Source of the DNA: Euzebya pacifica
GTDB taxonomy: Bacteria; Actinomycetota; Nitriliruptoria; Euzebyales; Euzebyaceae
Direction: 5' to 3'
Assembly: GCF_003344865.1 (NCBI RefSeq)
Contig: NZ_CP031165.1
Location: 3,477,910-3,541,909 of the forward strand
Length of the DNA stretch: 64,000 bases
The notes under the pieces were generated by a model that was not told where the DNA came from, ran no database searches, and saw only the letters and a list, made by a program, of their open reading frames with translations. Position 1 is the stretch's first letter. Each line of letters starts with the position of its first letter. The translations under genes and the position numbers were made by a program. Shown one piece after another: positions 1 to 64,000 of the stretch.

Positions 1-2
1 TG

Positions 3-848
3 GCGATGGGCCGGTTCAACCACGAGGCTGTCGCCGTGGACCCGCGGTCCGGCGACGTCTACGAGACCGAGGACACCGGCAACTCCGGCATCTACCGGTT
101 CCGGCCGACCGAACCCGGCAACCTGGCCGCCGGCGGCGAGCTGCAGATGCTCAAGGTCGTCGGGGTCGACGGCTACGACACGCGCACCGGGCAGGCCGTC
201 GGCTCCTCCCTGGCGGTGGAGTGGGTACCGATCAACGACCCCGATCCCGCCGAGGCCGAGTGGACCGGTGACAACACCTACCGCGAGGGCATCGCGCGCG
301 GCGGTGCGACGTTCGCCCGTGGCGAGGGTGCATGGACGGGGGTGACCACCGACGAGGACGGCAACGTCGTCGACGTCACGATCTGGTTCGCCTGCACCTC
401 CGGCGGTGACGCCGGCGAGGGGCAGGTCTGGGCCTACCACCCGGACGTGGCCGACCCGGAGCACGGGCAGCTCACCCTCGTCTTCGAGTCGCCGGGCAAC
501 CACGTCCTCGGCCACCCGGACAACATCACCGTGCACCCGGTCAGCGGGGTCGTCACGGTCTGCGAGGACGGCGGTGGCGCCCCCATCCAGCTGGCCGGCC
601 AGGGCCTGCCGGGGTCGACCAACGGCATCCCGGCGGAGTCGACGTACAACGAGGCCCTTGCCCGCCGCCAGCGCGTCCACGGGGTGACCACCGACGGCAG
701 GATCTTCTCCTTCGCCCACCAGTTCGGCTCGGAGTTCGCCGGCGCGTGCTGGAGCCCCGACGGGAAGTGGTTCTTCGTCAACATCCAGGGCAACGCCACG
801 ACCTACGCGATCACCGGTCCCTGGGAGAAGGGTCCGTTCGGCCAGTGA
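3..848 (+). CDS. PhoX-like (DUF839) secreted phosphatase/beta-propeller protein, 3' part
   Basis: This is the C-terminal part of a PhoX/DUF839-type protein; the frame is open through the left edge, so the start lies outside the window. The visible 280 residues include an early acidic segment (NHEAVAVDPRSGDVYETEDTG) and a later CxDGGG-type stretch (VCEDGGGAPIQL). Both resemble the metal-binding propeller blades of PhoX alkaline phosphatases, which use Ca and Fe ions and act outside the cytoplasm. The protein ends with a blade containing GACWSPDGKWFFVNIQ. The family call is from memory of these blades; a true phosphatase role cannot be confirmed because the N-terminal Tat signal and half of the active site are missing. 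It converges on the methyltransferase that ends at 895, with a strong hairpin between them. Confidence 0.7.
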   Translation, partial: AMGRFNHEAVAVDPRSGDVYETEDTGNSGIYRFRPTEPGNLAAGGELQMLKVVGVDGYDTRTGQAVGSSLAVEWVPINDPDPAEAEWTGDNTYREGIARGGATFARGEGAWTGVTTDEDGNVVDVTIWFACTSGGDAGEGQVWAYHPDVADPEHGQLTLVFESPGNHVLGHPDNITVHPVSGVVTVCEDGGGAPIQLAGQGLPGSTNGIPAESTYNEALARRQRVHGVTTDGRIFSFAHQFGSEFAGACWSPDGKWFFVNIQGNATTYAITGPWEKGPFGQ

Positions 849-858
849 TCACGGGGCG

Positions 859-887
859 CTGGCCGGCCAGCCGGACTGGCCGGCCAG
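859..887. terminator. Bidirectional hairpin between convergent genes
   Basis: Two copies of the 12-bp palindrome CTGGCCGGCCAG, separated by CCGGA, form a perfect 12-bp stem with a 5-nt loop. It sits between the stop of the PhoX-like gene (848) and the stop of the convergent methyltransferase (895). There is no clear T-tract, so it is read as a terminator or a 3'-end stabiliser for both transcripts. Confidence 0.6.
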
Positions 888-894
888 GGCCCGA

Positions 895-2304
895 TCAGCA
901 GTACCGATCGGGCACGCCGACGATGGTCAGGTCGCCCGGGCCCGACGGGGTGCGGTGATGCGGATCGACCCGCCCGGGAAGGAGGTCGGTCAACGAGCCG
1001 TTCTCCGCGGCGTACCACTCGCTGGGAAAGGCGAATCGCTCGTCGTCCCCATCGGACACATAGAGCGGGTTGCGGACCAAGCGTCCACGGTGATGCGGCG
1101 CCGGATCCGACAGGGCCGCTTCAGCAGCCAGTCCGTCGCCGATCGCCGCACACAACCACTTGCCACCCTCGAGGTCCGGACCGTCGATGGTCGGATCGGC
1201 GGTCCGGTTCGACAGGTAGGTCGCCTGCAGCTCGTCCTCGGTCCACATCCGGACCGGCCCGAGGGCCGACAGCATCCCGCGCCAGCCCTCCACGGTGTGC
1301 TCGGTGCCCTCGTGGGGTGCGTGGGCGACGTTGCCCAGCCTGGCCAGGACCACGGGCCCCCCTCCGGCGACTCGGACGAGCTCGGCGGCACGAGCGGGAA
1401 GGTCCGACAAGTAGCAGAACGCGTCGGAGCAGACCGCCGACGTCGCGGCACCGTCGCGAAGGGGCAGCGTGCGGTTGGCATCGGCGCACACGTGCAGCGC
1501 GTGCGGTGCGACGTACCACCTGCTGACCCACAGCGACAGGAACGACTGGTCGACGGCGATGGCCGGCCGTGTGGTGCCCAGCGTATGCAGCAGGTGCCCG
1601 TACCCGCTGCAGAGGTCGACGATCGGCCCGTCCGGCATCCCTTCCAGCAGCGCCAGCGCGGCCAGCATGCGGGGCTGTCCGAAGCGCATGAAGAAGTGGT
1701 TGTACAGGTCGCCCGGCAGCGCGGTGCGTCGGTAGGTCAGATGCAGCCAACGCTCTGCGGTCATCGTGTCCCGTCGACGTCGCAGGACGGCACCGATCAG
1801 GGGACGGCGCAGACGGGCCATCTCGCGGGCGATCGGCGATGCCGTGGCGACCCACCGGGGGATCCGTCGTCCGGACAGTCGATGCGGTGCCGGGGGCCGG
1901 ACGAGCAGGGTCGACAACACCGTGCTGGTTCGTCCCTCCCGCAGCCGAGCGACGACGTCGGCCACGCTCGGACCAGGAAGGACCACACCGGCGTCGGCCT
2001 CCGACATGTGGCCCAGGGACCCGTCGTTGAGGATCACGATGTCGTCGATCAGCGGATGCTCCCTGCAGCTGCAGCGCAGCAGTCCCCAGCGACCTCGCCC
2101 CTCGGCAGGGGTCGGCACGTCGTGGACCTCGAGGGTCCCACGACAGTAGGGGCAGCGCAGCGCAGCCAGGCGCTGGTCGACGTCTCCGGCACTCGCGGGC
2201 GACACGGACGAGGCCGTCACGAGCCGCACCGGCCGTTGACGTGAGGTGGACGGGGGAACGTTTGCATGCGGGTGGCGAACACGTTCGCCGGTGTGCAGCA
2301 GCAC
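895..2304 (-). CDS. SAM-dependent class I methyltransferase with N-terminal zinc-ribbon-like segment
   Basis: A 469-residue protein. Around residues 50-80 it has a Trm112-like pair (CPYC then CSC), suggesting a small metal-binding N-terminal module. The methyltransferase core follows, with motif I at about residue 230 (IVDLCSGYGHLLHTL) and a later acidic AVDQS segment for SAM binding. The fold is that of class I methyltransferases acting on small molecules or lipids; the substrate cannot be told. The GTG at 2304 is preceded by GGAGG nine bases upstream, which supports this start. A GTG at residue 29 is an alternative that would remove a basic, low-complexity N-terminus. Confidence 0.65.
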   Translation of the reverse strand: MLLHTGERVRHPHANVPPSTSRQRPVRLVTASSVSPASAGDVDQRLAALRCPYCRGTLEVHDVPTPAEGRGRWGLLRCSCREHPLIDDIVILNDGSLGHMSEADAGVVLPGPSVADVVARLREGRTSTVLSTLLVRPPAPHRLSGRRIPRWVATASPIAREMARLRRPLIGAVLRRRRDTMTAERWLHLTYRRTALPGDLYNHFFMRFGQPRMLAALALLEGMPDGPIVDLCSGYGHLLHTLGTTRPAIAVDQSFLSLWVSRWYVAPHALHVCADANRTLPLRDGAATSAVCSDAFCYLSDLPARAAELVRVAGGGPVVLARLGNVAHAPHEGTEHTVEGWRGMLSALGPVRMWTEDELQATYLSNRTADPTIDGPDLEGGKWLCAAIGDGLAAEAALSDPAPHHRGRLVRNPLYVSDGDDERFAFPSEWYAAENGSLTDLLPGRVDPHHRTPSGPGDLTIVGVPDRYC

Positions 2305-2371
2305 ATGGGGAGACCTCCGGGGATGCCGAACGCGCCCCTCGGCGACGTTCGGATGCAGGTATGCCGAATGA

Positions 2372-2390
2372 CCCGGACCACGCGTCCGGG
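2372..2390 (-). terminator. Short hairpin behind the His-rich membrane protein
   Basis: CCCGGAC and GTCCGGG form a 7-bp stem around a 5-nt loop, nine bases past the stop of the gene ending at 2399. No T-tract follows. It is a plausible transcript end. Confidence 0.4.
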
Positions 2391-2398
2391 GAGCCGGT

Positions 2399-2767
2399 CT
2401 AGACCTGCAGCACCGCCACCGCCACGAGCCGCCTGCTGAAGGGCGGTGGGCGACCGTTCGGCGGTTGTTGCCGGTCCCCGCCTCCCGCGGGTTGGGGGAC
2501 GGTTGTCCAGAGGGCTGCTACCGCCAGGGCAACGAGCAGGAACACGACGCCGGCCACCCGCGCCTCCGCCGACTGTCGGTTGTCGACCGGACCATCGCTG
2601 GGCGCACGATCCTCCGGATGCCCGAAGTGATGGTCGTCGACGACGTAGGCGTGACGGTGACCGTCCTCACCCGGGACGTGGCTGTGCGCATGCAGCACGC
2701 CGGCAGTCTGCAGGACCACCATCACCAGGACCGCCGAGATGGCGAAGAGGATGCGCACCGACGTCAC
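2399..2767 (-). CDS. Small histidine-rich two-TM membrane protein
   Basis: A predicted 122-residue protein starting at GTG 2767. The N-terminal hydrophobic segment (ILFAISAVLVMVVLQTAGVL) is followed by a loop dense in histidine (HAHSH, HRHAY, DDHHFGH) and a second hydrophobic segment (VAGVVFLLVALAVAALW). The tail is proline- and arginine-rich. The layout resembles small membrane proteins thought to bind metals such as Cu, Co or Ni, but I do not recognise a family. It is divergent from the photolyase, with about 80 bases between the starts. The longer open frame upstream is a shadow of the photolyase gene, so only this part is called. Confidence 0.5.
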   Translation of the reverse strand: MTSVRILFAISAVLVMVVLQTAGVLHAHSHVPGEDGHRHAYVVDDHHFGHPEDRAPSDGPVDNRQSAEARVAGVVFLLVALAVAALWTTVPQPAGGGDRQQPPNGRPPPFSRRLVAVAVLQV

Positions 2768-2846
2768 TGTAAGTGATCTGAAAGACAAGCGACACCCCTT
2801 GTCCTCGTGTGGGTGTGGCCCTCCCGTCAACGGGCAGTCTCCGCAG

Positions 2847-4337
2847 ATGTCCCGCCGTACCCTCCTCGTCCTGGGTGACCAGCTCAACCGGGCGACCGGT
2901 GCGCTGGCCGACGTCGGCCCCGAGGACGTCGGTGTCCGCATGGTCCTCAGCCGTGCGAAGCTCGCGCAGCGGCCGTGGCACCGCGCCAAGCTGCACCTCG
3001 TCATCTCCGCCATGCGTCGCTTCGCCGACGGCCTGCGGGAGGAGGGGTTCGAGGTCGACTGGCGGGTGGAGGACACCTGGGCCGACGGTCTGGACGGCGC
3101 CGTCGACCCGGTGGTGATGGCCCCATCCTCCTGGGACCTCCGGCAGCGACTGGACGACCTCGGGGTCGAGCAGGTCCCCAACGACGCGTTCGTGGTCGGC
3201 GAGGACGGCTTCGCGGAGTGGGCTCGCGGCCGCAACTCCCTGGGGCTGGAGTGGTTCTACCGGCAGGTCCGCACCGAGACGGGCTGGTTGATGGACGAGG
3301 GCGAACCCACCGGTGGACAGTGGAACCACGACAAGGACAATCGCCAGCGGCCACCGGCGGACGGCGTGTCCCCTCCTCCCCCATGGCGTCCCACGGAGGA
3401 CGCCCTGGACGAGGAGGTCCGTCGGGAGGTCCGGGGCTTCGAGCAGTCGCTGGGCCTGGAGCTGTACGGGTCGATGGACGAGCGGATCTTCGCGACCTCG
3501 CGAGCCGAGGCCCTGGCGGCGCTGGAGGACTTCCTCGACCACCGCCTGGCAGGGTTCGGGCCGCTGGAGGACGCGGTGGTCGACGACGAACCCTTCATGT
3601 GGCACTCGCTGCTGAGCGTCCCCCTCAACTACGGCCTACTGCACCCCCACGAGGTGTGCGAGGCCGTGGACGCCCGGTGGCGCGACGGCCGGCGGGACCT
3701 GCCGGTGGCCTCGGCGGAGGGGTTCCTGCGCCAGGTGGCCGGCTGGCGGGAGTACGTGTGGGGGATCTACTGGCATCGGATGCCGGGCTGGCGCGAGGAG
3801 AACCACCTGGGCCACGACGGAACGGTGCCGCAGGCCTTCTGGGACGGCGAGACCGACATGGCCTGCATCTCCAGCACCGTCGGGGGCCTGCTGGAGCGCG
3901 GCTGGAACCACCACATCCCCCGGTTGATGCTGCTGGGCAACTACGCGCTGATGGCGGGGGTGGACCCACAGGCGCTCACGGAGTGGTTCCACTCGATGTA
4001 CGTCGACGCCTTCGACTGGGTGATGGTGCCCAACGTGATCGGCATGTCGCAGTGGGCCGACGGCGGGGTGATGGCCACCAAGCCGTACGCCTCGACGGCC
4101 CGGTACGTCAACAGGATGACGACCCATTGCGAGGGCTGCGCCTTCGACCACCGGACCCGCACCGAGGACGACTCGTGTCCCTTCAACTCGTTGTACTGGG
4201 ACTTCCTGTCACGCCACCGCACGACGTTGTCGGCCAACCACCGCATGGCCCCGATCCTGGGCAACCTCGACCGCTTCTCCCGCGGCGAACGGGATGCCAT
4301 CCGCGAGCGGGCACGGCGGTTCCGCACCGACGGGTGA
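2847..4337 (+). CDS. phrB: Fe-S cluster bacterial cryptochrome/(6-4) photolyase (PhrB/CryB type)
   Basis: This 496-residue protein belongs to the deoxyribodipyrimidine photolyase-related family (FeS-BCP). It starts at ATG 2847 with MSRRTLLVLGDQL, the typical N-terminal Rossmann strand. Four cysteines fall at about 340, 428, 431 and 444 (ACIS, HCEGC, DSCPF). Their 88/3/13 spacing is that of the [4Fe-4S] ligands of this family as I remember it. Family members bind FAD plus a lumazine antenna and repair (6-4) photoproducts or act as light sensors. Downstream motifs WREYVWGIYW and MSQWADGGVMATKPY fit the FAD-binding region. It converges on the Nei-type glycosylase, placing two DNA-repair genes side by side. 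Confidence 0.88.
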   Translation: MSRRTLLVLGDQLNRATGALADVGPEDVGVRMVLSRAKLAQRPWHRAKLHLVISAMRRFADGLREEGFEVDWRVEDTWADGLDGAVDPVVMAPSSWDLRQRLDDLGVEQVPNDAFVVGEDGFAEWARGRNSLGLEWFYRQVRTETGWLMDEGEPTGGQWNHDKDNRQRPPADGVSPPPPWRPTEDALDEEVRREVRGFEQSLGLELYGSMDERIFATSRAEALAALEDFLDHRLAGFGPLEDAVVDDEPFMWHSLLSVPLNYGLLHPHEVCEAVDARWRDGRRDLPVASAEGFLRQVAGWREYVWGIYWHRMPGWREENHLGHDGTVPQAFWDGETDMACISSTVGGLLERGWNHHIPRLMLLGNYALMAGVDPQALTEWFHSMYVDAFDWVMVPNVIGMSQWADGGVMATKPYASTARYVNRMTTHCEGCAFDHRTRTEDDSCPFNSLYWDFLSRHRTTLSANHRMAPILGNLDRFSRGERDAIRERARRFRTDG

Positions 4338-4353
4338 ACGCCACGGGGGGTGG

Positions 4354-5199
4354 TCAGGCGCGGGCCAGCCCCTGGCAGGTCGGGCAGCCCCAGATGGTCC
4401 GGGAACGGGGCGTCCACATCACGATCGGCGTGCCGCACCGATGGCACGGTCGGTCGTGGCGCTTGTAGACGTAGCGCTGCTCGTCGCGCGGCAACCGTCC
4501 GCGGCTGCGCCGTCCGACGTCGGCGGGTTCCACGGTGACGATGCGGCCCGACTTCTCCCCCAGGCGGAGCAGCGTCACCGCGTCGTCCCACAGCCCCATC
4601 ACCTGGTCCTCGGTGAGGTCGGCGGCGGGGGTGTCGGGATCGAGGCCTGCCCGGAAGAGCATCTCGGCCCGGTAGACGTTGCCGATGCCGGAGATGGCCT
4701 TCTGGTCCAGGAGGGCCTCGCCGATGGGAAGGCGGCGGCGACGCATCGCGGCCACGAAGCGTGACGGGTCGGCCTTCCGGTCCAGCGGGTCGGGTCCCAA
4801 CCGGCCGCGGATCGCCTCCTCCTCGGGCGGGGAGACGATGTCGACCACCGTCGCGCCGGCCAGGTAGATCGTCGTGCCGGCCGCGTCCTCCCCCTCGATG
4901 GTCCGCAGGGCCAGCCGGGTGCCTTCGGTCGGCGCAGGCGGCTCGTCGACGAAGGTGCGGAACTTGCCGAACAGCCCGAGGTGGATGTGCAGCAGCTCGC
5001 CGGTGGCGGTCCCGTCGGAGGTGCCCCACTCGTAGAACAGGTGCTTGCCCACCGCCCGGATGTCACGAACGGTGCCCCCGTCGAGCCGGGCCGCCCCGTC
5101 GGCGAACCGCCCCTGCGGCGACCACGCCGCCACCCGCTTCCCCACGAGGTGTCGACGTTGCAGCCGCGCGTGGCGGTGGATGGTGTGGCCTTCGGGCAT
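4354..5199 (-). CDS. nei: Fpg/Nei-family DNA glycosylase (endonuclease VIII-like)
   Basis: A 281-residue bifunctional DNA glycosylase/AP lyase for oxidised bases. The mature N-terminus is MPEGHTIHR: Pro2 is the catalytic Schiff-base nucleophile and Glu3 the general acid, which fixes the start at 5199. The middle has the H2TH helix region (LLDQKAISGIGNVYRAEMLF). The C-terminus has a zinc finger with two CxxC pairs (CHRC and CPTC), followed by only six residues. PEGHT rather than PELPE places it with the Nei branch, such as actinobacterial Nei2. The frame stays open upstream because of the repeat array, but the catalytic proline rules out an upstream start. Confidence 0.9.
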   Translation of the reverse strand: MPEGHTIHRHARLQRRHLVGKRVAAWSPQGRFADGAARLDGGTVRDIRAVGKHLFYEWGTSDGTATGELLHIHLGLFGKFRTFVDEPPAPTEGTRLALRTIEGEDAAGTTIYLAGATVVDIVSPPEEEAIRGRLGPDPLDRKADPSRFVAAMRRRRLPIGEALLDQKAISGIGNVYRAEMLFRAGLDPDTPAADLTEDQVMGLWDDAVTLLRLGEKSGRIVTVEPADVGRRSRGRLPRDEQRYVYKRHDRPCHRCGTPIVMWTPRSRTIWGCPTCQGLARA

Positions 5200-5224
5200 G
5201 CCGGCCAGTCTGCCCCTCCCCCCG

Positions 5225-5265
5225 CGGGTCGCCTCACCGGCACCCGGTGCCGGTGAGACGACCCG
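5225..5265. repeat. 18-bp near-perfect inverted repeat at the edge of array A
   Basis: Arms 5225-5242 and 5248-5265 are complementary at 17 of 18 positions, with a 5-nt CCCGG loop. The right arm is the first part of repeat unit A1, so the left arm acts as an inverted copy of the unit head. It lies 26 bases upstream of the nei start codon and could affect nei transcription. Confidence 0.8.
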
Positions 5266-5372
5266 CCTCGGAGGTGTGTCGTCTGGTCCGCGTGCCGTAC
5301 CGGTGGGGCAACACACTTCAAAGGTGCGTCGCCCCACCGCTCGGCCATGCCGGTGAGCCGACACACGGGAGG
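5248..5372. repeat. Array A: 50-bp-period hairpin repeats, about 2.5 copies
   Basis: The head sequence CCGGTGAG-type recurs at exactly 50-bp steps, with CGGT at 5251, 5301 and 5351. Each full unit carries an internal inverted repeat. In unit A1 the arms are AGACGAC and GTCGTCT; in unit A2 they are GGTGGGGC and GCCCCACC. The stem sequences differ but remain paired, which is covariation. The same unit family forms array B at 6394-6570, and the two arrays bracket the AbiEi/DUF559 gene. There is no coding explanation, although open frames run through it. Confidence 0.8.
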
Positions 5373-5435
5373 GTTGTCCACAACCAAGCCGATGTCCGTC
5401 AGTGGTCGGGCTGGCCGATGTGCGAGACCTCGACC

Positions 5436-6356
5436 ATGGATCGACAGGCGAGAAGGACGCTCACCGCGTTGGCCGCCGCGCAGCACGGTCAGGTCAACGT
5501 GTGGCAGGCGGCAGACATCGGCATCACCCACGACCACCTGCGACGAGCGGTCCGGGCCGGCGAACTGCAGCGTGTCCGACCGGCCGTGTACCGCTTCGCT
5601 GCGGTGCCGGTCGACTGGCGAACCGAGCTCCATGCAGACACCCTGTCAGCGCCGAAGGGCGCCTTCGCCGCCCAGAGCGCCGCCCTCCGCCTGCACCGGA
5701 TCGAGCATCCGCTGCTCCCCTACCGGCGCGAGCTCCTCAAGCTGGGAACGGGGCTGGTCCACGTCGACGACGCCGTGGTGGTGCACCGCACGCGACGCCT
5801 GGATCCCCAGGACGTTCGCGAGGTCAACGGCATCCCGGCCACATCCCTGGCCCGCACACTCGTGGACCTCTGCCGCGGACTGGCCTGGTGGGACCTCGTC
5901 GACGTCGCCGATCGGGCGATCTGCGAGTGGCCGTCCGCACGTGCGACGGTGCACCGGACGGCCGTCCGCCTGCGCCGAGGTCGTCACGGCGTCCAGCAGC
6001 TCGCCGACGTCACCGCCCCGAACGCCGAGGCTGTCTTCCGGTCCTGGCTCGAACGTCAGGCGGCCCCGCTGGTGCGTCGAGCGGGGATCACCGACGCCCG
6101 GTGGAACGTCACGATCCCGGGACTGGCTGGGGCAGGGCTGGTCGACACCCACAGCAGCGCCCACGGGCTCGTCGTGGAGTGGAAGGGCCTCGCGTTTCAC
6201 CGGCGGCCGCACCAGCTGCAGCGCGACAGCGACAAGCAGAACGTTGCCGCGTCCCGCGGACTGGTGACGTTGTCGTTCACCTGGCAGGACGTCGTGAGCC
6301 GCCCCGAGCACGTCATCGGTGTGCTGGTCACGGCCACCCGGCGCCGCGCCGCCTGA
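5436..6356 (+). CDS. AbiEi-type winged-helix protein with C-terminal DUF559-like nuclease fold
   Basis: A 306-residue protein with an AbiEi-like N-terminal winged helix (ALAAAQHGQVNVWQAADIGI then HLRRAVRAGELQRVRPAVYR), as in type IV toxin-antitoxin antitoxin domains. A middle region carries ATSLARTLVDLCR, and a C-terminal DUF559/Vsr-like region carries LVDTHSSAHGLVVEWKGLAFH and later SDKQN and FTWQDV. The D, E and K in the C-terminal part suggest a PD-(D/E)xK-type site. Such proteins are common, often multi-copy, in Actinobacteria; most lack a partner toxin and their role is unknown. ATG 5418 is an alternative start. No cognate AbiEii-like gene is adjacent. Repeat arrays flank it on both sides. 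Confidence 0.65.
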   Translation: MDRQARRTLTALAAAQHGQVNVWQAADIGITHDHLRRAVRAGELQRVRPAVYRFAAVPVDWRTELHADTLSAPKGAFAAQSAALRLHRIEHPLLPYRRELLKLGTGLVHVDDAVVVHRTRRLDPQDVREVNGIPATSLARTLVDLCRGLAWWDLVDVADRAICEWPSARATVHRTAVRLRRGRHGVQQLADVTAPNAEAVFRSWLERQAAPLVRRAGITDARWNVTIPGLAGAGLVDTHSSAHGLVVEWKGLAFHRRPHQLQRDSDKQNVAASRGLVTLSFTWQDVVSRPEHVIGVLVTATRRRAA

Positions 6357-6393
6357 CCAGCCTGCCCAGCCCCGTCGCCCCGTCGGCGTCCTC

Positions 6394-6570
6394 GACCGGT
6401 GAGGCGACAGACCCAAGAAGCGTGTCGCTGGACCCTCGCCCCGCGCAGGTCAGGCGACACGCATCGGAGCCGCGTCGCTGGACCCTCGCCCTGTGCCGGT
6501 CAAGCGACACGCATCGGAGCCGCGTCGCCTCCTCGGCCTGCCCTGCCGGTCAGGCGACACGCCGGCGGGC
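6394..6570. repeat. Array B: 50-bp-period hairpin repeats, about 3.5 copies
   Basis: Units begin at 6394, 6444, 6494 and 6544, with an exact 50-bp period. Units B2 and B3 share the block GGCGACACGCATCGGAGCCG or its one-base variant. Within a unit, GCGAC pairs with GTCGC. Between neighbouring units, GTCGCT pairs with AGCGAC (B2/B3) and GTCGCCT with AGGCGAC (B3/B4), again with compensating changes. The array fills the gap between the AbiEi gene (ends 6356) and the response regulator (ends 6570), both of which converge on it. Confidence 0.8.
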
Positions 6571-7214
6571 TAGGTGATGTTGCGCTCGGCGGCCCAGCGG
6601 GACAGCTCGTGGCGGTTGGAGAGCTGGAGCTTGCGGAGGACGTTCGAGGCGTGGGTCTCCACGGTCTTCACGGCGATGACCAGCGCCTCGCCGATCTCGG
6701 CGTAGGTGTAGCCGCGGGCGAGGTGCTGGAGGACCTCGCGTTCACGTGGGGTCAGCTGCCCGAGCTCGGCGTCGACCTGGACCACCGGGATGGCCGCGAA
6801 GGCGTCCAGGACGTAGCCGGCCAGCTGCGGGGAGAAGTAGGCGTCCCCGGCGGCGATCCGCCGGACGGCCATCACCAGCTCGTCGGACGCCACGGTCTTG
6901 GTGACGTACCCGCGAGCGCCCGCCCGGATGATCGCCACGACGTCGTCGGCGGAGTCCGACGCGGACAGGGCGAGGAACTCCACGTCGTCCACGCCGGCCC
7001 GACGGACCCCCTCGATCACCGCGGCCCCGCCGCCGTCGGGCAGGTGGACATCCAGCAGGACGACCGCGGGTCGAGCGTCCACGATCCCCTCGATGGCCTC
7101 GGCGACGGTGCCGGCTTCTCCGGCGATCCACAGCGACTGGGCGATCTCGGCTCGAAGGCCGGACCGGAAGATCCGGTGGTCGTCGACGACGTAGACCTTG
7201 AGGCGTTCGTTCAT
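6570..7214 (-). CDS. LuxR/NarL-family response regulator
   Basis: A 214-residue two-domain response regulator. The receiver domain occupies about residues 1-125, with the acidic pair DD at 11-12, the phosphoacceptor Asp at about 55 (VLLDVHLPDGG) and the conserved Lys in YVTKTV. The LuxR-type helix-turn-helix domain is at about 145-214 (LTPREREVLQHLARG then TVETHASNVLRKL). Phosphorylation by the upstream kinase should drive dimerisation and DNA binding. Its ATG overlaps the kinase stop in an ATGA arrangement, so the two are translationally coupled. The target genes are not evident. Confidence 0.92.
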   Translation of the reverse strand: MNERLKVYVVDDHRIFRSGLRAEIAQSLWIAGEAGTVAEAIEGIVDARPAVVLLDVHLPDGGGAAVIEGVRRAGVDDVEFLALSASDSADDVVAIIRAGARGYVTKTVASDELVMAVRRIAAGDAYFSPQLAGYVLDAFAAIPVVQVDAELGQLTPREREVLQHLARGYTYAEIGEALVIAVKTVETHASNVLRKLQLSNRHELSRWAAERNIT

Positions 7215-8479
7215 CGTTGCTCCTGTTGTCCGGCGGCCTGTTCGACGGCGATCCGCAGGGCGACCTCGGTGCCACGGCTCGGTCCGCTCGTGATGGTCGC
7301 CGACCCGCCGGCCCGCTGCATGCGGCCGCGTATCGATCCGGTGACGCCGTGCCGGTCGGTCGGCAGGTCGTCGGGGTCGAATCCGATGCCCCGGTCGCGG
7401 ACCCAGACGGCGACGGTCCCGGCGTCCCGCTCGGCGAAGACGTCGACGGTGTCCACGCCGGCGTGGACCGCCGCGTTGGCCATGGCTTCCCGGGCGGCCC
7501 GGGCCAGCGCCCCGATGCCCTCGTCGGCGGGCGGCACGGGCAGGTCGGCCGCGCCGCCCACGCTCACGACCCGCACGGTGACGCCGTAGCGCTCCTCCAT
7601 GTCCTCGGCGTGGGCCTCCAGCGTCGAGCCGAGGCGTGCGGCCGGCTCCCCTCCCCCACCGGCAACCGGATCGGGGCCTGCGTCGTCCCCTGACGACGCA
7701 GGCCCCGATCGCGCCGACCGGGGCGCAGCCGAGCCCGGCCCCGACGAGCCCGGCCCCGACGAGACCGCCGGGTCGGTCGGGAACAGCCACTCGCGGAGCT
7801 CGCGTTCCTGGCGGCGGGCGAGCGAGCGCACCGCCCCGGCGTCGTCGGCTCGTCGCTGGACCAGGGCGAGGGTCTGCAGCACCGAGTCGTGCAGGTGGGT
7901 CGCCGTCGTGGCCCGCTCCCGCGCCACGGCCAGCTCGGACTCCGCCCGGCGGGTCCGCGCCTCCTGCCCACGCAGGACCTGGACACCCAGCCAGAGCGCC
8001 GACGCCCCCAGCCCGTAGAACAACACGTTGGAGGTCGCCGACGGCAACGACGGCGTGCCCACCGAGAAGAGGTTCAGCAACGTGGCCGCGCTCAGGACCG
8101 CAGCGGCCACACCCACGCCGGTCCGCCCCGCCACCGCCAGGGCCACGACCAGGGACGCGAACGGGTACCCGCCGGCGAACCCGGTCGTCTCGCCGAAGAA
8201 CCCGGGGCCCTGGATCACGACCACGGTGACCGCCACGTCCACCCACGCGGCGAAGGACCCCGCCGCCGAACCCCGTTCGATCAACCCGGTCCGCCACGCC
8301 AGGACTGCCCAGCCGACCGCGAACGCCGTCACCGCCCACGACGCGACCGGCGCCATCAGCTGACCGGCCGCCCAGGTCGTGGCGACCAGCAGCACGATCC
8401 AGACCGCACCGATCAGGCGCAGGACCACGGCCACGCGCCCGAGCGCCGCGTCGACACCGGAGTTCACGGTCTCCATCAT
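7211..8479 (-). CDS. NarL-type sensor histidine kinase (HisKA_3/HATPase)
   Basis: About 422 residues. Five or six membrane segments fill the first 170 residues, with no large extracellular sensor. The dimerisation and phosphoacceptor box is ATHLHDSVLQTLALV with its HD pair. The HATPase domain follows, with an N-box (REAMANAAVHAG) and a G1 box (VRDRGIGFDP). Between them is a low-complexity Gly/Ser/Pro/Asp-rich linker of about 60 residues, encoded by a 15-bp tandem repeat and a 19-bp perfect palindrome. ATG 8479 or 8476 gives a short cytoplasmic N-terminus before the first membrane segment; the longer open frame is unlikely. It precedes and overlaps its cognate response regulator. Confidence 0.88.
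   Translation of the reverse strand: MMETVNSGVDAALGRVAVVLRLIGAVWIVLLVATTWAAGQLMAPVASWAVTAFAVGWAVLAWRTGLIERGSAAGSFAAWVDVAVTVVVIQGPGFFGETTGFAGGYPFASLVVALAVAGRTGVGVAAAVLSAATLLNLFSVGTPSLPSATSNVLFYGLGASALWLGVQVLRGQEARTRRAESELAVARERATTATHLHDSVLQTLALVQRRADDAGAVRSLARRQERELREWLFPTDPAVSSGPGSSGPGSAAPRSARSGPASSGDDAGPDPVAGGGGEPAARLGSTLEAHAEDMEERYGVTVRVVSVGGAADLPVPPADEGIGALARAAREAMANAAVHAGVDTVDVFAERDAGTVAVWVRDRGIGFDPDDLPTDRHGVTGSIRGRMQRAGGSATITSGPSRGTEVALRIAVEQAAGQQEQR
7669..7710. repeat. 19-bp perfect inverted repeat inside the histidine kinase gene
   Basis: Arms 7669-7687 and 7692-7710 are exact reverse complements, separated by only 4 bases (CCCT). It lies in the part encoding the low-complexity linker of the kinase. 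A perfect 19-bp hairpin within coding sequence is unusual and is not needed for the protein sequence. Confidence 0.9.
7731..7763. repeat. 15-bp tandem repeat in the kinase linker
   Basis: The unit GAGCCCGGCCCCGAC occurs twice in direct tandem (7731-7745 and 7746-7760), followed by GAG. On the coding strand it gives the SGPGS-type repeats of the linker. The 15-bp unit keeps frame, so copy number could vary without breaking the gene. Confidence 0.85.
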
Positions 8480-8750
8480 GCGGGCAGCGGCCCCGATCGT
8501 CGCCCTTCTGCATCCTCGGCGCGCCGAGCGGTTCCGCCGTTGGGCTCCCACGCACCGGATATGTCACAATCGGCGGCCCTGAACGTCAGCAAGGCCCCAG
8601 CTGCCATCACGACAGCGTGTTACGGGCCCGCCATTCACGACTCGGTGCGCACCCCGCACGCCGGTAGTCGATGCCGGACTTCGATGAGCTGGCAGGATTC
8701 CCCCTCACGAGCTCGGGCCCACACCGGGCCACCAGAACCATGGAGGATGC

Positions 8751-9968
8751 ATGGGTCGCCGACCCGCAGACGCCCCAACCACCACCACCGCCGCCCCGCC
8801 CGGGGCCAGCGGCCGGGTGAACAGCACCACTGACCGTCTCCGCGAATCCCTGCCACGCCTCCACCGGCGGGGGTACCTCGCGTTGGGCGGACTGGCGATG
8901 CTGGCCACGGGCTGCTCGGTGGACCTGGATGGCTCCGACACTGCCCAGATCCCCGGTCCCAACCCCAACCGTCCGCTGCCGGCCGACGCACTGAACCCCC
9001 TCGGGCCGGTGTCGCGTTCGCAGGACGAGCTGTGGGACATCGCCTACCCCATCACGATCGCGGTCTTCCTGCTGGTCTTCGGTGGCCTGGCGTTCATCGT
9101 CTTCCGCTTCCGCGACAGGGGCCAGACCGAGCTGCCCAAGCAGGTCCACGGCAACACCCGGCTGGAGATCGCCTGGACGCTGATCCCGGCGGTCATCCTC
9201 GCGGTCATCGCCGTGCCGACGGTCCAGAAGATCTTCGAGCTCGCCGAACCGCCCGCCGAGGACGCGGTCATGGTGACCGCGGTCGGCAAGCAGTACTGGT
9301 GGGAGTTCCAGTACACCCAGGAGGACTTCTACACCGCCTCCGAGCTGCACATCCCGGTCGGCCGCGAGGTCTTCATCGAGCTCGACGGCACCGCCGACGG
9401 CGCCGACGTCATCCACTCCTTCTGGGTGCCGAGCCTCGCCGGCAAGCGTGACTACGTCCCCGGCGGCCACCGGCAGCTGCGCCTGCAGGCCGACGAGCCC
9501 GGCATCTACCCCGGTCTCTGTGCGGAGTTCTGCGGCCTGTCCCACGCCAACATGCGCTTCACCGTGATCGCCCACGAGGAAGCCGACTACGAGGCGTGGG
9601 TCGCCAACCAGCAGCAGCCCGTCGTCGAGCCCGAGGACGAGCTGATCGCCCAGGGCGCGGAGATCGCCGGCAGCGTCTGCATCGGCTGCCACACCTTCAC
9701 CGGCCTCGAGGGCAACGCGGATTCCCGCTTCGGCCCCAACCTGACCCACTTCGCCGAGCGCGAGGCGTTCGCCGGCTACATCTTCGACTCGCCGTTCGGC
9801 GAGGAGGTCGAGGACCCCGAGCTGGCCATGGAACGCATGGAGCAGTGGATCCGCGACCCCCAGTCGCTGAAGCCCGGCTCGCAGATGCCCGGCTTCGGCA
9901 GCGGTGGCGACGCCCTGACCGACGAGCAGATCAACGCCGTGATCGCCTACCTCGGAACCCTGGAGTGA
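8751..9968 (+). CDS. ctaC: Cytochrome c oxidase subunit II with fused cytochrome c domain
   Basis: A 405-residue caa3-type subunit II. The N-terminus has a lipoprotein-like signal ending in the lipobox-like LATGC. Two transmembrane helices follow (YPITIAVFLLVFGGLAFIVF and the IAWTLIPAVILAVIAV region). The CuA site is CAEFCGLSHANM with an upstream His (DVIHSFWVP). A C-terminal cytochrome c domain carries CIGCH with a probable Met ligand in GSQMPGF. It receives electrons from the bc complex or cytochrome c and passes them to subunit I. The start ATG is four bases behind GGAGG. First gene of the ctaCDEFG cluster. Confidence 0.93.
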   Translation: MGRRPADAPTTTTAAPPGASGRVNSTTDRLRESLPRLHRRGYLALGGLAMLATGCSVDLDGSDTAQIPGPNPNRPLPADALNPLGPVSRSQDELWDIAYPITIAVFLLVFGGLAFIVFRFRDRGQTELPKQVHGNTRLEIAWTLIPAVILAVIAVPTVQKIFELAEPPAEDAVMVTAVGKQYWWEFQYTQEDFYTASELHIPVGREVFIELDGTADGADVIHSFWVPSLAGKRDYVPGGHRQLRLQADEPGIYPGLCAEFCGLSHANMRFTVIAHEEADYEAWVANQQQPVVEPEDELIAQGAEIAGSVCIGCHTFTGLEGNADSRFGPNLTHFAEREAFAGYIFDSPFGEEVEDPELAMERMEQWIRDPQSLKPGSQMPGFGSGGDALTDEQINAVIAYLGTLE

Positions 9969-9972
9969 CCCA

Positions 9973-11919
9973 GTGAGTGCCATCGCAACCACCCGTCGGG
10001 GGATCTTCCCCCGTCCCACCAAGACCACCGGCATCACGTCGTGGCTGACCACCGTCGACCACAAGCGCATCGGCATCATGTACGGCGTCGCCGCGCTGTT
10101 CTTCTTCGTCGTCGGTGGCCTCGAGGCGCTGCTGATCCGCGCCCAGCTGGCCGGTCCCAACGGCGAGATCCTGTCGGCCGACGCCTACAACCAGATCTTC
10201 ACCATGCACGGCCTGACGATGGTGTTCTTCGTCGTCATGCCGCTCGGTGCGGCCTTCATGAACTACCTGCTGCCGCTGCAGCTGGGCGCTCGTGACGTGG
10301 CGTTCCCCCGTATCAACGCCCTCTCCTTGTGGGTGTGGCTCGCCGCCGGCATCTTCCTGTACTCCGCGGTGCTCTTCGACGGCCTGCCCAACGGCTCGTG
10401 GGTGAACTACTCGCCGCTGGCCGGCCAGCTCGGCCCGGACCCGGCGTCGTTGACCATCCCCGACGCTGCCGCCGTGCACCAGTCGCGGATGCTCTTCTAC
10501 TCCCTCGGCCTGCAGATCGCCGGTGTCGCCTCGCTGGCGTCGGCTGTCAACTTCATCACCACGGTCCTCAACATGCGCGCACCGGGCATGACGCTCATGC
10601 GCATGCCGGTCTTCACCTGGATGACCTTCGTGGTCGCCTTCCTGCTGCTGTTCGCCATGCCGGTCATCGGCATCGCCCTGTGGCAGCTGATGTTCCAGGT
10701 CCGCTTCGCCGCCCCGTTCTACGACCCGACCAACGGTGGCGATCCGGTGCTCTGGCAGCACATGTTCTGGCTGTTCGGCCATCCGGAGGTCTACATCATG
10801 ATCCTCCCGGCCTTCGGCATCATCTCCGAGATCCTCCCGGTGTTCAGCCGCAAGCCGCTGTTCGGCTACTCCGCGATCGTCTTCTCCGGCATCGCCATCG
10901 GCTTCATGGGCTGGGGCGTGTGGGCCCACCACATGTTCACCGCGGGCCTGGGCCCCGTCGCCGACGCCTCCTTCGGCATCGCGACGATGTTCATCGCGGT
11001 CCCGACCGGCATCAAGATCTTCAACTGGATGGGCACGATGTGGGGCGGCCAGATCCGCTTCACCACGCCGATGCTGTTCTCCATCGGCCTGGTGTCGATG
11101 TTCACCATCGGTGGCCTGTCGGGTGTGACCCACGCCCTGGTCCCCCACGACACCCAGCAGCACGACACCTACTACATCGTCGCCCACTTCCACTACGTGT
11201 TGTTCGGTGGCGCGCTCTTCGGCCTCTTCGGCGGCATCTACTTCTGGTTCCCCAAGATGTTCGGCCACCTGCTGAACGAGAAGATTGGCAAGCTGCACTT
11301 CGCGCTGATGCTGATCGGGTTCAACCTGACGTTCGCCCCGATGCACCTCCTCGGCCTCAACGGCATGCCCCGGCGGTACTACACCTACGCCGACGGCATG
11401 GGCTGGAACTTCTGGAACGCCATCGTCGGCATCGGTTCGCTGATCATCGCCGCGTCGTTCATCGTCTTCGTCGTCAACATCTGGATGTCGCGCAAGAACC
11501 CCGCTGCAGGCGCCGATCCGTGGGACGCCCGTTCCGTGGAGTGGCTGACCTCTTCGCCGCCGCCCGTGCACAACTTCGACGAGATCCCCACGATCTCCGA
11601 CCGTGACGAGCTGTGGTACCGCAAGTACACCCAGGCCCCCGACGCCGAGCCTGTCCGCGTGCCGGCCGGCGGGTCCACCGACAACCCCGGTGGTCCCTAC
11701 GGTGACCGGGTCAGCGGCAAGACCGCCAAGGAGCTCGGCATCCACATGCCCGACTCCTCCTGGTTCCCGCTGACGCTGTCGCTGGGCCTGCCCATCGCCG
11801 CGTACGGCGTGTTCTACGAAGGTGCCACCATGATCGCCCTGCTGGCGGTCGGCGGGATCATCACCTTCGGCTCGATGATCGGCTGGGCCCTGGAGCCCAG
11901 CGCAGAGGGAGACCACTGA
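9973..11919 (+). CDS. ctaD: Cytochrome c oxidase subunit I
   Basis: A 648-residue heme-copper oxidase catalytic subunit. Typical landmarks are TVDHKRIGIMY near the start, TMHGLTMVFF (heme a ligand region), FGHPEVYIMILPAFGIISEI (CuB His and cross-linked Tyr), HHMFTAGL, and AHFHYVLFGG for the heme ligands. These residues reduce O2 and pump protons in the inner membrane. The start is GTG, four bases after the ctaC stop. The C-terminus extends well beyond the usual core and ends with two further hydrophobic stretches (WFPLTLSLGLPIAAYGVF and ALLAVGGIITFGSMIGWAL). Its stop overlaps the ctaE start by one base. Confidence 0.95.
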   Translation: MSAIATTRRGIFPRPTKTTGITSWLTTVDHKRIGIMYGVAALFFFVVGGLEALLIRAQLAGPNGEILSADAYNQIFTMHGLTMVFFVVMPLGAAFMNYLLPLQLGARDVAFPRINALSLWVWLAAGIFLYSAVLFDGLPNGSWVNYSPLAGQLGPDPASLTIPDAAAVHQSRMLFYSLGLQIAGVASLASAVNFITTVLNMRAPGMTLMRMPVFTWMTFVVAFLLLFAMPVIGIALWQLMFQVRFAAPFYDPTNGGDPVLWQHMFWLFGHPEVYIMILPAFGIISEILPVFSRKPLFGYSAIVFSGIAIGFMGWGVWAHHMFTAGLGPVADASFGIATMFIAVPTGIKIFNWMGTMWGGQIRFTTPMLFSIGLVSMFTIGGLSGVTHALVPHDTQQHDTYYIVAHFHYVLFGGALFGLFGGIYFWFPKMFGHLLNEKIGKLHFALMLIGFNLTFAPMHLLGLNGMPRRYYTYADGMGWNFWNAIVGIGSLIIAASFIVFVVNIWMSRKNPAAGADPWDARSVEWLTSSPPPVHNFDEIPTISDRDELWYRKYTQAPDAEPVRVPAGGSTDNPGGPYGDRVSGKTAKELGIHMPDSSWFPLTLSLGLPIAAYGVFYEGATMIALLAVGGIITFGSMIGWALEPSAEGDH

Positions 11920-12527
11920 TGGCCGCTGACACCGCCCACGCCGACGCGGGACACCACCCGCCGACCAGCCTGGGGATCAGCAACGAGAAGCTGGGCATGT
12001 GGACCTTCATCGGGTCCGAGTGCCTGTTCTTCGGCGCGCTGATCGCCACCTACCTGCTGTACCTGAACCGGACCAACGACGGTCCGACCGCCCTGGACAT
12101 CTTCGACATCCCGTTCACCTCGGCGTCGACGTTCATCCTCCTGATGAGCTCCTTGGGCATGGTCCTGGCCCTGGACGCCCTGCAGCGCAACGACATGCGC
12201 GGCTTCCGGGTGTGGACGCTGACCACGGCCTTGCTCGGCGCGGTCTTCCTGTCCGGCCAGATCTACGAGTTCACGATCTTCGTGGAGGAGGGCTTCAAGC
12301 TGGAGACCAGCCCGTTCTCCGCCTCCTTCTTCGTCCTGACCGGCTTCCACGGCATCCACGTCACCATCGGTGTGGTCATGCTGCTGGCCCTCTGGGCGCT
12401 GTCCCTGGGCGGCAAGTTCGGGCCCGAGAAGTCCGAGACCGTCGAGCTGATCGGCCTGTACTGGCACTTCGTCGACATCGTCTGGATCGTCATCTTCACC
12501 GTCATCTACCTGATCCCGGTCGGGTAG
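11919..12527 (+). CDS. ctaE: Cytochrome c oxidase subunit III
   Basis: A 202-residue membrane subunit with about five helices, typical of the short actinobacterial subunit III. Motifs include KLGMWTFIGSECLFFGALIA near the N-terminus and TGFHGIHVTIGVVML with LYWHFVDIVWIVIF near the C-terminus. It stabilises the catalytic subunit and the proton uptake path. The ATG overlaps the ctaD stop codon (TGATG), so the genes are coupled. Confidence 0.94.
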   Translation: MAADTAHADAGHHPPTSLGISNEKLGMWTFIGSECLFFGALIATYLLYLNRTNDGPTALDIFDIPFTSASTFILLMSSLGMVLALDALQRNDMRGFRVWTLTTALLGAVFLSGQIYEFTIFVEEGFKLETSPFSASFFVLTGFHGIHVTIGVVMLLALWALSLGGKFGPEKSETVELIGLYWHFVDIVWIVIFTVIYLIPVG

Positions 12528-12542
12528 GAGGAACCGCAAACC

Positions 12543-12860
12543 ATGGCTGAGAACGAAGAGCACCACGACCACCCGTCCCGCTCGACCTACCTCGAGATCG
12601 CCGGGATCCTGGCGGTCATGACCACCCTCGAGGTGCTGCTGTACGTCTTCCGCGAACAGCTCGGACGACAGGTCACGACCCCCGCGCTGATCATCCTGAC
12701 GGTCGGCAAGTTCGTCCTGGTCGGTGCGTGGTTCATGCACCTCCGCTTCGACAACAAGATCCTCCGGCGCATGTTCATCGCCGGTATCGCCCTGGCTGCA
12801 GCGATCTTCAGCGTCGTCGCGGCCGACTGGTTCCTGGCCGCCACCGGCCCGGGCTTCTAG
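12543..12860 (+). CDS. ctaF: Cytochrome c oxidase subunit IV (prokaryotic COX4-like)
   Basis: A 105-residue protein with three hydrophobic segments (YLEIAGILAVMTTLEVLLYVF, ALIILTVGKFVLVGAWFMHL, FIAGIALAAAIFSVVAADWF). The HLRFD motif after the second helix matches prokaryotic COX4-like small subunits. A His-rich start (EEHHDH) precedes the membrane part. It follows ctaE by 15 bases, with GGAGG near the ctaE stop acting as the ribosome site. Confidence 0.87.
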   Translation: MAENEEHHDHPSRSTYLEIAGILAVMTTLEVLLYVFREQLGRQVTTPALIILTVGKFVLVGAWFMHLRFDNKILRRMFIAGIALAAAIFSVVAADWFLAATGPGF

Positions 12861-12884
12861 CCCCTTCTCCCACCGGAGCAACCC

Positions 12885-13763
12885 GTGCCCACCATCGACC
12901 CGAGCATCGCCCTGCGGCCGCAGGCGTCCCCCGACGCGTGGCTGCTCGTGCTGCTGCTCGGGGGTGGGTACCTGTACCTGCTCAGCGCATGGGGGCCCAC
13001 GTCGGCGCCCACACACCTGCGGCGTCGTGGGTACGCCACCCGCCAGCAGAAGATCCTGTACTTCACCGGTGTGCTCGTCTTCGGGATCGGGGCCAGCTCC
13101 CCCATCCACAACGTCGGCGAGAACTACCTGTACAGCTTCCACATGGTGCAGCACCTGATGTTCCAGCTGGTGGCCGCACCGCTGCTGATCCTCGGGACCC
13201 CGGCATGGATGCTCCGGCGGATGCTGGTCCGACCGAAGGTCCTGCCGGTCGTGACGGTCCTCACCAAACCGTTGGTGGCCCTCCTGCTCGTCAACGCCTT
13301 CGTCGCCACGGCCCACACGCCGCAGTTCGTCGAGGCCACGCTGTCCAACGGCCTGTTCCACCTGTTCACCCACTTCCTGTGGGTTGCCGTCGGCCTGTTG
13401 ATGTGGTGGCCGGTCACGTCCCCGCTGCCCGAGGTGCCCCACTACAGCTACCTCGGCCGCATGGGGTACCTGTTCAGCCACTCGATCCTGCCGACGGTGC
13501 CGGCGTCGTTCCTGACGTTCGCCAGCGCCCCCCTGTACTCCTCCTACGAGAACGCACCCCGCATCTGGGAGTTCATCACCCCCCTGGTGGACCTCCAGAT
13601 CGCCGGACTGCTCATGAAGATCGGTGGCGGCCTCCTCCTGTGGGCCGTCATCGCCGCCCTGTTCTTCCGTTGGTCCCACGAGGACCGAACCGGCGGTCCC
13701 GACGCCCTGTACTGGCGGGACTTCGCCGGCACCGACCAGACACCGGAGCTCGTCAAGCGATGA
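12885..13763 (+). CDS. ctaG: Cytochrome c oxidase assembly protein, CtaG (caa3_CtaG) family
   Basis: A 292-residue polytopic membrane protein with about seven helices. The family supports oxidase maturation, probably copper delivery to CuA or CuB. Conserved-looking features are HMVQHLMFQLVAAPLLILG, THFLWVAVGLLMWWPV, and histidines in the second and third helices. The start is GTG 12885, with GGAG seven to ten bases upstream. Its TGA overlaps the ATG of the cupredoxin gene (ATGA), extending the oxidase operon. Confidence 0.88.
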   Translation: MPTIDPSIALRPQASPDAWLLVLLLGGGYLYLLSAWGPTSAPTHLRRRGYATRQQKILYFTGVLVFGIGASSPIHNVGENYLYSFHMVQHLMFQLVAAPLLILGTPAWMLRRMLVRPKVLPVVTVLTKPLVALLLVNAFVATAHTPQFVEATLSNGLFHLFTHFLWVAVGLLMWWPVTSPLPEVPHYSYLGRMGYLFSHSILPTVPASFLTFASAPLYSSYENAPRIWEFITPLVDLQIAGLLMKIGGGLLLWAVIAALFFRWSHEDRTGGPDALYWRDFAGTDQTPELVKR

Positions 13764-14389
13764 ACCAGACCACCCGTCGGCGCGTGTTCGTGCCGCTCGT
13801 CATGCCCATCACCCTCCTCGGCGCCATCCTGCTGTTCTCCGGATCGCTGTCCAGGGTGCTGCTGGCCGTGGAAACCGAGGTCAGCGTCCTCGTGGCCGTC
13901 CTCGCCGCCGGCTACGTGATGGCGACGGCGTTCGTCGTCGAACGCAACCCCGACATCTCCTCCCGCGCCCTGGGCGTCGGCATGGTGCTCGGCATCGCCG
14001 GCATCGTCGGCGCCGGCATCGTGGCGGGTTCCGTCGGCATCCGTGACGTGCACCACGAGGAGCACGCCGAGGAGGACGGCGAGCTCGCCGAGGGTGCCCC
14101 GGTCGCCATTCCGGAGGGTGCGCTCGTGTGGGGGGCCGACAACGGGCTTGCCTACACCTCCGCGCCCAGCGAGGGCACCGCCGGCGAGAACGTCATCGCC
14201 ATCGACAACTCCGGGTCACTGGTGCACAACGTCGTGTTCGAGGGCGAGAACAACGACCAGCCGATCGTGGAGTCCGCCGGCGGCGTCGATGTCGCCCCCT
14301 TCGGGCTGGACGCCGGCACCTACACCTACTACTGCAGCATTCCCGGGCACCGCGCCGCGGGGATGGAGGGTGAGATCACCCTCTCCTGA
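13760..14389 (+). CDS. Membrane-anchored cupredoxin (plastocyanin/sulfocyanin-like)
   Basis: A 209-residue protein. Three hydrophobic stretches lie in the first 95 residues (VMPITLLGAILLFSGSL, VLVAVLAAGYVMATAFV, LGVGMVLGIAGIVGAGIVAG). An acidic His-containing linker (HHEEHAEEDGE) leads to a C-terminal cupredoxin domain. Type 1 copper ligands are visible: His in LVHNVVF, then Cys, His and Met in YYCSIPGHRAAGM. It is probably an electron carrier or copper shuttle for the adjacent oxidase, because it overlaps ctaG by four bases. No exact family name is assigned. Confidence 0.82.
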   Translation: MNQTTRRRVFVPLVMPITLLGAILLFSGSLSRVLLAVETEVSVLVAVLAAGYVMATAFVVERNPDISSRALGVGMVLGIAGIVGAGIVAGSVGIRDVHHEEHAEEDGELAEGAPVAIPEGALVWGADNGLAYTSAPSEGTAGENVIAIDNSGSLVHNVVFEGENNDQPIVESAGGVDVAPFGLDAGTYTYYCSIPGHRAAGMEGEITLS

Positions 14390-14440
14390 TAAGGGCCGAC
14401 CGTCCACCACCTCGAGCCGAGGAAGAAGACCCCGCACCCC

Positions 14441-15400
14441 GTGCAGCCCTCCCCCACCCCCTTCGACATCGAGACCTGGTTCGCCGAGCGGACCTTCGCC
14501 GCAGGACAGTTCGACCCCGACGAGCTCGCCACCATCAAGGCCGGCGAGGACGTCTCGGTCAGCGTCGTCCTCCCGGCCCGCAACGAGTCCGCCACGATCG
14601 GCGGGGTGATCGATGCGGTCATGTCGCTGGCCGGCAACCTCGTGGACGAGGTCGTGGTGCTGGACGGGGGGTCGAGTGACGACACCCAGCGCGTGGCTGC
14701 CGACCACGGCGCCCGGGTCCACACCGACATCGGGGTGTTCCCCGACCTCGGCCGCGGCCTCGGCAAGGGCGATGCCCTGTGGCGCAGCCTGGCCGTGACC
14801 AGCGGCGACATCGTCGCGTTCATCGACACCGACATCCGCAACCCCGACCCCCGGTTCGTGTCGGGCTTGCTCGGCCCGCTGCTGACCGAGCCCGACGTGG
14901 AGCTGGTGAAGGCCTTCTACGACCGACCGGTCGAGCTGGACGGGGTGATGCACGCCTCCGGTGGCGGACGGGTGACCGAGCTGCTGGCCCGCCCGCTGCT
15001 CAACCTGTTCTGGCCGGAGCTGGCGGGCCTCGTCCAGCCGCTTTCGGGTGAGTACGCCGGCCGACGAACCCTGCTGGAGTCCATCCCGTTCCTGACCGGC
15101 TACGGCGTGGAGATCGGGATGCTGATCGACACGTTGCGCCTGCGGGGTGCCGGCGCGATCGCGCAGGTCGACGTGCAGCAGCGCATCCACCGCAACCAGC
15201 CCCTGGAGGCGCTCAGCCGGATGGCCTTCGGCGTTGCCCAGGCAGCCTTGCGGCGGCTGCCCGAGGCCGACCGGGCCCAGCTCGGTGACCTGCCCACCGC
15301 CTACCGCCAGTTCGTCCGCGACGACGACGGCACGGTCGGGATGTCGGAGGCACAGGCGATCGCCATCGTCGAACGGCCCCCGATGGGCTCGCGGCGGTAG
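14441..15400 (+). CDS. gpgS: Glucosyl-3-phosphoglycerate synthase
   Basis: A 319-residue GT-A glycosyltransferase (GT81). It transfers glucose from an NDP-glucose to 3-phosphoglycerate, giving glucosyl-3-phosphoglycerate, a precursor of glucosylglycerate and, in mycobacteria, of methylglucose lipopolysaccharide. Motifs seen are VSVVLPARNESATIG, VVLDGGSSDDT, and the metal-binding DTD in FIDTDIRNPDPRF. Further GpgS hallmarks are LFWPELAGLVQPLSGEYAGRR and TGYGVEIGMLID. Length matches mycobacterial GpgS (about 324). The start is GTG 14441. It converges on the GH13_18 gene, with 28 bases between the stops. Confidence 0.93.
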   Translation: MQPSPTPFDIETWFAERTFAAGQFDPDELATIKAGEDVSVSVVLPARNESATIGGVIDAVMSLAGNLVDEVVVLDGGSSDDTQRVAADHGARVHTDIGVFPDLGRGLGKGDALWRSLAVTSGDIVAFIDTDIRNPDPRFVSGLLGPLLTEPDVELVKAFYDRPVELDGVMHASGGGRVTELLARPLLNLFWPELAGLVQPLSGEYAGRRTLLESIPFLTGYGVEIGMLIDTLRLRGAGAIAQVDVQQRIHRNQPLEALSRMAFGVAQAALRRLPEADRAQLGDLPTAYRQFVRDDDGTVGMSEAQAIAIVERPPMGSRR

Positions 15401-15428
15401 AACATCCCGCTGGCCCGACGATCACGAC

Positions 15429-17156
15429 TCACCCCGTGACGGCCAGCCAGGCCACTCCCCACGGTGGCAGGACGATGGTGTCCTCCGGCCCGTAGGGGGC
15501 GGTCCCGGGCGCGGCAAGGCGGTCACGCCACCGTCCCTCCTCCCCCAGGTCCGCGAGTCGGACGGCCCGGTCGCGGTCGGAGACGCTGACGAGGACGAGA
15601 TGCCGGTCGTCCTCGAGGCCGCGTGCGACGCCGAACAGCCAGGGTGGCCCCGCCAGCACCCGCTGGGGGCTCGTCGGCGAGAAGGCCTCGCTGCTCGCGC
15701 GCAGGGCCACGAGCTCGGCCATGCCATGGAAGACCGTGCTGGCGAAGGACCCGTCCCGGTCGAGGTCGTCGGTCAGCTCGTCGAGCAGCAGCCGACGCCG
15801 GTTGACCGTCCGCAGCCGGCCGGTCCGCGCCACACCCTCCCCCCAGTTGCGGACCCCCAGCAACGATCCGGCCCAGAGGCCGGGCACCCCCTGGAGGGCG
15901 AGGAGGATGGCGTGGGCCGCGAGGATGCGCTGCACCGTCGCACCGTCGTCGGCAACGGCGGCCAACGCATCGAGCACCGTCGTGTTGAGCTCGTAGGGCA
16001 GCTGTTGACCGTCCGGGCCGGAGCGGTAGGACACCCCTCCGCCAGCGGCGCGGGCGAGGGCGCACAGCCCGTCGACCTGGGTGGTTGACATCCGTCCCTC
16101 TGCGGGACGAAGCCCGATCCCGTCGTGTGACCCGAGGAAGTTGAAGAAGGTCGTGCCCCCCGGCGGCGGATCCAGCGACGCGGCCCATCGGGTCAGGTCC
16201 TGGGTGTTCCCCCACATGAACGAGGCCAGGACGAGCGGGGCAAGGGCGAACTGGTAGACGAGATGGGCCTCGTCGCTGCCGTCCCCGAAGTAGCTGACGT
16301 TCTCCTCGTGGGGGACGTTGGTCTCGGTGATCAGCATGCTGCCGGGCGCGCACCAGTCGAACATGGTCCGCCACAGCCGGATGACCTCGTGGGTCTGCTC
16401 CAGGTGGATGCAGGAGGTGCCGCTCTCCTTCCACAGGAACGCCACCGCATCCAGGCGGATGATGGAGGCGCCACGCTCGAGATAGCCGAGCAGCACGTCG
16501 GTCATGTCGACCAGCACATCGGGATTGCCGTAGTCGAGGTCGACCTGATCCGGCGAGAACGTCGTCCAGGCATGGCGGACCGAGCCGTCGGGAGCCTCGA
16601 ACGGGGTCAGCAACGGGCTGGTTCGGGGCCGCACCACGTGGGAGGTGTCGAAGTCCTCCGGTGGGCTGAGCACGTGACCGGACCACTCGCGCACGTGGGA
16701 CGACGAGGCGGACATGTGGTTGACCACCGCATCCATCATCAGCCGGCGGGCCCTGCCGATCGCCGTCACGTCCTCCCATCCCCCGACGGCCGCATCGACC
16801 GCCCGGTGGTCCACGACCGCGAAGCCGTCGTCGGACGTCCACGGACAGAACGGCAGCAGGTGCACCCCGTTGACGATGTCGGCCAGGCGCCCGGACAGCA
16901 GCTCGTCCATGACCTGCAGCGGAGGTCGTCGACCGTCGCCGACGTGGTCGGCGTAGGCGATCAGCCAGACGTCGCGCGCGGCGAGCGGACGGGCCTCGCG
17001 AGGCCGGCGATACCGTTCGGCGAGCGCCATCAGGCGTGGCAGCGTCACCTCTGCGACATCAGGTGGATACAGGGCGGAAAGGTGTGTGCGCAGGGCGGAG
17101 TCGAGCACTTCCACAGCCTGCCACCGATCGATCCGCCGACCCAGCCTCGGCTGCAC
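15429..17156 (-). CDS. GH13_18 sugar phosphorylase, probable glucosylglycerate phosphorylase
   Basis: A 575-residue alpha-amylase-fold enzyme of the sucrose phosphorylase subfamily. The nucleophile Asp is in RLDAVAFLWKE, the acid/base Glu in ITETNVPHEEN, and the transition-state Asp in LGSHDGIGLRP. It is longer than classical sucrose phosphorylases (about 490-505), closer to YcjM-type glucosylglycerate phosphorylases. Those cleave glucosylglycerate with phosphate to glucose-1-phosphate and glycerate. The adjacent gpgS makes this assignment more attractive. Sucrose phosphorylase or sucrose-6-phosphate phosphorylase remain possible. It is divergent from citrate synthase. Confidence 0.78.
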   Translation of the reverse strand: MQPRLGRRIDRWQAVEVLDSALRTHLSALYPPDVAEVTLPRLMALAERYRRPREARPLAARDVWLIAYADHVGDGRRPPLQVMDELLSGRLADIVNGVHLLPFCPWTSDDGFAVVDHRAVDAAVGGWEDVTAIGRARRLMMDAVVNHMSASSSHVREWSGHVLSPPEDFDTSHVVRPRTSPLLTPFEAPDGSVRHAWTTFSPDQVDLDYGNPDVLVDMTDVLLGYLERGASIIRLDAVAFLWKESGTSCIHLEQTHEVIRLWRTMFDWCAPGSMLITETNVPHEENVSYFGDGSDEAHLVYQFALAPLVLASFMWGNTQDLTRWAASLDPPPGGTTFFNFLGSHDGIGLRPAEGRMSTTQVDGLCALARAAGGGVSYRSGPDGQQLPYELNTTVLDALAAVADDGATVQRILAAHAILLALQGVPGLWAGSLLGVRNWGEGVARTGRLRTVNRRRLLLDELTDDLDRDGSFASTVFHGMAELVALRASSEAFSPTSPQRVLAGPPWLFGVARGLEDDRHLVLVSVSDRDRAVRLADLGEEGRWRDRLAAPGTAPYGPEDTIVLPPWGVAWLAVTG

Positions 17157-17252
17157 GAAACCCCCGGTCGTCGGCTACATTCGCCATCGGCGGACGTGTG
17201 ATCCGACCGCCACCCGAACACCGCAATACGCCCCGACCCAAAGGCATCTCCC

Positions 17253-18539
17253 ATGACTGACCACGCACGCATCGAGCTGGAAGGCGATCACTTCGAAGCA
17301 CCGGTGGTCCAGGGGACCGAAGGCGATCGCGGCATCCACTCCTCGGGCCTGCGTGGGGCCACCGGGTTGACCACCTACGACCCCGGCTTTGCGTCGACCT
17401 CGTCCTGCCGCAGTGACATCACCTACCTCAACGGCGAAGCAGGCATCCTGCGCTACCGCGGCTACCCGATCGAGCAGCTGGCGAAGTCCTCCAACTTCCT
17501 GGAGGTCTCCTACCTGCTCATCTTCGGCGAGCTCCCCACCCAGTCCGAGCTGGACTACTTCGAGCAGCAGATCACCATCCACACGCTGCTCCACGAGGAC
17601 ATGCGGCAGTTCTTCGACGCCTTCCCCAAGAGCGCGCACCCGATGGCGATCCTGTCCGCCGCCACCGCCGGCCTGTCGACGTTCTACCAGGACCACTACG
17701 ACCCCAAGGACGAGCGGGACGTCGAGGTGTCGATCTATCGCCTCATGGCGAAGATGCCGACCATCGCGGCGTGGTCGTACAAGAAGTCCATCGGGCAGGC
17801 CTTCATCTACCCGTGGAACAAGCTGAGCTACCCGGCCAACTTCCTCCACATGATGTTCGGCGTGAAGGCCGAGCCCTACGAGGTCGACCCCGAGATCGCC
17901 AAGGCGCTGGACCTGCTGTACATCCTGCACGCCGACCACGAGCAGAACGCCTCCACCACGGCCGTGCGCCTGGTGGGCTCGACCCAGGTCAACATGTTCG
18001 CGGCCATCGCCTCGGGCATCAACGCGCTGTGGGGCCCGCTGCACGGCGGCGCCAACCAGGCCGTGCTGGAGATGCTGGCGGAGATCCGTGACGCAGACGG
18101 TGACACCGCGTCCTTCGTCGCCCGAGCCAAGGACAAGAACGACCCGTTCCGCCTGATGGGCTTCGGCCACCGCGTCTACAAGAACTACGACCCGCGGGCC
18201 ACGATCATCAAGGAAACCGCAGACAAGGTCCTGAGGAAGCTGGCACCCAACGACCCGCTGTTCGAGATCGCCCAGGAGCTGGAGGAGGCGGCGCTCAGCG
18301 ACGACTACTTCATCGAGAAGAAGCTGTACCCCAACGTCGACTTCTACTCGGGCCTGATCTACAAGGCGCTGGGCCTGCCGACGGAGATGTTCACCGTCAT
18401 GTTCGCCATCGGCCGCCTGCCGGGCTGGATCGCCCAGTGGAAGGAAATGATGAGCGACCCAGACACCCGCATCGGCCGCCCCCGCCAGATCTACACCGGC
18501 GCCGCCACCCGCGAGTACGTGGAGATCGAGAACAGGTAG
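17253..18539 (+). CDS. gltA: Citrate synthase
   Basis: A 428-residue type II citrate synthase. It condenses acetyl-CoA with oxaloacetate as the first step of the TCA cycle. Landmarks are the start of the fold (GEAGILRYRGYPIEQLA), the active-site His in LHADHEQNAST, GPLHGGANQAVLEML, MGFGHRVYKNYDPR with the second catalytic His, and the catalytic Asp in PNVDFYSGLIYKALG. Length is as expected. An IS110 element begins within ten bases of the stop, so its natural 3' end has been displaced. Confidence 0.96.
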   Translation: MTDHARIELEGDHFEAPVVQGTEGDRGIHSSGLRGATGLTTYDPGFASTSSCRSDITYLNGEAGILRYRGYPIEQLAKSSNFLEVSYLLIFGELPTQSELDYFEQQITIHTLLHEDMRQFFDAFPKSAHPMAILSAATAGLSTFYQDHYDPKDERDVEVSIYRLMAKMPTIAAWSYKKSIGQAFIYPWNKLSYPANFLHMMFGVKAEPYEVDPEIAKALDLLYILHADHEQNASTTAVRLVGSTQVNMFAAIASGINALWGPLHGGANQAVLEMLAEIRDADGDTASFVARAKDKNDPFRLMGFGHRVYKNYDPRATIIKETADKVLRKLAPNDPLFEIAQELEEAALSDDYFIEKKLYPNVDFYSGLIYKALGLPTEMFTVMFAIGRLPGWIAQWKEMMSDPDTRIGRPRQIYTGAATREYVEIENR

Positions 18540-18549
18540 GGCTGACTCC

Positions 18550-20016
18550 CTAAGGCCGATCGGTTGTCAAGACCTTGGTCGGGATTGACTGGGTCGGGGC
18601 TTGGGGTGAGGCTTTGTGGTGGGAGGGTCGCCTCGTCCTGTCGCGCTTCGTGCGCTGACCTATCTGCCCCTCGAGGGCCGTCTGAGGGGCCCTCCCACCC
18701 TTCTTGGAACGTCGTCGCGCTCGGATGTCGGCAGGGACGGTGAACCGGTCGGCGATGATGCGTCGGGCCTCGGCCGGGGCGACGGGGGTGCCGTCGGTGT
18801 CGCAGACGAGGTAGGGGCTTTGGCGGTGCATCACGACCCAGGCGCGTTCGGCCAGTCGGGCGGCGACGACGGTCAGCGCTTTGGTGTGCACCGCGCCCTT
18901 GGCGGTCATCTGGTCGAAGTAGATCGCGGCGAGTTGCGGGTCGGTCTGGCGGGCGGTCTCGGCGGCGCGGAGCAGCTGGGTGCGCAGCCTGCGGTTGCCG
19001 GCCTTGGTGAGCGGCTGTCCCTTGCGGTCGGTCTCACCGGTCTGTGATGCCCGTGGGGTCAGCCCGATGTAGGACTTGAAGGCTGCCGCATTTCGGAACC
19101 GGTCGGGGTTGCCCATGACCGCCACCAGCATGGGTCCGCCTACCCGCTTCATCCCGGGCAGGGAGCGGGCGAGCTGGTCGCCGTCCACGACCTGGTAGGC
19201 CTGTTCACGGGCGTCTTCGTGGCGGACCCGTTCGGCCTCCAGGGTGCGGATGATCCGGATCTCGGTGGCGATCTCGTCGGCCAGTGCGGCGAAGGGCACC
19301 GCGATGTCATCGCCGTACAGCGCGACCGCGTCACGAGCGACGGTGCGGAACTGCTCGGCCTTGGCGGTCGCGTCGCCGTGGCCATGGCTGACCCTGCCGA
19401 TCAGGCCGGCCAGCCGGTCGGTGCGGACCACGGCGAGGCGGCGGGGGTCGCCGTAGCGCTCCAGCACCGCCAGGTCGGTGCGGGTCAGTCCCGGGGACAG
19501 CACTGTGCCGATGGTGGGCATCACCTGGCGGGCCAGCTCGATCAGTCGCCGCTTGTGGGTCCCGATCTGATCGGTCAGCCGGGCCGCGGTGCGGACCCGC
19601 CGATCGAGCTCCGCCGCCTCGGCGGTGGCGGGCAGGGCGACGGGGTACAACCCGGCCGGGTCGATGATCGGCAGCCGCGCGAGCGTGGCGGCGTCGATGC
19701 TGTTGGACTTGGCGTGCCGTGACAGGAACCGCCGCAGGTCCGCGGCCTTCTGCGTGGACACCCGGTACACGGTGTGCCCTCGGCGGGTGAACCACACCGC
19801 CACCGGCAGCCACGCCGCCCCGGTCGGCTCGATCACCACCTCCAACCGCACGTCGTCGTCCACGCCGGCCAGCGCGGCTGCTTCCAACGCGGTGAAGCCG
19901 GCCACCGTCGGGTCGATCCGTCGCTTGGCGATCACCTCGGCATGCTCATCGACCACGTGGGCGGTGTGGCTGGTCACCACCCCAAGGTCGATCCCCACGA
20001 TCCTGCGTTGCTGCAT
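18550..20016 (-). CDS. IS110-family transposase (DEDD recombinase)
   Basis: A 488-residue transposase. The RuvC-like N-terminal domain has IVGIDLGVVTSHT with the first Asp, VVIEPTGAAW with the Glu, and NSIDAATLARLP with the later Asp. The C-terminal Tnp domain includes LPGMKRVGGPMLVAVMGNPDRF and SYIGLTPRASQTGETDRKG with the serine expected to attack DNA, then KAGNRRLRTQLL. ATG 20016 follows GGAGG by four bases, so the upstream part of the open frame is excluded. The coding region runs almost to the proposed end of the element, leaving no room for a long 3' non-coding part. Confidence 0.93.
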   Translation of the reverse strand: MQQRRIVGIDLGVVTSHTAHVVDEHAEVIAKRRIDPTVAGFTALEAAALAGVDDDVRLEVVIEPTGAAWLPVAVWFTRRGHTVYRVSTQKAADLRRFLSRHAKSNSIDAATLARLPIIDPAGLYPVALPATAEAAELDRRVRTAARLTDQIGTHKRRLIELARQVMPTIGTVLSPGLTRTDLAVLERYGDPRRLAVVRTDRLAGLIGRVSHGHGDATAKAEQFRTVARDAVALYGDDIAVPFAALADEIATEIRIIRTLEAERVRHEDAREQAYQVVDGDQLARSLPGMKRVGGPMLVAVMGNPDRFRNAAAFKSYIGLTPRASQTGETDRKGQPLTKAGNRRLRTQLLRAAETARQTDPQLAAIYFDQMTAKGAVHTKALTVVAARLAERAWVVMHRQSPYLVCDTDGTPVAPAEARRIIADRFTVPADIRARRRSKKGGRAPQTALEGQIGQRTKRDRTRRPSHHKASPQAPTQSIPTKVLTTDRP

Positions 20017-20342
20017 CTCGCCTCCTTCGATGTCGTCCGGATTCGTGCTCCGGCCTCGCATCGATGCGAGCGATCACCACGTGGTTCCCACCGTCACCTG
20101 CCGGGCCGTGGCTGACGCCGCGGCCTCCCACTCATGTGCTGCAACCGGGGCCCGACTCGTGGCCGTCCCCACTTCCCTCAACCGGGAACATCCGTGGCGG
20201 GGCAGGCAGGCGTTCAGACCTACGAGGCACCACCCGAGATGGTCCTCAGAACCACAGCTCGCCTCAACCGACCCAGCCGGGATGTCATCATGACACCAGG
20301 AACCCCGGCGATGATCAGCTACCGGAGTCCCTTACATGACTC
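20017..20342 (-). other. IS110 non-coding end, expected to encode the bridge RNA
   Basis: About 326 bases lie between the transposase start and the proposed outer junction. In the IS110 group the long non-coding end upstream of the transposase is transcribed as a structured bridge RNA that pairs with target and donor DNA. I did not resolve its two loops here; the call rests on position and family knowledge. Short open frames in this stretch show no protein-like character. Confidence 0.4.
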
Positions 20343-20512
20343 AGCTGGCACTTGTCAGCTGGCCCGGATCGTCCTGCGTGCACCGCCGCAGGCGCACCCT
20401 GTCTGGACTGAGGAGACTCGCAGCCCCGATGCGAAGCGAGGGGCGAGAATCGACGAGGGAAGACAGGGGTCACGGCGCCGAGGACCATCCGAGCGCAGCG
20501 AGGACAATGTGA
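20343..20512. other. Non-coding stretch between IS110 and the GDH terminator
   Basis: No gene, tRNA or convincing promoter is seen. It includes the part of the pre-insertion site (AGCTGGCACTTGTCAGCTGG) that pairs with the sequence left on the citrate synthase side. The rest is moderately GC-rich with scattered short repeats. Confidence 0.5.
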
Positions 20513-20539
20513 AACGCCCCGCCGATTCGGCGGGGCGTT
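20513..20539. terminator. Strong hairpin behind NAD-GDH
   Basis: AACGCCCCGCCG and CGGCGGGGCGTT form a perfect 12-bp stem around ATT. It sits 17 bases past the stop of the glutamate dehydrogenase gene on the minus strand. It is a convincing intrinsic-type terminator stem, although the following T-tract is weak. Confidence 0.75.
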
Positions 20540-20555
20540 CCTGTTGTTCGGTGGT

Positions 20556-23500
20556 CTAGCCCGCGATCTCACTGAGTGCCCGCACCGCGACGGCCAGGGC
20601 GTCGAGGTCGACCTCGGCCTGGCCCTGGACCTGGCGGGACAGGCCCACGGCGCGTTCGACCGTGCCGGCGCGGGAGGACAGGAACTCGTCCACCACCGCG
20701 GCCGGTTCGGCCTCGAGGTCGGCCAGGGCGAGGGCTTCGCGGGCGGCGGCGTGGTGCAGGCGACGAACGTCGTCGACCAGGCCTCGGTGCTGCCAGCGCT
20801 CCCACCGGCCGTGTGGCTCGTAGGCCTTCAGGCTGCGGGTCATCTGCTCCAGCGGCAGGCGCTCGGCCACCAGCTGGTACACCACACCGATGTCGGTCAG
20901 GCTGCGGTCCGTCTGCCGTGCGGTCGCCGCCACGCCCGGTACGACCGTCAGCGCCGACAGCCGCGCGAGCCGGTCGGCCAGGTCGTCCTCGATGCCGAGG
21001 TCCACCCATCGCGTCGCCGTCCGTTGGATGGCCAGGTGCTGCTCCCCGACGCGTGTGGTGCCCACCAGGTCGAACAGCTCCACGAACGCCGGCCGGTCCT
21101 CTGCGATGGCCCCGGCGATGTCGCCGGTCCGCCCCTGTCGGACGAACGACCGGGTGAACGCATCCACCAGATGGTCGACCTGCGCCTTCAGCTCCAGCTG
21201 CAGGGTCGGGTCGATCCGTGCGTCCTGGGCCTCGACCTCGCGCCACAGCCCGTCGGCGTCGATGACCTGGCGGGCGATCCAGTACGCCGCTGCAACCGTG
21301 GAGATGTCCACGCCGAGGTCCGCCGACGTGCGGGTCGCCCAGGTGATGCCCATCCGGTTGCACAGGTCACCCGCGATGATGGTGGCGACCAGGTCGCGAC
21401 GCAGCCGGTGTTCCTGCGCGAGCGCGGCGAACCGTGTCGCGGCTTCCCCCGGGAAGTAGTCCGCCCGGACCGGCTCGAACGCGGGCTGGTCGACGACGCC
21501 GTCGGACAGCAGCTGCTCGGTCACGTCGATCTTGGCGTAGGCCAGCAGCACGGCCAGCTCGGGTCGGGTGAACCCGGCGCCCTGCTTGCGACGCTCCTCG
21601 ACCTCCGCGGTGTCGGGCAGCAGCTCGACCGCCCGGTCCAGCCGCCCCCGGGACTCCAGGGACTGCATCATCTGCTCGTAGGCCCCCATGCCGCCGGGCG
21701 CGGAGCTCAGCTCCTGGCTGATCGCCCACGTCTGCAGGTACTGGTCCCGCAGCACCTGGTCGCCGACGTCCTCGGTCAGGCGTGCCAGCAGGTCGTTGCG
21801 GTTGTCCTCCTCCAGCTGGCCGGCGTTGATGGCCAGGGAGAGGAGGATCTTGAGGTTGACCTCGCGGTCGGAGGTGTTGACGCCCGCCGCGTTGTCGGTG
21901 GCGTCGGTGTTGCACCGTCCACCTCGGCGGGCGTAGCCGATGCGCCCGAGCTGCGTCATCGCCAGGTTGCCGCCCTCCCCCACCACACGGGCGCCGACCT
22001 GGTCGGCGTTGACCCGGACGGCGTCGTTGGCGCGGTCCCCGACCTCGCTGTTGCTCTCCTCGCGCGACTTGACGTAGGTCCCGATGCCGCCGAACCACAG
22101 CAGGTCCACCGGCGCCTTCAGGATGGCGTTGATCAGCTCGGGCGGCGACAGCTCCGCGGCGTCGATCCGAAGGGCCTCGCGGGCCTCCGGGGACAGCGTC
22201 ACCGACTTGGCGGTCCTGGAGAAGACCCCGCCGCCAGCGGACAACAGCGACTGGTCGTAGTCCTGCCACGACGAACGGGGCAGCTCGAACAAGCGGCGAC
22301 GCTCCTCGAACGACGTCTCCTCGTCGGGGGTCGGGTCGATGAAGATGTCCCGGTGGTCGAACGCGGCAACCAGCCGGATGGCGCGGGAGCGCAGCATGCC
22401 GTTGCCGAACACGTCACCGGACATGTCCCCCACCCCGACGACGGTGATCGGGTCGGTCTGCACGTCGATGGACAGCTCGCGGAAGTGCCGTTGGACCGCA
22501 ACCCAGGCACCCCGGGCCGTGATGCCCATGGCCTTGTGGTCGTAGCCCTGGGAACCGCCTGAGGCGAACGCGTCGTCCAGCCAGAAGCCGTACTCCGCGG
22601 AGATGCCGTTGGCGATGTCGGAGAAGGTCGCAGTGCCCCGGTCGGCGGCGACGACCAGGTAGGGGTCGTCACCGTCGGCCCTCACCACGTGCTCGGGCGG
22701 CACGACCTCGCCGTCGACGATGTTGTCGGTGACGTCGAGCAGACCGCGGATGAACACCCGGTACTGGGCCTCGACCTCGGCACGCAGGTCCCCGCCGTCG
22801 ACGGGACGGTGCTTGAGGACGAACCCACCCTTCGATCCGGTCGGCACGATCACGGCGTTCTTGGTGACCTGGGCCTTCATCAGCCCCAGCACCTCGGTGC
22901 GGAAGTCGTCGAGCCGGTCGGACCAGCGCAACCCACCGCGGGCGACGGGGCCTCCCCGCAGGTGCACGCCCTCCATCCCCGTGGAGTACACGAAGATCTC
23001 GCGGTAGGGCACGGGCTTGGGCACACCGGGAACCCGCGAGGAGTCGATCTTCAGCGAGAGCCACGGCCGGCGACGCCAGCGGTTGGTCCGCAGGGTTGCG
23101 TCGACCACGCCCAGGAACGACCGCAGGATCCGGTCCTGGTCGAGCCGTTCCACGGCCTCCAGGGCGGTCAGGACCTCGCGGCGGGCCGAATCGGCCGCAA
23201 CCAGCCGAGCCTCCTCGCCCTCCACCGACGGGTCGAAGCGGGCGTCGAAGTAGGCGATCAGCGCCCGGGCCACGGCCGGGTACTCGATCAGGGCCTCGTT
23301 GGTCGTCGCCTCGGTGTAGGTCGTCCCGATCTGCCGCAGGTACCGCCGGTAGGCCCGCAGCAGCGTGACCTGCTCGATGGACATGTCGGCGCCGAGCACG
23401 AGTCGGTTGAGCGAGTCGACCGTGGCCCGCCCCTCCCACATGGCGACCGCGGCGTCGGCCAGACGTGGCCCGTCGGAGCGCACGTCGATGGGCAGCCCCT

Positions 23501-25331
23501 CGGTGCGGACGCCGTAGTCGTGCATGTGGAGGGCGCCCCAGACCGGCGAGGTGTCCATCCGGTAGGGCTGCTCCTCCACCACGATCAGGCCGAGGGACTC
23601 CAGCAGGGGAAGGAAGCCCGACAGCTCGACCCCCTCGCCGGCCTTGTACAGGCGGAAGCGCAGCAGCCGCTCGCGGGAGGACGGCCCGTTCGGCGACGGC
23701 GGACGGATCAGGCGCATGCGGACCGCGTCCGGCCCGTCCAGCGCTTCGAGCTCCTCGATGTCGGTGACGGCCGTGGCCACCGCGGTGCTCTCGGTGTAGG
23801 CGACCGGCAGGACCCGGCACCACTGCTCGGCCGCGACCCTCGCATCGACCATGCCGCGACGACCGGCCAGCGCCTCGGTGAGCGCATCGGAGAACGTGCG
23901 GGTCATCCGCTGGATCTCCTGCTCGACCGCGTCGACGTCCAGCGGCGAGCTGACGTCCTCGGGCAGGTGCAGCGTGAAGTGCAGCAGCGGCTGGTCGCGT
24001 TCGGTCATCGACAGCTGGTAGTCGACGGTGGTGGCACCGGAACGTTCCTGCAGCAGCTCCTGGACCTGGCTGCGCAGCTCCGCGGAGAACCGGTCCCGGG
24101 GCACCGTGACGAGCGCGGACACCGACCGCCGGACAGGTTCCTGGCGAACGAGCAGGCGGACCTCCTGGCGGCGCGAGACCTCCAGCAGCTTCACCATCGT
24201 CTGGCGCAGCTCGTCGACGTCGCTCTCGAACAGCTCCTGCTTGGGGAACGCGTCGAAGAGGGTCCGCAACGCCCGTTCGTCGTGGCTGTGGTCCACGACG
24301 TCCTCGGCCTCGAGGACCAGGCGCAGCTTCCGGCGCAGGACGGGGATGGTCGAGGCCGGTTCGACGAAGGCCTTCTGGGCGAGCAGACCGAGGATCCGGT
24401 GCTCACCGACGAGGCGCCCGGACGGGTCGACCTTCTGGATGGAGACGTCGATCATCCGTACCTGGCGATGCACCGAGGACAGCCGGTTGGTCCGGCTGAT
24501 CCGCAGCAGCGGACCGTCGGTGGCCTGGTGCTGCAGGGCCTCGGTGAGGGCCGACAGGGGGACGGGCTGGGCGTACCGCGATCGGTCCTCGGCATGGAGG
24601 ATCCCCAGCCCGCTGCCGGGTGCCACGACAGCGGTGGCGTCGTCCCCTGTGCCGTGGATGTCGTAGCCGCGGTAGCCGAGGAAGACGAAGTAGTCGTCGA
24701 GCAGCCAGCGCAGGAACGTGGCGACCTCGGTGACCTCGGCGGTGTCGTAACGGGCACCGGCGGTCACCTCGACCTCCATGGCGATGCCGGCGATGCGCTG
24801 CTTGATCGGCAGGAAGTCCCGCATGGCGTGCAGCGCGTCGTCGAGGACGTCCCGGAGGTGCTCGGCGATCGTGTTCCGGGACTCCTCGTTGAGCACCGAG
24901 TGCAGGTCCATCGCCAGATAGGTCTCGCGCCGCGGTGCGGTCCGGGCCGGCCCCAGCGACTTGAGGTTGCCGTCCCCGTCACGGGCGACGCCGACCACCG
25001 GATGCAGCAGGTCGATGGGCGACAGGCCCAGCCGATGCAGCTCCTCGGTGACCGTGGACACCACGAAGGGACCGTCGACGGCGTGCACGTGCACGATCGT
25101 CGTGGGCCCGACCGCCTCCACGCGGATCTGGGGCGAGGAGCCGTCCCCGGCCTCGAACGCCGTCAGCGCGTCGAGGATCAGCGATTCGGCCTGGTCGAGG
25201 TCCAGCGCAGCCCGTTCGGCAGCGGGAAGCCGGCGATAGGCCGCGTTGGCGAGCTCGACCGCGTGGTCGGCCCGTTCTTCGGACAGCGCGTTGCGAAAGC
25301 GTTCGTAGAGGCGATCGAGTCCGTCGGACAC
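20556..25331 (-). CDS. gdh: Very large NAD-specific glutamate dehydrogenase (GDH-180 type)
   Basis: A 1591-residue enzyme converting glutamate to 2-oxoglutarate and ammonia with NAD. Length and layout match the 180-kDa class known from Streptomyces and mycobacteria: long N-terminal ACT-like regulatory segments, a central catalytic domain with RGGPVARGGLRWSDR and PTGSKGGFVLK, and then the NAD-binding region (VVGVGDMSGDVFGNGML). The GTG at 25331 lies six bases behind GGAGG and is preferred over ATG 25355. In mycobacteria this enzyme is controlled by kinases via GarA, but no garA is visible here. An ACT-domain gene lies immediately upstream on the same strand. Confidence 0.93.
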   Translation of the reverse strand: MSDGLDRLYERFRNALSEERADHAVELANAAYRRLPAAERAALDLDQAESLILDALTAFEAGDGSSPQIRVEAVGPTTIVHVHAVDGPFVVSTVTEELHRLGLSPIDLLHPVVGVARDGDGNLKSLGPARTAPRRETYLAMDLHSVLNEESRNTIAEHLRDVLDDALHAMRDFLPIKQRIAGIAMEVEVTAGARYDTAEVTEVATFLRWLLDDYFVFLGYRGYDIHGTGDDATAVVAPGSGLGILHAEDRSRYAQPVPLSALTEALQHQATDGPLLRISRTNRLSSVHRQVRMIDVSIQKVDPSGRLVGEHRILGLLAQKAFVEPASTIPVLRRKLRLVLEAEDVVDHSHDERALRTLFDAFPKQELFESDVDELRQTMVKLLEVSRRQEVRLLVRQEPVRRSVSALVTVPRDRFSAELRSQVQELLQERSGATTVDYQLSMTERDQPLLHFTLHLPEDVSSPLDVDAVEQEIQRMTRTFSDALTEALAGRRGMVDARVAAEQWCRVLPVAYTESTAVATAVTDIEELEALDGPDAVRMRLIRPPSPNGPSSRERLLRFRLYKAGEGVELSGFLPLLESLGLIVVEEQPYRMDTSPVWGALHMHDYGVRTEGLPIDVRSDGPRLADAAVAMWEGRATVDSLNRLVLGADMSIEQVTLLRAYRRYLRQIGTTYTEATTNEALIEYPAVARALIAYFDARFDPSVEGEEARLVAADSARREVLTALEAVERLDQDRILRSFLGVVDATLRTNRWRRRPWLSLKIDSSRVPGVPKPVPYREIFVYSTGMEGVHLRGGPVARGGLRWSDRLDDFRTEVLGLMKAQVTKNAVIVPTGSKGGFVLKHRPVDGGDLRAEVEAQYRVFIRGLLDVTDNIVDGEVVPPEHVVRADGDDPYLVVAADRGTATFSDIANGISAEYGFWLDDAFASGGSQGYDHKAMGITARGAWVAVQRHFRELSIDVQTDPITVVGVGDMSGDVFGNGMLRSRAIRLVAAFDHRDIFIDPTPDEETSFEERRRLFELPRSSWQDYDQSLLSAGGGVFSRTAKSVTLSPEAREALRIDAAELSPPELINAILKAPVDLLWFGGIGTYVKSREESNSEVGDRANDAVRVNADQVGARVVGEGGNLAMTQLGRIGYARRGGRCNTDATDNAAGVNTSDREVNLKILLSLAINAGQLEEDNRNDLLARLTEDVGDQVLRDQYLQTWAISQELSSAPGGMGAYEQMMQSLESRGRLDRAVELLPDTAEVEERRKQGAGFTRPELAVLLAYAKIDVTEQLLSDGVVDQPAFEPVRADYFPGEAATRFAALAQEHRLRRDLVATIIAGDLCNRMGITWATRTSADLGVDISTVAAAYWIARQVIDADGLWREVEAQDARIDPTLQLELKAQVDHLVDAFTRSFVRQGRTGDIAGAIAEDRPAFVELFDLVGTTRVGEQHLAIQRTATRWVDLGIEDDLADRLARLSALTVVPGVAATARQTDRSLTDIGVVYQLVAERLPLEQMTRSLKAYEPHGRWERWQHRGLVDDVRRLHHAAAREALALADLEAEPAAVVDEFLSSRAGTVERAVGLSRQVQGQAEVDLDALAVAVRALSEIAG

Positions 25332-25421
25332 AGCGATCCTCCAAGTGGCCGCCACCTCGGCCGTGCAGGGTGTGCGGTGGCCTCGTCGACGTCGTTGGCG
25401 ACGAGGGTGTTGCCGTGCTGC

Positions 25422-25802
25422 CTAGTCGGTGCCGCCCACGAGCTCACGGGCCTCGACGACCTTGTCGACGACCATCACCATGCGTCCGCCGGTGGCCAGG
25501 TAGGCCTGCTCGATGTTGATCCCGGCGTCGGCGATCTTGCGACAGATCTCGCCCATGGCACCGGGCCGATCGGCGATGTCGACCACCACCACATCACGGG
25601 CGGCCCGCACGTCGAGACCGGCGTCCTCGAGGACCGTCAGCGCGTGCTCGGCGTCCGGCACGAGCACGTGCACGACGCCCTTGCCCTGGCCGGTGAACGC
25701 GCTGATCCCCTCGATGCTGATGTCCGCCGCACCACACGCCTCGCCGAGACGGGCCATCACACCCGGCTGGTCGTCGGGGATGAGAACGAAGTCCTTGTGC
25801 AT
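25422..25802 (-). CDS. Tandem ACT-domain protein
   Basis: A 126-residue protein made of two ACT-like halves. The first starts KDFVLIPDDQPGVMARLGEAC and the second VVVVDIADRPGAMGEICRKI. ACT domains bind amino acids and regulate enzymes, often in nitrogen or amino-acid metabolism. ATG 25802 is preceded by GGAGG seven bases away. It sits 90 bases upstream of NAD-GDH on the same strand and may be co-transcribed. A regulatory link to the dehydrogenase is tempting but unproven. Confidence 0.75.
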   Translation of the reverse strand: MHKDFVLIPDDQPGVMARLGEACGAADISIEGISAFTGQGKGVVHVLVPDAEHALTVLEDAGLDVRAARDVVVVDIADRPGAMGEICRKIADAGINIEQAYLATGGRMVMVVDKVVEARELVGGTD

Positions 25803-25998
25803 CGGTTTGCCTCCTGTACGCACCCAACCGTTGTTTTCGGTCGCGACTCGTGCGCGGCCCGAGTCTGGCACAGCGAGGTCCACGACGGAGGCACGAACCA
25901 CGCCCGATCAGCCGAACGACCGGGTGCACCGGACGACGTCGCGATACCGTCACCGATCACGATCACCCTGATCAGCACACGCTGGAGGAGCTGCACCC

Positions 25999-26391
25999 AT
26001 GAAGGTTCTCGTCGGATTCATCACCACGCCAGAAGGTGAGGCAGCCCTGGAAGCGGCGATCGCCGAGGCCAAGCTGCGGTCGGCCACGCTGGTCGTCGTG
26101 CACTCGCTGCACGGTGGTGGCCGCGACGAGGACCTCCTGCCGGAGTACACCCGTGCCCTGCACGAGGTCGAGAACCGCCTTCGGGGCGAGGGCGTGGACT
26201 TCGAGATCCGTGAGCTGGTGCGTGGCAACTCCCCCGGTGACGACCTGCTCAAGTTCGCCACCGACGAGCACGTCGACCTGATCGTGATCGGCATCCGTCG
26301 TCGCTCGCCGGTGGGGAAGCTGGTGCTGGGTTCCAACGCCCAGGACATCCTCCTCGGCGCGGACTGCCCGGTCCTGGCCGTCAAGCCCTGA
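25999..26391 (+). CDS. Universal stress protein (UspA family)
   Basis: A 130-residue single Usp domain. It begins MKVLVGFITTPEGEAALEAA and ends with the ATP-binding-type signature GIRRRSPVGKLVLGS followed by CPVLAVKP. The presence of the G-x(n)-G(S/N) signature suggests nucleotide binding. It is divergent from the ACT-domain gene, with 196 bases between the starts. The ATG follows GGAGGAG about eight bases upstream. Function is general stress adaptation. Confidence 0.88.
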   Translation: MKVLVGFITTPEGEAALEAAIAEAKLRSATLVVVHSLHGGGRDEDLLPEYTRALHEVENRLRGEGVDFEIRELVRGNSPGDDLLKFATDEHVDLIVIGIRRRSPVGKLVLGSNAQDILLGADCPVLAVKP

Positions 26392-26559
26392 CCGAACGCG
26401 CGAAGCGGTCTCCTGTCGGGACGTTTGGAGTCGCGGCAGGTCGGACAGGATGGGCCCGGGCAGCAGGCCGAGACCACTCGTGCCAGCGAAGTGACGTCGC
26501 TGGGCGCACGGGGTCAAGGGTTCCGTACTGGCCATGAGTACACCGACCATCGGGCCGTG

Positions 26560-26702
26560 TGGGGCCGCTGGTTCGTGCACCCGGGGACCGGCATCCTCGG
26601 GTCCCTGTCCCGTGAAGGGCCGCACGCCATGCGGTCTGGCCCCACGGGCCCCGGCCCACGTGCCGGAACCCGTCGCCGTACTTCCCCCCAAGTCGGTGGC
26701 GC
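26560..26702 (+). promoter_or_regulatory. Candidate c-di-AMP (ydaO/yuaA) riboswitch ahead of the CWB2-RlpA gene
   Basis: The 333-base gap before the cell-wall gene contains three blocks in the order expected for the ydaO aptamer: CCGGGGACC at 26581, CCGTGAAGGGC at 26610, and CCGGAACCCGTCGCCG at 26663, followed by AAGTCGGTGGCG at 26690. The known class carries GGGGAACC, GGGTGAATC and CCGAACCCGTCAGCTAACC. In Actinobacteria it typically precedes cell-wall hydrolase genes of the RpfA, NlpC or RlpA type, which fits the gene downstream. Similarity is by eye and several core bases differ. A hairpin GTCGG/CCGAC at 26692-26708 could act on expression. Bases 26392-26559 show nothing recognisable. Confidence 0.42.
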
Positions 26703-26724
26703 CCCGACCCCCCACCCCCACATC

Positions 26725-28161
26725 ATGCTTCGTCACTTCACGACGTTCCTGCGCGCCATGCTCGCAGCCACGTTGCTGCTGTCCGTGCTGGCGCTTCCCG
26801 CCCACGCCGACAGCGTCGTCAGCCGCTCGTTCGGGCCCGACCGCATCTCCACGGCCGTCGAGGCCAGCGAGAACTTCCGGGTTTCGGCCAACGACGCGCT
26901 GCTGGCAACCGCCTTCGCCTTCCCCGACGCGCTGACCGCCGGTGCCCTTGCCCATCGCATGAACGCACCGGTCCTGCTGACCGGGCGCGACGCGCTGCCG
27001 GGCATCGTTGCCGACGAGCTGGCCCGACTCGGGGTCACGACCGTGTGGATCCTGGGTGGACAGGGGGCGATCTCCGCCGACGTCGAGCAGGCACTCACCG
27101 ACATGGGCCTGCGGACCCGTCGACTGGCCGGGACCAGCCGTTACGGGACCGCCCGCGAGATCGTCCGTGCGGCCGGCTCCTCTGCCACCGGCGAGGTCGT
27201 GCTGGCCCTGGGGGAGCACAACGATCCGGATCGTGCCTGGCCCGACGCCGTCGCCTCCGGCGCACTGGCCGCCACGCCCGACCGGATCCCGACGGTCCTG
27301 ACGCGCTCCGACGCGCTGCCCGAGGAGACCGAGGAGGCGCTGGAGATCATCGGCGCGACCGACGTGATCATCCTCGGTGACGACAGCGTCATCGATGACG
27401 ACGTCGAGGCCCACCTCCACATGCTGGGCTACGCGACCCGTCGGGTGACCGGCGACAACCGCTACGAGACCTCCGTGGCCCTCGCCAGCGATGCCCTGGC
27501 GAGGTTCGACTCCACCGAGCAGCCCGCCGTCTTCGCCTCGGGTCGTGCCTTCCCCGACGCCCTGTCCGCCGGGTCGCTTGCGGCCAGCCTGGGCGCACCG
27601 CTGCTGCTGGTGCCCCCGACCGAGAAGCTGCCCGGCACGAGCGAGCGGTTCCTGCGCGACCACGCCGACCGCTTTTCCATGGGTGTCGTCGTCGGTGGCC
27701 CCGCCGCAGCTGACGAGTACGTCCTCGCGCAGCTCGACGCGGCGCTGCAGGGTCAGCCCTCCCCCGCCCAGCCGCGTGAGGAGCAGCCCCCGGCCGAACC
27801 TGCTGCGGCCCCCGAGCCCGCTCCTGCCGAGCCCGTGCAGCCGGCAGCCGCCGAGGAGGACAACGAGACCTTCGAGGGCGACGCGTCCTACTACGGTCCC
27901 GGCCTCAACGGCAACCAGACCGCCAACGGCGAGACGTTCGACATGTACGGCATGACCGCCGCGCACCGGACCCTGCCGTTCGACACGATCATCCGGGTCA
28001 CGAACCTCAACAACGGCCGTCAGGTCGACCTGCGGATCAACGACCGTGGTCCCTACGCCGACGACCGTGTCCTCGACGTCTCCTACGGTGCGGCCCAGGA
28101 GCTGCAGATGATGGACGACGGTGTCGTACCGGTCCGGGTCGAGGTCCTCTCCTCCCCGTAG
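26725..28161 (+). CDS. Secreted CWB2 repeat protein with C-terminal RlpA-like domain
   Basis: A 478-residue exported protein. The signal peptide (LRAMLAATLLLSVLALPAHA) is cleaved near AHA-DS. Three cell-wall-binding repeat 2 units span about residues 35-340; typical phrases are FGPDRISTAVEASE, AFAFPDALTAGALA and RYETSVALASDAL. An alanine/proline-rich linker follows. A double-psi beta-barrel RlpA domain then ends the protein (GDASYYGPGLNGNQTANGE, NDRGPYADDRVLDVS). CWB2 repeats hold proteins on the wall and RlpA-like domains act on or bind glycan strands. No clear ribosome site precedes ATG 26725, consistent with control by the leader. ATG 26758 is a weaker alternative. Confidence 0.85.
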   Translation: MLRHFTTFLRAMLAATLLLSVLALPAHADSVVSRSFGPDRISTAVEASENFRVSANDALLATAFAFPDALTAGALAHRMNAPVLLTGRDALPGIVADELARLGVTTVWILGGQGAISADVEQALTDMGLRTRRLAGTSRYGTAREIVRAAGSSATGEVVLALGEHNDPDRAWPDAVASGALAATPDRIPTVLTRSDALPEETEEALEIIGATDVIILGDDSVIDDDVEAHLHMLGYATRRVTGDNRYETSVALASDALARFDSTEQPAVFASGRAFPDALSAGSLAASLGAPLLLVPPTEKLPGTSERFLRDHADRFSMGVVVGGPAAADEYVLAQLDAALQGQPSPAQPREEQPPAEPAAAPEPAPAEPVQPAAAEEDNETFEGDASYYGPGLNGNQTANGETFDMYGMTAAHRTLPFDTIIRVTNLNNGRQVDLRINDRGPYADDRVLDVSYGAAQELQMMDDGVVPVRVEVLSSP

Positions 28162-28199
28162 GGGCTCGAGCGGCGACGGGCCGTTAGGCTCATCGCTCG

Positions 28200-30155
<1,956 letters not shown>

Positions 30156-30178
30156 GCCTGTCGACGGATCGCCCGAGA

Positions 30179-30207
30179 AAGTTCCGGCGGACGGGAAGGA
30201 TTTCGGC
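30179..30207 (+). promoter_or_regulatory. Shared upstream block, copy 1
   Basis: AAGTTCCG, then a GGA run and TTCGGC, occurs here 113 bases before the start of the first choice-of-anchor B gene. A closely similar block precedes the second copy and a looser one the third. It may be a common promoter or leader. Confidence 0.3.
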
Positions 30208-30293
30208 GGCGCGCCGAGAACTTGGACAAGAGGGACCTGGTGTCAACCCGACGGTCCCCTGTTCGACCGCCGCCTCGAGGAGCTCCTCTCACC

Positions 30294-31739
30294 ATGACCC
30301 GTCGCACCTCCACGGCGATGCTCGCGCTTGTCGCGCTGCTGAGCATCGCCGCCATCAACCCGCTGCAGTACATCGATGCCTGGACCGCCGAGGCTCGCGC
30401 CCACGGCCACAAGCTGGCCTACGCCGCCTCCGCGGAGATCCCCACCGAAACCGTGTCCGACATCCCGTGCGTGAACGGCATGGCAGGCGAGTTCGCCTGT
30501 GACGGCATCGACCTGCTCTCGTTCATGCCGTCCTCCGCGTTCGGTGGTGCCGTCGGCGATGCCGTGGCCAGTGCCGACGTGCTCGGCTTGATCTCCGGCA
30601 ACTCCGACGTGTGGGGCTGGACCGACACCCTGGACACCGAGGACACCGTCGACGACCAGGAGTACGCCATCATCGGCCACTCCCAGGGGACGGCGTTCAT
30701 CCGCGTCACTGACCCCTACAACCCCGTCTACATGGGTTCGGTCCCCAACACCGCCGCCGGCCAGCTGATCTGGCACGACATCAAGGTGATCGACAACTAC
30801 GCGCTGATCGTCTCGGAATCGGTCCCGCACGGCGTCCAGATCTTCGACATGACCCTCCTGCGGTCCATCCCCGACGCGGTCGTGGCCCCCTCGCCGCTGC
30901 CTGTCACCGGCTTCTATCCCCTGAGCGTCGCCCAGCACAACGTGGTGACCAACGACGACACCAACCGGGCCTACATCGTCGGTGGCGGCTCGATCGTCGG
31001 CGTCGACCCGGTCTGCGGTGGCGGGCTGGAGATCCTCGACTTCGTGGCGGGCGCGACGCTGACGCCGGCGGGCTGCTACGACACCGAGGGCTATGTCCAC
31101 GACGCCCAGTGCGTGACCTACGAGGGACCGGACACCGACTACACCGGACGCGAGATCTGCCTGCTCTTCGCCGAGCAGGAGATGTCCATCGTGGACGTCA
31201 CCGACGCCGCCAACCCGACCCGCATCGGCGCGCCCCTGGAGTACAACCACGCCTACACCCACCAGGGCTGGTTCACTGAGGACTTCCGCTACGTGCTGAT
31301 GAACGACGAGCTCGACGAGCAGGAGCTCGCCGAGGTCACCCACACCCGCACGCTGGTCGTCGACACCTCCGACCTCGATGCCCCCACGTTCGTCGGTGAG
31401 TTCCAGCGCGATGGCTCCGATGGCAACCCGGTCACCGTCTCCATCGACCACAACAACTACACCCACGACGGGATGGCCTTCCAGTCCAACTACGAGTCCG
31501 GCCTGCGGGTCATCGACCTGGGTTCCCTGGACCGTGACGAGGACCAGGACGGCAAGGCGGACTGGGACGAGATCGCCTTCTTCGACACCTATCCGGCCGA
31601 CGACGCCAACCCGGGCACCGAGTTCAACGGCACCTGGTCCAGCTACCCCTACTTCGACTCCGGCACGATCGTGGTGTCCGGCATCGGCGAGGGCATCTTC
31701 TTCCTGAAGCTGCAGGACGACGTCGGCCCCGCCGAGTAG
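30294..31739 (+). CDS. Choice-of-anchor B / LVIVD-repeat secreted protein, copy 1
   Basis: A 481-residue exported beta-propeller-like protein of the choice-of-anchor B type. An N-terminal signal (TAMLALVALLSIAAINP) is followed by the Cys-containing CVNGMAGEFACDGIDLLSF segment. Family phrases are SDVWGWTD, GTAFIRVTDPYNPVYMGS, HDIKVIDNYALIVSES, THQGWFTEDFRYVLMND, SIDHNNYTHDGMAFQSNY and NGTWSSYPYFDSGTIVVSGI. Several histidines and acidic residues are conserved across all three copies here, suggesting a metal or ligand site. No catalytic role is known. The ATG follows GAGGAG. TTG 30222 would be a longer alternative. Copy 2 follows after 115 bases. Confidence 0.85.
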   Translation: MTRRTSTAMLALVALLSIAAINPLQYIDAWTAEARAHGHKLAYAASAEIPTETVSDIPCVNGMAGEFACDGIDLLSFMPSSAFGGAVGDAVASADVLGLISGNSDVWGWTDTLDTEDTVDDQEYAIIGHSQGTAFIRVTDPYNPVYMGSVPNTAAGQLIWHDIKVIDNYALIVSESVPHGVQIFDMTLLRSIPDAVVAPSPLPVTGFYPLSVAQHNVVTNDDTNRAYIVGGGSIVGVDPVCGGGLEILDFVAGATLTPAGCYDTEGYVHDAQCVTYEGPDTDYTGREICLLFAEQEMSIVDVTDAANPTRIGAPLEYNHAYTHQGWFTEDFRYVLMNDELDEQELAEVTHTRTLVVDTSDLDAPTFVGEFQRDGSDGNPVTVSIDHNNYTHDGMAFQSNYESGLRVIDLGSLDRDEDQDGKADWDEIAFFDTYPADDANPGTEFNGTWSSYPYFDSGTIVVSGIGEGIFFLKLQDDVGPAE

Positions 31740-31754
31740 CGCCAGCAATCCGAT

Positions 31755-31787
31755 CGACGCCCCCAGCGCCAACCGCCGGGGGCGTCG
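31755..31787 (+). terminator. Hairpin terminator after choice-of-anchor B copy 1
   Basis: CGACGCCCCC and GGGGGCGTCG form a 10-bp stem around a 13-nt loop, followed by TTGCGTTC. It separates the first paralogue from the second, suggesting separate transcripts. Confidence 0.65.
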
Positions 31788-31802
31788 TTGCGTTCACCGC
31801 AG

Positions 31803-31830
31803 AAGTTCCGCTGATCGGGAGGAATCCGGC
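31803..31830 (+). promoter_or_regulatory. Shared upstream block, copy 2
   Basis: AAGTTCCGCTGATCGGGAGG and AATCCGGC closely match copy 1 at 30179. The GTTCC starts exactly 50 bases before the ATG of the second choice-of-anchor B gene, the same distance as in the third copy. Confidence 0.35.
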
Positions 31831-31854
31831 AGACGGCCGTCGAACCCGCCCGAC

Positions 31855-33270
31855 ATGACCCGTCGAACGTCCTCCGTCCTGATCGCCCTCGTCGCGCTCC
31901 TCGGCATCGCCGCCGCCAACCCCATGGCGCTGCTCGAGCAGCTGATGGCCGAGCAACGCGCCCACGTCCACAAGCCCGGCTACGCCGCCACGGCCGAGAT
32001 CCCCACCGACACGGTGACCGACGTGCCGTGCAAGGACGGCAAGGCGCTGGACTTCGCCTGCGACAACGTCGACCTACTGGCGTTCTGGCCCTCCGCGGAC
32101 TTCGGCGGGATCCTCTCGATGGACCCGACCGGCCAGGTGTTCTCCGGCAACTCCGACGTGTGGGGCTGGACCGACGCCGACACCGGCACCGAGATCGCCA
32201 TGATCGGCCACGCCAACGGCACGGCGTTCTTCCGGGTCAACGACGGCACCGACGCCGAGTACCTCGGCAGCGTCGTCAACACCGCCGCCCAGCACGCCAT
32301 CTGGCACGACATCAAGACCGTCAACGACCACGCGCTGATCGTCTCGGAGTCCGCCCCCAACCACGGCATGCAGGTCGTCGACCTCAGCGCCCTGGTCGAC
32401 GCACCGGCCGTCCCGGCGGGTACGCCCCTGCTGCCCGACGCGATCTTCACCGGCTCGGGCAGCCAGCACAACGTCGTCACCAACGACGACACCGACTTCG
32501 CCTACATCGTCGGTGGCGGGCTGAAGCTGCGGACCCCCATCGGCGGCATCGGCATCGCCTCGGAGTGCGACGGTGGCCTGTTCATGATCGACATGGCCGA
32601 CCCCCTGAACCCCGTCGACGCCGGCTGCTACGAAGGCGACGAGTACATCCACGACGCCCAGTGCGTCACCTACGCCGGCCCCGACACCCGCTACACCGGC
32701 CGCGAGATCTGCGCGACGTTCTCCGAGGACTACATGTCCTTCGTCGACGTGACCGACAAGGCCAACCCGCAGACTGTCGGGCGGCTGGGCTACGACGACA
32801 CCCAGTACACCCACCAGGGCTGGTTCACCGAGGACTTCCGCTACGTGCTGATGAACGACGAGCTCGACGAGATGCGGGCGAGCAACGTCACCCACACCCG
32901 CACGCTCGTGATCGACGCCACCGACCTGACCGCCCCGGTCCTGCACCACACCGCGATGCGTGACGGCACCGACGGCAACCCGGCCACCCCGTCGATCGAC
33001 CACAACAACTACACCCACGAGGGCCTGGCCTACCAGTCCAACTACACCGCCGGCCTGCGGATCATCGACATGGACGGGCTGGACGCCGCCACGCCAGTGT
33101 GGGACGAGGTGGCGTTCTTCGACACCTACCCCGCCGACGATGCGGCCACGTTCAACGGCACCTGGTCCAACTACCCGTACTTCGACTCGGGCGTCATCGT
33201 GGTCTCGGGCATCGGCGAGGGGATCTTCTTCCTGAAGCTTGACGATGCCGTGACCTCCACCATCGAATAG
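31855..33270 (+). CDS. Choice-of-anchor B / LVIVD-repeat secreted protein, copy 2
   Basis: A 471-residue paralogue of the preceding gene. The signal peptide is SVLIALVALLGIAAANP. The same signatures recur: CKDGKALDFACDNVDLLAFW, SDVWGWTDAD, HDIKTVNDHALIVSES, YIVGGGLKL, EYIHDAQCVTYAGPDTRYTG, DHNNYTHEGLAYQSNYTAGL and WSNYPYFDSGVIVVSGIGEG. The high identity in the second half indicates a recent tandem duplication, while the first half has diverged more. It is secreted and probably a repeat-propeller binding protein. Confidence 0.85.
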   Translation: MTRRTSSVLIALVALLGIAAANPMALLEQLMAEQRAHVHKPGYAATAEIPTDTVTDVPCKDGKALDFACDNVDLLAFWPSADFGGILSMDPTGQVFSGNSDVWGWTDADTGTEIAMIGHANGTAFFRVNDGTDAEYLGSVVNTAAQHAIWHDIKTVNDHALIVSESAPNHGMQVVDLSALVDAPAVPAGTPLLPDAIFTGSGSQHNVVTNDDTDFAYIVGGGLKLRTPIGGIGIASECDGGLFMIDMADPLNPVDAGCYEGDEYIHDAQCVTYAGPDTRYTGREICATFSEDYMSFVDVTDKANPQTVGRLGYDDTQYTHQGWFTEDFRYVLMNDELDEMRASNVTHTRTLVIDATDLTAPVLHHTAMRDGTDGNPATPSIDHNNYTHEGLAYQSNYTAGLRIIDMDGLDAATPVWDEVAFFDTYPADDAATFNGTWSNYPYFDSGVIVVSGIGEGIFFLKLDDAVTSTIE

Positions 33271-33301
33271 CCACACGCATGCAGGGGTAGGGTCCGCAGC
33301 G

Positions 33302-33991
33302 ATGAGCTACGACCCCACCGAGAACATCCCAGCAGGTGCTGCCGGCGGCAGCGCCCCCGCCACCGTCGGCCCCGACGGCGCCCCGACCGCAGCCACCCCT
33401 GCAGCGGGCCTTGCCGAGGGGCCGGCGCGCCTGACCCCGGCAGAGGTCGACGAGAACCGGGCCGACGACATCGCCTCCGGCAACGGCTGCGTCGTCGCCC
33501 TCCGGTTCCGCGACCCGCTGATGGCCCAGGAGGCCCTGCTGGCCGCCATCCGGCTGCGCACCAAGGGTCGCCTCGGCCTGCAGGATGCCGCCATCGTCGC
33601 CAAGGAGGCGGGTGGCAAGGTGCGCATCCAGCAGACCAAGGACCTGGACACGATCCAGGGTGCCTCCGGTGGCCTGTGGCTGGGCGTGCTCGCCGGCCTG
33701 TTCGTGCCCGGCGGCGTGCTGATCGGGGGCGCGCTCGGTGCTGCCGTGGGTGGGCTGTGGGCCAAGCTGCGGGACATCGGCATCTCCGACAAGCGCATGA
33801 AGGAGCTCGGCGACGAGCTGCCCGAGGGCGAGGTCGCCCTGTTCATGCTGGTCGACGATGCCCACCGCTACCACGCGCTGGCCGAGCTCCGCCGCTTCCC
33901 GGCGACGCTGTTCTACTCCACGCTCGGCGAGGCCGACCGGGCCAGCGTCACCGAGTCGCTGGCGTCCGGCATCACCGACGAGGGCTACTGA
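33302..33991 (+). CDS. DUF1269-family membrane protein
   Basis: A 229-residue protein with a disordered Ala/Pro-rich N-terminus of about 45 residues. The core then carries LRFRDPLMAQEALLAAIRL, LQDAAIVAKEAGGKVRIQQTKD and a glycine-rich hydrophobic stretch (GLWLGVLAGLFVPGGVLIGG, ALGAAVGGLW). It ends with EGEVALFMLVDD. The order matches DUF1269, a family of unknown role often near stress or ion-balance genes. It starts 31 bases after choice-of-anchor B copy 2. Its 3' end overlaps the convergent SRPBCC gene by seven bases. Confidence 0.75.
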   Translation: MSYDPTENIPAGAAGGSAPATVGPDGAPTAATPAAGLAEGPARLTPAEVDENRADDIASGNGCVVALRFRDPLMAQEALLAAIRLRTKGRLGLQDAAIVAKEAGGKVRIQQTKDLDTIQGASGGLWLGVLAGLFVPGGVLIGGALGAAVGGLWAKLRDIGISDKRMKELGDELPEGEVALFMLVDDAHRYHALAELRRFPATLFYSTLGEADRASVTESLASGITDEGY

Positions 33992-34470
33992 CCCTCGTCG
34001 TCCCCGCGGGCGGTGGCTCGGCCGTCGTGGCGGGCCGCCAGCATGTCGAGGGACTGGTCGAGCATCCCGCCGAGCTGTCGACGGGCCAGCAGCTTCAGCG
34101 CGATGGCCTGCACCGCGCCCCTCGGGCGCTGGCGCGAGGTGATGGTGACGTCGGTCCCGCCGTCGGCAGCGGGTTCGAGGACGACCTCGACGGTGGTGTC
34201 GATGGCGACGGCTGGCGCGGGTCGCCCGTCGAGCTCCTCGGCGACGTGACGCCATGCGAACCGAGTCGGCTGCTCGGCGGTCACGATCTCGGTGGTCACC
34301 GCCGACCGCTGCGACCCCCAGGACCCCAGCAGGACCCGGGTGCCGGGTGCGGGCTCCTCCACCTCGTCACAGAAGGCGTACCACTCCGCGAACCGCTGCC
34401 CGTCGACGAGGTCGGGCCAGATGGCCTCGGGGGTCGCGTCGACGTGGCTGGTCCTGGTGACCTCGCGCAT
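33985..34470 (-). CDS. SRPBCC-family (polyketide cyclase/START-like) protein
   Basis: A 161-residue START-fold protein. The N-terminus MREVTRTSHVDATPEAIWPDL and the following W-containing strands are typical of the SRPBCC/polyketide cyclase 2 family, which binds hydrophobic ligands. The ATG at 34470 was chosen because residues upstream look out of frame. It is last in a probable minus-strand operon with PP2C and cysQ, 20 bases after the cysQ stop. The ligand is unknown. Confidence 0.75.
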   Translation of the reverse strand: MREVTRTSHVDATPEAIWPDLVDGQRFAEWYAFCDEVEEPAPGTRVLLGSWGSQRSAVTTEIVTAEQPTRFAWRHVAEELDGRPAPAVAIDTTVEVVLEPAADGGTDVTITSRQRPRGAVQAIALKLLARRQLGGMLDQSLDMLAARHDGRATARGDDEGQ

Positions 34471-34490
34471 GGGTGTCTCCAGTCCCGCGG

Positions 34491-35246
34491 TCAGGCGGCG
34501 GCGAGCGCGTCGAGGGCCCGCTGGGCCAGCTCGGGCCGGCAGATGATGAGGTCGGGCAGGTACGGGTCGGCCCGGTTGTAGCGGAGGGGGTTGCCGTCCA
34601 GGCGCGAGACGTGCAGTCCTGCGGCGAGCGCCACCACAGCCGGGGCGGCGCTGTCCCACTCGTACTGTCCGCCGGCGTGGACATAGGCGTCGGCGACCCC
34701 TCGGACGACCGCCATGGCCTTGGCGCCCGCGCTGCCCATCGGCAGCAGCTGCCCGTCGAGGGCTGCGCGAACCCGTTCGGCCTGGGCCGGCGGTCGGGTG
34801 CGGCTGACCACGATCCGCGGGGGCCCGTCGACCGCAGCCGGCACCATCGGCGCATCGTCGGTGCCGAGGGTCAGGCCCATCGCGGGCAGCGCCACCGCAC
34901 CGGCGGTCAGCTCCTTCCCGCGCTCCCAGAGGGCGACGTGGACCGCCCAGTCGTCACGTGGCGGCTCGCCGAACTCGCGGGTCCCGTCGACCGGGTCGAT
35001 GATCCACACACGGTCCGCCGACAGCCGCACGTCGGTGTCGACGGCCTCCTCGCTCAGCACGGCGTCCTCGGGGAAGCAGTCGCGCAGCTGGGCGGCGATG
35101 AAGACCTGCGAGCCGGCGTCCCCGGCGTCCTTGAGGGCCTGGCGACGGGACACGGGGTCGGGATGGGCGTCGCGCATGCGCACCAGCAGCTCGCCGGCTT
35201 CGGTGGCGATGCGTCGCGCCTCGCGATGATCGGTGGGAGTGGCCAT
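34491..35246 (-). CDS. cysQ: CysQ-like 3'(2'),5'-bisphosphate nucleotidase / inositol monophosphatase family
   Basis: A 251-residue Li-sensitive phosphatase-fold enzyme. Metal-binding motifs are visible: SEE (VLSEEAVD), the signature WIIDPVDGTREF, and the C-terminal YEWDSAAP. In Actinobacteria CysQ removes the 3'-phosphate from PAP or PAPS during sulfate assimilation and can also act on fructose-1,6-bisphosphate or inositol phosphates. It follows the PP2C gene after only three bases, so the two are coupled. Confidence 0.85.
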   Translation of the reverse strand: MATPTDHREARRIATEAGELLVRMRDAHPDPVSRRQALKDAGDAGSQVFIAAQLRDCFPEDAVLSEEAVDTDVRLSADRVWIIDPVDGTREFGEPPRDDWAVHVALWERGKELTAGAVALPAMGLTLGTDDAPMVPAAVDGPPRIVVSRTRPPAQAERVRAALDGQLLPMGSAGAKAMAVVRGVADAYVHAGGQYEWDSAAPAVVALAAGLHVSRLDGNPLRYNRADPYLPDLIICRPELAQRALDALAAA

Positions 35247-35249
35247 GGG

Positions 35250-36005
35250 TCAGGTTCCTCGGGCGGTGTGGGCGAGGACGGCCAGCGCGATGTTGTCTCC
35301 CGCGCCTCCCTGTCCCGCAAGGTCGACGAGCGCACGAACGGCCGCCTCGGGCGCGAGGCCGGTCACGGCCGGTCCGATGGCGTCCAGGTGGGTGAAGTTG
35401 GTCAGGCCGTCGCTTGCCACGACGACGACGTCGCCGTCGACGAGCTCGGTGACGGAGTGGTCGAGCGAACCGGCCATCTCGGGGGCGCTCAGCCGGTCCC
35501 CCATGAACCGGTGGCGGTCGCGGGTGACCTGGGTGGCCACGCCGTCCCGCACGACGATGACCGCGGAGTCGCCCACACCAGCGGTCTCCAGCGTCCCGGC
35601 GCCGTCGTCACCGCGGGCGACGATCGCCAGCACCATCGTGGACCTGGTGCCGCGGCTGGGACCGGTCAGCTGGCGACGGACCGCCCGCATGTGCTCGTTG
35701 GCCTCGTGGAACGCGATGACCGCGGGGCGCTTGTCGAGCCGAGCCGGCAGCGGGTCGGGCAGCGCGTCGAGCAGCCCGTCGACCAGCGCATGGCTGCCCT
35801 CGTGGCCGTTGTGGCCGTCGGCGACGACCAACGCCGTCACCCCGCCCTCACGGACGACCGCCACGACGTCCTCGTTGGGGTCCACGTACTCGTAGCGCTT
35901 GGGATGGGGACCGCGGGTGATCCCGATCGCCAGGTCGTCGGCAGGCGTCAGGACCTCCACGACGCCGACGTCGGTGAAGTCGCGGCCCAGCAGGATGGCG
36001 TCCAT
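35250..36005 (-). CDS. PP2C-family Ser/Thr phosphatase-like protein
   Basis: A 251-residue PP2C-fold protein. The metal site VVADGHNGHEGSHALVDGLL corresponds to the canonical DGxxGH motif; later motifs are AGVGDSAVIVV, VVVVASDGLTNF and GAGDNIALAVL. These cover the PP2C metal-binding aspartates. An N-terminal segment of about 55 residues precedes the first motif. ATG 36005 is followed on the other strand by the decapeptide-repeat gene after 45 bases, so the two share a divergent promoter region. It heads a probable PP2C-cysQ-SRPBCC operon. Confidence 0.75.
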   Translation of the reverse strand: MDAILLGRDFTDVGVVEVLTPADDLAIGITRGPHPKRYEYVDPNEDVVAVVREGGVTALVVADGHNGHEGSHALVDGLLDALPDPLPARLDKRPAVIAFHEANEHMRAVRRQLTGPSRGTRSTMVLAIVARGDDGAGTLETAGVGDSAVIVVRDGVATQVTRDRHRFMGDRLSAPEMAGSLDHSVTELVDGDVVVVASDGLTNFTHLDAIGPAVTGLAPEAAVRALVDLAGQGGAGDNIALAVLAHTARGT

Positions 36006-36050
36006 GGCCCGAAGGGTAGTGGCCGTCGGAGAAGGTGGAAGAATGCCGCC

Positions 36051-36479
36051 ATGATCAAGTGGCTGGACGTGGGCGTGGAGGCAGAGGGGTTCGTCGCGGT
36101 CGGTCAGCACGCCGTCGGCGTGATCGCGATCGGGCAGGTGGCCACGGGTGTCGTGGCGATCGGCCAGCTGGCCCGAGGGGTGATCGTGGTGGGCCAGCTC
36201 GCCGCCGGCATCATCGTGCTCGGACAGCTGTCCCTCGGGGTGGCGTGGAGCGCCGGCATGGTCGGGATCGGCGCCACGTCGCCGGGATGGCTGGTCCTGC
36301 CGCTGCTCGGTGGGTCGCGTGGCAGCCGGGTCGACCTCGTCTCCGGCCCCCGGCTGGTGGTGGGCCTCGTGGTCCTCGTCGGCCTGGCCGCAGCGTGGTG
36401 GCTCGGGGTCGGGCAGAAGCTGGTGGACGTGCTGCTCGGCGACGGCGGGATCCTACAGCCCGAACGGCAGCTTCGCTGA
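36051..36479 (+). CDS. Decapeptide-repeat membrane-associated protein
   Basis: A 142-residue protein of no family I can name. From residue 16 it holds about five tandem 10-residue repeats of the form (V/I/L)GQxAxGVI(A/V): VGQHAVGVIA, IGQVATGVVA, IGQLARGVIV, VGQLAAGIIV, LGQLSLGVAW. Such short glycine-punctuated repeats suggest a left-handed solenoid. The C-terminal part has a hydrophobic helix (LVVGLVVLVGLAAAWWL). It is divergent from a PP2C phosphatase and 54 bases upstream of the ABC1 kinase gene, so it may be part of either unit. Confidence 0.6.
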   Translation: MIKWLDVGVEAEGFVAVGQHAVGVIAIGQVATGVVAIGQLARGVIVVGQLAAGIIVLGQLSLGVAWSAGMVGIGATSPGWLVLPLLGGSRGSRVDLVSGPRLVVGLVVLVGLAAAWWLGVGQKLVDVLLGDGGILQPERQLR

Positions 36480-36533
36480 CGGCCCAGGCCGTTCGGTTCG
36501 GGTGCACGGCGGCCAGCGGGGCAGACTCGCGAC

Positions 36534-37934
36534 ATGGCACGCAACCCCGACGACGACCCGAAGGCCCCCTCCCCTGCCCTTGGCAGCCGGGCCAGCCGGG
36601 CGGGTGACCTCGCGAAGTTCTCCGCCAACGCCGGGGTCGGCATGGTGGCGGCCCGCCTGCGGCAGATGGCCGGCAACGACGACGCCGCCGACGCCTTCCA
36701 TGGCCGCACGGCCCAGCAGGCTGCCGAACTGCTCGGCTCGATGAAGGGGCTGGCCATGAAGATGGGCCAGATCGCCTCGTTCGTCGACGTCGACCTGCCC
36801 GAGGAGGTCCGCGACACCTACCGCGACCAGCTCGCGGCGCTCCAGGCCGCCGCCCCGGCGATGGACACCGCGGTGATCGCCGAGGTGATCGAGGAGCAGT
36901 ACGGCGCCCCTCCCGAGGACGTCTTCGCCACCTGGGACCCCGAGCCGCTGGCCAGCGCCTCGATCGGGCAGGTCCACCGCGCCACCCTCCCCGACGGCAC
37001 CGAGGTCATCACCAAGGTGCAGTACCCCGGCATCGCCGAGGCCATCGAGCACGACCTGGACAACGCCGAGGTGCTGGCCCCCCTCGTGAAGGTCGTCAGC
37101 CCGAACCTGCAGGTCAGGCCGCTGATGACGGAGCTGCGCGACCGGATGCGCGACGAGCTGGACTACCAGCGGGAGGCGCAGTACCAGCACGCGTTCGCGC
37201 AGCGCTACGACGGCCATCCGTTCGTCCGCATCCCTGCCGTGCACGCCGACTGGTGCCGACCCCGGGTGCTCGTCGCCGACTACGTCCGCGGGGCATCGTT
37301 CGAGACGATGCTGCAGACGGCCACCGAGGAGGCGAAGCAGCGCTACGCCGAGGCGATCTACCGGTTCTCCTTCGGGTCGCTGCACCGGTTCCGGCTGTTC
37401 AACGGCGACCCGCACCCGGGCAACTACCTGTTCCCCGGCGACGGGACCGTCGTGTTCGTGGACTTCGGGGCGGTCAAGGCGTTCAGCTCCGAGACCCGTT
37501 CGCTGATCCGCCGCCAGCTCGCCCCGCTGTGGGAGAACGACACGGCCGCGCTGATGGACGTCTTCGACGAGGCCGGTTTCTTCCCCGGCACCCGTCCGGA
37601 CCCCGAGCGGCTGATGGAATGGTTCCGCTTGTTCAACCGGCCGGTGGTCGACCACGAGCCGTTCACCTACACCGCCGAGTTCGCCCGTGCCGTCATCACC
37701 GCGACGTCGGACCCACGGGGTGGGTACCTGGACATGATCCGCAAGCTGAACCTGCCGCCGGACTACCTGGTGCTCAACCGGATCCAGTGGGGCGTGAACT
37801 CGATCCTGGCGATGCTCGGCGCCACGAACCGCTGGCGATCCATCTCCGAGGAGTTCTGGTTCGGCGCGCCGCCGGCGACACCGATGGGCGAGGAGGAACG
37901 GCCGTTCATCGACGCGTCGCCGTACTTGGCGTGA
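36534..37934 (+). CDS. ABC1/UbiB-family atypical kinase
   Basis: A 466-residue UbiB/AarF/ADCK protein. The family signature [10 protein letters not shown] carries the KxGQ motif. ASIGQVHRA is the Ala-rich nucleotide loop, VDFGAVKAF carries the DFG-like metal motif and [11 protein letters not shown] the catalytic loop. Members have ATPase activity and support quinone biosynthesis or lipid metabolism. A disordered N-terminus precedes the fold. It follows the decapeptide-repeat gene on the same strand. Confidence 0.9.
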
Positions 37935-38127
37935 TTCCTGCCCACGCCGCGTGCGATTTCGGCGCGAGAGGTGTCCTAGTCACCCACGAGAACAGACGCG
38001 GTTCTGTGTCGAGCCGGGGTATCCTCAGGCCGATCAGGGGTCGCACACCCGTCCCGCGGGGTTGAGTTCCCCTCCGCAGGCTGCACACAATGCGACTCCG
38101 ACGAGCCCCGGAAGGTCCGCCGATTCG

Positions 38128-39663
38128 ATGAAGAAGTTCCTGTTCACAGCGCTGGCAGTGGCGCTGCTGGTCCCCGCCGTACCCGGCGGAGCCCAGCTAC
38201 CGGTCGGGTCCACCCCGACCCCGACCCCGACGCCGACTCCCACGGCGACGACGGCGGCCACGACCTCCACGACGCCCCAGCAGATCTACGCCGGTCGCAC
38301 CTCGACCCGCGGCCTCGCCCTGACCATCGCCGGCCAGGGCCTGCGCGCGGGTGTGACGACCACCAACGTGGCGTCCGACACCACCGACACCTGCACCGGG
38401 CTGGCCTGTGCCACCGCTGCCGGTGTGGCGGAGCCCTTCGGTGAGACGGCGACGTCGACCACTCCCGGTGGCGAGCCCACCGCGTCGGTCGAGGTCGCCA
38501 ACCTGGACGCCTTCGCCGGCGCCCTGGACGGCGTGATCGGTGCGGCCACGGCCACCACGACCAGCGGCCCGGCCGCTGACGGCACCGCCAACGGCCTGAC
38601 CGTCGACGTCACCCTCACCCAGACCGTCGTCGGCCAGCTCCCCGCTGAACTCACGGGGCCCCTCAACGACGGCCTCGGACAGATCGCCGAGGCGCTGCAG
38701 CCCCTCGCCGACGGCGACCCGACGGGCATCGTCAGCGGCGTCACCGACCAGCTGACCGTCCTGCTGGACGACCTGGCTGCCGGCCCGCTGCTGCGCATCC
38801 AGGGCGGACAGTCGACGTCCAACTCCACCTTCGACGACGGCACGGTCACCTCCACGGCCGCCACCGAGGGCGTCATCATCACCCTCCTGCCGACGCCGGA
38901 GTCCACCCCGCTGCTGCCCGAGGGCATCGCGGTCATCGAGGTCGGTCGCTCGACCGCGGTCGCCACCGCCGACGGCACCAACCCGGCCACCGCCGACGCA
39001 TCGGCGTCGATCGCCAAGATCACGCTGCTGCCGGGCATCCTCGACGCCCTGCCGGACCTGGACCCGGGCGAGGCCGAGGGCCTGCCGCTGGAGGACCTGC
39101 TGGACCTGCTGCCGGAGGAGATCACCGACCTCCTGCCCGAGCCCATCACGGGCCTGCTGGGCGGCGGCGGCTCCGAGGAGCCGACCGCGACCCCGACGGC
39201 GACCACCACCGAGGAGGAGGGCGGCCCGCTGGACGACATCCTCCCCCGGTCGATGTACATGCAGGCCGACGAGGACTCCGGCGGCTTCGTGATCAACCTG
39301 GAGACGGGCACCGAGACCACCTGCATCCTCGAGGGCACACCCCTGGAGACCTGCATCACCCTCGGCGGCACCAGCCAGACCTTCAGCGAGGACAACCTCG
39401 GGGTCGGCGTCCTGGCTGCCGGTGCCGACGTCTCCCTGCTCCGCGCTGACGGCCAGGGCCAGGTCGAGATCTCGCTGGCTCGGTCCGAGGCGGGCGCGGC
39501 TGCCGGGTTCACCCAGGTGACCCCGCCGACCCCCACGCCGACCCCGACCCCCCAGACCGGCCTGCCGGCGACGGGTGGCGGCACCTCGTTCCTGGTGCCC
39601 GCGCTGATGCTCATGGGCATCGGTGGGACCGCGCTGTTCGGCCTCCGTCGCCGACGGAGCTGA
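38128..39663 (+). CDS. LPATG sortase-anchored surface protein with Thr-Pro linkers
   Basis: A 511-residue exported protein. The signal peptide is KKFLFTALAVALLVPAVPGGA. A threonine-proline repeat follows at about residues 29-42, with another before the C-terminus. The cell-wall sorting signal is LPATG at about 479, followed by a hydrophobic helix (SFLVPALMLMGIGGTALFGL) and RRRRS. The central region is rich in Thr, Ala and Asp and lacks a recognised domain; it may be an adhesin or a stalk. No sortase gene lies in this window. The start is chosen because the signal peptide begins there. Confidence 0.85.
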   Translation: MKKFLFTALAVALLVPAVPGGAQLPVGSTPTPTPTPTPTATTAATTSTTPQQIYAGRTSTRGLALTIAGQGLRAGVTTTNVASDTTDTCTGLACATAAGVAEPFGETATSTTPGGEPTASVEVANLDAFAGALDGVIGAATATTTSGPAADGTANGLTVDVTLTQTVVGQLPAELTGPLNDGLGQIAEALQPLADGDPTGIVSGVTDQLTVLLDDLAAGPLLRIQGGQSTSNSTFDDGTVTSTAATEGVIITLLPTPESTPLLPEGIAVIEVGRSTAVATADGTNPATADASASIAKITLLPGILDALPDLDPGEAEGLPLEDLLDLLPEEITDLLPEPITGLLGGGGSEEPTATPTATTTEEEGGPLDDILPRSMYMQADEDSGGFVINLETGTETTCILEGTPLETCITLGGTSQTFSEDNLGVGVLAAGADVSLLRADGQGQVEISLARSEAGAAAGFTQVTPPTPTPTPTPQTGLPATGGGTSFLVPALMLMGIGGTALFGLRRRRS

Positions 39664-39668
39664 ATCTC

Positions 39669-40130
39669 CTGAGCCGACCACGGCTGTCAGCAGCGACGAC
39701 CCCCTGGGTCGTCGCTGTTGCGTTGTCCGGGCTCCTGGGCGCGTGTGGTGGCCCATGGACGCCGGAGTCCGCAGACGGCCTCCTGAACGATCTGGAGGCC
39801 GCTGGGCTCGTGGAGTGCGTCGAGCGCCGCAACCCCCTGCCCGACATCGTGACCTGTGTCGGTCCCACCGAGCCGGTCTCGCCGGACGCCGATGCCGACG
39901 AGTCCACGGGTGTCCACGCGAGCCCCGACCTGACCGTGGTCCTCACCGCCGACCCGGCCGGGGCACTCCGAGGCACCCGCACGGGCGGCGGACCATGGAT
40001 CGTGGGCGATGACTGGATCGTGATCGCCTACGACAACGACCTCGAGCGGTTGACCGAGATCCGCGATGCCATAGGTCACGGCGACCTGTACAGGGACATC
40101 GACGAGGTCCCGGTCCGAGTCGACGACTGA
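39669..40130 (+). CDS. Small lipoprotein, probable CTG start
   Basis: A protein of about 153 residues if started at CTG 39669. That start adds a lipoprotein signal (SRPRLSAATTPWVVAVALSG then the lipobox LLGAC), which a TTG start at 39723 would cut in half. No in-frame ATG or GTG exists upstream as far as I traced. A GGAG lies nine bases before the CTG, at the end of the preceding gene. The mature part has two further cysteines (ECVERRN, VTCVG) and no known domain. A terminator follows at 40150. It is probably co-transcribed with the LPATG protein. Confidence 0.6.
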   Translation: MSRPRLSAATTPWVVAVALSGLLGACGGPWTPESADGLLNDLEAAGLVECVERRNPLPDIVTCVGPTEPVSPDADADESTGVHASPDLTVVLTADPAGALRGTRTGGGPWIVGDDWIVIAYDNDLERLTEIRDAIGHGDLYRDIDEVPVRVDD

Positions 40131-40149
40131 CGGACGCTGCCCGAACGGC

Positions 40150-40175
40150 GAAACCCCCGCCGGGGCGGGGGTTTC
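40150..40175. terminator. Bidirectional hairpin between lipoprotein and tRNA-Cys
   Basis: GAAACCCCCGC and GCGGGGGTTTC form an 11-bp stem around CGGG. It serves the lipoprotein gene on the plus strand and the tRNA-Cys on the minus strand. The A/T-rich stem ends give short U-rich tails in both directions. Confidence 0.8.
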
Positions 40176-40181
40176 GAGGGG

Positions 40182-40252
40182 AGGCCCGAGCCGGAATCGA
40201 ACCGGCGATAAGCGAGTTGCAGTCGCATGCCTTACCACTTGGCCATCGGGCC
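40182..40252 (-). tRNA. tRNA-Cys (GCA)
   Basis: A 71-nt cloverleaf read from the minus strand. The acceptor arms are GGCCCGA and TCGGGCC; the T-arm contains GGTTCGATTCC. The anticodon loop is CTGCAAC, giving GCA for cysteine. The discriminator base is T, as expected for tRNA-Cys, and no CCA is encoded. Confidence 0.92.
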
Positions 40253-40312
40253 GTGATGGACGGGGAAGTGTGACACGACGTCGGGTGCGCTTCAAACACC
40301 CATGACGTCCGA

Positions 40313-40570
40313 TCAGCCAGCAGCCTCCCGTCGACGACGAACACGACCGACCGCGATCCACGTCGCGAGGAAGCCGACGCCGAACCCGGCGTTCATCCAC
40401 GCGGGAAGCCGCTCGCCCTTCATGGCCCAACCGGCCACGATCGCTGCCACCCCTGCCTCGAGGAGGAGGAAGAGCGGTAGGTTGCGTCGCCAGGCGATGC
40501 GCAGCAGGCCGGCCGTGGTCGGCACGGCCGCCACGTACCCGGCGGTGAGCAGCGCGGTGGAGGTGTCCAT
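40313..40570 (-). CDS. Small three-TM membrane protein
   Basis: A predicted 85-residue protein with three hydrophobic segments (STALLTAGYVAAVPTTAGLL, LPLFLLLEAGVAAIVAGWAM, MNAGFGVGFLATWIAVG) and a basic tail (RVRRRREAAG). No family is recognised. The ATG at 40570 fits the first membrane segment. It lies between tRNA-Cys and a divergent methyltransferase gene. Confidence 0.55.
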   Translation of the reverse strand: MDTSTALLTAGYVAAVPTTAGLLRIAWRRNLPLFLLLEAGVAAIVAGWAMKGERLPAWMNAGFGVGFLATWIAVGRVRRRREAAG

Positions 40571-40634
40571 CGCCCTCGACCCTATCGGGCCGTCCCGTTT
40601 GCTGCGCCGGCCCGGGCGGGGCACGATCCGCACG

Positions 40635-41354
40635 ATGTACGACCGCGACCTCGCCGAGTTCCACGACGCCCACGCCGGCGAGCTGGCCCGCGAAGGCGCG
40701 TCGACCATGGTCGCCCACCTGCGCGCCGCCGGGTGGACCGGGGGCACGGTGGCCGACCTCGGCTGCGGCGGCGGCATCGCATCACGCGTGCTGGTCGACG
40801 CCGGCTTCGACGTGGTGGCGGTCGACCCCTCCCCTGCCATGCTGGCCATGACCCGGGACCGGGTGCCGGAGGCGACGACGGTCGAGGCCACCATGGCATC
40901 GGTCGCGCTTCCCGGCCGGCTGGTCGGCATCGTGGCGCTCGGCGAGGCGTTGGCCTACGACCTGACCATCGACCTCGACGAGACGCTGGAGGCCTTCCAC
41001 GCGGCACTCCGACCCGGCGGGGTGGTGCTGCTCGACGTGCCCGGTCCCGGTCGCCACGGCGCGGAGGAGGAGTCCACCCTGGTGCAGGACCGGGGCGGGG
41101 TGTTCCTGTCGGTGCAGACGACGTCGGAGCGGTTCCGGACCACGCGACGGATCACCCTGTTCACGCGCAACGGCCGCAACGGCAACTATCGGCGGCACGA
41201 CGAGACCCACGAGCTGCGGCTGTACCCGGCGCAGGACGTGCGGACCGGGCTGGCCCGCGCCGGGTTCGTCGCCGTGCGGCCCGTGGCGCGATACGGCAGC
41301 TGCGCGTTGGAGTTCGGCGAGCACTGGCCCGCCTTCGTCGCTGCCCGCCCGTAG
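40635..41354 (+). CDS. Class I SAM-dependent methyltransferase
   Basis: A 239-residue methyltransferase. Motif I is VADLGCGGGIASRVL at about residue 39, followed by the acidic VVAVDPSPAML of motif II and LRPGGVVLLDVPGPG of motif III. It is typical of small-molecule methyltransferases. The substrate is not evident. ATG 40635 places motif I at the usual distance. It converges on the lipoprotein gene at 41443, with a long hairpin between. Confidence 0.8.
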   Translation: MYDRDLAEFHDAHAGELAREGASTMVAHLRAAGWTGGTVADLGCGGGIASRVLVDAGFDVVAVDPSPAMLAMTRDRVPEATTVEATMASVALPGRLVGIVALGEALAYDLTIDLDETLEAFHAALRPGGVVLLDVPGPGRHGAEEESTLVQDRGGVFLSVQTTSERFRTTRRITLFTRNGRNGNYRRHDETHELRLYPAQDVRTGLARAGFVAVRPVARYGSCALEFGEHWPAFVAARP

Positions 41355-41368
41355 GAGGGTTCACCGCG

Positions 41369-41428
41369 GTCAGCCACCACGACGAACGGCGGCCACCCAT
41401 GGGGTGACCGCCGTCGACGTTGGCTGAC
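41369..41428. terminator. Compound hairpin between convergent genes
   Basis: An outer stem GTCAGCCA/TGGCTGAC encloses an inner stem CGGCGGCCACC/GGTGACCGCCG with one mismatch. It lies between the methyltransferase stop (41354) and the convergent lipoprotein stop (41443). Confidence 0.65.
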
Positions 41429-41442
41429 TGCTTGTGGGTGTC

Positions 41443-41769
41443 CTAGAAGGACGGCAGCTCGACGCCGCACTCCTCGGAAACGTAGTTGGTGATCTCGTCC
41501 TGATCGGCCTCGTCGGGGGAGTTGATGATGTCGGAGATCTCCTCCGGGGCCGCAGCCTCGGCCTCGGTGACGAGCTCCTCGACGCGGGCGGTCAGTGTCT
41601 CGATGTCGTCGGTCTCTCCCTCGGCTGCGCCGGCGATGGCGTCGTTGGCGAGGGTGACGAACTCTTCCATGATCTCGCAGAAACGGGCCGCGTCGCCGCC
41701 GCTCGTACCGCTGCCGCCGCACGCGACGGCGAACATGGCCAGGGCGATGGCCATAGTGATCAAGCGCAT
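41443..41769 (-). CDS. Small acidic lipoprotein
   Basis: A 108-residue exported protein. The signal LITMAIALAMFAVAC ends in the lipobox AVAC at the predicted lipidated cysteine. The mature part is acidic and helical (CEIMEEFVTLANDAIAGAAE, TARVEELVTEAEAAAPEEIS), with additional cysteines including EECGVELPSF at the end. No family is recognised. It is expected on the outer face of the cytoplasmic membrane. Confidence 0.75.
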   Translation of the reverse strand: MRLITMAIALAMFAVACGGSGTSGGDAARFCEIMEEFVTLANDAIAGAAEGETDDIETLTARVEELVTEAEAAAPEEISDIINSPDEADQDEITNYVSEECGVELPSF

Positions 41770-41928
41770 GGCAAGGACCTTTCGGGGTGGGGGCTTGGGC
41801 TTTGCGTCCGGGCACCATACGACGGATGGGCCCGGTCGGTCCCACACGGTAATCGCTCGGTCACCGATGTGGGCGTGGCCATCGGGTCGCGTCCAGCGGG
41901 ACCGGGGGGCTACGATCGGCCGCCTTGC

Positions 41929-42001
41929 GGGCCGGTAGCTCAATGGTCAGAGCAGTCGACTCATAATCGATTGGTTGCGGGTTCGAGCCCCGCCCGGCCC
42001 A
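41929..42001 (+). tRNA. tRNA with CAU anticodon (Ile2 or elongator Met)
   Basis: A 73-nt cloverleaf. Acceptor arms GGGCCGG and CCGGCCC pair perfectly; the D-arm is TAGCTCAATGGTCAGAGCA; the anticodon loop is CTCATAA; the T-arm is GCGGGTTCGAGCCCCGC. The anticodon CAU fits either elongator Met or the lysidine-modified tRNA-Ile2. The anticodon-arm flanks (GAGCAG...ATTGGTT) resemble Ile2 tRNAs that I remember, so Ile2 is slightly favoured. It is not an initiator, since the first base pair is G-C. CCA is not encoded. Confidence 0.88.
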
Positions 42002-42221
42002 CGCGGAGCGCTCGCTGGCGCTCGCGATGTGTCCTGTGGCGTCGCCACGGACGTCCGCGTGGGGTTCGCCCAGCCGTCCTCCGCTCCGCTCGGGCCGTTC
42101 GGGCCACGGAGGCCAAGGGCCCACCCCCTCGATGGGCCTGTGGTCGCCTGGGGGTTGTGTTCTGGGGTGAGTCGTGTCGTAGTGGTGGGGTAGGTCGTCC
42201 GTTCGAGTCGAAGGCACGTCC

Positions 42222-42587
42222 ATGCGTCGCATCACCCTCCTGTTCGTCATCCTCCTGCTGGCCGTCGCGTGTGGCTCCTCCGAGGTGGCGGACGAGCCGA
42301 GCCCTGCGGGGGCGGCCGATCCCGGGGACGGTGATCAGGACGCGGCGACGCTGTCCATCGTCGACTTCGCGTTCGGCGCGATCGATCCGGTCCCCGCAGG
42401 TACCACGGTCCGGGTGGTCAACGCGGACGACGCCACGCACACGTGGACTGCGGCGGACGGGACGTTCGACTCCGGCCGGATCGATGGCGGCGGGGAGTTC
42501 ACCACCACAGTCGACACCCCCGGCGAGTACGCCTTCATGTGCTCGATCCATCCGTCGATGACCGGCACCCTCGTCGTCACCGAGTGA
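42222..42587 (+). CDS. Cupredoxin-domain lipoprotein
   Basis: A 121-residue exported copper protein. The signal RRITLLFVILLLAVACGSS has a lipobox AVAC. After an acidic linker, a plastocyanin/azurin-like domain shows His in DDATHTWTA and the Cys-His-Met cluster FMCSIHPSMTG, all four expected type 1 copper ligands. It is probably an electron carrier or copper-binding protein on the cell surface. It begins 220 bases after the CAU tRNA; that gap shows nothing recognisable. Confidence 0.85.
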   Translation: MRRITLLFVILLLAVACGSSEVADEPSPAGAADPGDGDQDAATLSIVDFAFGAIDPVPAGTTVRVVNADDATHTWTAADGTFDSGRIDGGGEFTTTVDTPGEYAFMCSIHPSMTGTLVVTE

Positions 42588-42685
42588 GTCGCGGCCGGCC
42601 CGACCCAACCGAGCAGGATCGAAGAAGCGGTCGCCACTCCTCTCCTCCTACCGTCGCCCCACACGACGACGAACAGGAGCGAAGG

Positions 42686-42925
42686 ATGAAGACGATGACG
42701 TGCCGCGACCTCGGTGGACCGTGCGACGAGCGATTCACGGGCAAGAACCACAACGAGGTCATCCAGGCGCAGGACGCGCACCTCAAGGAGGTGGTCGCCG
42801 CGGGCGACGAGACCCACCGCGAGGCCCTGGAGGAGATGAAGGGCCGTTGGAAGCGGCCGATCTCCGGGATGGGCTGGTACCGACAGGTGAAACGGGACTT
42901 CGCTGCCCTGCCCGAAGGGGCCTGA
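42686..42925 (+). CDS. DUF1059 small protein
   Basis: A 79-residue protein. MTCRDLGGPCDERFTGKNHN followed by EVIQAQDAHLKEV matches the DUF1059 pattern of an N-terminal CxDxGxxC pair. The rest is charged and helical. The role of the family is unknown. AAGGA precedes ATG 42686 closely. The SDR gene follows 56 bases later. Confidence 0.7.
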   Translation: MKTMTCRDLGGPCDERFTGKNHNEVIQAQDAHLKEVVAAGDETHREALEEMKGRWKRPISGMGWYRQVKRDFAALPEGA

Positions 42926-42981
42926 CGGTAGGGTGAGGGCCCTGACCGCCTGCCTCCGCAGGCGACCACGAGAGGCAGATC

Positions 42982-43953
42982 ATGGGCCCCCTGGACCAGC
43001 ATCCGATCGGGTCGGGCTTCCGTGCGAAGTCCACCGCCGCTGAGGTGATCGACGGCATCGACCTGTCCGGTCGAATGGCTGTGGTCACCGGCGGCTACTC
43101 AGGCATCGGCTTGGAGACCGTTCGTGCGTTGGTGACGGCGGGCGCACACGTGACCGTCCCGGCACGCCGACCGGACGTCGCACGGGACGCCTTGGCGGCG
43201 TTCGGGGACGCCGTCGACGTGGCGCCCATGGACCTCGCCGACCTCGCCAGCGTGCGGCGCTTCGCGTCCGACTGGTCGAGCTCCGCCAGGCCGTTGCACC
43301 TGCTGGTCAACAACGCCGGGATCATGGCCTGTCCCGAGGGGCGGGTGGGGCCCGGCTGGGAGATGCAGATGGGTGTCAACCACCTCGGCCACATGGCCCT
43401 GTACCTCGGCCTCGAACCCGCCCTGGTCGACGCGGCGGGCGCACGGGTGGTGGCGCTGTCCTCGATCGGCCATCGCATCGGTGGCATCCAGTGGGACGAC
43501 CCGCACTTCACCTCCACCCCCTACGACAAGTGGCAGGCCTACGGGCAGGCCAAGACCGCCAACGCGCTGTTCGCCATGGGTGTCGACGCTCGTGGTGAGG
43601 ACCGGGGCATCCGCGCGTTCTCGGTGCATCCCGGCGGCATCTTCACCCCGCTGCAGCGCCACCTCCCCGAGGAGGAGATGGTCGCCCTGGGCTGGAAGAA
43701 CCCCGACGGCACCGTCCCCGAGGCCGTCCAGCAGGCCTTCAAGACCCCCGAGCAGGGCGCGGCGACCACGGTCTGGGCCGCCACGTCGGCACAGCTCGAC
43801 GGGCTCGGTGGGCTGTACTGCGAGGACGTCGACGTCGCCCCGCTGGCGGGCGCCGTCAGCCCGGGTCACCAGCACGTCCGTCCGTGGGCGTGCGACCCCG
43901 AGGCGGCCGAGCGGCTGTGGACGGTCAGCCAGGAGTGGCTGGCCGACGCCTGA
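42982..43953 (+). CDS. Short-chain dehydrogenase/reductase
   Basis: A 323-residue extended-length SDR. The NAD(P) loop is VVTGGYSGIGLETVRAL. The LLVNNAGIMA motif and the catalytic Ser and Tyr-x-x-x-Lys region (VVALSSIGHRIGG; YGQAKTANALFA with Tyr and Lys) fit a retinol dehydrogenase/oxidoreductase-like SDR. HPGGIFTPLQ follows as expected. The substrate is unknown. AGAGG precedes the ATG. It may form a unit with the DUF1059 gene. Confidence 0.87.
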   Translation: MGPLDQHPIGSGFRAKSTAAEVIDGIDLSGRMAVVTGGYSGIGLETVRALVTAGAHVTVPARRPDVARDALAAFGDAVDVAPMDLADLASVRRFASDWSSSARPLHLLVNNAGIMACPEGRVGPGWEMQMGVNHLGHMALYLGLEPALVDAAGARVVALSSIGHRIGGIQWDDPHFTSTPYDKWQAYGQAKTANALFAMGVDARGEDRGIRAFSVHPGGIFTPLQRHLPEEEMVALGWKNPDGTVPEAVQQAFKTPEQGAATTVWAATSAQLDGLGGLYCEDVDVAPLAGAVSPGHQHVRPWACDPEAAERLWTVSQEWLADA

Positions 43954-44078
43954 TCAGAGGGTGGCGCCGTCGTCGAAGGGCTCGGTGCCCAGTAGCCCGA
44001 GCCGGAGTCACCCGGGATGCCCGGGGTGACGGTTAACACGTCGTGGTTCCAGCCCTCGTTGTCGGTCCCGTCGCTCAT
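43954..44078 (-). pseudogene. Remnant of a trypsin-like serine protease
   Basis: Reading leftward from 44078, a frame gives DGTDNEGWNHDVLTVTPGIPGDSGSGYW. VTPGIPGDSGSG is the catalytic-serine segment of a chymotrypsin-fold (S1) protease group as I recall it. After the GDSGSGY the frame becomes unrelated; a one-base shift would give a short tail and a TGA at 43954. No N-terminal catalytic His or Asp region is seen, so it is a degraded fragment. It lies between the SDR and the DUF222-HNH gene. Confidence 0.45.
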
Positions 44079-44165
44079 CAGGGCGCCTTCGGGTCGTCGA
44101 TCGGGTTCTCCACAGATGCGGAATGCGGCGGTCTCGATGTCACACCCGACTCGTACACTTGTTCC

Positions 44166-45524
44166 ATGAAGGTCGAGCTGGATCGAGCGCCGGGTGGAGG
44201 GTCCTCCGCCGGTGTCGGTGTGCTCGATCCGGTCGACTCCGTGGTCGCCAAGCTGCGGCAGGTCGACCGGTTGATGGCCGAGGTTCTTCGAGGGATCCAG
44301 CAGGCCGGCGGCGTCTCGCGTGACGGCCTGCCCGCCCGGCGACTCATCGGCCTCGCCGCCGACGTGACGGGTGCCGAAGCCGCGTTCCTGGAACGGTGCG
44401 TGCAGACGCTGTCGGCCATGCCCGAGACCTGGCAGGCCTTCGACCAGGGCTGCCTGTCCTGGTCCCAGGTCCGCACCATCGTCATGGCAGCCCGCGACCT
44501 GTCCGTCGCCCAACGACAGACCCTCGACGACCAGCTCGCCGCCGCCGTCGGCACCGCCCGAGACGTCGAACCCGACCGGATCGGCGACATCACCGCCGAC
44601 CTCGCCTGGCGCATCGACCGACAGGCCGTCGACACGGCCGCCGAGACCGCCCCCGACCATGCGTCGGCGGTCTGCCAGCCCTCCTTCGACGGCTGGGGCG
44701 ACTGGTACATCCACGCCGACCCCGAGCTCAACGCCGTCCTCGGCCAGGCCATGAACGCCGCCGCCAACCGACCCACATCCGCACAGGCACCCGCAGGCCA
44801 CGACCACCACCTCGACAACCCCAACGACGCGGTTGGCGACGACGACCTGACCGCCGACGTATCAGACGACGACGTTGCCCGCGATGACGAGGGCACACCG
44901 ATCCCCAAGAAGTACCGGGACACCCGGCCACGACGGGTCCAGCTCGCCGAGGGCCTGTACCGGGCGCTGAGCGAGTGGCTCGCCACCCCCGCACCCGGAC
45001 GGCCCGCCCGACCCCGCCTGTCGGCCATCGTCGACGTCAAGGACCTCCTCGCCGACAGTGACGACCCGGATGGTCGCGCGACCGGGCGGTTGTTGTGGCA
45101 GACCGCCGGCGGATCCACCCGCATCAGCCGGGTCACCGCCCAGGCCTGGGCGTGCGACGCCACCCTTGTGCCGATCATCACCGACGGCACCCTGGTGATG
45201 GCCGCCGGCCGGGGTGACACCCCGGTCACCAAACCCCTCCGTGATGCCCTCGACGCCAGGGACCAGGGCTGCCGGTTCCCGGGCTGTCGGGCGCCGGCAC
45301 GGTGGACCGACGCCCACCACGTCATCCCACGGCCCGGCCCGACCGACACCACCAACATGCTGTTGTTGTGTCGCCGCTGCCACCTGCGGGTCCACGCCCC
45401 CGGCTGGACCCAGACCCTCCAGCCCGACGGCACCTACATGGTCCAGAACGGTCGCACCCGGCTGGTCTCCCGACCGCCGCTACGACCCACCCAACCCAGA
45501 CCGACCCAACCACGACCGACCTGA
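44166..45524 (+). CDS. DUF222 protein with C-terminal HNH endonuclease domain
   Basis: A 452-residue protein of the 13E12-like family common and multi-copy in Actinobacteria. DUF222 covers about residues 20-330; phrases include VDRLMAEVLRGIQQAGG and ARRLIGLAADVTGAE. The HNH motif is CRFPGCRAPARWTDAHHVIP, then TNMLLLCRRCHLRVH. A proline/threonine-rich tail with PTQPRPTQPRPT follows, encoded by a short tandem repeat. Such genes are suspected mobile or phage-defence elements, but function is untested. ATG 44166 is close behind a TACACT sequence that could be a -10 box, so the transcript may be nearly leaderless. Confidence 0.87.
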   Translation: MKVELDRAPGGGSSAGVGVLDPVDSVVAKLRQVDRLMAEVLRGIQQAGGVSRDGLPARRLIGLAADVTGAEAAFLERCVQTLSAMPETWQAFDQGCLSWSQVRTIVMAARDLSVAQRQTLDDQLAAAVGTARDVEPDRIGDITADLAWRIDRQAVDTAAETAPDHASAVCQPSFDGWGDWYIHADPELNAVLGQAMNAAANRPTSAQAPAGHDHHLDNPNDAVGDDDLTADVSDDDVARDDEGTPIPKKYRDTRPRRVQLAEGLYRALSEWLATPAPGRPARPRLSAIVDVKDLLADSDDPDGRATGRLLWQTAGGSTRISRVTAQAWACDATLVPIITDGTLVMAAGRGDTPVTKPLRDALDARDQGCRFPGCRAPARWTDAHHVIPRPGPTDTTNMLLLCRRCHLRVHAPGWTQTLQPDGTYMVQNGRTRLVSRPPLRPTQPRPTQPRPT

Positions 45525-45656
45525 CCCGCACCCCACCGACCAGGTGGGGCCATCGGCGCGTCCGCAAGCACTGTTCGTGGACACCAGCGTCGGCCGGGCG
45601 GATGATGAGGCGATCGGGTCCCGACCGCTCGGGCCCACGTCTCCTGGAGGCAGCTG

Positions 45657-46190
45657 ATGGGTGAGGGACCCGTGGCGTTCGTGGTACGCCCCGACGAGGG
45701 CACGCACCTGCGGGGGCCGGCCGGCGGCCCCTCGATCATCAAGGCCCGCGCCGAGACCACCGGTGGCGTCTTCGCCTTCCTGCAGGTCGGCGTCGGTCCG
45801 GGTCAGGGGCCACCCGAGCACGTCCACGCCAACGAGGACGAGATGTGGTTCGTCCACCTCGGCGACTTCCGGTTCCTCACCGACGGACGACTCCTCGACG
45901 CCCCGGAGAAGTCGTTCGTGTTCGTCCCCCGCGGCACCTCGCACTGCTTCCAGAACGTGACCGACGAACCGGGTGAGGTCCTGGTCATGTTCACCCCGGG
46001 CGGCATGGAACGCTTCTTCGAGCTGCACGCGGCCCTGCCGGCCGGTCCCGCCGACCCAGCCGCCTACGGCGAGATCGCCGCCGCCTGTGCCATGACCGTC
46101 ACCGGTCCCCCGCTGGGCACGAGACCACCCGGATGGGAGGCCACCCGCCTGGAGGTCCCGAGCACGAGCACACCACTGACACCGCGGTGA
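45657..46190 (+). CDS. Cupin-domain protein
   Basis: A 177-residue single-cupin protein. The first cupin motif is PEHVHANEDEMWFVHLGDF with its two His and a Glu; the second is VPRGTSHCFQN with its His. This gives a complete metal-binding set of the germin-like type. A 3'-terminal STSTPLTPR tail is probably disordered. ATG 45657 is five bases behind GGAGGCAG. Substrate unknown. Confidence 0.83.
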   Translation: MGEGPVAFVVRPDEGTHLRGPAGGPSIIKARAETTGGVFAFLQVGVGPGQGPPEHVHANEDEMWFVHLGDFRFLTDGRLLDAPEKSFVFVPRGTSHCFQNVTDEPGEVLVMFTPGGMERFFELHAALPAGPADPAAYGEIAAACAMTVTGPPLGTRPPGWEATRLEVPSTSTPLTPR

Positions 46191-46250
46191 GCGCAGCCGG
46201 CCGGCGGGCCCTGCCGGGCACCGGCCACATCGGCGACACTCCCAACCGAC

Positions 46251-46553
46251 ATGCAGGACTTCACCTTCACCACACCCATCTGGGAGCACGACGGCAACGC
46301 GTCGTGGCACTTCGTGACGCTGCCGGAGGAGGACAGCGACCACATCCTGGAGGTCACCGGCGGGGCCGCCCGCCGGGGCTTCGGCTCGGTCCGTGTCGAG
46401 GTCAGCATGGGCAGCTCGACCTGGCAGACGTCCCTGTTCCCCGACAAGGGCCGGGGCTGCTACATCCTGCCCATGAAGAAGGCGGTGCGGACCGCCAACG
46501 GGGTGGGCGACGGCGACGAGGTCACCGTCACCGTCCGGCTGGTCGACCTGTAG
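46251..46553 (+). CDS. DUF1905 protein
   Basis: A 100-residue protein. FTFTTPIWEHDGNASWHFVTLP and the closing SLFPDKGRGCYILPMKKAVR match the DUF1905 beta-barrel family. The function is unknown; members are often near transcription or stress genes. It ends two bases before the hairpin that separates it from isocitrate dehydrogenase. Confidence 0.8.
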   Translation: MQDFTFTTPIWEHDGNASWHFVTLPEEDSDHILEVTGGAARRGFGSVRVEVSMGSSTWQTSLFPDKGRGCYILPMKKAVRTANGVGDGDEVTVTVRLVDL

Positions 46554-46580
46554 GCCGGACGACCGTCGAGGTCGTCCGGC
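46554..46580. terminator. Hairpin between DUF1905 and isocitrate dehydrogenase
   Basis: GCCGGACGACC and GGTCGTCCGGC form a perfect 11-bp stem with a 5-nt loop. It starts at the DUF1905 stop and lies 28 bases past the stop of the convergent isocitrate dehydrogenase. Confidence 0.75.
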
Positions 46581-46592
46581 GCACCCACTCCC

Positions 46593-46624
46593 CTACTGGC
46601 TGACGAAGCTACTGGCTGACGAAG
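46593..46624. repeat. 16-bp tandem duplication covering the icd stop codon
   Basis: CTACTGGCTGACGAAG occurs twice without spacing (46593-46608, 46609-46624). The right copy holds the last codons and stop of the isocitrate dehydrogenase gene; the left copy is a duplicate in the 3' untranslated part. Confidence 0.9.
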
Positions 46625-48834
46625 TCGGCCAGCACCCGGTTGAAGGTCTCCGACGGCCGCATGGCCGCCGACGCCCTGTCGGCGTCGGGCGCGTAGTAGC
46701 CCCCGATGTCCATGGACTGGCCCTGGACCTCGTTGAGCTCCTGCACGATCGTGTCCTCCTGCTCGCCGAGGGCGGCGGCGAGCGGGGCGAACCGCTCGGC
46801 CAGCGCCGCGTCCTCGGTCTGCTCGGCCAGCGCCTGCGCCCAGTACAGCGCCAGGTAGAAGTGCGAACCGCGGTTGTCCAGCTCGTTGACCTTGCGGGAC
46901 GGGGACTTGCCCTCGTCCAGCAGCTTCTCCGTGGCGGTGTCCAACGCGGCACCGAGCACCTTGGCGCCGGCGTTGCCGGTCGTCTCGGCCTCGTGGTCCA
47001 GCGACACGGCCAGCGCGAGGAACTCACCGAGGGAGTCCCACCGCAGGTGGTTCTCGGCCTCGAACTGCTGCACGTGCTTGGGGGCCGACCCACCGGCACC
47101 GGTCTCGAACAGGCCACCGCCGTTCATCAGCGGGACGATCGACAGCATCTTGGCCGAGGTACCCAGCTCGAGGATCGGGAACAGGTCGGTCAGGTAGTCG
47201 CGCAGCACGTTGCCGGTGACGGAGATGGTGTTCTCGCCCTTGGCGGCACGGTCCAGCGTGAAGCGAGTCGCGTCGGCCACGTTCATGATGCGGATGTCGA
47301 GGCCGTCGGTGTCCTCCTCCGCCAAGTAGGTGTTGACCTTCTCGATCAGCTGCGCGTCGTGGGCACGGGTCTCGTCCAGCCAGAAGATGGCCGGCCAGCC
47401 GGTGGCACGCGCACGGCGGACCGCCAGGGACACCCAGTCGCGGATGGGGGCGTCCTTGGCCTGGCAGGCACGCCAGATGTCACCGGCCTCGACCTCGTGG
47501 GACATCAGCACGTTGCCGTCGGCGTCGACGACCTTGACGGTGCCGTCGGCCGGGACCTCGAAGGTCTTGTCGTGGCTGCCGTACTCCTCGGCCTTCTGCG
47601 CCATCAGCCCGACGTTGGGGACGGTGCCCATCGTGGTCGGGTCGAACGCGCCGTGGGCCCTGCAGAACGCCACGGTCTCGGCGTACAGGTCGGCGTAGGA
47701 GCTGTCGGGGATGGTGGCCTTGGTGTCGTGCAGCTCGCCGTCGGGGCCCCAGTCCTGTCCGCCGTCGCGGATGACGCGGGGCATCGAGGCGTCGATGATG
47801 ACGTCGGAGGGCACGTGCAGGTTGGTGATGCCCTTGTCGGAGTTGACCATCGCCATGTCGGGGCCGTCGGCGATGCGCTGCTCGATGGCGGTGCGGATCT
47901 CCGCGGCGGTGTCCTCGGGCAGGCTGTCGAGCGCCGACAGGACGCCCCCGAGGCCGTCGTTGGGGTTGGCGCCGGCCTGCTCGAGCTGCTCGCCGTACTT
48001 CTCGAACACGTCGGCGAAGTACACCTTCACGGCGTGGCCGAAGATGATCGGGTCGGAGACCTTCATCATCGTGGCCTTCAGGTGCAGGCTGAACAGGACG
48101 CCCTTGTCCTCGGCGTCGGCGATCTCGGCGGCCAGGAACTCCTGCAGGGCCTTCGCGCTCATGTACGTGGCGTCGACGACCTCGCCATCGAGGACGGGCA
48201 CGGACTCGCGCAGCACGGTCTCGGTGCCGTCGGCGGCCTCGTGGACGATCCGGAGCTCACCGGCGGACTGCACGGTGACCGACTGCTCGTTGGAGCGGAA
48301 GTCGTCCTCACCCATCGTGGCGACGTGGGTGGACGAGTCGCTGTCCCAAGAGCCCATGCGGTGCGGGTTCTTGCGGGCGTAGCCCTTGACGGCGGCAGGC
48401 GCACGACGGTCGGAGTTGCCCTCGCGGAGCACCGGGTTGACCGCGCTGCCCTTCACCGAGTCGTAGGTGGCCCGGATGGCCTCCTCCAGGGGGGTGGCGG
48501 GCTCGTCGGGGTAGTCCGGGAGCTCGTAGCCCTGCGCCTGGAGCTCCTTGATGGCGGCCTTCATCTGCGACAGCGACGCGGAGATGTTGGGCAGCTTGAT
48601 GATGTTGGCCTGGGGGGTCTTGGCCAGCTCGCCCAGCTCTGCCAGGGCGTCGTTGACCTGCTGCTCCGGCTCGAGGTGGTCGCCCATGGCGGCGAGGATG
48701 CGGCCGGCCAACGAGATGTCCCGGGTCTCGATCTGCACCCCGCACGCCCCGGCGAACGCCTCGATGATCGGCAGGAACGAGTACGTCGCCAGCGCAGGCG
48801 CCTCGTCGGTGTGGGTGTAGATGATGGTGCTCAT
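46609..48834 (-). CDS. icd: Monomeric NADP-dependent isocitrate dehydrogenase
   Basis: A 741-residue IDH of the monomeric class, as in Corynebacterium and Streptomyces. It converts isocitrate and NADP to 2-oxoglutarate, CO2 and NADPH. Start [20 protein letters not shown] is typical of the class. Class signatures [22 protein letters not shown] and [17 protein letters not shown], and the length, agree. The substrate feeds glutamate synthesis, complementing NAD-GDH in the window. The stop lies in a 16-bp tandem duplication. Confidence 0.96.
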
Positions 48835-48880
48835 GGGACTCTTTCGTCTCTGTGTGCGGTGGGCGAGATTCGAGCGGATG

Positions 48881-49498
48881 CTACCGAGCGGCCGAGGGAT
48901 CCGCCGATCCCAGCAGGTCCTCCATCGCCGAGGTCGCGGCGGCGATCAGCGGGGCGGTGTCCTCACCCTCCCGCGAGCGCATCGCCAGGGTCATCAGCAG
49001 GCTGGTGAGCGCCCAGGCGATGGCCTCCACACCCTCGGGTGTGTCGACCTCCCCGGCGGCAGCGGCGCGGCGGACGCCTTGCACGATCGCGTCGTGCAGC
49101 TCGGCCATCTCCGGGGGAAGGTCCTCGGGCGAGGGTGCACCGGAGGGGTGGCCCTCGGAGGACGACGGGACGGGCTGGGTCCAGGTCGTGTCGCCGACCG
49201 GCGGGTCGTCGAGCAGGCGGGACACCATGCGCAGCAGGTCCTCGCGCAACGACGTGCCGCTGCGAATGGCCACCAGCAGCGGGTCGAGGGCCTGGCGGGT
49301 GGCCCGGGCCGCACGTCGCGCCACCCGGAACCCCTCGAGCACCAGCGTGCCGGCCGACCGGCTTGCCGCCTCCACGACCTCGCCCATCAGCGCCTCGAAC
49401 GAACCGTTCGCCGTCGCCGCACGCCACTGTTCCTCCGCTGACATGCCCTCCGCTGACTTCGTGCGGTCGGTCGTGCCCCCGTCGGCGTGGTCGGTCAT
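48881..49498 (-). CDS. Hypothetical helical protein, TetR C-terminal-like but without a clear HTH
   Basis: A 205-residue protein of no recognised family. Mostly helical sequence is interrupted by a Pro/Ser-rich segment ([20 protein letters not shown]). The second half ([20 protein letters not shown] then [20 protein letters not shown]) resembles the ligand-binding part of TetR regulators. The first half has no convincing helix-turn-helix. It could be an orphan regulator or a false similarity. ATG 49498 is used; ATG 49444 is possible. Confidence 0.5.
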
Positions 49499-49569
49499 GT
49501 CCCCGATGATGCGCCGAACAGCCCGTCGGAAACCAACCGACCTCGCTGCGTCGCCACGAAGACGGTATT

Positions 49570-49592
49570 GGTTCCCGCCTGGAGGCAGGAAA
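49570..49592 (+). promoter_or_regulatory. Shared upstream block, copy 3
   Basis: GGTTCCCGCCTGGAGGCAGG and following AAAA resemble the blocks ahead of the other two choice-of-anchor B genes. GTTCC is exactly 50 bases before the ATG at 49621, as in copy 2. The match is looser than between copies 1 and 2. Confidence 0.25.
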
Positions 49593-49620
49593 ACACCAGG
49601 TCGACCGCGAACCGGGGGGC

Positions 49621-51060
49621 ATGCGCACCAAGACCGCTTCTGCTCTGATCGCCATCGTGGCGCTGCTCGGCATCGCTGCCGCCGACCCGCTGGCCCTGCT
49701 GGACGAGATGCGGACCCACGTCCACAAGATCCCCGAGGTCTCCCAAGCCGTGCCGACCGAGTCGCTGGGCCAGACCCCGTGCGTCGACGGCATGGCCGGT
49801 CCGTTCCCCTGTGACGGGATCGACCTGCTGTCGTTCACCCCGATCAGCGAGTTCGCGGGGCTGCCCACCTACGCACCCGGCCTGTACAGCTCGATCCGCG
49901 GCTCCGACGTGTGGGGCTGGACGTCCCCCGAGACGGGCGACGAGTACGTGCTGTTCGGCAAGACCAACGGCGTGGCGTTCTTCCGCGTCACCGACCCGAC
50001 GGCCCCGGTGTACCTGGGCACCATGCTCAACACCGCCGCTGCCCAGCTGGTCTGGCAGGACATCAAGGTCTACGACAACAAGGCCTATGCCGTCAGCGAG
50101 TCCAACCCCCACGGCATGCAGGTCTTCGACCTGTTCCGCCTGGACGGTGTCACCGACGCGCAGGACTGGGTGATGGACAGCTTCTATCCCCTCAACGTCG
50201 CGGCCCACAACCTGGCCATCAACGAGGAGACGGGCTTCGCCTACATCGTCGGTGGCAACGCCGGACTGGCGGCCGAGGACCAGTGCCGTGCCGGCCTCCA
50301 CATCGTCGACCTGAAGACCCCCGTGCCCACCTTCGCCGGCTGCTACGTCGAGGAAGGCGGCGTCGGCGTCGTCGGTTCACTGGTCGGTCCCCTCGGGGCG
50401 CTGTCGCGCTACGTGCACGACACCGAGTGCGTGGTCTACCGCGGTCCCGACGCGGACTGGTTCGAGCACGAGATCTGCTTCAACAGCTCCGAGACCCACG
50501 TCGCCATCGTCGACGTCACCGACAAGCTCGCCCCCAGCCACATCGCCACCGTCGAGTACGACCGGACCGAGTACGCCCACCAGGGCTGGCTGACCGACGA
50601 CGGCCGCCACTTCCTGATGGGTGACGAGCTGGACGAGGACGCCAACGCCGGCATGCCCACCCGCACGCTCGTGTTCGACGTCGAGGACCTCGACAACCCG
50701 ACGTGGCAGGGCACCCACTACGGCCAGTCGCAGTCGATCGACCACAACATGTACATCCGCGACGGGCTGGTCTACCAGTCCAACTACGCCTCGGGCCTGC
50801 GGGTCGTCGACCTCTACGACATCGACGACGTCGACAACGACCCCACCAACGGCAACGAGCTGGAGGAGGTCGCGTACTTCGACGTCTTCCCCGACAACGA
50901 CGGCACGAGCTTCTCGGGAACCTGGTCGAACTACCCCTACTTCGACTCGGGCACCGTGGTCATCAGCGGCTACGACGGCCTGTGGCTGGTGAAGGTCCAG
51001 GACGAGGTGTTCGACGACATCGTCGCCGCCCGTCCCGACCACGACCTGGCCGACCGCTAG
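49621..51060 (+). CDS. Choice-of-anchor B / LVIVD-repeat secreted protein, copy 3
   Basis: A 479-residue third paralogue, 16 kb from the tandem pair. Signal peptide TASALIAIVALLGIAAADP. Shared signatures: CVDGMAGPFPCDGIDLLSF, SDVWGWTSPET, VAFFRVTDPTAPVYLGTML, VWQDIKVYDNKAYAVSES, AHQGWLTDDGRHFLMGD, SIDHNMYIRDGLVYQSNYAS and WSNYPYFDSGTVVISGYDG. It is more diverged than the other two copies are from each other, and has an insertion (VEEGGVGVVGSLVGPLGA) before RYVHDTECV. Secreted; role unknown. Confidence 0.85.
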   Translation: MRTKTASALIAIVALLGIAAADPLALLDEMRTHVHKIPEVSQAVPTESLGQTPCVDGMAGPFPCDGIDLLSFTPISEFAGLPTYAPGLYSSIRGSDVWGWTSPETGDEYVLFGKTNGVAFFRVTDPTAPVYLGTMLNTAAAQLVWQDIKVYDNKAYAVSESNPHGMQVFDLFRLDGVTDAQDWVMDSFYPLNVAAHNLAINEETGFAYIVGGNAGLAAEDQCRAGLHIVDLKTPVPTFAGCYVEEGGVGVVGSLVGPLGALSRYVHDTECVVYRGPDADWFEHEICFNSSETHVAIVDVTDKLAPSHIATVEYDRTEYAHQGWLTDDGRHFLMGDELDEDANAGMPTRTLVFDVEDLDNPTWQGTHYGQSQSIDHNMYIRDGLVYQSNYASGLRVVDLYDIDDVDNDPTNGNELEEVAYFDVFPDNDGTSFSGTWSNYPYFDSGTVVISGYDGLWLVKVQDEVFDDIVAARPDHDLADR

Positions 51061-51082
51061 GCCCAGCCGCGGTTCAGAAGCG

Positions 51083-51736
51083 CTAGCGGATGGCGCGGCC
51101 GAAGATCCTCGGCCGTGTCCACACCGCCCCCGGCCCGGCGTCGATCGGCTCGATGTCGATGTCGGTGAACCCGGCGTCACGCAGCAGGGCGCCGGTGTCG
51201 CGGTCCAGCTCGCAGCCGTTGAACAACCAGCGGTGTGGGCCGGCCACGACCCGCTGCAGCCGGCGAGTACCGGACCCCGCCTCGGCGACGACGTGCTCGA
51301 AGAACACGTAGGTACCGCCAGGACGCAGCACCCGCTTGATCTGCTCGACGACCATCGCCGGGTCGTCGACACCGCAGAGCAGCAGCGTGCCGACCACGGC
51401 GTCGGCGGCCCCGTCGGGCAGGTCCAGGTCCTCGCCGTGCTGGGTGCGGATCTCCATGTCGACACCGTGGCGGTCGGCCGCCTCGCGCAGCCGGTCGTGC
51501 ATGGCGGGGTTGGGTTCGATGGCGATCAGGTGGACGTCCGGCCCGTAGTAGCCCATGTTGCCGCCGGGGCCCGGGCCGAACTCGACGACGGTGCCGGTGA
51601 GCGTCCCGATCGTGGCGCGTTTGCGGTCCCCCATCAGCTTCTCGTCCGCGGGGGCCCCGACGCTCAGCAGGAAGGCCTCGACACGGCCCCGGAGGGGCGC
51701 CTGGGTGAAGTCACGACGATCGGATCGGGCTGCCAT
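51083..51736 (-). CDS. Class I methyltransferase (UbiE/phospholipid methyltransferase-like)
   Basis: A 217-residue SAM-dependent methyltransferase. Motif I is VVEFGPGPGGNMGYYG; IAIEPNPAMHDRL is motif II; the DAVVGTLLLCGVDDP block and VLRPGGTYVFFEHV form the later motifs. The FEHV and GCELDRDT phrases resemble methyltransferase-like protein 7 or phospholipid methyltransferases. The substrate is not known. ATG 51736 gives a natural N-terminus. Confidence 0.82.
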   Translation of the reverse strand: MAARSDRRDFTQAPLRGRVEAFLLSVGAPADEKLMGDRKRATIGTLTGTVVEFGPGPGGNMGYYGPDVHLIAIEPNPAMHDRLREAADRHGVDMEIRTQHGEDLDLPDGAADAVVGTLLLCGVDDPAMVVEQIKRVLRPGGTYVFFEHVVAEAGSGTRRLQRVVAGPHRWLFNGCELDRDTGALLRDAGFTDIDIEPIDAGPGAVWTRPRIFGRAIR

Positions 51737-51887
51737 GGCGCCGCAGCGTAGCGACCCTGTTCGGCCGGCCGGCACCGGACGGGGGCGGACCTTGGTCACC
51801 GGGCGGCCGGCGTGGCACACTTGTCGCTCCGCACGGGACACGGAGTCCTCCGAACCCATGCGTGACCGCCGGCCACGGCCGGCACCT

Positions 51888-51963
51888 TCCGAGGTAGCTC
51901 AATCGGCAGAGCAATCGACTGTTAATCGATAGGTTGTGGGTTCAAGTCCCACCCTCGGAGCCA
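51888..51963 (+). tRNA. tRNA-Asn (GTT)
   Basis: A 73-nt cloverleaf with an encoded CCA at 51961-51963. Acceptor arms TCCGAGG and CCTCGGA; the anticodon loop CTGTTAA gives GTT for asparagine; the T-arm is GTGGGTTCAAGTCCCAC. Discriminator G fits tRNA-Asn. It is the only tRNA here with an encoded CCA. Confidence 0.95.
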
Positions 51964-52105
51964 CATCTCCCACCGCGCCTCCGGTGCGATCCCCCCGATC
52001 ACCGGCACGAACGGCCGCCAGCGCAGCGTCGACTCCGGCGCGGAACGACTCGGCGTCGGGGTACAGCCAGGCCCGCTGCACGAGGGTGTCTCTGATGTCG
52101 TCCAT
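51899..52105 (-). CDS. Possible small ORF antisense to the tRNA-Asn 3' side
   Basis: A frame starting at ATG 52105 gives MDDIRDTLVQRAWLYPDAES and FRAGVDAALAAVRAGDRG, which look protein-like. It then runs into antisense tRNA-Asn (GLEPTTYRLTVDC is a tRNA shadow), so any true protein would be short or end abnormally. A weak AGG precedes the ATG. I cannot decide whether it is a gene. The rest of 51964-52265 holds no other candidate. Confidence 0.28.
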   Translation of the reverse strand: MDDIRDTLVQRAWLYPDAESFRAGVDAALAAVRAGDRGDRTGGAVGDVAPRVGLEPTTYRLTVDCSAD

Positions 52106-52265
52106 CGTCGCCTCACCTCCGGTGTCGAGTCTGCGCCCCGGGTGTTTCGCCGCCGTTGCTGGACCATGAACACCCGCTGATCTCCCCGACCCGTCGCCAC
52201 CCCCGGTACGGTGTCGGAAGCACGAAGTGCAGCACACTGCACGGGACGCGGGAAGGACAGCAGCG

Positions 52266-52520
52266 ATGGGATTCAGGTTCGGGGTCGCCACCGGCTTCGC
52301 GGTCGGCTACGTGCTCGGCGCCAAGGCGGGCCGGGGACGCTACGAGACGATCCGTCAGACGGCGGAGGTGTTCATGGGGTCCCGTACTGCCCGCCATCTC
52401 GAGGACGGGCTGCGCGACGCCTGGTCATCGGCCAAGGAGGAGTTCCCCGCCGTCGGCCAGGCCGGCGAGCAGATGGGGCGTGTCCTGGACCTCCACGACC
52501 GCCTCGACGGCCAGGGCTGA
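52266..52520 (+). CDS. YtxH-like small membrane-associated protein
   Basis: An 84-residue protein. GFRFGVATGFAVGYVLGAKAG is a glycine-rich membrane segment with the YtxH-like GYVLGAKAGRGRYE motif; the rest is a charged helix. The role is unknown, linked to stress in other bacteria. GGAAGGA lies about ten bases upstream of ATG 52266. The stop codon lies in a 17-bp tandem duplication. The gene converges on rpoD. Confidence 0.72.
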   Translation: MGFRFGVATGFAVGYVLGAKAGRGRYETIRQTAEVFMGSRTARHLEDGLRDAWSSAKEEFPAVGQAGEQMGRVLDLHDRLDGQG

Positions 52521-52549
52521 CCCAAGGACCGCGCTGACCCAAGGACCGC
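52516..52549. repeat. 17-bp tandem duplication at the YtxH-like gene stop
   Basis: GCTGACCCAAGGACCGC occurs twice without spacing (52516-52532, 52533-52549). The first copy contains the TGA of the YtxH-like gene. It resembles the stop-codon duplication at the isocitrate dehydrogenase gene, but with an unrelated sequence. Confidence 0.9.
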
Positions 52550-52557
52550 GCGGAGGG

Positions 52558-53804
<1,247 letters not shown>

Positions 53805-53808
<4 letters not shown>

Positions 53809-55631
53809 AGCGCCCCCCTTCCCTCGTGGGCACGCCAGACCCGTTCGAGCTCGCCGATCTCCCGCATGAGCTCACCGCGCTCCTCGGGGGCCAACCGCTC
53901 GCGGCTGTCCGACAACCGGTTGCGAGCGGCCTGCCACCGCCGCTTGGCGTCACGGCCCCGCAGCGCCTCCAGCAGCCCGGCGATCGCGGTCTGCTCGGGC
54001 ACCGTGGTCAGCTCCGCGACCGCGAGCCCCCGGACCCGTCGTCGCATGTCGTCGTCGGGCATGGCGTCGAGCACGGCCTCGAAGTCGTCGCCCGCCTTGC
54101 AGATCGCCCGGAACAGCTGCCGTGACGGTTCGGCCGTGAAGACCTGCTCGTCCAGCAGCTGCCACCCGTCGGGCAGCAGCTCGGGACGTTGCAGGGCCAC
54201 CTGGAGCACCTGTCGTTCCAGCTGCATCTGCGGATCCCGGCTTCCGGGCAGGACGGTTCGGTCCGGCGGGGCCACCGTCGTCGTCCGTCCCCGTCCACCG
54301 GGTGGGTACGTCCGGTTCAGCTCGTCCTCGATCCGTTGCGCCGGCAGCCCCACCGCAGGGGCGACCACGTCGAAGACGTACTTGTACCGCAACGATGGGT
54401 TCTCGATGCGGCCCAGCAGCTCGAAGGTGGACTGGTAGGCCGCCGTCTGCAGCTCGGGCGTGGACAGGTCGGCGGTCCGCAGCTTGTGCTCGATCTGGAA
54501 CTCCACGGCCGTCTTCCGGCCCGCCATGACCTGTTCGACGGCCGCCGCACCGCCCTCGGCCACGAGGTCGGCGGGGTCCTTGCCCTCCGGCAGGACGAGG
54601 ACGCCCAGGTCGGTGACGTTGGCGGCCTCGGCCCGCTCCCGAGCACGTTCGGCGGCCTCGAACCCGGCGCTGTCGGCGTCGAGGCAGAGGGTGACGCGTG
54701 CGTCCATCCGCTCGATCATCGCGAAATGCTGCTCGGTGAGGGCGGTCCCGCACGGGGCCACCGCCTGGGTCGTCCCGGCGAGGTGCAGCGCGATGACGTC
54801 CATGTAGCCCTCGACGACGAGGACCTCGCGACGCTTGACGATCTCGCGTCGGGCGAGGTGCAGCCCGTAGAGGGTGGTGGACTTGTCGTAGACGTCGGTC
54901 TTCGGCGAGTTGATGTACTTGGGGGCGGTGCCGTCGATCTTGGTGACGACCGGCCCGTCGGGCAGGATCCGCCCGCCGAAGGCCACGACGTCGTTGCCGC
55001 GCTGGTCGTGGATGGGGAACAGCACCCGGGCACGGAACCGGTCGATCAGCCCGTGCTTGCCCTGGGTGGACAGGCCGGCCTCGATCAGGTCCTTCGCGGC
55101 GGCACCCTTGCGCTGCATGTGGGTGGACAGGTCGTCCCACGAGTCGGGCGCCCACCCGATCCCGAACACCTCCCAGGCACCGGCCGGGACCTGGCGGTCC
55201 AGCAGGTAGCTGCGTGCAGCCGCCCCGTCGTCGGCCTTCAGGCGTGCCCGGTAGAACGCCGCCGCCTCGCCGATGACCTCCAGCATCCGTGTGCGCTTGC
55301 CGAGCGCCGCCTTCTGTCCGGGGCGGAGCTCCTGGTACCGCAGGTCCACACCGAACTGGCGGGCCAGCTTCTCCACCGCGTCGGCGAACGACAGGCCCTC
55401 GATCTCCATGACGAAGCCGATGGCGTCACCGTGGGCGTTGCAGCCGAAGCAGTAATACACGCCCTTGACGGCGTTGACCGAGAACGACGCGCTGCGCTCC
55501 TCGTGGAACGGGCAGCGCCCCATCAGGCTCGTCCCGCTCCCCTTCAGCGTGGTGTACGGCGCAATCACCGCGCTGATGTCTATCCGGTCCTTGAGGGTCC
55601 GGATGTCGTCATCGTTGATGCGCCCAGCCAC
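53805..55631 (-). CDS. dnaG: DNA primase
   Basis: A 608-residue DnaG. The CHC2 zinc-binding domain is [14 protein letters not shown] with CFGCNAHGD at residues 39-68; the N-terminal primase domain follows. The TOPRIM domain contains [15 protein letters not shown] and [16 protein letters not shown] with the metal-binding acidic residues. A C-terminal helicase-interaction part ends the protein. It lays RNA primers for replication. It overlaps rpoD by four bases and follows the dgt-like gene after 62 bases. Confidence 0.95.
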
Positions 55632-55693
55632 GTCCGTCCGATTCTAGTGTCGGCCTGCGACGTCGCCGGGACCCTCGGGCACTCGGGTGCGGG

Positions 55694-56710
55694 TCAGAGG
55701 CGGTGCGGCGACCGTCGGGGCAGCAGCAGCTGGTTGAACAACCGCAACGCCTGCCCGTCGGTCAGGGAGGTCACGAAGTCGATGACGCGCTGCAGCTCGG
55801 GGTCCCCGCCGTTGCGGAACTGGCTGGGCAGCCGGCCGGGGTTGTCGACGTAGAACACGACGAGGCTGGACAGGCAGTGGGCACCCCGCGCGCGTTCGGC
55901 GAGGACCCCGTGCCGACCGCTGACCCGTGTGGCGGCGATGTCCTCCATGGCGTCGAGGACCGCCGCTGCGGGGTGGGACAGCCGGATCTCGGGGGTGTCG
56001 GCGGACGCCTGCACCACATCGGTGCACAGGGCGGTGATCCAGTCCTCGGGCGTCGGGCCGAGGATGCTCGTGGCCGTCTCGGGAAGGTCCTCGGAGACGA
56101 TCACGCCGACGGCCAGGGCGTCGCGGAGCTCACCGATGACGCCGGCGATCCGGTCGGCCAGGCGGACGACCTCGCCCTCGCGGGTGGCCGGCATCTCCGC
56201 AGCCATGGTGTGGGTGGCGATGCCGTCGCGCACCTCCCAGCAGAGGTTCAGCCCCTGCCCCTCCTCCTCGATGAGCTCCACCACCCTGACCGACTGGTGG
56301 TTGTGGCGGAACGGCTCCTCGGTGAACAGCCCGAACGCCTCGTCACCGGCCCGTGCGAACGCGGCGGCGCCGAGGTCACGGCCCAGGGCGATCGCCTCGG
56401 TGAGGTCCTCGTTGAGCCGGAGCGCCCGGCTGATGGTCCGGGCGATCCGGCAGCCGAACAGCGTGTGGTCGATGCGGGAGCGGTACCCGTCCCCACCCGG
56501 GGCCAGCAGCACGTGGCTCTTGTCCTTGAGCCGACCGAACGCGGTCGAGGCGAGGATGCGGTGCACGTCGACCTGGAACGTCGAACGCAACGGGTCCGCC
56601 GGCTCGTGCTGCTCGCGTCCCTTGGTCTCTGCGGACAACGTGGCCCATCCCGAGAGGCTGGCGTGCTCCAGTTCCTCGGTTCGATCACGGGGTGTTCGTG
56701 ACGTTGTCAC
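55694..56710 (-). CDS. dGTPase-like protein with a degenerate HD motif
   Basis: A protein of about 338 residues related to deoxyguanosine triphosphate triphosphohydrolases (Dgt). The order matches: LSGWATLSAETKGRE, RSTFQVDVHRILASTAFGRLKDKSHV, RIDHTLFGCRIARTISRAL, RHNHQSVRVVELIEEE and LADRIAGVIGE. The key metal motif, normally AHDLGHPPFGHAGE, reads GRDLGAAAFARAGDE here: the His of the HD pair and the two following His are replaced. Hydrolase activity is therefore doubtful; a regulatory or binding role is possible. It sits just upstream of dnaG, as dgt does in mycobacteria. Start is uncertain (GTG 56710, ATG 56725 or ATG 56737). Confidence 0.8.
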   Translation of the reverse strand: MTTSRTPRDRTEELEHASLSGWATLSAETKGREQHEPADPLRSTFQVDVHRILASTAFGRLKDKSHVLLAPGGDGYRSRIDHTLFGCRIARTISRALRLNEDLTEAIALGRDLGAAAFARAGDEAFGLFTEEPFRHNHQSVRVVELIEEEGQGLNLCWEVRDGIATHTMAAEMPATREGEVVRLADRIAGVIGELRDALAVGVIVSEDLPETATSILGPTPEDWITALCTDVVQASADTPEIRLSHPAAAVLDAMEDIAATRVSGRHGVLAERARGAHCLSSLVVFYVDNPGRLPSQFRNGGDPELQRVIDFVTSLTDGQALRLFNQLLLPRRSPHRL

Positions 56711-56738
56711 CGACCACGAGGCTAGCATCGGCGTCGCC

Positions 56739-57038
56739 ATGGATCCTGTGAAGCCCAACGAGCTCGTGGTCGCCGCCCGAGTGGCCGACGGCCTGGTCTA
56801 CGTCGCCGGCCTGGCCGGTGTCGTCGCCGGGGCGCTGCTGTTCAGGGACGGCAACCTGCCGTTCGCGATCATCGCCTGGGTCGTGACGTTCATCGCCGGC
56901 ACGGTCCTGCGGCTGGCCGCGTGGATGGCCCGCGGGGTCGCCCAGATCATGCAGCGCACCGAACGCATCGAGGCCGATGCAGCCCGGCTGGTCCGCGATG
57001 CGGTTGCCGACCCCGAGCCGCACGACCCCTGGCGTTGA
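56739..57038 (+). CDS. Small two-TM membrane protein
   Basis: A 99-residue protein with two hydrophobic segments (GLVYVAGLAGVVAGALLF and PFAIIAWVVTFIAGTVLRLAAW), followed by a charged helix (AQIMQRTERIEADAARLVRD). No family is recognised. It is divergent from the dgt-like gene, leaving only about 28 bases for both promoters, and converges on glyS with 13 bases between the stops. Confidence 0.6.
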   Translation: MDPVKPNELVVAARVADGLVYVAGLAGVVAGALLFRDGNLPFAIIAWVVTFIAGTVLRLAAWMARGVAQIMQRTERIEADAARLVRDAVADPEPHDPWR

Positions 57039-57051
57039 CGCGTGCGTCGGC

Positions 57052-58497
57052 TCAGGCGGAGTCGGGGCTCCACGGCTGGGCGAAGCGCTCCTGCAGGTAG
57101 CCGACCAGCTTCTCGATCGGGATGCGCTCCTGCGTCATCGTGTCGCGGTCGCGAACGGTGACGGCCCGGTCGTCCTCGACGGTCTCGAAGTCCACGGTCA
57201 CGCAGAACGGCGTGCCGACCTCGTCCTGACGGCGGTAACGGCGGCCGATCTGGCCGGCCTCGTCGTAGTCCACGTTGGCGAAGTGCGGCTTGAGCAGGTC
57301 GTTGACCTCCCGTGCCGTCGGCGTCAGCGTGTCCTTCTTCGACAGCGGCAGGACGGCGACCTTCACCGGCGCGATCTCGGGGTGCAGCTTGAGGACGGTG
57401 CGGGTCTCGGTGCCGCCCTTGGCGGTCGGCGCCTCTTCCTGCCGGTAGGCGTCGACGAGGAAGGTCAGGGCGATGCGGTCCACACCGGCCGCGGGCTCGA
57501 TGACGTAGGGCAGGTAGCGCTCGTCGGCGGCCTGGTCGAAGTACGACAGGTCCTTGCCGGAGTGCTCCGCGTGCTGGGTCAGGTCGAAGTTGCCGCGGTT
57601 GGCGATGCCCTCGATCTCGCCCCAGCCCATGGGGAACCGGTACTCGATGTCGACGGTGCCCTTGGAGTAGTGGGACAGCTCGTCATCGGCGTGCGGGCGG
57701 ATGCGGATGTTGTCGGTCCGCAGGCCGAGGTTGCGGTACCAGTCGTAGCGCTGGCGGATCCAGTAGGCGTGCCACTCCTCGTCGGTGCCCGGCTTGCAGA
57801 AGAACTCCATCTCCATCTGCTCGAACTCGCGGACCCGGAAGATGAAGTTGCGTGGGGTGATCTCGTTGCGGAACGACCGGCCGATCTGGCCGATGCCGAA
57901 CGGGATCTTCTTGCGCGCGGTCAGCTGCACGTGGGCGAAGTCCACGAACATGCCCTGCGCGGTCTCGGGCCGCAGCCACACCTGCGCGGCGGTGTCCTCG
58001 GTCGGCCCGACGAACGTCCTGAACATCAGGTTGAAGGCCTTGGCCTCGCCGAAGGTGCCGGCCTGTCCGCAGCTGGGGCAGTAGACCTCGCCCTTCTTGT
58101 TGGTCTCCAGCTGGTCCTCGCGGTGGCGGGTGTTGCAGTTGCTGCACTCCACCAGCGGGTCGGTGAAGCCGCCGACGTGGCCGGATGCCTCCCACACCTG
58201 GGGGTTCATCAGGATCGACGCCTCCAGTGGCACGACGTCGTCGCGAAGCTGGAACATCGACTTGCGCCACGCGTTGCGGACGTTGTCCTTGAGCGCCACA
58301 CCGAGGGGCCCGTAGTCCCACGCGCCGCGGAGTCCGCCGTAGATCTCCGAGGACTGGAAGATGATGCCTCGGCGCTTGCACAGCTCGACGATGGTCTCCA
58401 TCGAGGTGTGGTGCTCGGTCACGGTGTCGTCGGCCAGCGGGTCGACGGTTTCGTAGTCGGCGTCGAACGTCGGCGGCAGGTGCGGGTCGTCGGTCAC
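57052..58497 (-). CDS. glyS: Glycyl-tRNA synthetase (alpha2, eukaryote-like class)
   Basis: A 481-residue class II aminoacyl-tRNA synthetase charging tRNA-Gly. Signatures: ELCKRRGIIFQSSEIYGGLRG at the N-terminus, CSNCNTRHREDQLE with CPSCGQAG as a zinc-like ribbon, LRPETAQGMFVDFAHVQLTA and GRSFRNEITPRNFIFRVREFE (motif 2), and EPAAGVDRIALTFLVDAY (motif 3). The single-chain type is as in mycobacteria and Thermus. GTG 58497 with GGAG upstream is preferred over ATG 58524, whose extra residues look unrelated. Confidence 0.94.
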   Translation of the reverse strand: MTDDPHLPPTFDADYETVDPLADDTVTEHHTSMETIVELCKRRGIIFQSSEIYGGLRGAWDYGPLGVALKDNVRNAWRKSMFQLRDDVVPLEASILMNPQVWEASGHVGGFTDPLVECSNCNTRHREDQLETNKKGEVYCPSCGQAGTFGEAKAFNLMFRTFVGPTEDTAAQVWLRPETAQGMFVDFAHVQLTARKKIPFGIGQIGRSFRNEITPRNFIFRVREFEQMEMEFFCKPGTDEEWHAYWIRQRYDWYRNLGLRTDNIRIRPHADDELSHYSKGTVDIEYRFPMGWGEIEGIANRGNFDLTQHAEHSGKDLSYFDQAADERYLPYVIEPAAGVDRIALTFLVDAYRQEEAPTAKGGTETRTVLKLHPEIAPVKVAVLPLSKKDTLTPTAREVNDLLKPHFANVDYDEAGQIGRRYRRQDEVGTPFCVTVDFETVEDDRAVTVRDRDTMTQERIPIEKLVGYLQERFAQPWSPDSA

Positions 58498-58730
58498 AGG
58501 AGGGCTCCAGGGGCGTGCGCGCATCGCCCGGTCGTCGGGGCGGATGGGGGTGATGGGATGGACGAACGATCATACGGGTCGCAGGCAACGCGTCGGCCAC
58601 CCCGTGGTGCAGGTCCGGAGCCCGTTCCGAGAACGTGTGGCGGACCCCTGTTGCTATTTCTCCCCTGACCGTGTTTCATTTCGGGGTAGGGGGTGGGCCT
58701 TCTTGTCCCACCGATGATGGAGAATGCCTG

Positions 58731-59306
58731 ATGGGCCGACCTCGTGATCTCGAGGCCCGTGACCGAATTCTTAAGGCGACCTACGACCTGATCACCACAG
58801 CGGACGCCGACGCGTCCATCAACGCCATCGTGGCGCGAGCGGGCGTCGGCAAGGCGACGGTGTACAGGTGGTGGAACAGCCGGACGGCTGTCGTCCTCGA
58901 CGCGCTCGTGGAGGTACGCGGTGAACCAGCGTCGCCACCACAGACCGATGATCCATGGGCCGACCTGCGCGCCCACATCGTCGACGCGGCCGAGCTCGTG
59001 GTCGGTGGCACCAGCGCGCTGACCCGTGACCTGCTCGGCGCCGTGCTGCGCGGTGACGAGGAAGCGCCGGCCATCCGCGAGCTGTTGCTCGAGCGCGGCC
59101 AGCAGGACCTGGCGGCGGCGCTGCAGCGCGGTGTCGACGAGGGGGTCCTGCGCAAGGACCTCGACGTCGATGGGGCCGTCAGCGCCATCCACGGCTCGCT
59201 GTGGCTGCGTGCGCTGAGCAACGACAGCCCCGACGAGCAGTCGGCCGAGGCGGTCGCCGACGAGCTGCTGGAGGTCCTGGCCGGCGGCCTGCGTCCCCGG
59301 GTCTAG
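58731..59306 (+). CDS. TetR-family transcriptional regulator
   Basis: A 191-residue regulator. The HTH is in ASINAIVARAGVGKATVYRWW at about residues 28-48, after RDRILKATYDLI. The C-terminal part resembles TetR_C (DLLGAVLRGDEEAPAIRELL). It starts at ATG 58731 behind GGAGAA. An AT-richer stretch at about 58650-58680 stands out from the surroundings and is a natural place for promoter or operator. It converges on the amino-acid transporter operon, so it probably does not control it directly from this position. Confidence 0.88.
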   Translation: MGRPRDLEARDRILKATYDLITTADADASINAIVARAGVGKATVYRWWNSRTAVVLDALVEVRGEPASPPQTDDPWADLRAHIVDAAELVVGGTSALTRDLLGAVLRGDEEAPAIRELLLERGQQDLAAALQRGVDEGVLRKDLDVDGAVSAIHGSLWLRALSNDSPDEQSAEAVADELLEVLAGGLRPRV

Positions 59307-59321
59307 CAGCGAAACGACAAC

Positions 59322-59350
59322 AGGCGCCGCACCCCGAGGGGGCGGCGCCT
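59322..59350. terminator. Hairpin between tetR and the aap operon
   Basis: AGGCGCCGC and GCGGCGCCT form a perfect 9-bp stem with an 11-nt loop. It serves the convergent tetR gene (ends 59306) and aapP (ends 59367). Confidence 0.75.
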
Positions 59351-59366
59351 CGTCGTGTCCGCGTTC

Positions 59367-60149
59367 CTACAGGATCTGGGAGAGGAACAGCTTCGTGCGC
59401 TCCTCCTGCGGGTTGTCGAAGAAGTGCTCCGGGGTGCCGACCTCGACGATCTCGCCGTCGGCCATGAAGACCACCCGGTCGGCCACGGCACGGGCGAAGC
59501 CCATCTCGTGGGTCACCACGATCATGGTCATGCCCGAGGCTGCCAGCTCCTGCATGGCGTCCAGGACCTCCTTGACCATCTCGGGGTCCAGCGCCGACGT
59601 GGGCTCGTCGAACAGCATCACCTTGGGCTTCATCGCCAGCGCACGGGCGATCGCCACACGCTGCTGCTGACCGCCCGACAGCTGCCCCGGCTGCTTGTGG
59701 GCCTGCTCGGGGATCTTCACCATCTCCAGCAGCCGCATGGCCTCGGCCTCGGCCTCGGCCTTCGGCTGCTTGCGGACCTGCCGCGGGCCGAGGGTGATGT
59801 TCTCCATGATCGTCATGTGCGGGAACAGGTTGAAGCTCTGGAAGACCATCCCGCACTCGCGGCGGATCTCCTGGATGTTCCGCACGTCGTTGGACAGCTC
59901 CACGCCATCCACCACGATCCGACCCCGGGTGTGTTCCTCGAGGTGGTTCACGCAGCGGATCATCGTGGACTTGCCCGAACCGGACGGTCCGATGACCACC
60001 ACGACCTCCTGGGCACCGACGACGAGGTTGATGTCCTTCAGGGCCTGGAAGTCCCCGTAGAACTTGTCCATGTCGCTGATCGTGATGATCGGCTCGCCCG
60101 TCCCGCCGGGCTTCAGCGCGGCGGAACGAAGATCGTCGAGGTTGCTCAT
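59367..60149 (-). CDS. aapP: Amino-acid ABC transporter ATP-binding protein
   Basis: A 260-residue ABC ATPase of the polar amino-acid group. Walker A is [14 protein letters not shown], the signature is [15 protein letters not shown], and Walker B is [14 protein letters not shown], with the switch His in [10 protein letters not shown]. It powers import by the two permeases. The start at 60149 overlaps the aapM stop (ATGA). Last gene of the operon aapJ-Q-M-P. Confidence 0.93.
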
Positions 60150-61435
60150 CGGGTACCAACTCCAAGCTTGGTTTCGAGACGCTGTGATGCACGGGACATG
60201 GAGAAGCACATGACCCAGAAGATGAAGGCGACGAAGGCGTAGACCTCCGGCGCGTAGCCCTGGTTCTGGAACTCGGGGCTGGCGAGGATGGGGTCGGACA
60301 CGCCGAGCAGGTCGAACTGGCTGATGATGATCAGCAGCGTCGTGTCCTTCAGCAGGGCGATGAACTGTCCGACGAGCGCCGGGATCGAGTTCCGCAGGGC
60401 CTGCGGCAGCACGATCTTGCGGGTGATGGTGACCGGCGACAGGCCCACGGCCTGCCCCGCCTCGGTCTGCCCGCCGGGGACCGACTGGAGGCCACCACGG
60501 ACGATCTCGGCCACGTATGCCGCGCTGAACAGCGTGAACATGATGATCGCGCGGATCACCGACGCCGGCGGTTCGAACGTCGAGGGGAAGAAGAACCGCA
60601 GGGCGAACTCACCCATGAACAGCAGGGTGATCAGCGGCACACCGCGGATCAGCTCGATGTAGAGCACCGCAACCGGCCGGAGCAGCGGGAAGCTGGACCG
60701 ACGCGTGAGCGCCAGGATCACCCCGAGCGGGAAACACGCCGCGATGGAGATGAAAGCGACGTTGACCGTCAGGAGCAGGCCACCGAAGTTGTCGACGTTG
60801 CCCGGGTTGAACCCGGTCTCCAGCAGGAACGCCAGCAGGACGAGCCCGGTCATGATCAGCGTGCGCCGATGCAGGACCGACTCGGGCAGCAGCGCCGGGA
60901 TTCGCTGCCCGAGGAAGAACGGGACCGCGAGCCCGATCACCAGCAGCGTGGGGGTGATGGTGTCGGTGAAGCTGAGGATGACCGCCATCGCAAGGACGGG
61001 TGGGGCGATGATGCCGAGCTTCGTACGGGTGGTCATCGGCGGGGAGGTGTCGCCGGGCAGGCGGCCGGACGCGAAGCCGAGGGTGAACGCGATCGTGTAG
61101 ATGGCCGCCCACAACATCGGGTAACCGATGTTGGTGCCGTCGAACTGGGTACCGACCATGTAGCGGATCAGCTGGGAGCTGATGATGTCCCAGGAGTTCC
61201 GCATGCCACCGTCGGGGGTGACCTTCTCGTTGAAGAACACGAAGATCGAGGCGCGGTAGAGCACGTAACCGAGGATCAGCCCGAAGACGATCGTCAGGAT
61301 CGAGTTCTTGGCGTCCTTGAACAGGTTCTCGCGGATCAGGCCACGCAGGCCGTGATCCAGCCCGGTCGGCATGGGCGCATCCGGTGCGACCGGGTTGTCC
61401 TCGGGACCGGGGGTCTGGGTCTTGATGGTGCTCAT
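60146..61435 (-). CDS. aapM: Amino-acid ABC transporter permease, AapM/BztC-like
   Basis: A 429-residue permease with many hydrophobic helices and a long N-terminal part, as in AapM. The permease loop is [20 protein letters not shown], followed by [20 protein letters not shown] and [20 protein letters not shown], the classical EAA motif region of polar amino-acid permeases. The C-terminus has [20 protein letters not shown]. It starts at ATG 61435, overlapping the aapQ stop (ATGA) and overlapping aapP by four bases at its end. Confidence 0.9.
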
Positions 61436-62622
61436 CGGGTCTCCAGCGCCAGTCGGTTGTTGAAGAAGTTCGCGATGAGCGAGATGCCCAGGGAGAACGT
61501 GAGGTACAGCCCCATCAGCACGACCACTGTCTGGATCGCCGGCGCGGCGTTGTTGGTGGCACGGCCGAAGATGGCGGTGATCTCGATGTAGCCGACGGCC
61601 ACCGCGAGGGAGGAGTTCTTGGTGATGTTGAGGTACTGGTTCGCCAGCGGCGGGATCATGATCCGGAACGCCTGCGGCAGGATCACGAAGCGGTAGCGCT
61701 GGAAGGTCGACAGCGCGACGGCGTTGGCGGCCTCTGTCTGCCCCTTGTGGATGGCCTGGATGGCACCGCGGACGATCTCGGCGACGTGCGATGCGGTGTA
61801 GAGCGTCAGGGCAACGGTGAGCGAGGCGTAGTTGGGGATGACCGTGAGGCCACCACCGACCTGCCGGCCGTCGACCATCGCGGGATCCAGGGCAAGCGCG
61901 TTGCCGGCGATGAAGTTGCCGATCGCCACCACGACGAGGAACGCGCCGATGCCGTACAGCCCGCCGCGGGCGGGCTCGCCCGTCTTGGCGTTGACGCGTC
62001 CGCGGTAGGCGCTCATCAGGACCGCGGCCAGCAGCCCCAGGCCGATGAACGCGATGAACGTGACCCCGTTGGAGTCGGGGTTCAGCCACGGGATGCCGAT
62101 CCCGCGGTTGGAGACCACGAAGGCGTCCAGCGGGGTCGGCGCCTCGGTGATCTGCGGCAGCGACCCCAGCGTGATGCCGAAGTGCGCGATGAAGATCCAC
62201 ACGAGGGCAGGCACGTTGCGGAACGTCTCGACGTAGAGCGTGCCGAACGAGCGGACCGCCACGTTGTTGGACAGCCGGGCGATACCGATCAGGATGCCGA
62301 TGATCGTGCAGCCGGGGATGCCGACCAGGATCACCCGAACGGTGTTGAGGTAGCCGAGCCAGAAGGCGCCGAGCACCGTCTCGTCAGCCGCATCGTCGAG
62401 ACCGGGGATGGCCGAACCGAACTTGCCGTCCAGGAACTCGAACCCCGTGGGCAGGCCCGCCGCCTGCAGGTTCGTCCTGATGTTGTTGTACAGGTACGCC
62501 GCTACTGCGACGACCACCGCCAGGACAGCTATCTGTCCGATCCACCGGATGACCCTGACGTCCCTGTAGAACGGCGGATTCTCCTGGCTTCTCAGCGGCG
62601 GAATGGGGGCAGTGGTTGACAC
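61432..62622 (-). CDS. aapQ: Amino-acid ABC transporter permease, AapQ/BztB-like
   Basis: A 396-residue permease. AapQ-type N-terminal markers are LYNNIRTNLQAAGLPTGFEF and LGYLNTVRVILVGIPGCTII, with a large internal insertion typical of the family, then the EAA region (ASHVAEIVRGAIQAIHKGQT and EAANAVALSTFQRYRFVILP). The start is GTG 62622 with GGAGG four bases away. It follows aapJ after an intergenic region of 152 bases with two strong hairpins. Confidence 0.92.
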   Translation of the reverse strand: MSTTAPIPPLRSQENPPFYRDVRVIRWIGQIAVLAVVVAVAAYLYNNIRTNLQAAGLPTGFEFLDGKFGSAIPGLDDAADETVLGAFWLGYLNTVRVILVGIPGCTIIGILIGIARLSNNVAVRSFGTLYVETFRNVPALVWIFIAHFGITLGSLPQITEAPTPLDAFVVSNRGIGIPWLNPDSNGVTFIAFIGLGLLAAVLMSAYRGRVNAKTGEPARGGLYGIGAFLVVVAIGNFIAGNALALDPAMVDGRQVGGGLTVIPNYASLTVALTLYTASHVAEIVRGAIQAIHKGQTEAANAVALSTFQRYRFVILPQAFRIMIPPLANQYLNITKNSSLAVAVGYIEITAIFGRATNNAAPAIQTVVVLMGLYLTFSLGISLIANFFNNRLALETR

Positions 62623-62686
62623 GTGGCCTCCTCGAGCGCGTGCGCTGTCGTCTTTGTGTCTGTTCAGTGTTTCAGATCGGACAGCA

Positions 62687-62716
62687 TTCGGGGCGGACGT
62701 TTCCGCCCGCCCCGAA
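62687..62716 (-). promoter_or_regulatory. Hairpin with two alternative stems between aapJ and aapQ
   Basis: TTCGGGGCGG and CCGCCCCGAA form a 10-bp outer stem. An alternative stem GGGCGGA/TCCGCCC with a CGTT loop uses overlapping bases, so the two cannot form together. It lies between the binding-protein gene and the permease gene and could stabilise or attenuate the transcript. Confidence 0.5.
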
Positions 62717-62741
62717 CACCAAGTGGCTGCTGGAGCAGCTC

Positions 62742-62763
62742 GGCCGCCGGATCACCGGCGGCC
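62742..62763 (-). terminator. Hairpin right after aapJ
   Basis: GGCCGCCGG and CCGGCGGCC form a perfect 9-bp stem with a 4-nt ATCA loop, 12 bases past the aapJ stop. No T-tract follows. It is probably a partial terminator or 3' stabiliser that raises binding-protein output above that of the permeases. Confidence 0.65.
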
Positions 62764-62774
62764 GAAACCGTGCT

Positions 62775-63929
62775 CTAGCGGAACGGCGGCGCGTAGTGCA
62801 GGCCGCCCTCGGTCCACAGCTGGTTGACACCCTCGTCGAGGCCGATGGGGAGGATGTTGCGGTCAAAGATCTCCTGGTAGTTACCAACAGCCTCGATGAC
62901 GCGAACGGCCCACTGCTCGTCGGGGAAGCCCAGGCCAGCACCGGTGGTCTGACCGTCTTCCTGACCGAGGAAACGGGCGATGTCGGCGTTGGCGCCGGCG
63001 TCGAAGGACCCGATGTTCTCGGAGGTCAGGCCGAACTCCTCGGCCTGGAAGGTCGCGAAGACGACCCACTGGACGATGTCGAACCACTGGTCGTCACCCT
63101 GACGGACGGCCGGGCCGAGCGGCTCCTTGGACATCACGTCGGGGAGGATCTTGACGTCGCCGCCGGTGTAGGTGGCGGCGAAGGACGCCAGACCGGAACG
63201 GTCGGTGGTGTAGGCGTCGCAGGCGCCGGTGGAGAAGTTCTCCGTGACCGCGGCCTCGTCGGCAACGTTGACGGGCTCGTAGGAGATGCCCAGGTTGTCG
63301 AAGTAGGTCTCGAGGTTCAGCTCGGTGGTGGTACCGGTCTGGACGCAGACGAGGTAGCCGTCCATGTCCTCGACAGCCTCGGCGGCGTCGTCGGCGTTGA
63401 CGAGCATGCCCTGGCCGTCGTAGTAGGTGGTGGCGGTCCACTGCAGGCCCAGCTCGCCGTCACGGGAGGCGGTCCAGGTGCCGTTGCGGGACAGGACGTC
63501 GACCTCACCGGACTGCAGGGCCGTGAAACGGGTCTCCGCAGACAGGTTGGTGTACTCGACGGCCTCGGGGTCGCCGAGGACGGCGGCCGCGACGGCCTTG
63601 CAGTAGTCGACGTCGAGACCGCTGTAGGTGCCACCCTCGTCGAGGGAGAAGCCGTTCAGCTGGCCGTTGACGCCGCACTTCAGGACGCCGGCGTCCAGCG
63701 TGGCCTGCAGGGTCGAACCCTCCGAGCCAGTGGTCGAGCCGGTGGACGGAGCGTCCTCGGTGGCGGCGGTGTCGTCGTCACCGTCTTCGCCCTCGGGGGC
63801 GGTCTCCTCGGACGTGTCAGCGCCCTCGGAGGACTCGTCGGTGCCATCGTCGCTCGAGCTGCAGGCAGCCAGGACGAGCATGGCCACGAGCATCATGGCG
63901 ATAAGACGTAGCTTCTTTGAGATGCGCAA
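62775..63929 (-). CDS. aapJ: Amino-acid ABC transporter substrate-binding lipoprotein, AapJ/BztA-like
   Basis: A 384-residue solute-binding lipoprotein. The signal LRLIAMMLVAMLVLAAC ends in the lipobox LAAC; an acidic Ser/Glu/Asp-rich linker of about 50 residues follows. The core matches the AapJ family: CGVNGQLNGFSLDEGGTYSG, GLDVDYCKAVAAAVLGDPEA, ETRFTALQSGEVDVLSRNGT and YYDGQGMLVN. The start is TTG 63929, eight bases behind AAGGAG; a nearby ATG is out of frame. It is the first gene of the operon. The promoter should lie in 63930-64000 or beyond the window. Confidence 0.92.
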   Translation of the reverse strand: MRISKKLRLIAMMLVAMLVLAACSSSDDGTDESSEGADTSEETAPEGEDGDDDTAATEDAPSTGSTTGSEGSTLQATLDAGVLKCGVNGQLNGFSLDEGGTYSGLDVDYCKAVAAAVLGDPEAVEYTNLSAETRFTALQSGEVDVLSRNGTWTASRDGELGLQWTATTYYDGQGMLVNADDAAEAVEDMDGYLVCVQTGTTTELNLETYFDNLGISYEPVNVADEAAVTENFSTGACDAYTTDRSGLASFAATYTGGDVKILPDVMSKEPLGPAVRQGDDQWFDIVQWVVFATFQAEEFGLTSENIGSFDAGANADIARFLGQEDGQTTGAGLGFPDEQWAVRVIEAVGNYQEIFDRNILPIGLDEGVNQLWTEGGLHYAPPFR

Positions 63930-64000
63930 CGCATCGACTCCTTCGTGAGGTGTGCGGGTTGGGTTGGGTTGAGCGACGCAGTTCGTGCTCGCTCCCCGCG

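Follow-up and report, generated by a model that had tools for sequence, protein, structure and literature searches.

What does a small repeat protein do between a phosphatase gene and an atypical kinase gene, and does it work with either of them? The question is raised by a stretch of 64,000 nucleotides from Euzebya pacifica (NZ_CP031165.1), referred to here as the window, in which a 142-amino-acid open frame (36051..36479, + strand) is flanked by a PP2C-type phosphatase gene (35250..36005, − strand; PF13672, 37.8 bits against a cut-off of 24) and an ABC1/UbiB-type atypical kinase gene (36534..37934, + strand; PF03109, 205 bits against a cut-off of 22.9). The original prediction combined the three into a membrane-associated signalling or quality-control unit, with the repeat protein as its scaffold. 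The packing is as tight as it described: the start codons of the divergent PP2C and repeat genes (the PP2C ATG at 36005, −, and 36051, +) enclose a gap of 45 bases (36006..36050), and the ABC1 gene follows directly, with its start at 36534 (+), 54 bases past the repeat-gene stop. Both neighbours are nevertheless judged here to lie outside the system. The answer moderately favoured is that the repeat protein would be an independent, C-tail-anchored, amphipathic Gly-pentad beta-solenoid providing a platform at the membrane surface, whose gene was probably gained, in two genomes of the genus, between PP2C and ABC1.

The repeats themselves are real. The array (36069..36248, +; residues 7–66) comprises six decapeptide units, or twelve pentads, with a Gly at nearly every fifth residue and degenerate units at its ends. 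The five units reported earlier occupy residues 17–66 (VGQHAVGVIA, IGQVATGVVA, IGQLARGVIV, VGQLAAGIIV and LGQLSLGVAW). An additional degenerate unit, VGVEAEGFVA, lies ahead of them at residues 7–16, and its Gly positions are retained in at least 90% of family rows. The last of the five, LGQLSLGVAW, departs from the consensus first given for the units, (V/I/L)GQxAxGVI(A/V). Compared with itself at lag 10, the stretch of residues 6–75 matches at 29 positions, and no shuffle among 200,000 exceeded 20. At lag 5 the count for this stretch is 21, so that the basic period is five and the decapeptide is a double pentad. At the DNA level the units agree at 18–22 of 30 bases, different codons are used in 24 of the 55 same-residue pairs between units, and Tandem Repeats Finder (score 40) called no tandem DNA repeat inside the gene. 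The repeat is therefore a feature of the protein, and a recent tandem duplication of DNA is ruled out. The gene is the sole match to itself within its own genome at E 0.001. Between the window copy and that of a second genus genome, G002, 134 of 142 residues are kept, and the dN of 0.037 against a dS of 0.350 indicates a selected protein-coding gene, one that on this sequence comparison is under purifying selection.

The membrane helix that had been expected after the array is also predicted here, at residues about 102–120 (36354..36410, +; mean Kyte–Doolittle hydropathy 2.45), and the AlphaFold2 model of the window protein places a helix at residues 101–129. The short tail behind it (36411..36476, +), LLGDGGIL, resembles the LFGPGGVF tails of two relatives, L018 and L011. 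A hydrophobic C-terminal segment is present in 20 of 20 aligned members: the best 19-residue window past residue 88, the only region scored and with one segment counted per member, lies near the C-terminus in each and has a mean hydropathy of at least 1.79. The pattern of charges flanking the segment is weak and uneven.

Relatives of the protein are few. In a scan of named genomes, 12 loci were supported by tblastn, mostly from Myxococcota-type MAGs (Sandaracinaceae, Polyangiaceae, Myxococcales and others), together with Actinocorallia and one Actinomycetota MAG; of these loci, L015 was subsequently excluded. Profile searches, which scored part of each genome's first-look candidates and may let weak relatives escape, returned 16 of 296 genomes of the window's phylum at E ≤ 0.001, only three of them at 1e-25 or better (the window's own genome, G002 and G316). 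Among 282 genomes of the phylum of G336, searched in the same manner, 14 passed 1e-8 and 11 of these reached 1e-32 or better, four of the 11 (G336, G327, G329 and G333) being already known as carriers. Judged from these searches, the family is sparse and scattered, with members in Myxococcota and in a few Actinomycetota, that is, in at least two phyla. Some genes were picked with an in-house heuristic, and individual frames may be misassigned. The family count leaves out L015/L066, L003, L019–L036 (bar L018, the strong G316 row, which was kept), L067–L075 and L083–L085. Several of these uncounted rows are long low-complexity frames, and three look like distant relatives: L026, and two longer proteins with looser Gly-pentad stretches, L070 (G337:C280; GVIAIGGAPVGVIAVGALARG) and L085 (G591:C61; GVIAIGQVDAAG). 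Separately, L025, L026, L029, L030 and L023 represent another sort of Gly-pentad protein, of the GIVASGDKAVGVVASG type, that occurs in the window's phylum.

Conservation within the family is specific to position. Alignment A2 contains 20 members (L061, which is the same locus as L006 with a frame cut after 110 residues, is in alignment A1 and omitted from A2) and has 13 invariant columns: eight Gly between 18 and 53, A26, A36, A41, Q39 and R42. The last of these, encoded at 36174..36176 (+) within the motif GQ[VLA]ARG, is found in 20 of 20 members, and T32 in 17 of 20. Individual repeats thus keep residues of their own, which argues for one shared design and not for chance low complexity. Five members (P0001, L002, L018, L011 and L064), regarded as actinobacterial, measure 142–154 amino acids and lack a long middle region, which is present in the remaining 15, of 214–242 amino acids. 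The only middle region modelled is that of the Myxococcota member L055, with pLDDT values of 93–96 over residues 101–170. VIA-align of its residues 94–175 gave rows with Z of 5.6–6.8 and rmsd of 2.5–3.8 over 61–83 residues, a Z under 8 being one that may mean only a common arrangement, and Foldseek with the L055 model reached a best E of 0.074. The VIA-align rows are, as we take them, mainly OB-fold proteins, and on that account the domain is called OB-like. The Myxococcota members are longer proteins, with a middle domain that in the modelled case is predicted to be OB-like.

Searches of reference collections leave the family apparently undescribed, a judgement based on weak Pfam and NCBIfam matches and on literature searches in which neither the repeat motif strings nor a bacterial decapeptide-repeat solenoid was found. 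No NCBIfam match to any of the 20 members was better than E 0.06. Matches of the window protein to prepro-orexin (PF02072, E 0.07) and to a short-chain dehydrogenase (E 0.9) were taken as chance. A scan of viral contigs with a single pattern produced seven pattern matches, none of them confirmed; with no confirmed viral-contig match and no plasmid match, a mobile or viral origin of the repeat gene was set aside.

Does the protein have a partner elsewhere? The clearest candidate is a multi-zinc-ribbon gene. Of the 19 family loci outside the genus, 6, all among the 16 on the Myxococcota side, have it in divergent orientation to the repeat gene (L009:4351-5514, L013:5003-5977, L086:6654-7718, L087 at about 4373-5326, L088 at about 246-1106 and L089:7585-8919). 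The four zinc-ribbon sequences that were printed end, by eye, in a hydrophobic stretch. In the family tree the six loci make up one whole clade, with no other row in it (support 88/87), and this clade joins the window's pair at 80/77; both values fall below the tree tool's mark for firm branches, and L006 stands outside the tree. Of the 282 genomes, 11 have the repeat protein (at E 1e-32 or better), eight the zinc-ribbon protein (at E 1e-20 or better) and six both, a co-occurrence with a Fisher P of 1.9e-8 when kinship is ignored. The two genes are adjacent in five of the six co-occurring genomes and on different contigs in the sixth, G327; G570 and G585 have the zinc-ribbon protein but not the repeat protein. 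Such a pattern would suit a membrane complex of the Myxococcota repeat/OB protein with the zinc-ribbon protein, of which the actinobacterial proteins would be trimmed forms that have dispensed with both the OB-like domain and the partner. As an account of the family this is unlikely: the five actinobacterial carriers (G000, G002, G316, G330 and G334) yielded no zinc-ribbon relative, nor did five of the nine other Myxococcota-side carriers, two of the remaining four matching weakly, and the clade that carries the argument is itself below the firm-branch mark. On these results the zinc-ribbon protein is not a universal partner, and it cannot be required in the window's organism. Other clades have different neighbours. 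An SNF2-type gene is present at L091 on Pfam evidence and, by grouping, at L008 and L010. At L012 (by Pfam) and L090 (by grouping) the neighbours are a 4Fe-4S protein and a pyridine-nucleotide oxidoreductase. No recurring partner gene was seen at the actinobacterial family loci.

As to the fold of the array, AlphaFold2 with ten sequences gave the window protein a mean pLDDT of 65 and a pTM of 0.42, with 10-residue block means of 78–90 over residues 1–50, 65 over 51–60 and 45 over 61–70; with twenty sequences, L055 obtained block values of 69–84 across residues 1–70. Both models contain beta structure in the array. In residues 30–47 of L055, four successive pentads each contribute a strand of three residues, interrupted for two residues at Gly-x; in other parts of the two models the strands run for eight residues or more, not three. 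The array is thus predicted to fold as a beta-solenoid, whose coils would take 10 or 20 residues, followed by the C-terminal membrane helix, and of the compact solenoid proposed earlier it is the beta structure that the models bear out, the solenoid standing as a prediction. Among solved structures there was no match to the repeat part of either protein. A fold search with the window-protein model returned ten rows, all with E above 1 and TM of about 0.1, which were taken as carrying no information; they are mostly enzymes with left-handed beta-helices, plus a budworm antifreeze protein. VIA-align of the same model gave a single row, covering the C-terminal helix only, and a viral fold search yielded nothing at E 0.001 or below.

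The composition of the pentads is sharply divided. In the GV pentads (GVIAI), all 300 cells at pentad positions 2, 3 and 5 are free of polar residues; the GQ pentads (GQxAx) are polar at position 2 in 86 of 100 cells and at position 5 in 54 of 100. As the invariant Arg42 occupies position 5, this position is likely to point outward. The core would then consist of Ala and Gly, and the solenoid would have one greasy face and one mixed face. A different reading of the same residues is that the repeat crosses the membrane as two or three alpha-helices packed closely through their Gly residues and that AlphaFold2 misreads the array. Hydropathy lends this some credit, since 19-residue windows across the repeat reach means of 1.2–1.9, near the usual membrane thresholds. 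It is nonetheless improbable: two models built from different alignments are both beta in the array, Gly at every fifth and Gln at every tenth residue miss a single helix face, and the nearest sequence model, though weak, is a pentapeptide repeat (PF01469).

On the favoured beta-solenoid reading, the N-terminal 70 residues would form a Gly-pentad solenoid with two kinds of side, one wholly hydrophobic (GVIAI) and the other more polar (GQxAx, with the invariant Arg). The protein would most likely sit on the cytosolic surface of the membrane, its hydrophobic face most likely sunk into the inner leaflet or packed on a second copy. The solenoid would thereby serve as a small platform, for the membrane or for oligomerisation, which in Myxococcota would also bear the OB-like domain. 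A bolder version is conceivable, and in its entirety doubtful: that these are very thin, two-sided beta-solenoids with ten residues per coil and a core of Ala and Gly only, one wholly hydrophobic face lying in the inner leaflet and the other presenting a Gln ladder with the invariant Arg, bearing an OB-like cargo domain or none, and paired in Myxococcota with the divergently encoded, tail-anchored zinc-ribbon protein.

The remaining part of the question concerns PP2C and ABC1. Four genomes of the genus were compared: the window's own, G001, G002 and G003. G002 keeps the order PP2C, repeat gene, ABC1, including the next gene beyond PP2C, which we take to be IMPase-like. In G001 and G003 the divergent PP2C and ABC1 start codons lie roughly 97 and 75 bases apart (the PP2C start in G003 is uncertain), the aligned gap holds no trace of the repeat gene, and neither whole genome has a repeat-gene match elsewhere at E 0.001. 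The ABC1 protein is 97% identical to that of the window in G002, against 75% in G001 and 73% in G003, so the two carriers are nearest each other. By our own reading of the gap sequences, each gene keeps a candidate −10-like element near its start. PP2C, the putatively IMPase-like gene and ABC1 (window 34491–36005 and 36534–37934) stand together in 4 of 4 genus genomes, with the repeat gene or without it. Outside the genus, tblastn with the window's PP2C and ABC1 gave no flank match at 1e-4 at any of the 19 family loci, whose flanks vary in length (L006 and L014 are contigs under 4 kb). In G005 and in G006, the repeat gene and a PP2C match are both missing from the best ABC1 locus. Protein-kinase-like genes lie about 1–3 kb from the repeat gene in 3 of the 19 loci (L007, L086 and L092, by grouping), with Pfam confirmation only in L092.

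A scaffold joining PP2C and ABC1 at the membrane in a signalling or quality-control unit, for which the tight packing, the order retained in G002 and the persistence of the PP2C/ABC1 pair throughout the four genomes can be cited, is very improbable and largely refuted by genome context, since the pair does without the repeat gene in G001 and G003 and no PP2C or ABC1 relative turned up in the flanks of the 19 loci outside. The outcome that the original prediction itself named as refuting, a neighbourhood that is not conserved and a repeat protein in unrelated contexts, is thus the one observed. PP2C and ABC1 look like chance neighbours of the repeat gene, not partners. The independent platform protein would then be dedicated to neither, its gene most likely gained once by the ancestor of the two carriers, in which PP2C and ABC1 already formed a divergent pair. 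Absence from G001 and G003 could instead reflect loss; one gain into the PP2C/ABC1 gap appears to be the simplest history. Close spacing to a phosphatase gene and a kinase gene, in this case, did not imply a functional unit.

Further features of the surroundings deserve a brief record. Upstream in the window, 30222-31739 and 31855-33270 encode two adjacent, exported-type proteins that look similar by eye; the second matches two adjoining places in G002, at 92% and 59% identity. Downstream of ABC1, 38127-39663 encodes an exported-looking, Pro/Thr-rich protein with a putative LPATGG-like sorting signal and a hydrophobic end.

How does the family compare with known repeat proteins? Bactofilins (PF04519), in our understanding small beta-helices with a hydrophobic core that work at the membrane, presumably offer a functional analogy; no Pfam match to PF04519 was obtained for the window protein or the 20 members. 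The only Pfam repeat models that touch the 20 members are GLTT and Pentapeptide_2, both weakly. The GLTT repeat (PF01744) matches two of 20, with a best E of 0.0055, and the L011 protein scores 16.9 bits, below the cut-off of 21. The beta-flower/Tubby-like families (PF21784-PF21786) are described as beta repeats with short strands, many of which carry a hydrophobic helix at the C-terminus (PMC10584680). Identity with them was rejected: none of the three models is among the matches of the 20 members up to E 1, and the described tip motif [DNEQ]XXG does not fit the Q-x-A-x-G found here. A further mark of these families would be a shallow antiparallel barrel around the C-terminal helix.

The closest likeness is to Pentapeptide_2 (PF01469), which shares the five-residue period and the Gly in every unit. 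Weak matches to it (E up to 1) were given by 8 of the 20 members, with a best E of 7.7e-4; four score 13.2–14 bits, below the curated cut-off of 26.4, and the window protein has no match up to E 1. The non-member L026 scores 20.8 bits against this model at E 3.7e-4, so the best member must lie below 20.8 bits. PF01469 comprises the XNXGX repeats of mycobacterial PE/PPE_MPTR proteins, whose structure is unknown and whose sister families are reported to be four-sided beta-helices (PMC4858275). The family departs from the XNXGX pattern: Gly does recur every five residues, but in the columns counted Asn never stands two positions ahead of it, where Ala or Ser predominates. A pentapeptide-repeat four-sided beta-helix is a parallel beta-helix with four five-residue sides; in the L055 model, three-residue strands follow one another every five residues over residues 30–47 only. 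If the solenoid reading is true, pentapeptide-like solenoids can consist almost purely of hydrophobic and small residues and be tail-anchored at the membrane. The family, with its weak Pfam and NCBIfam matches, spans at least two phyla and has a candidate partner in Myxococcota. Set against PF01469, it is distinguished by its richness in Val, Ile and Leu, its short array of fixed length, its tail anchor and the lack of any matched PE/PPE domain.
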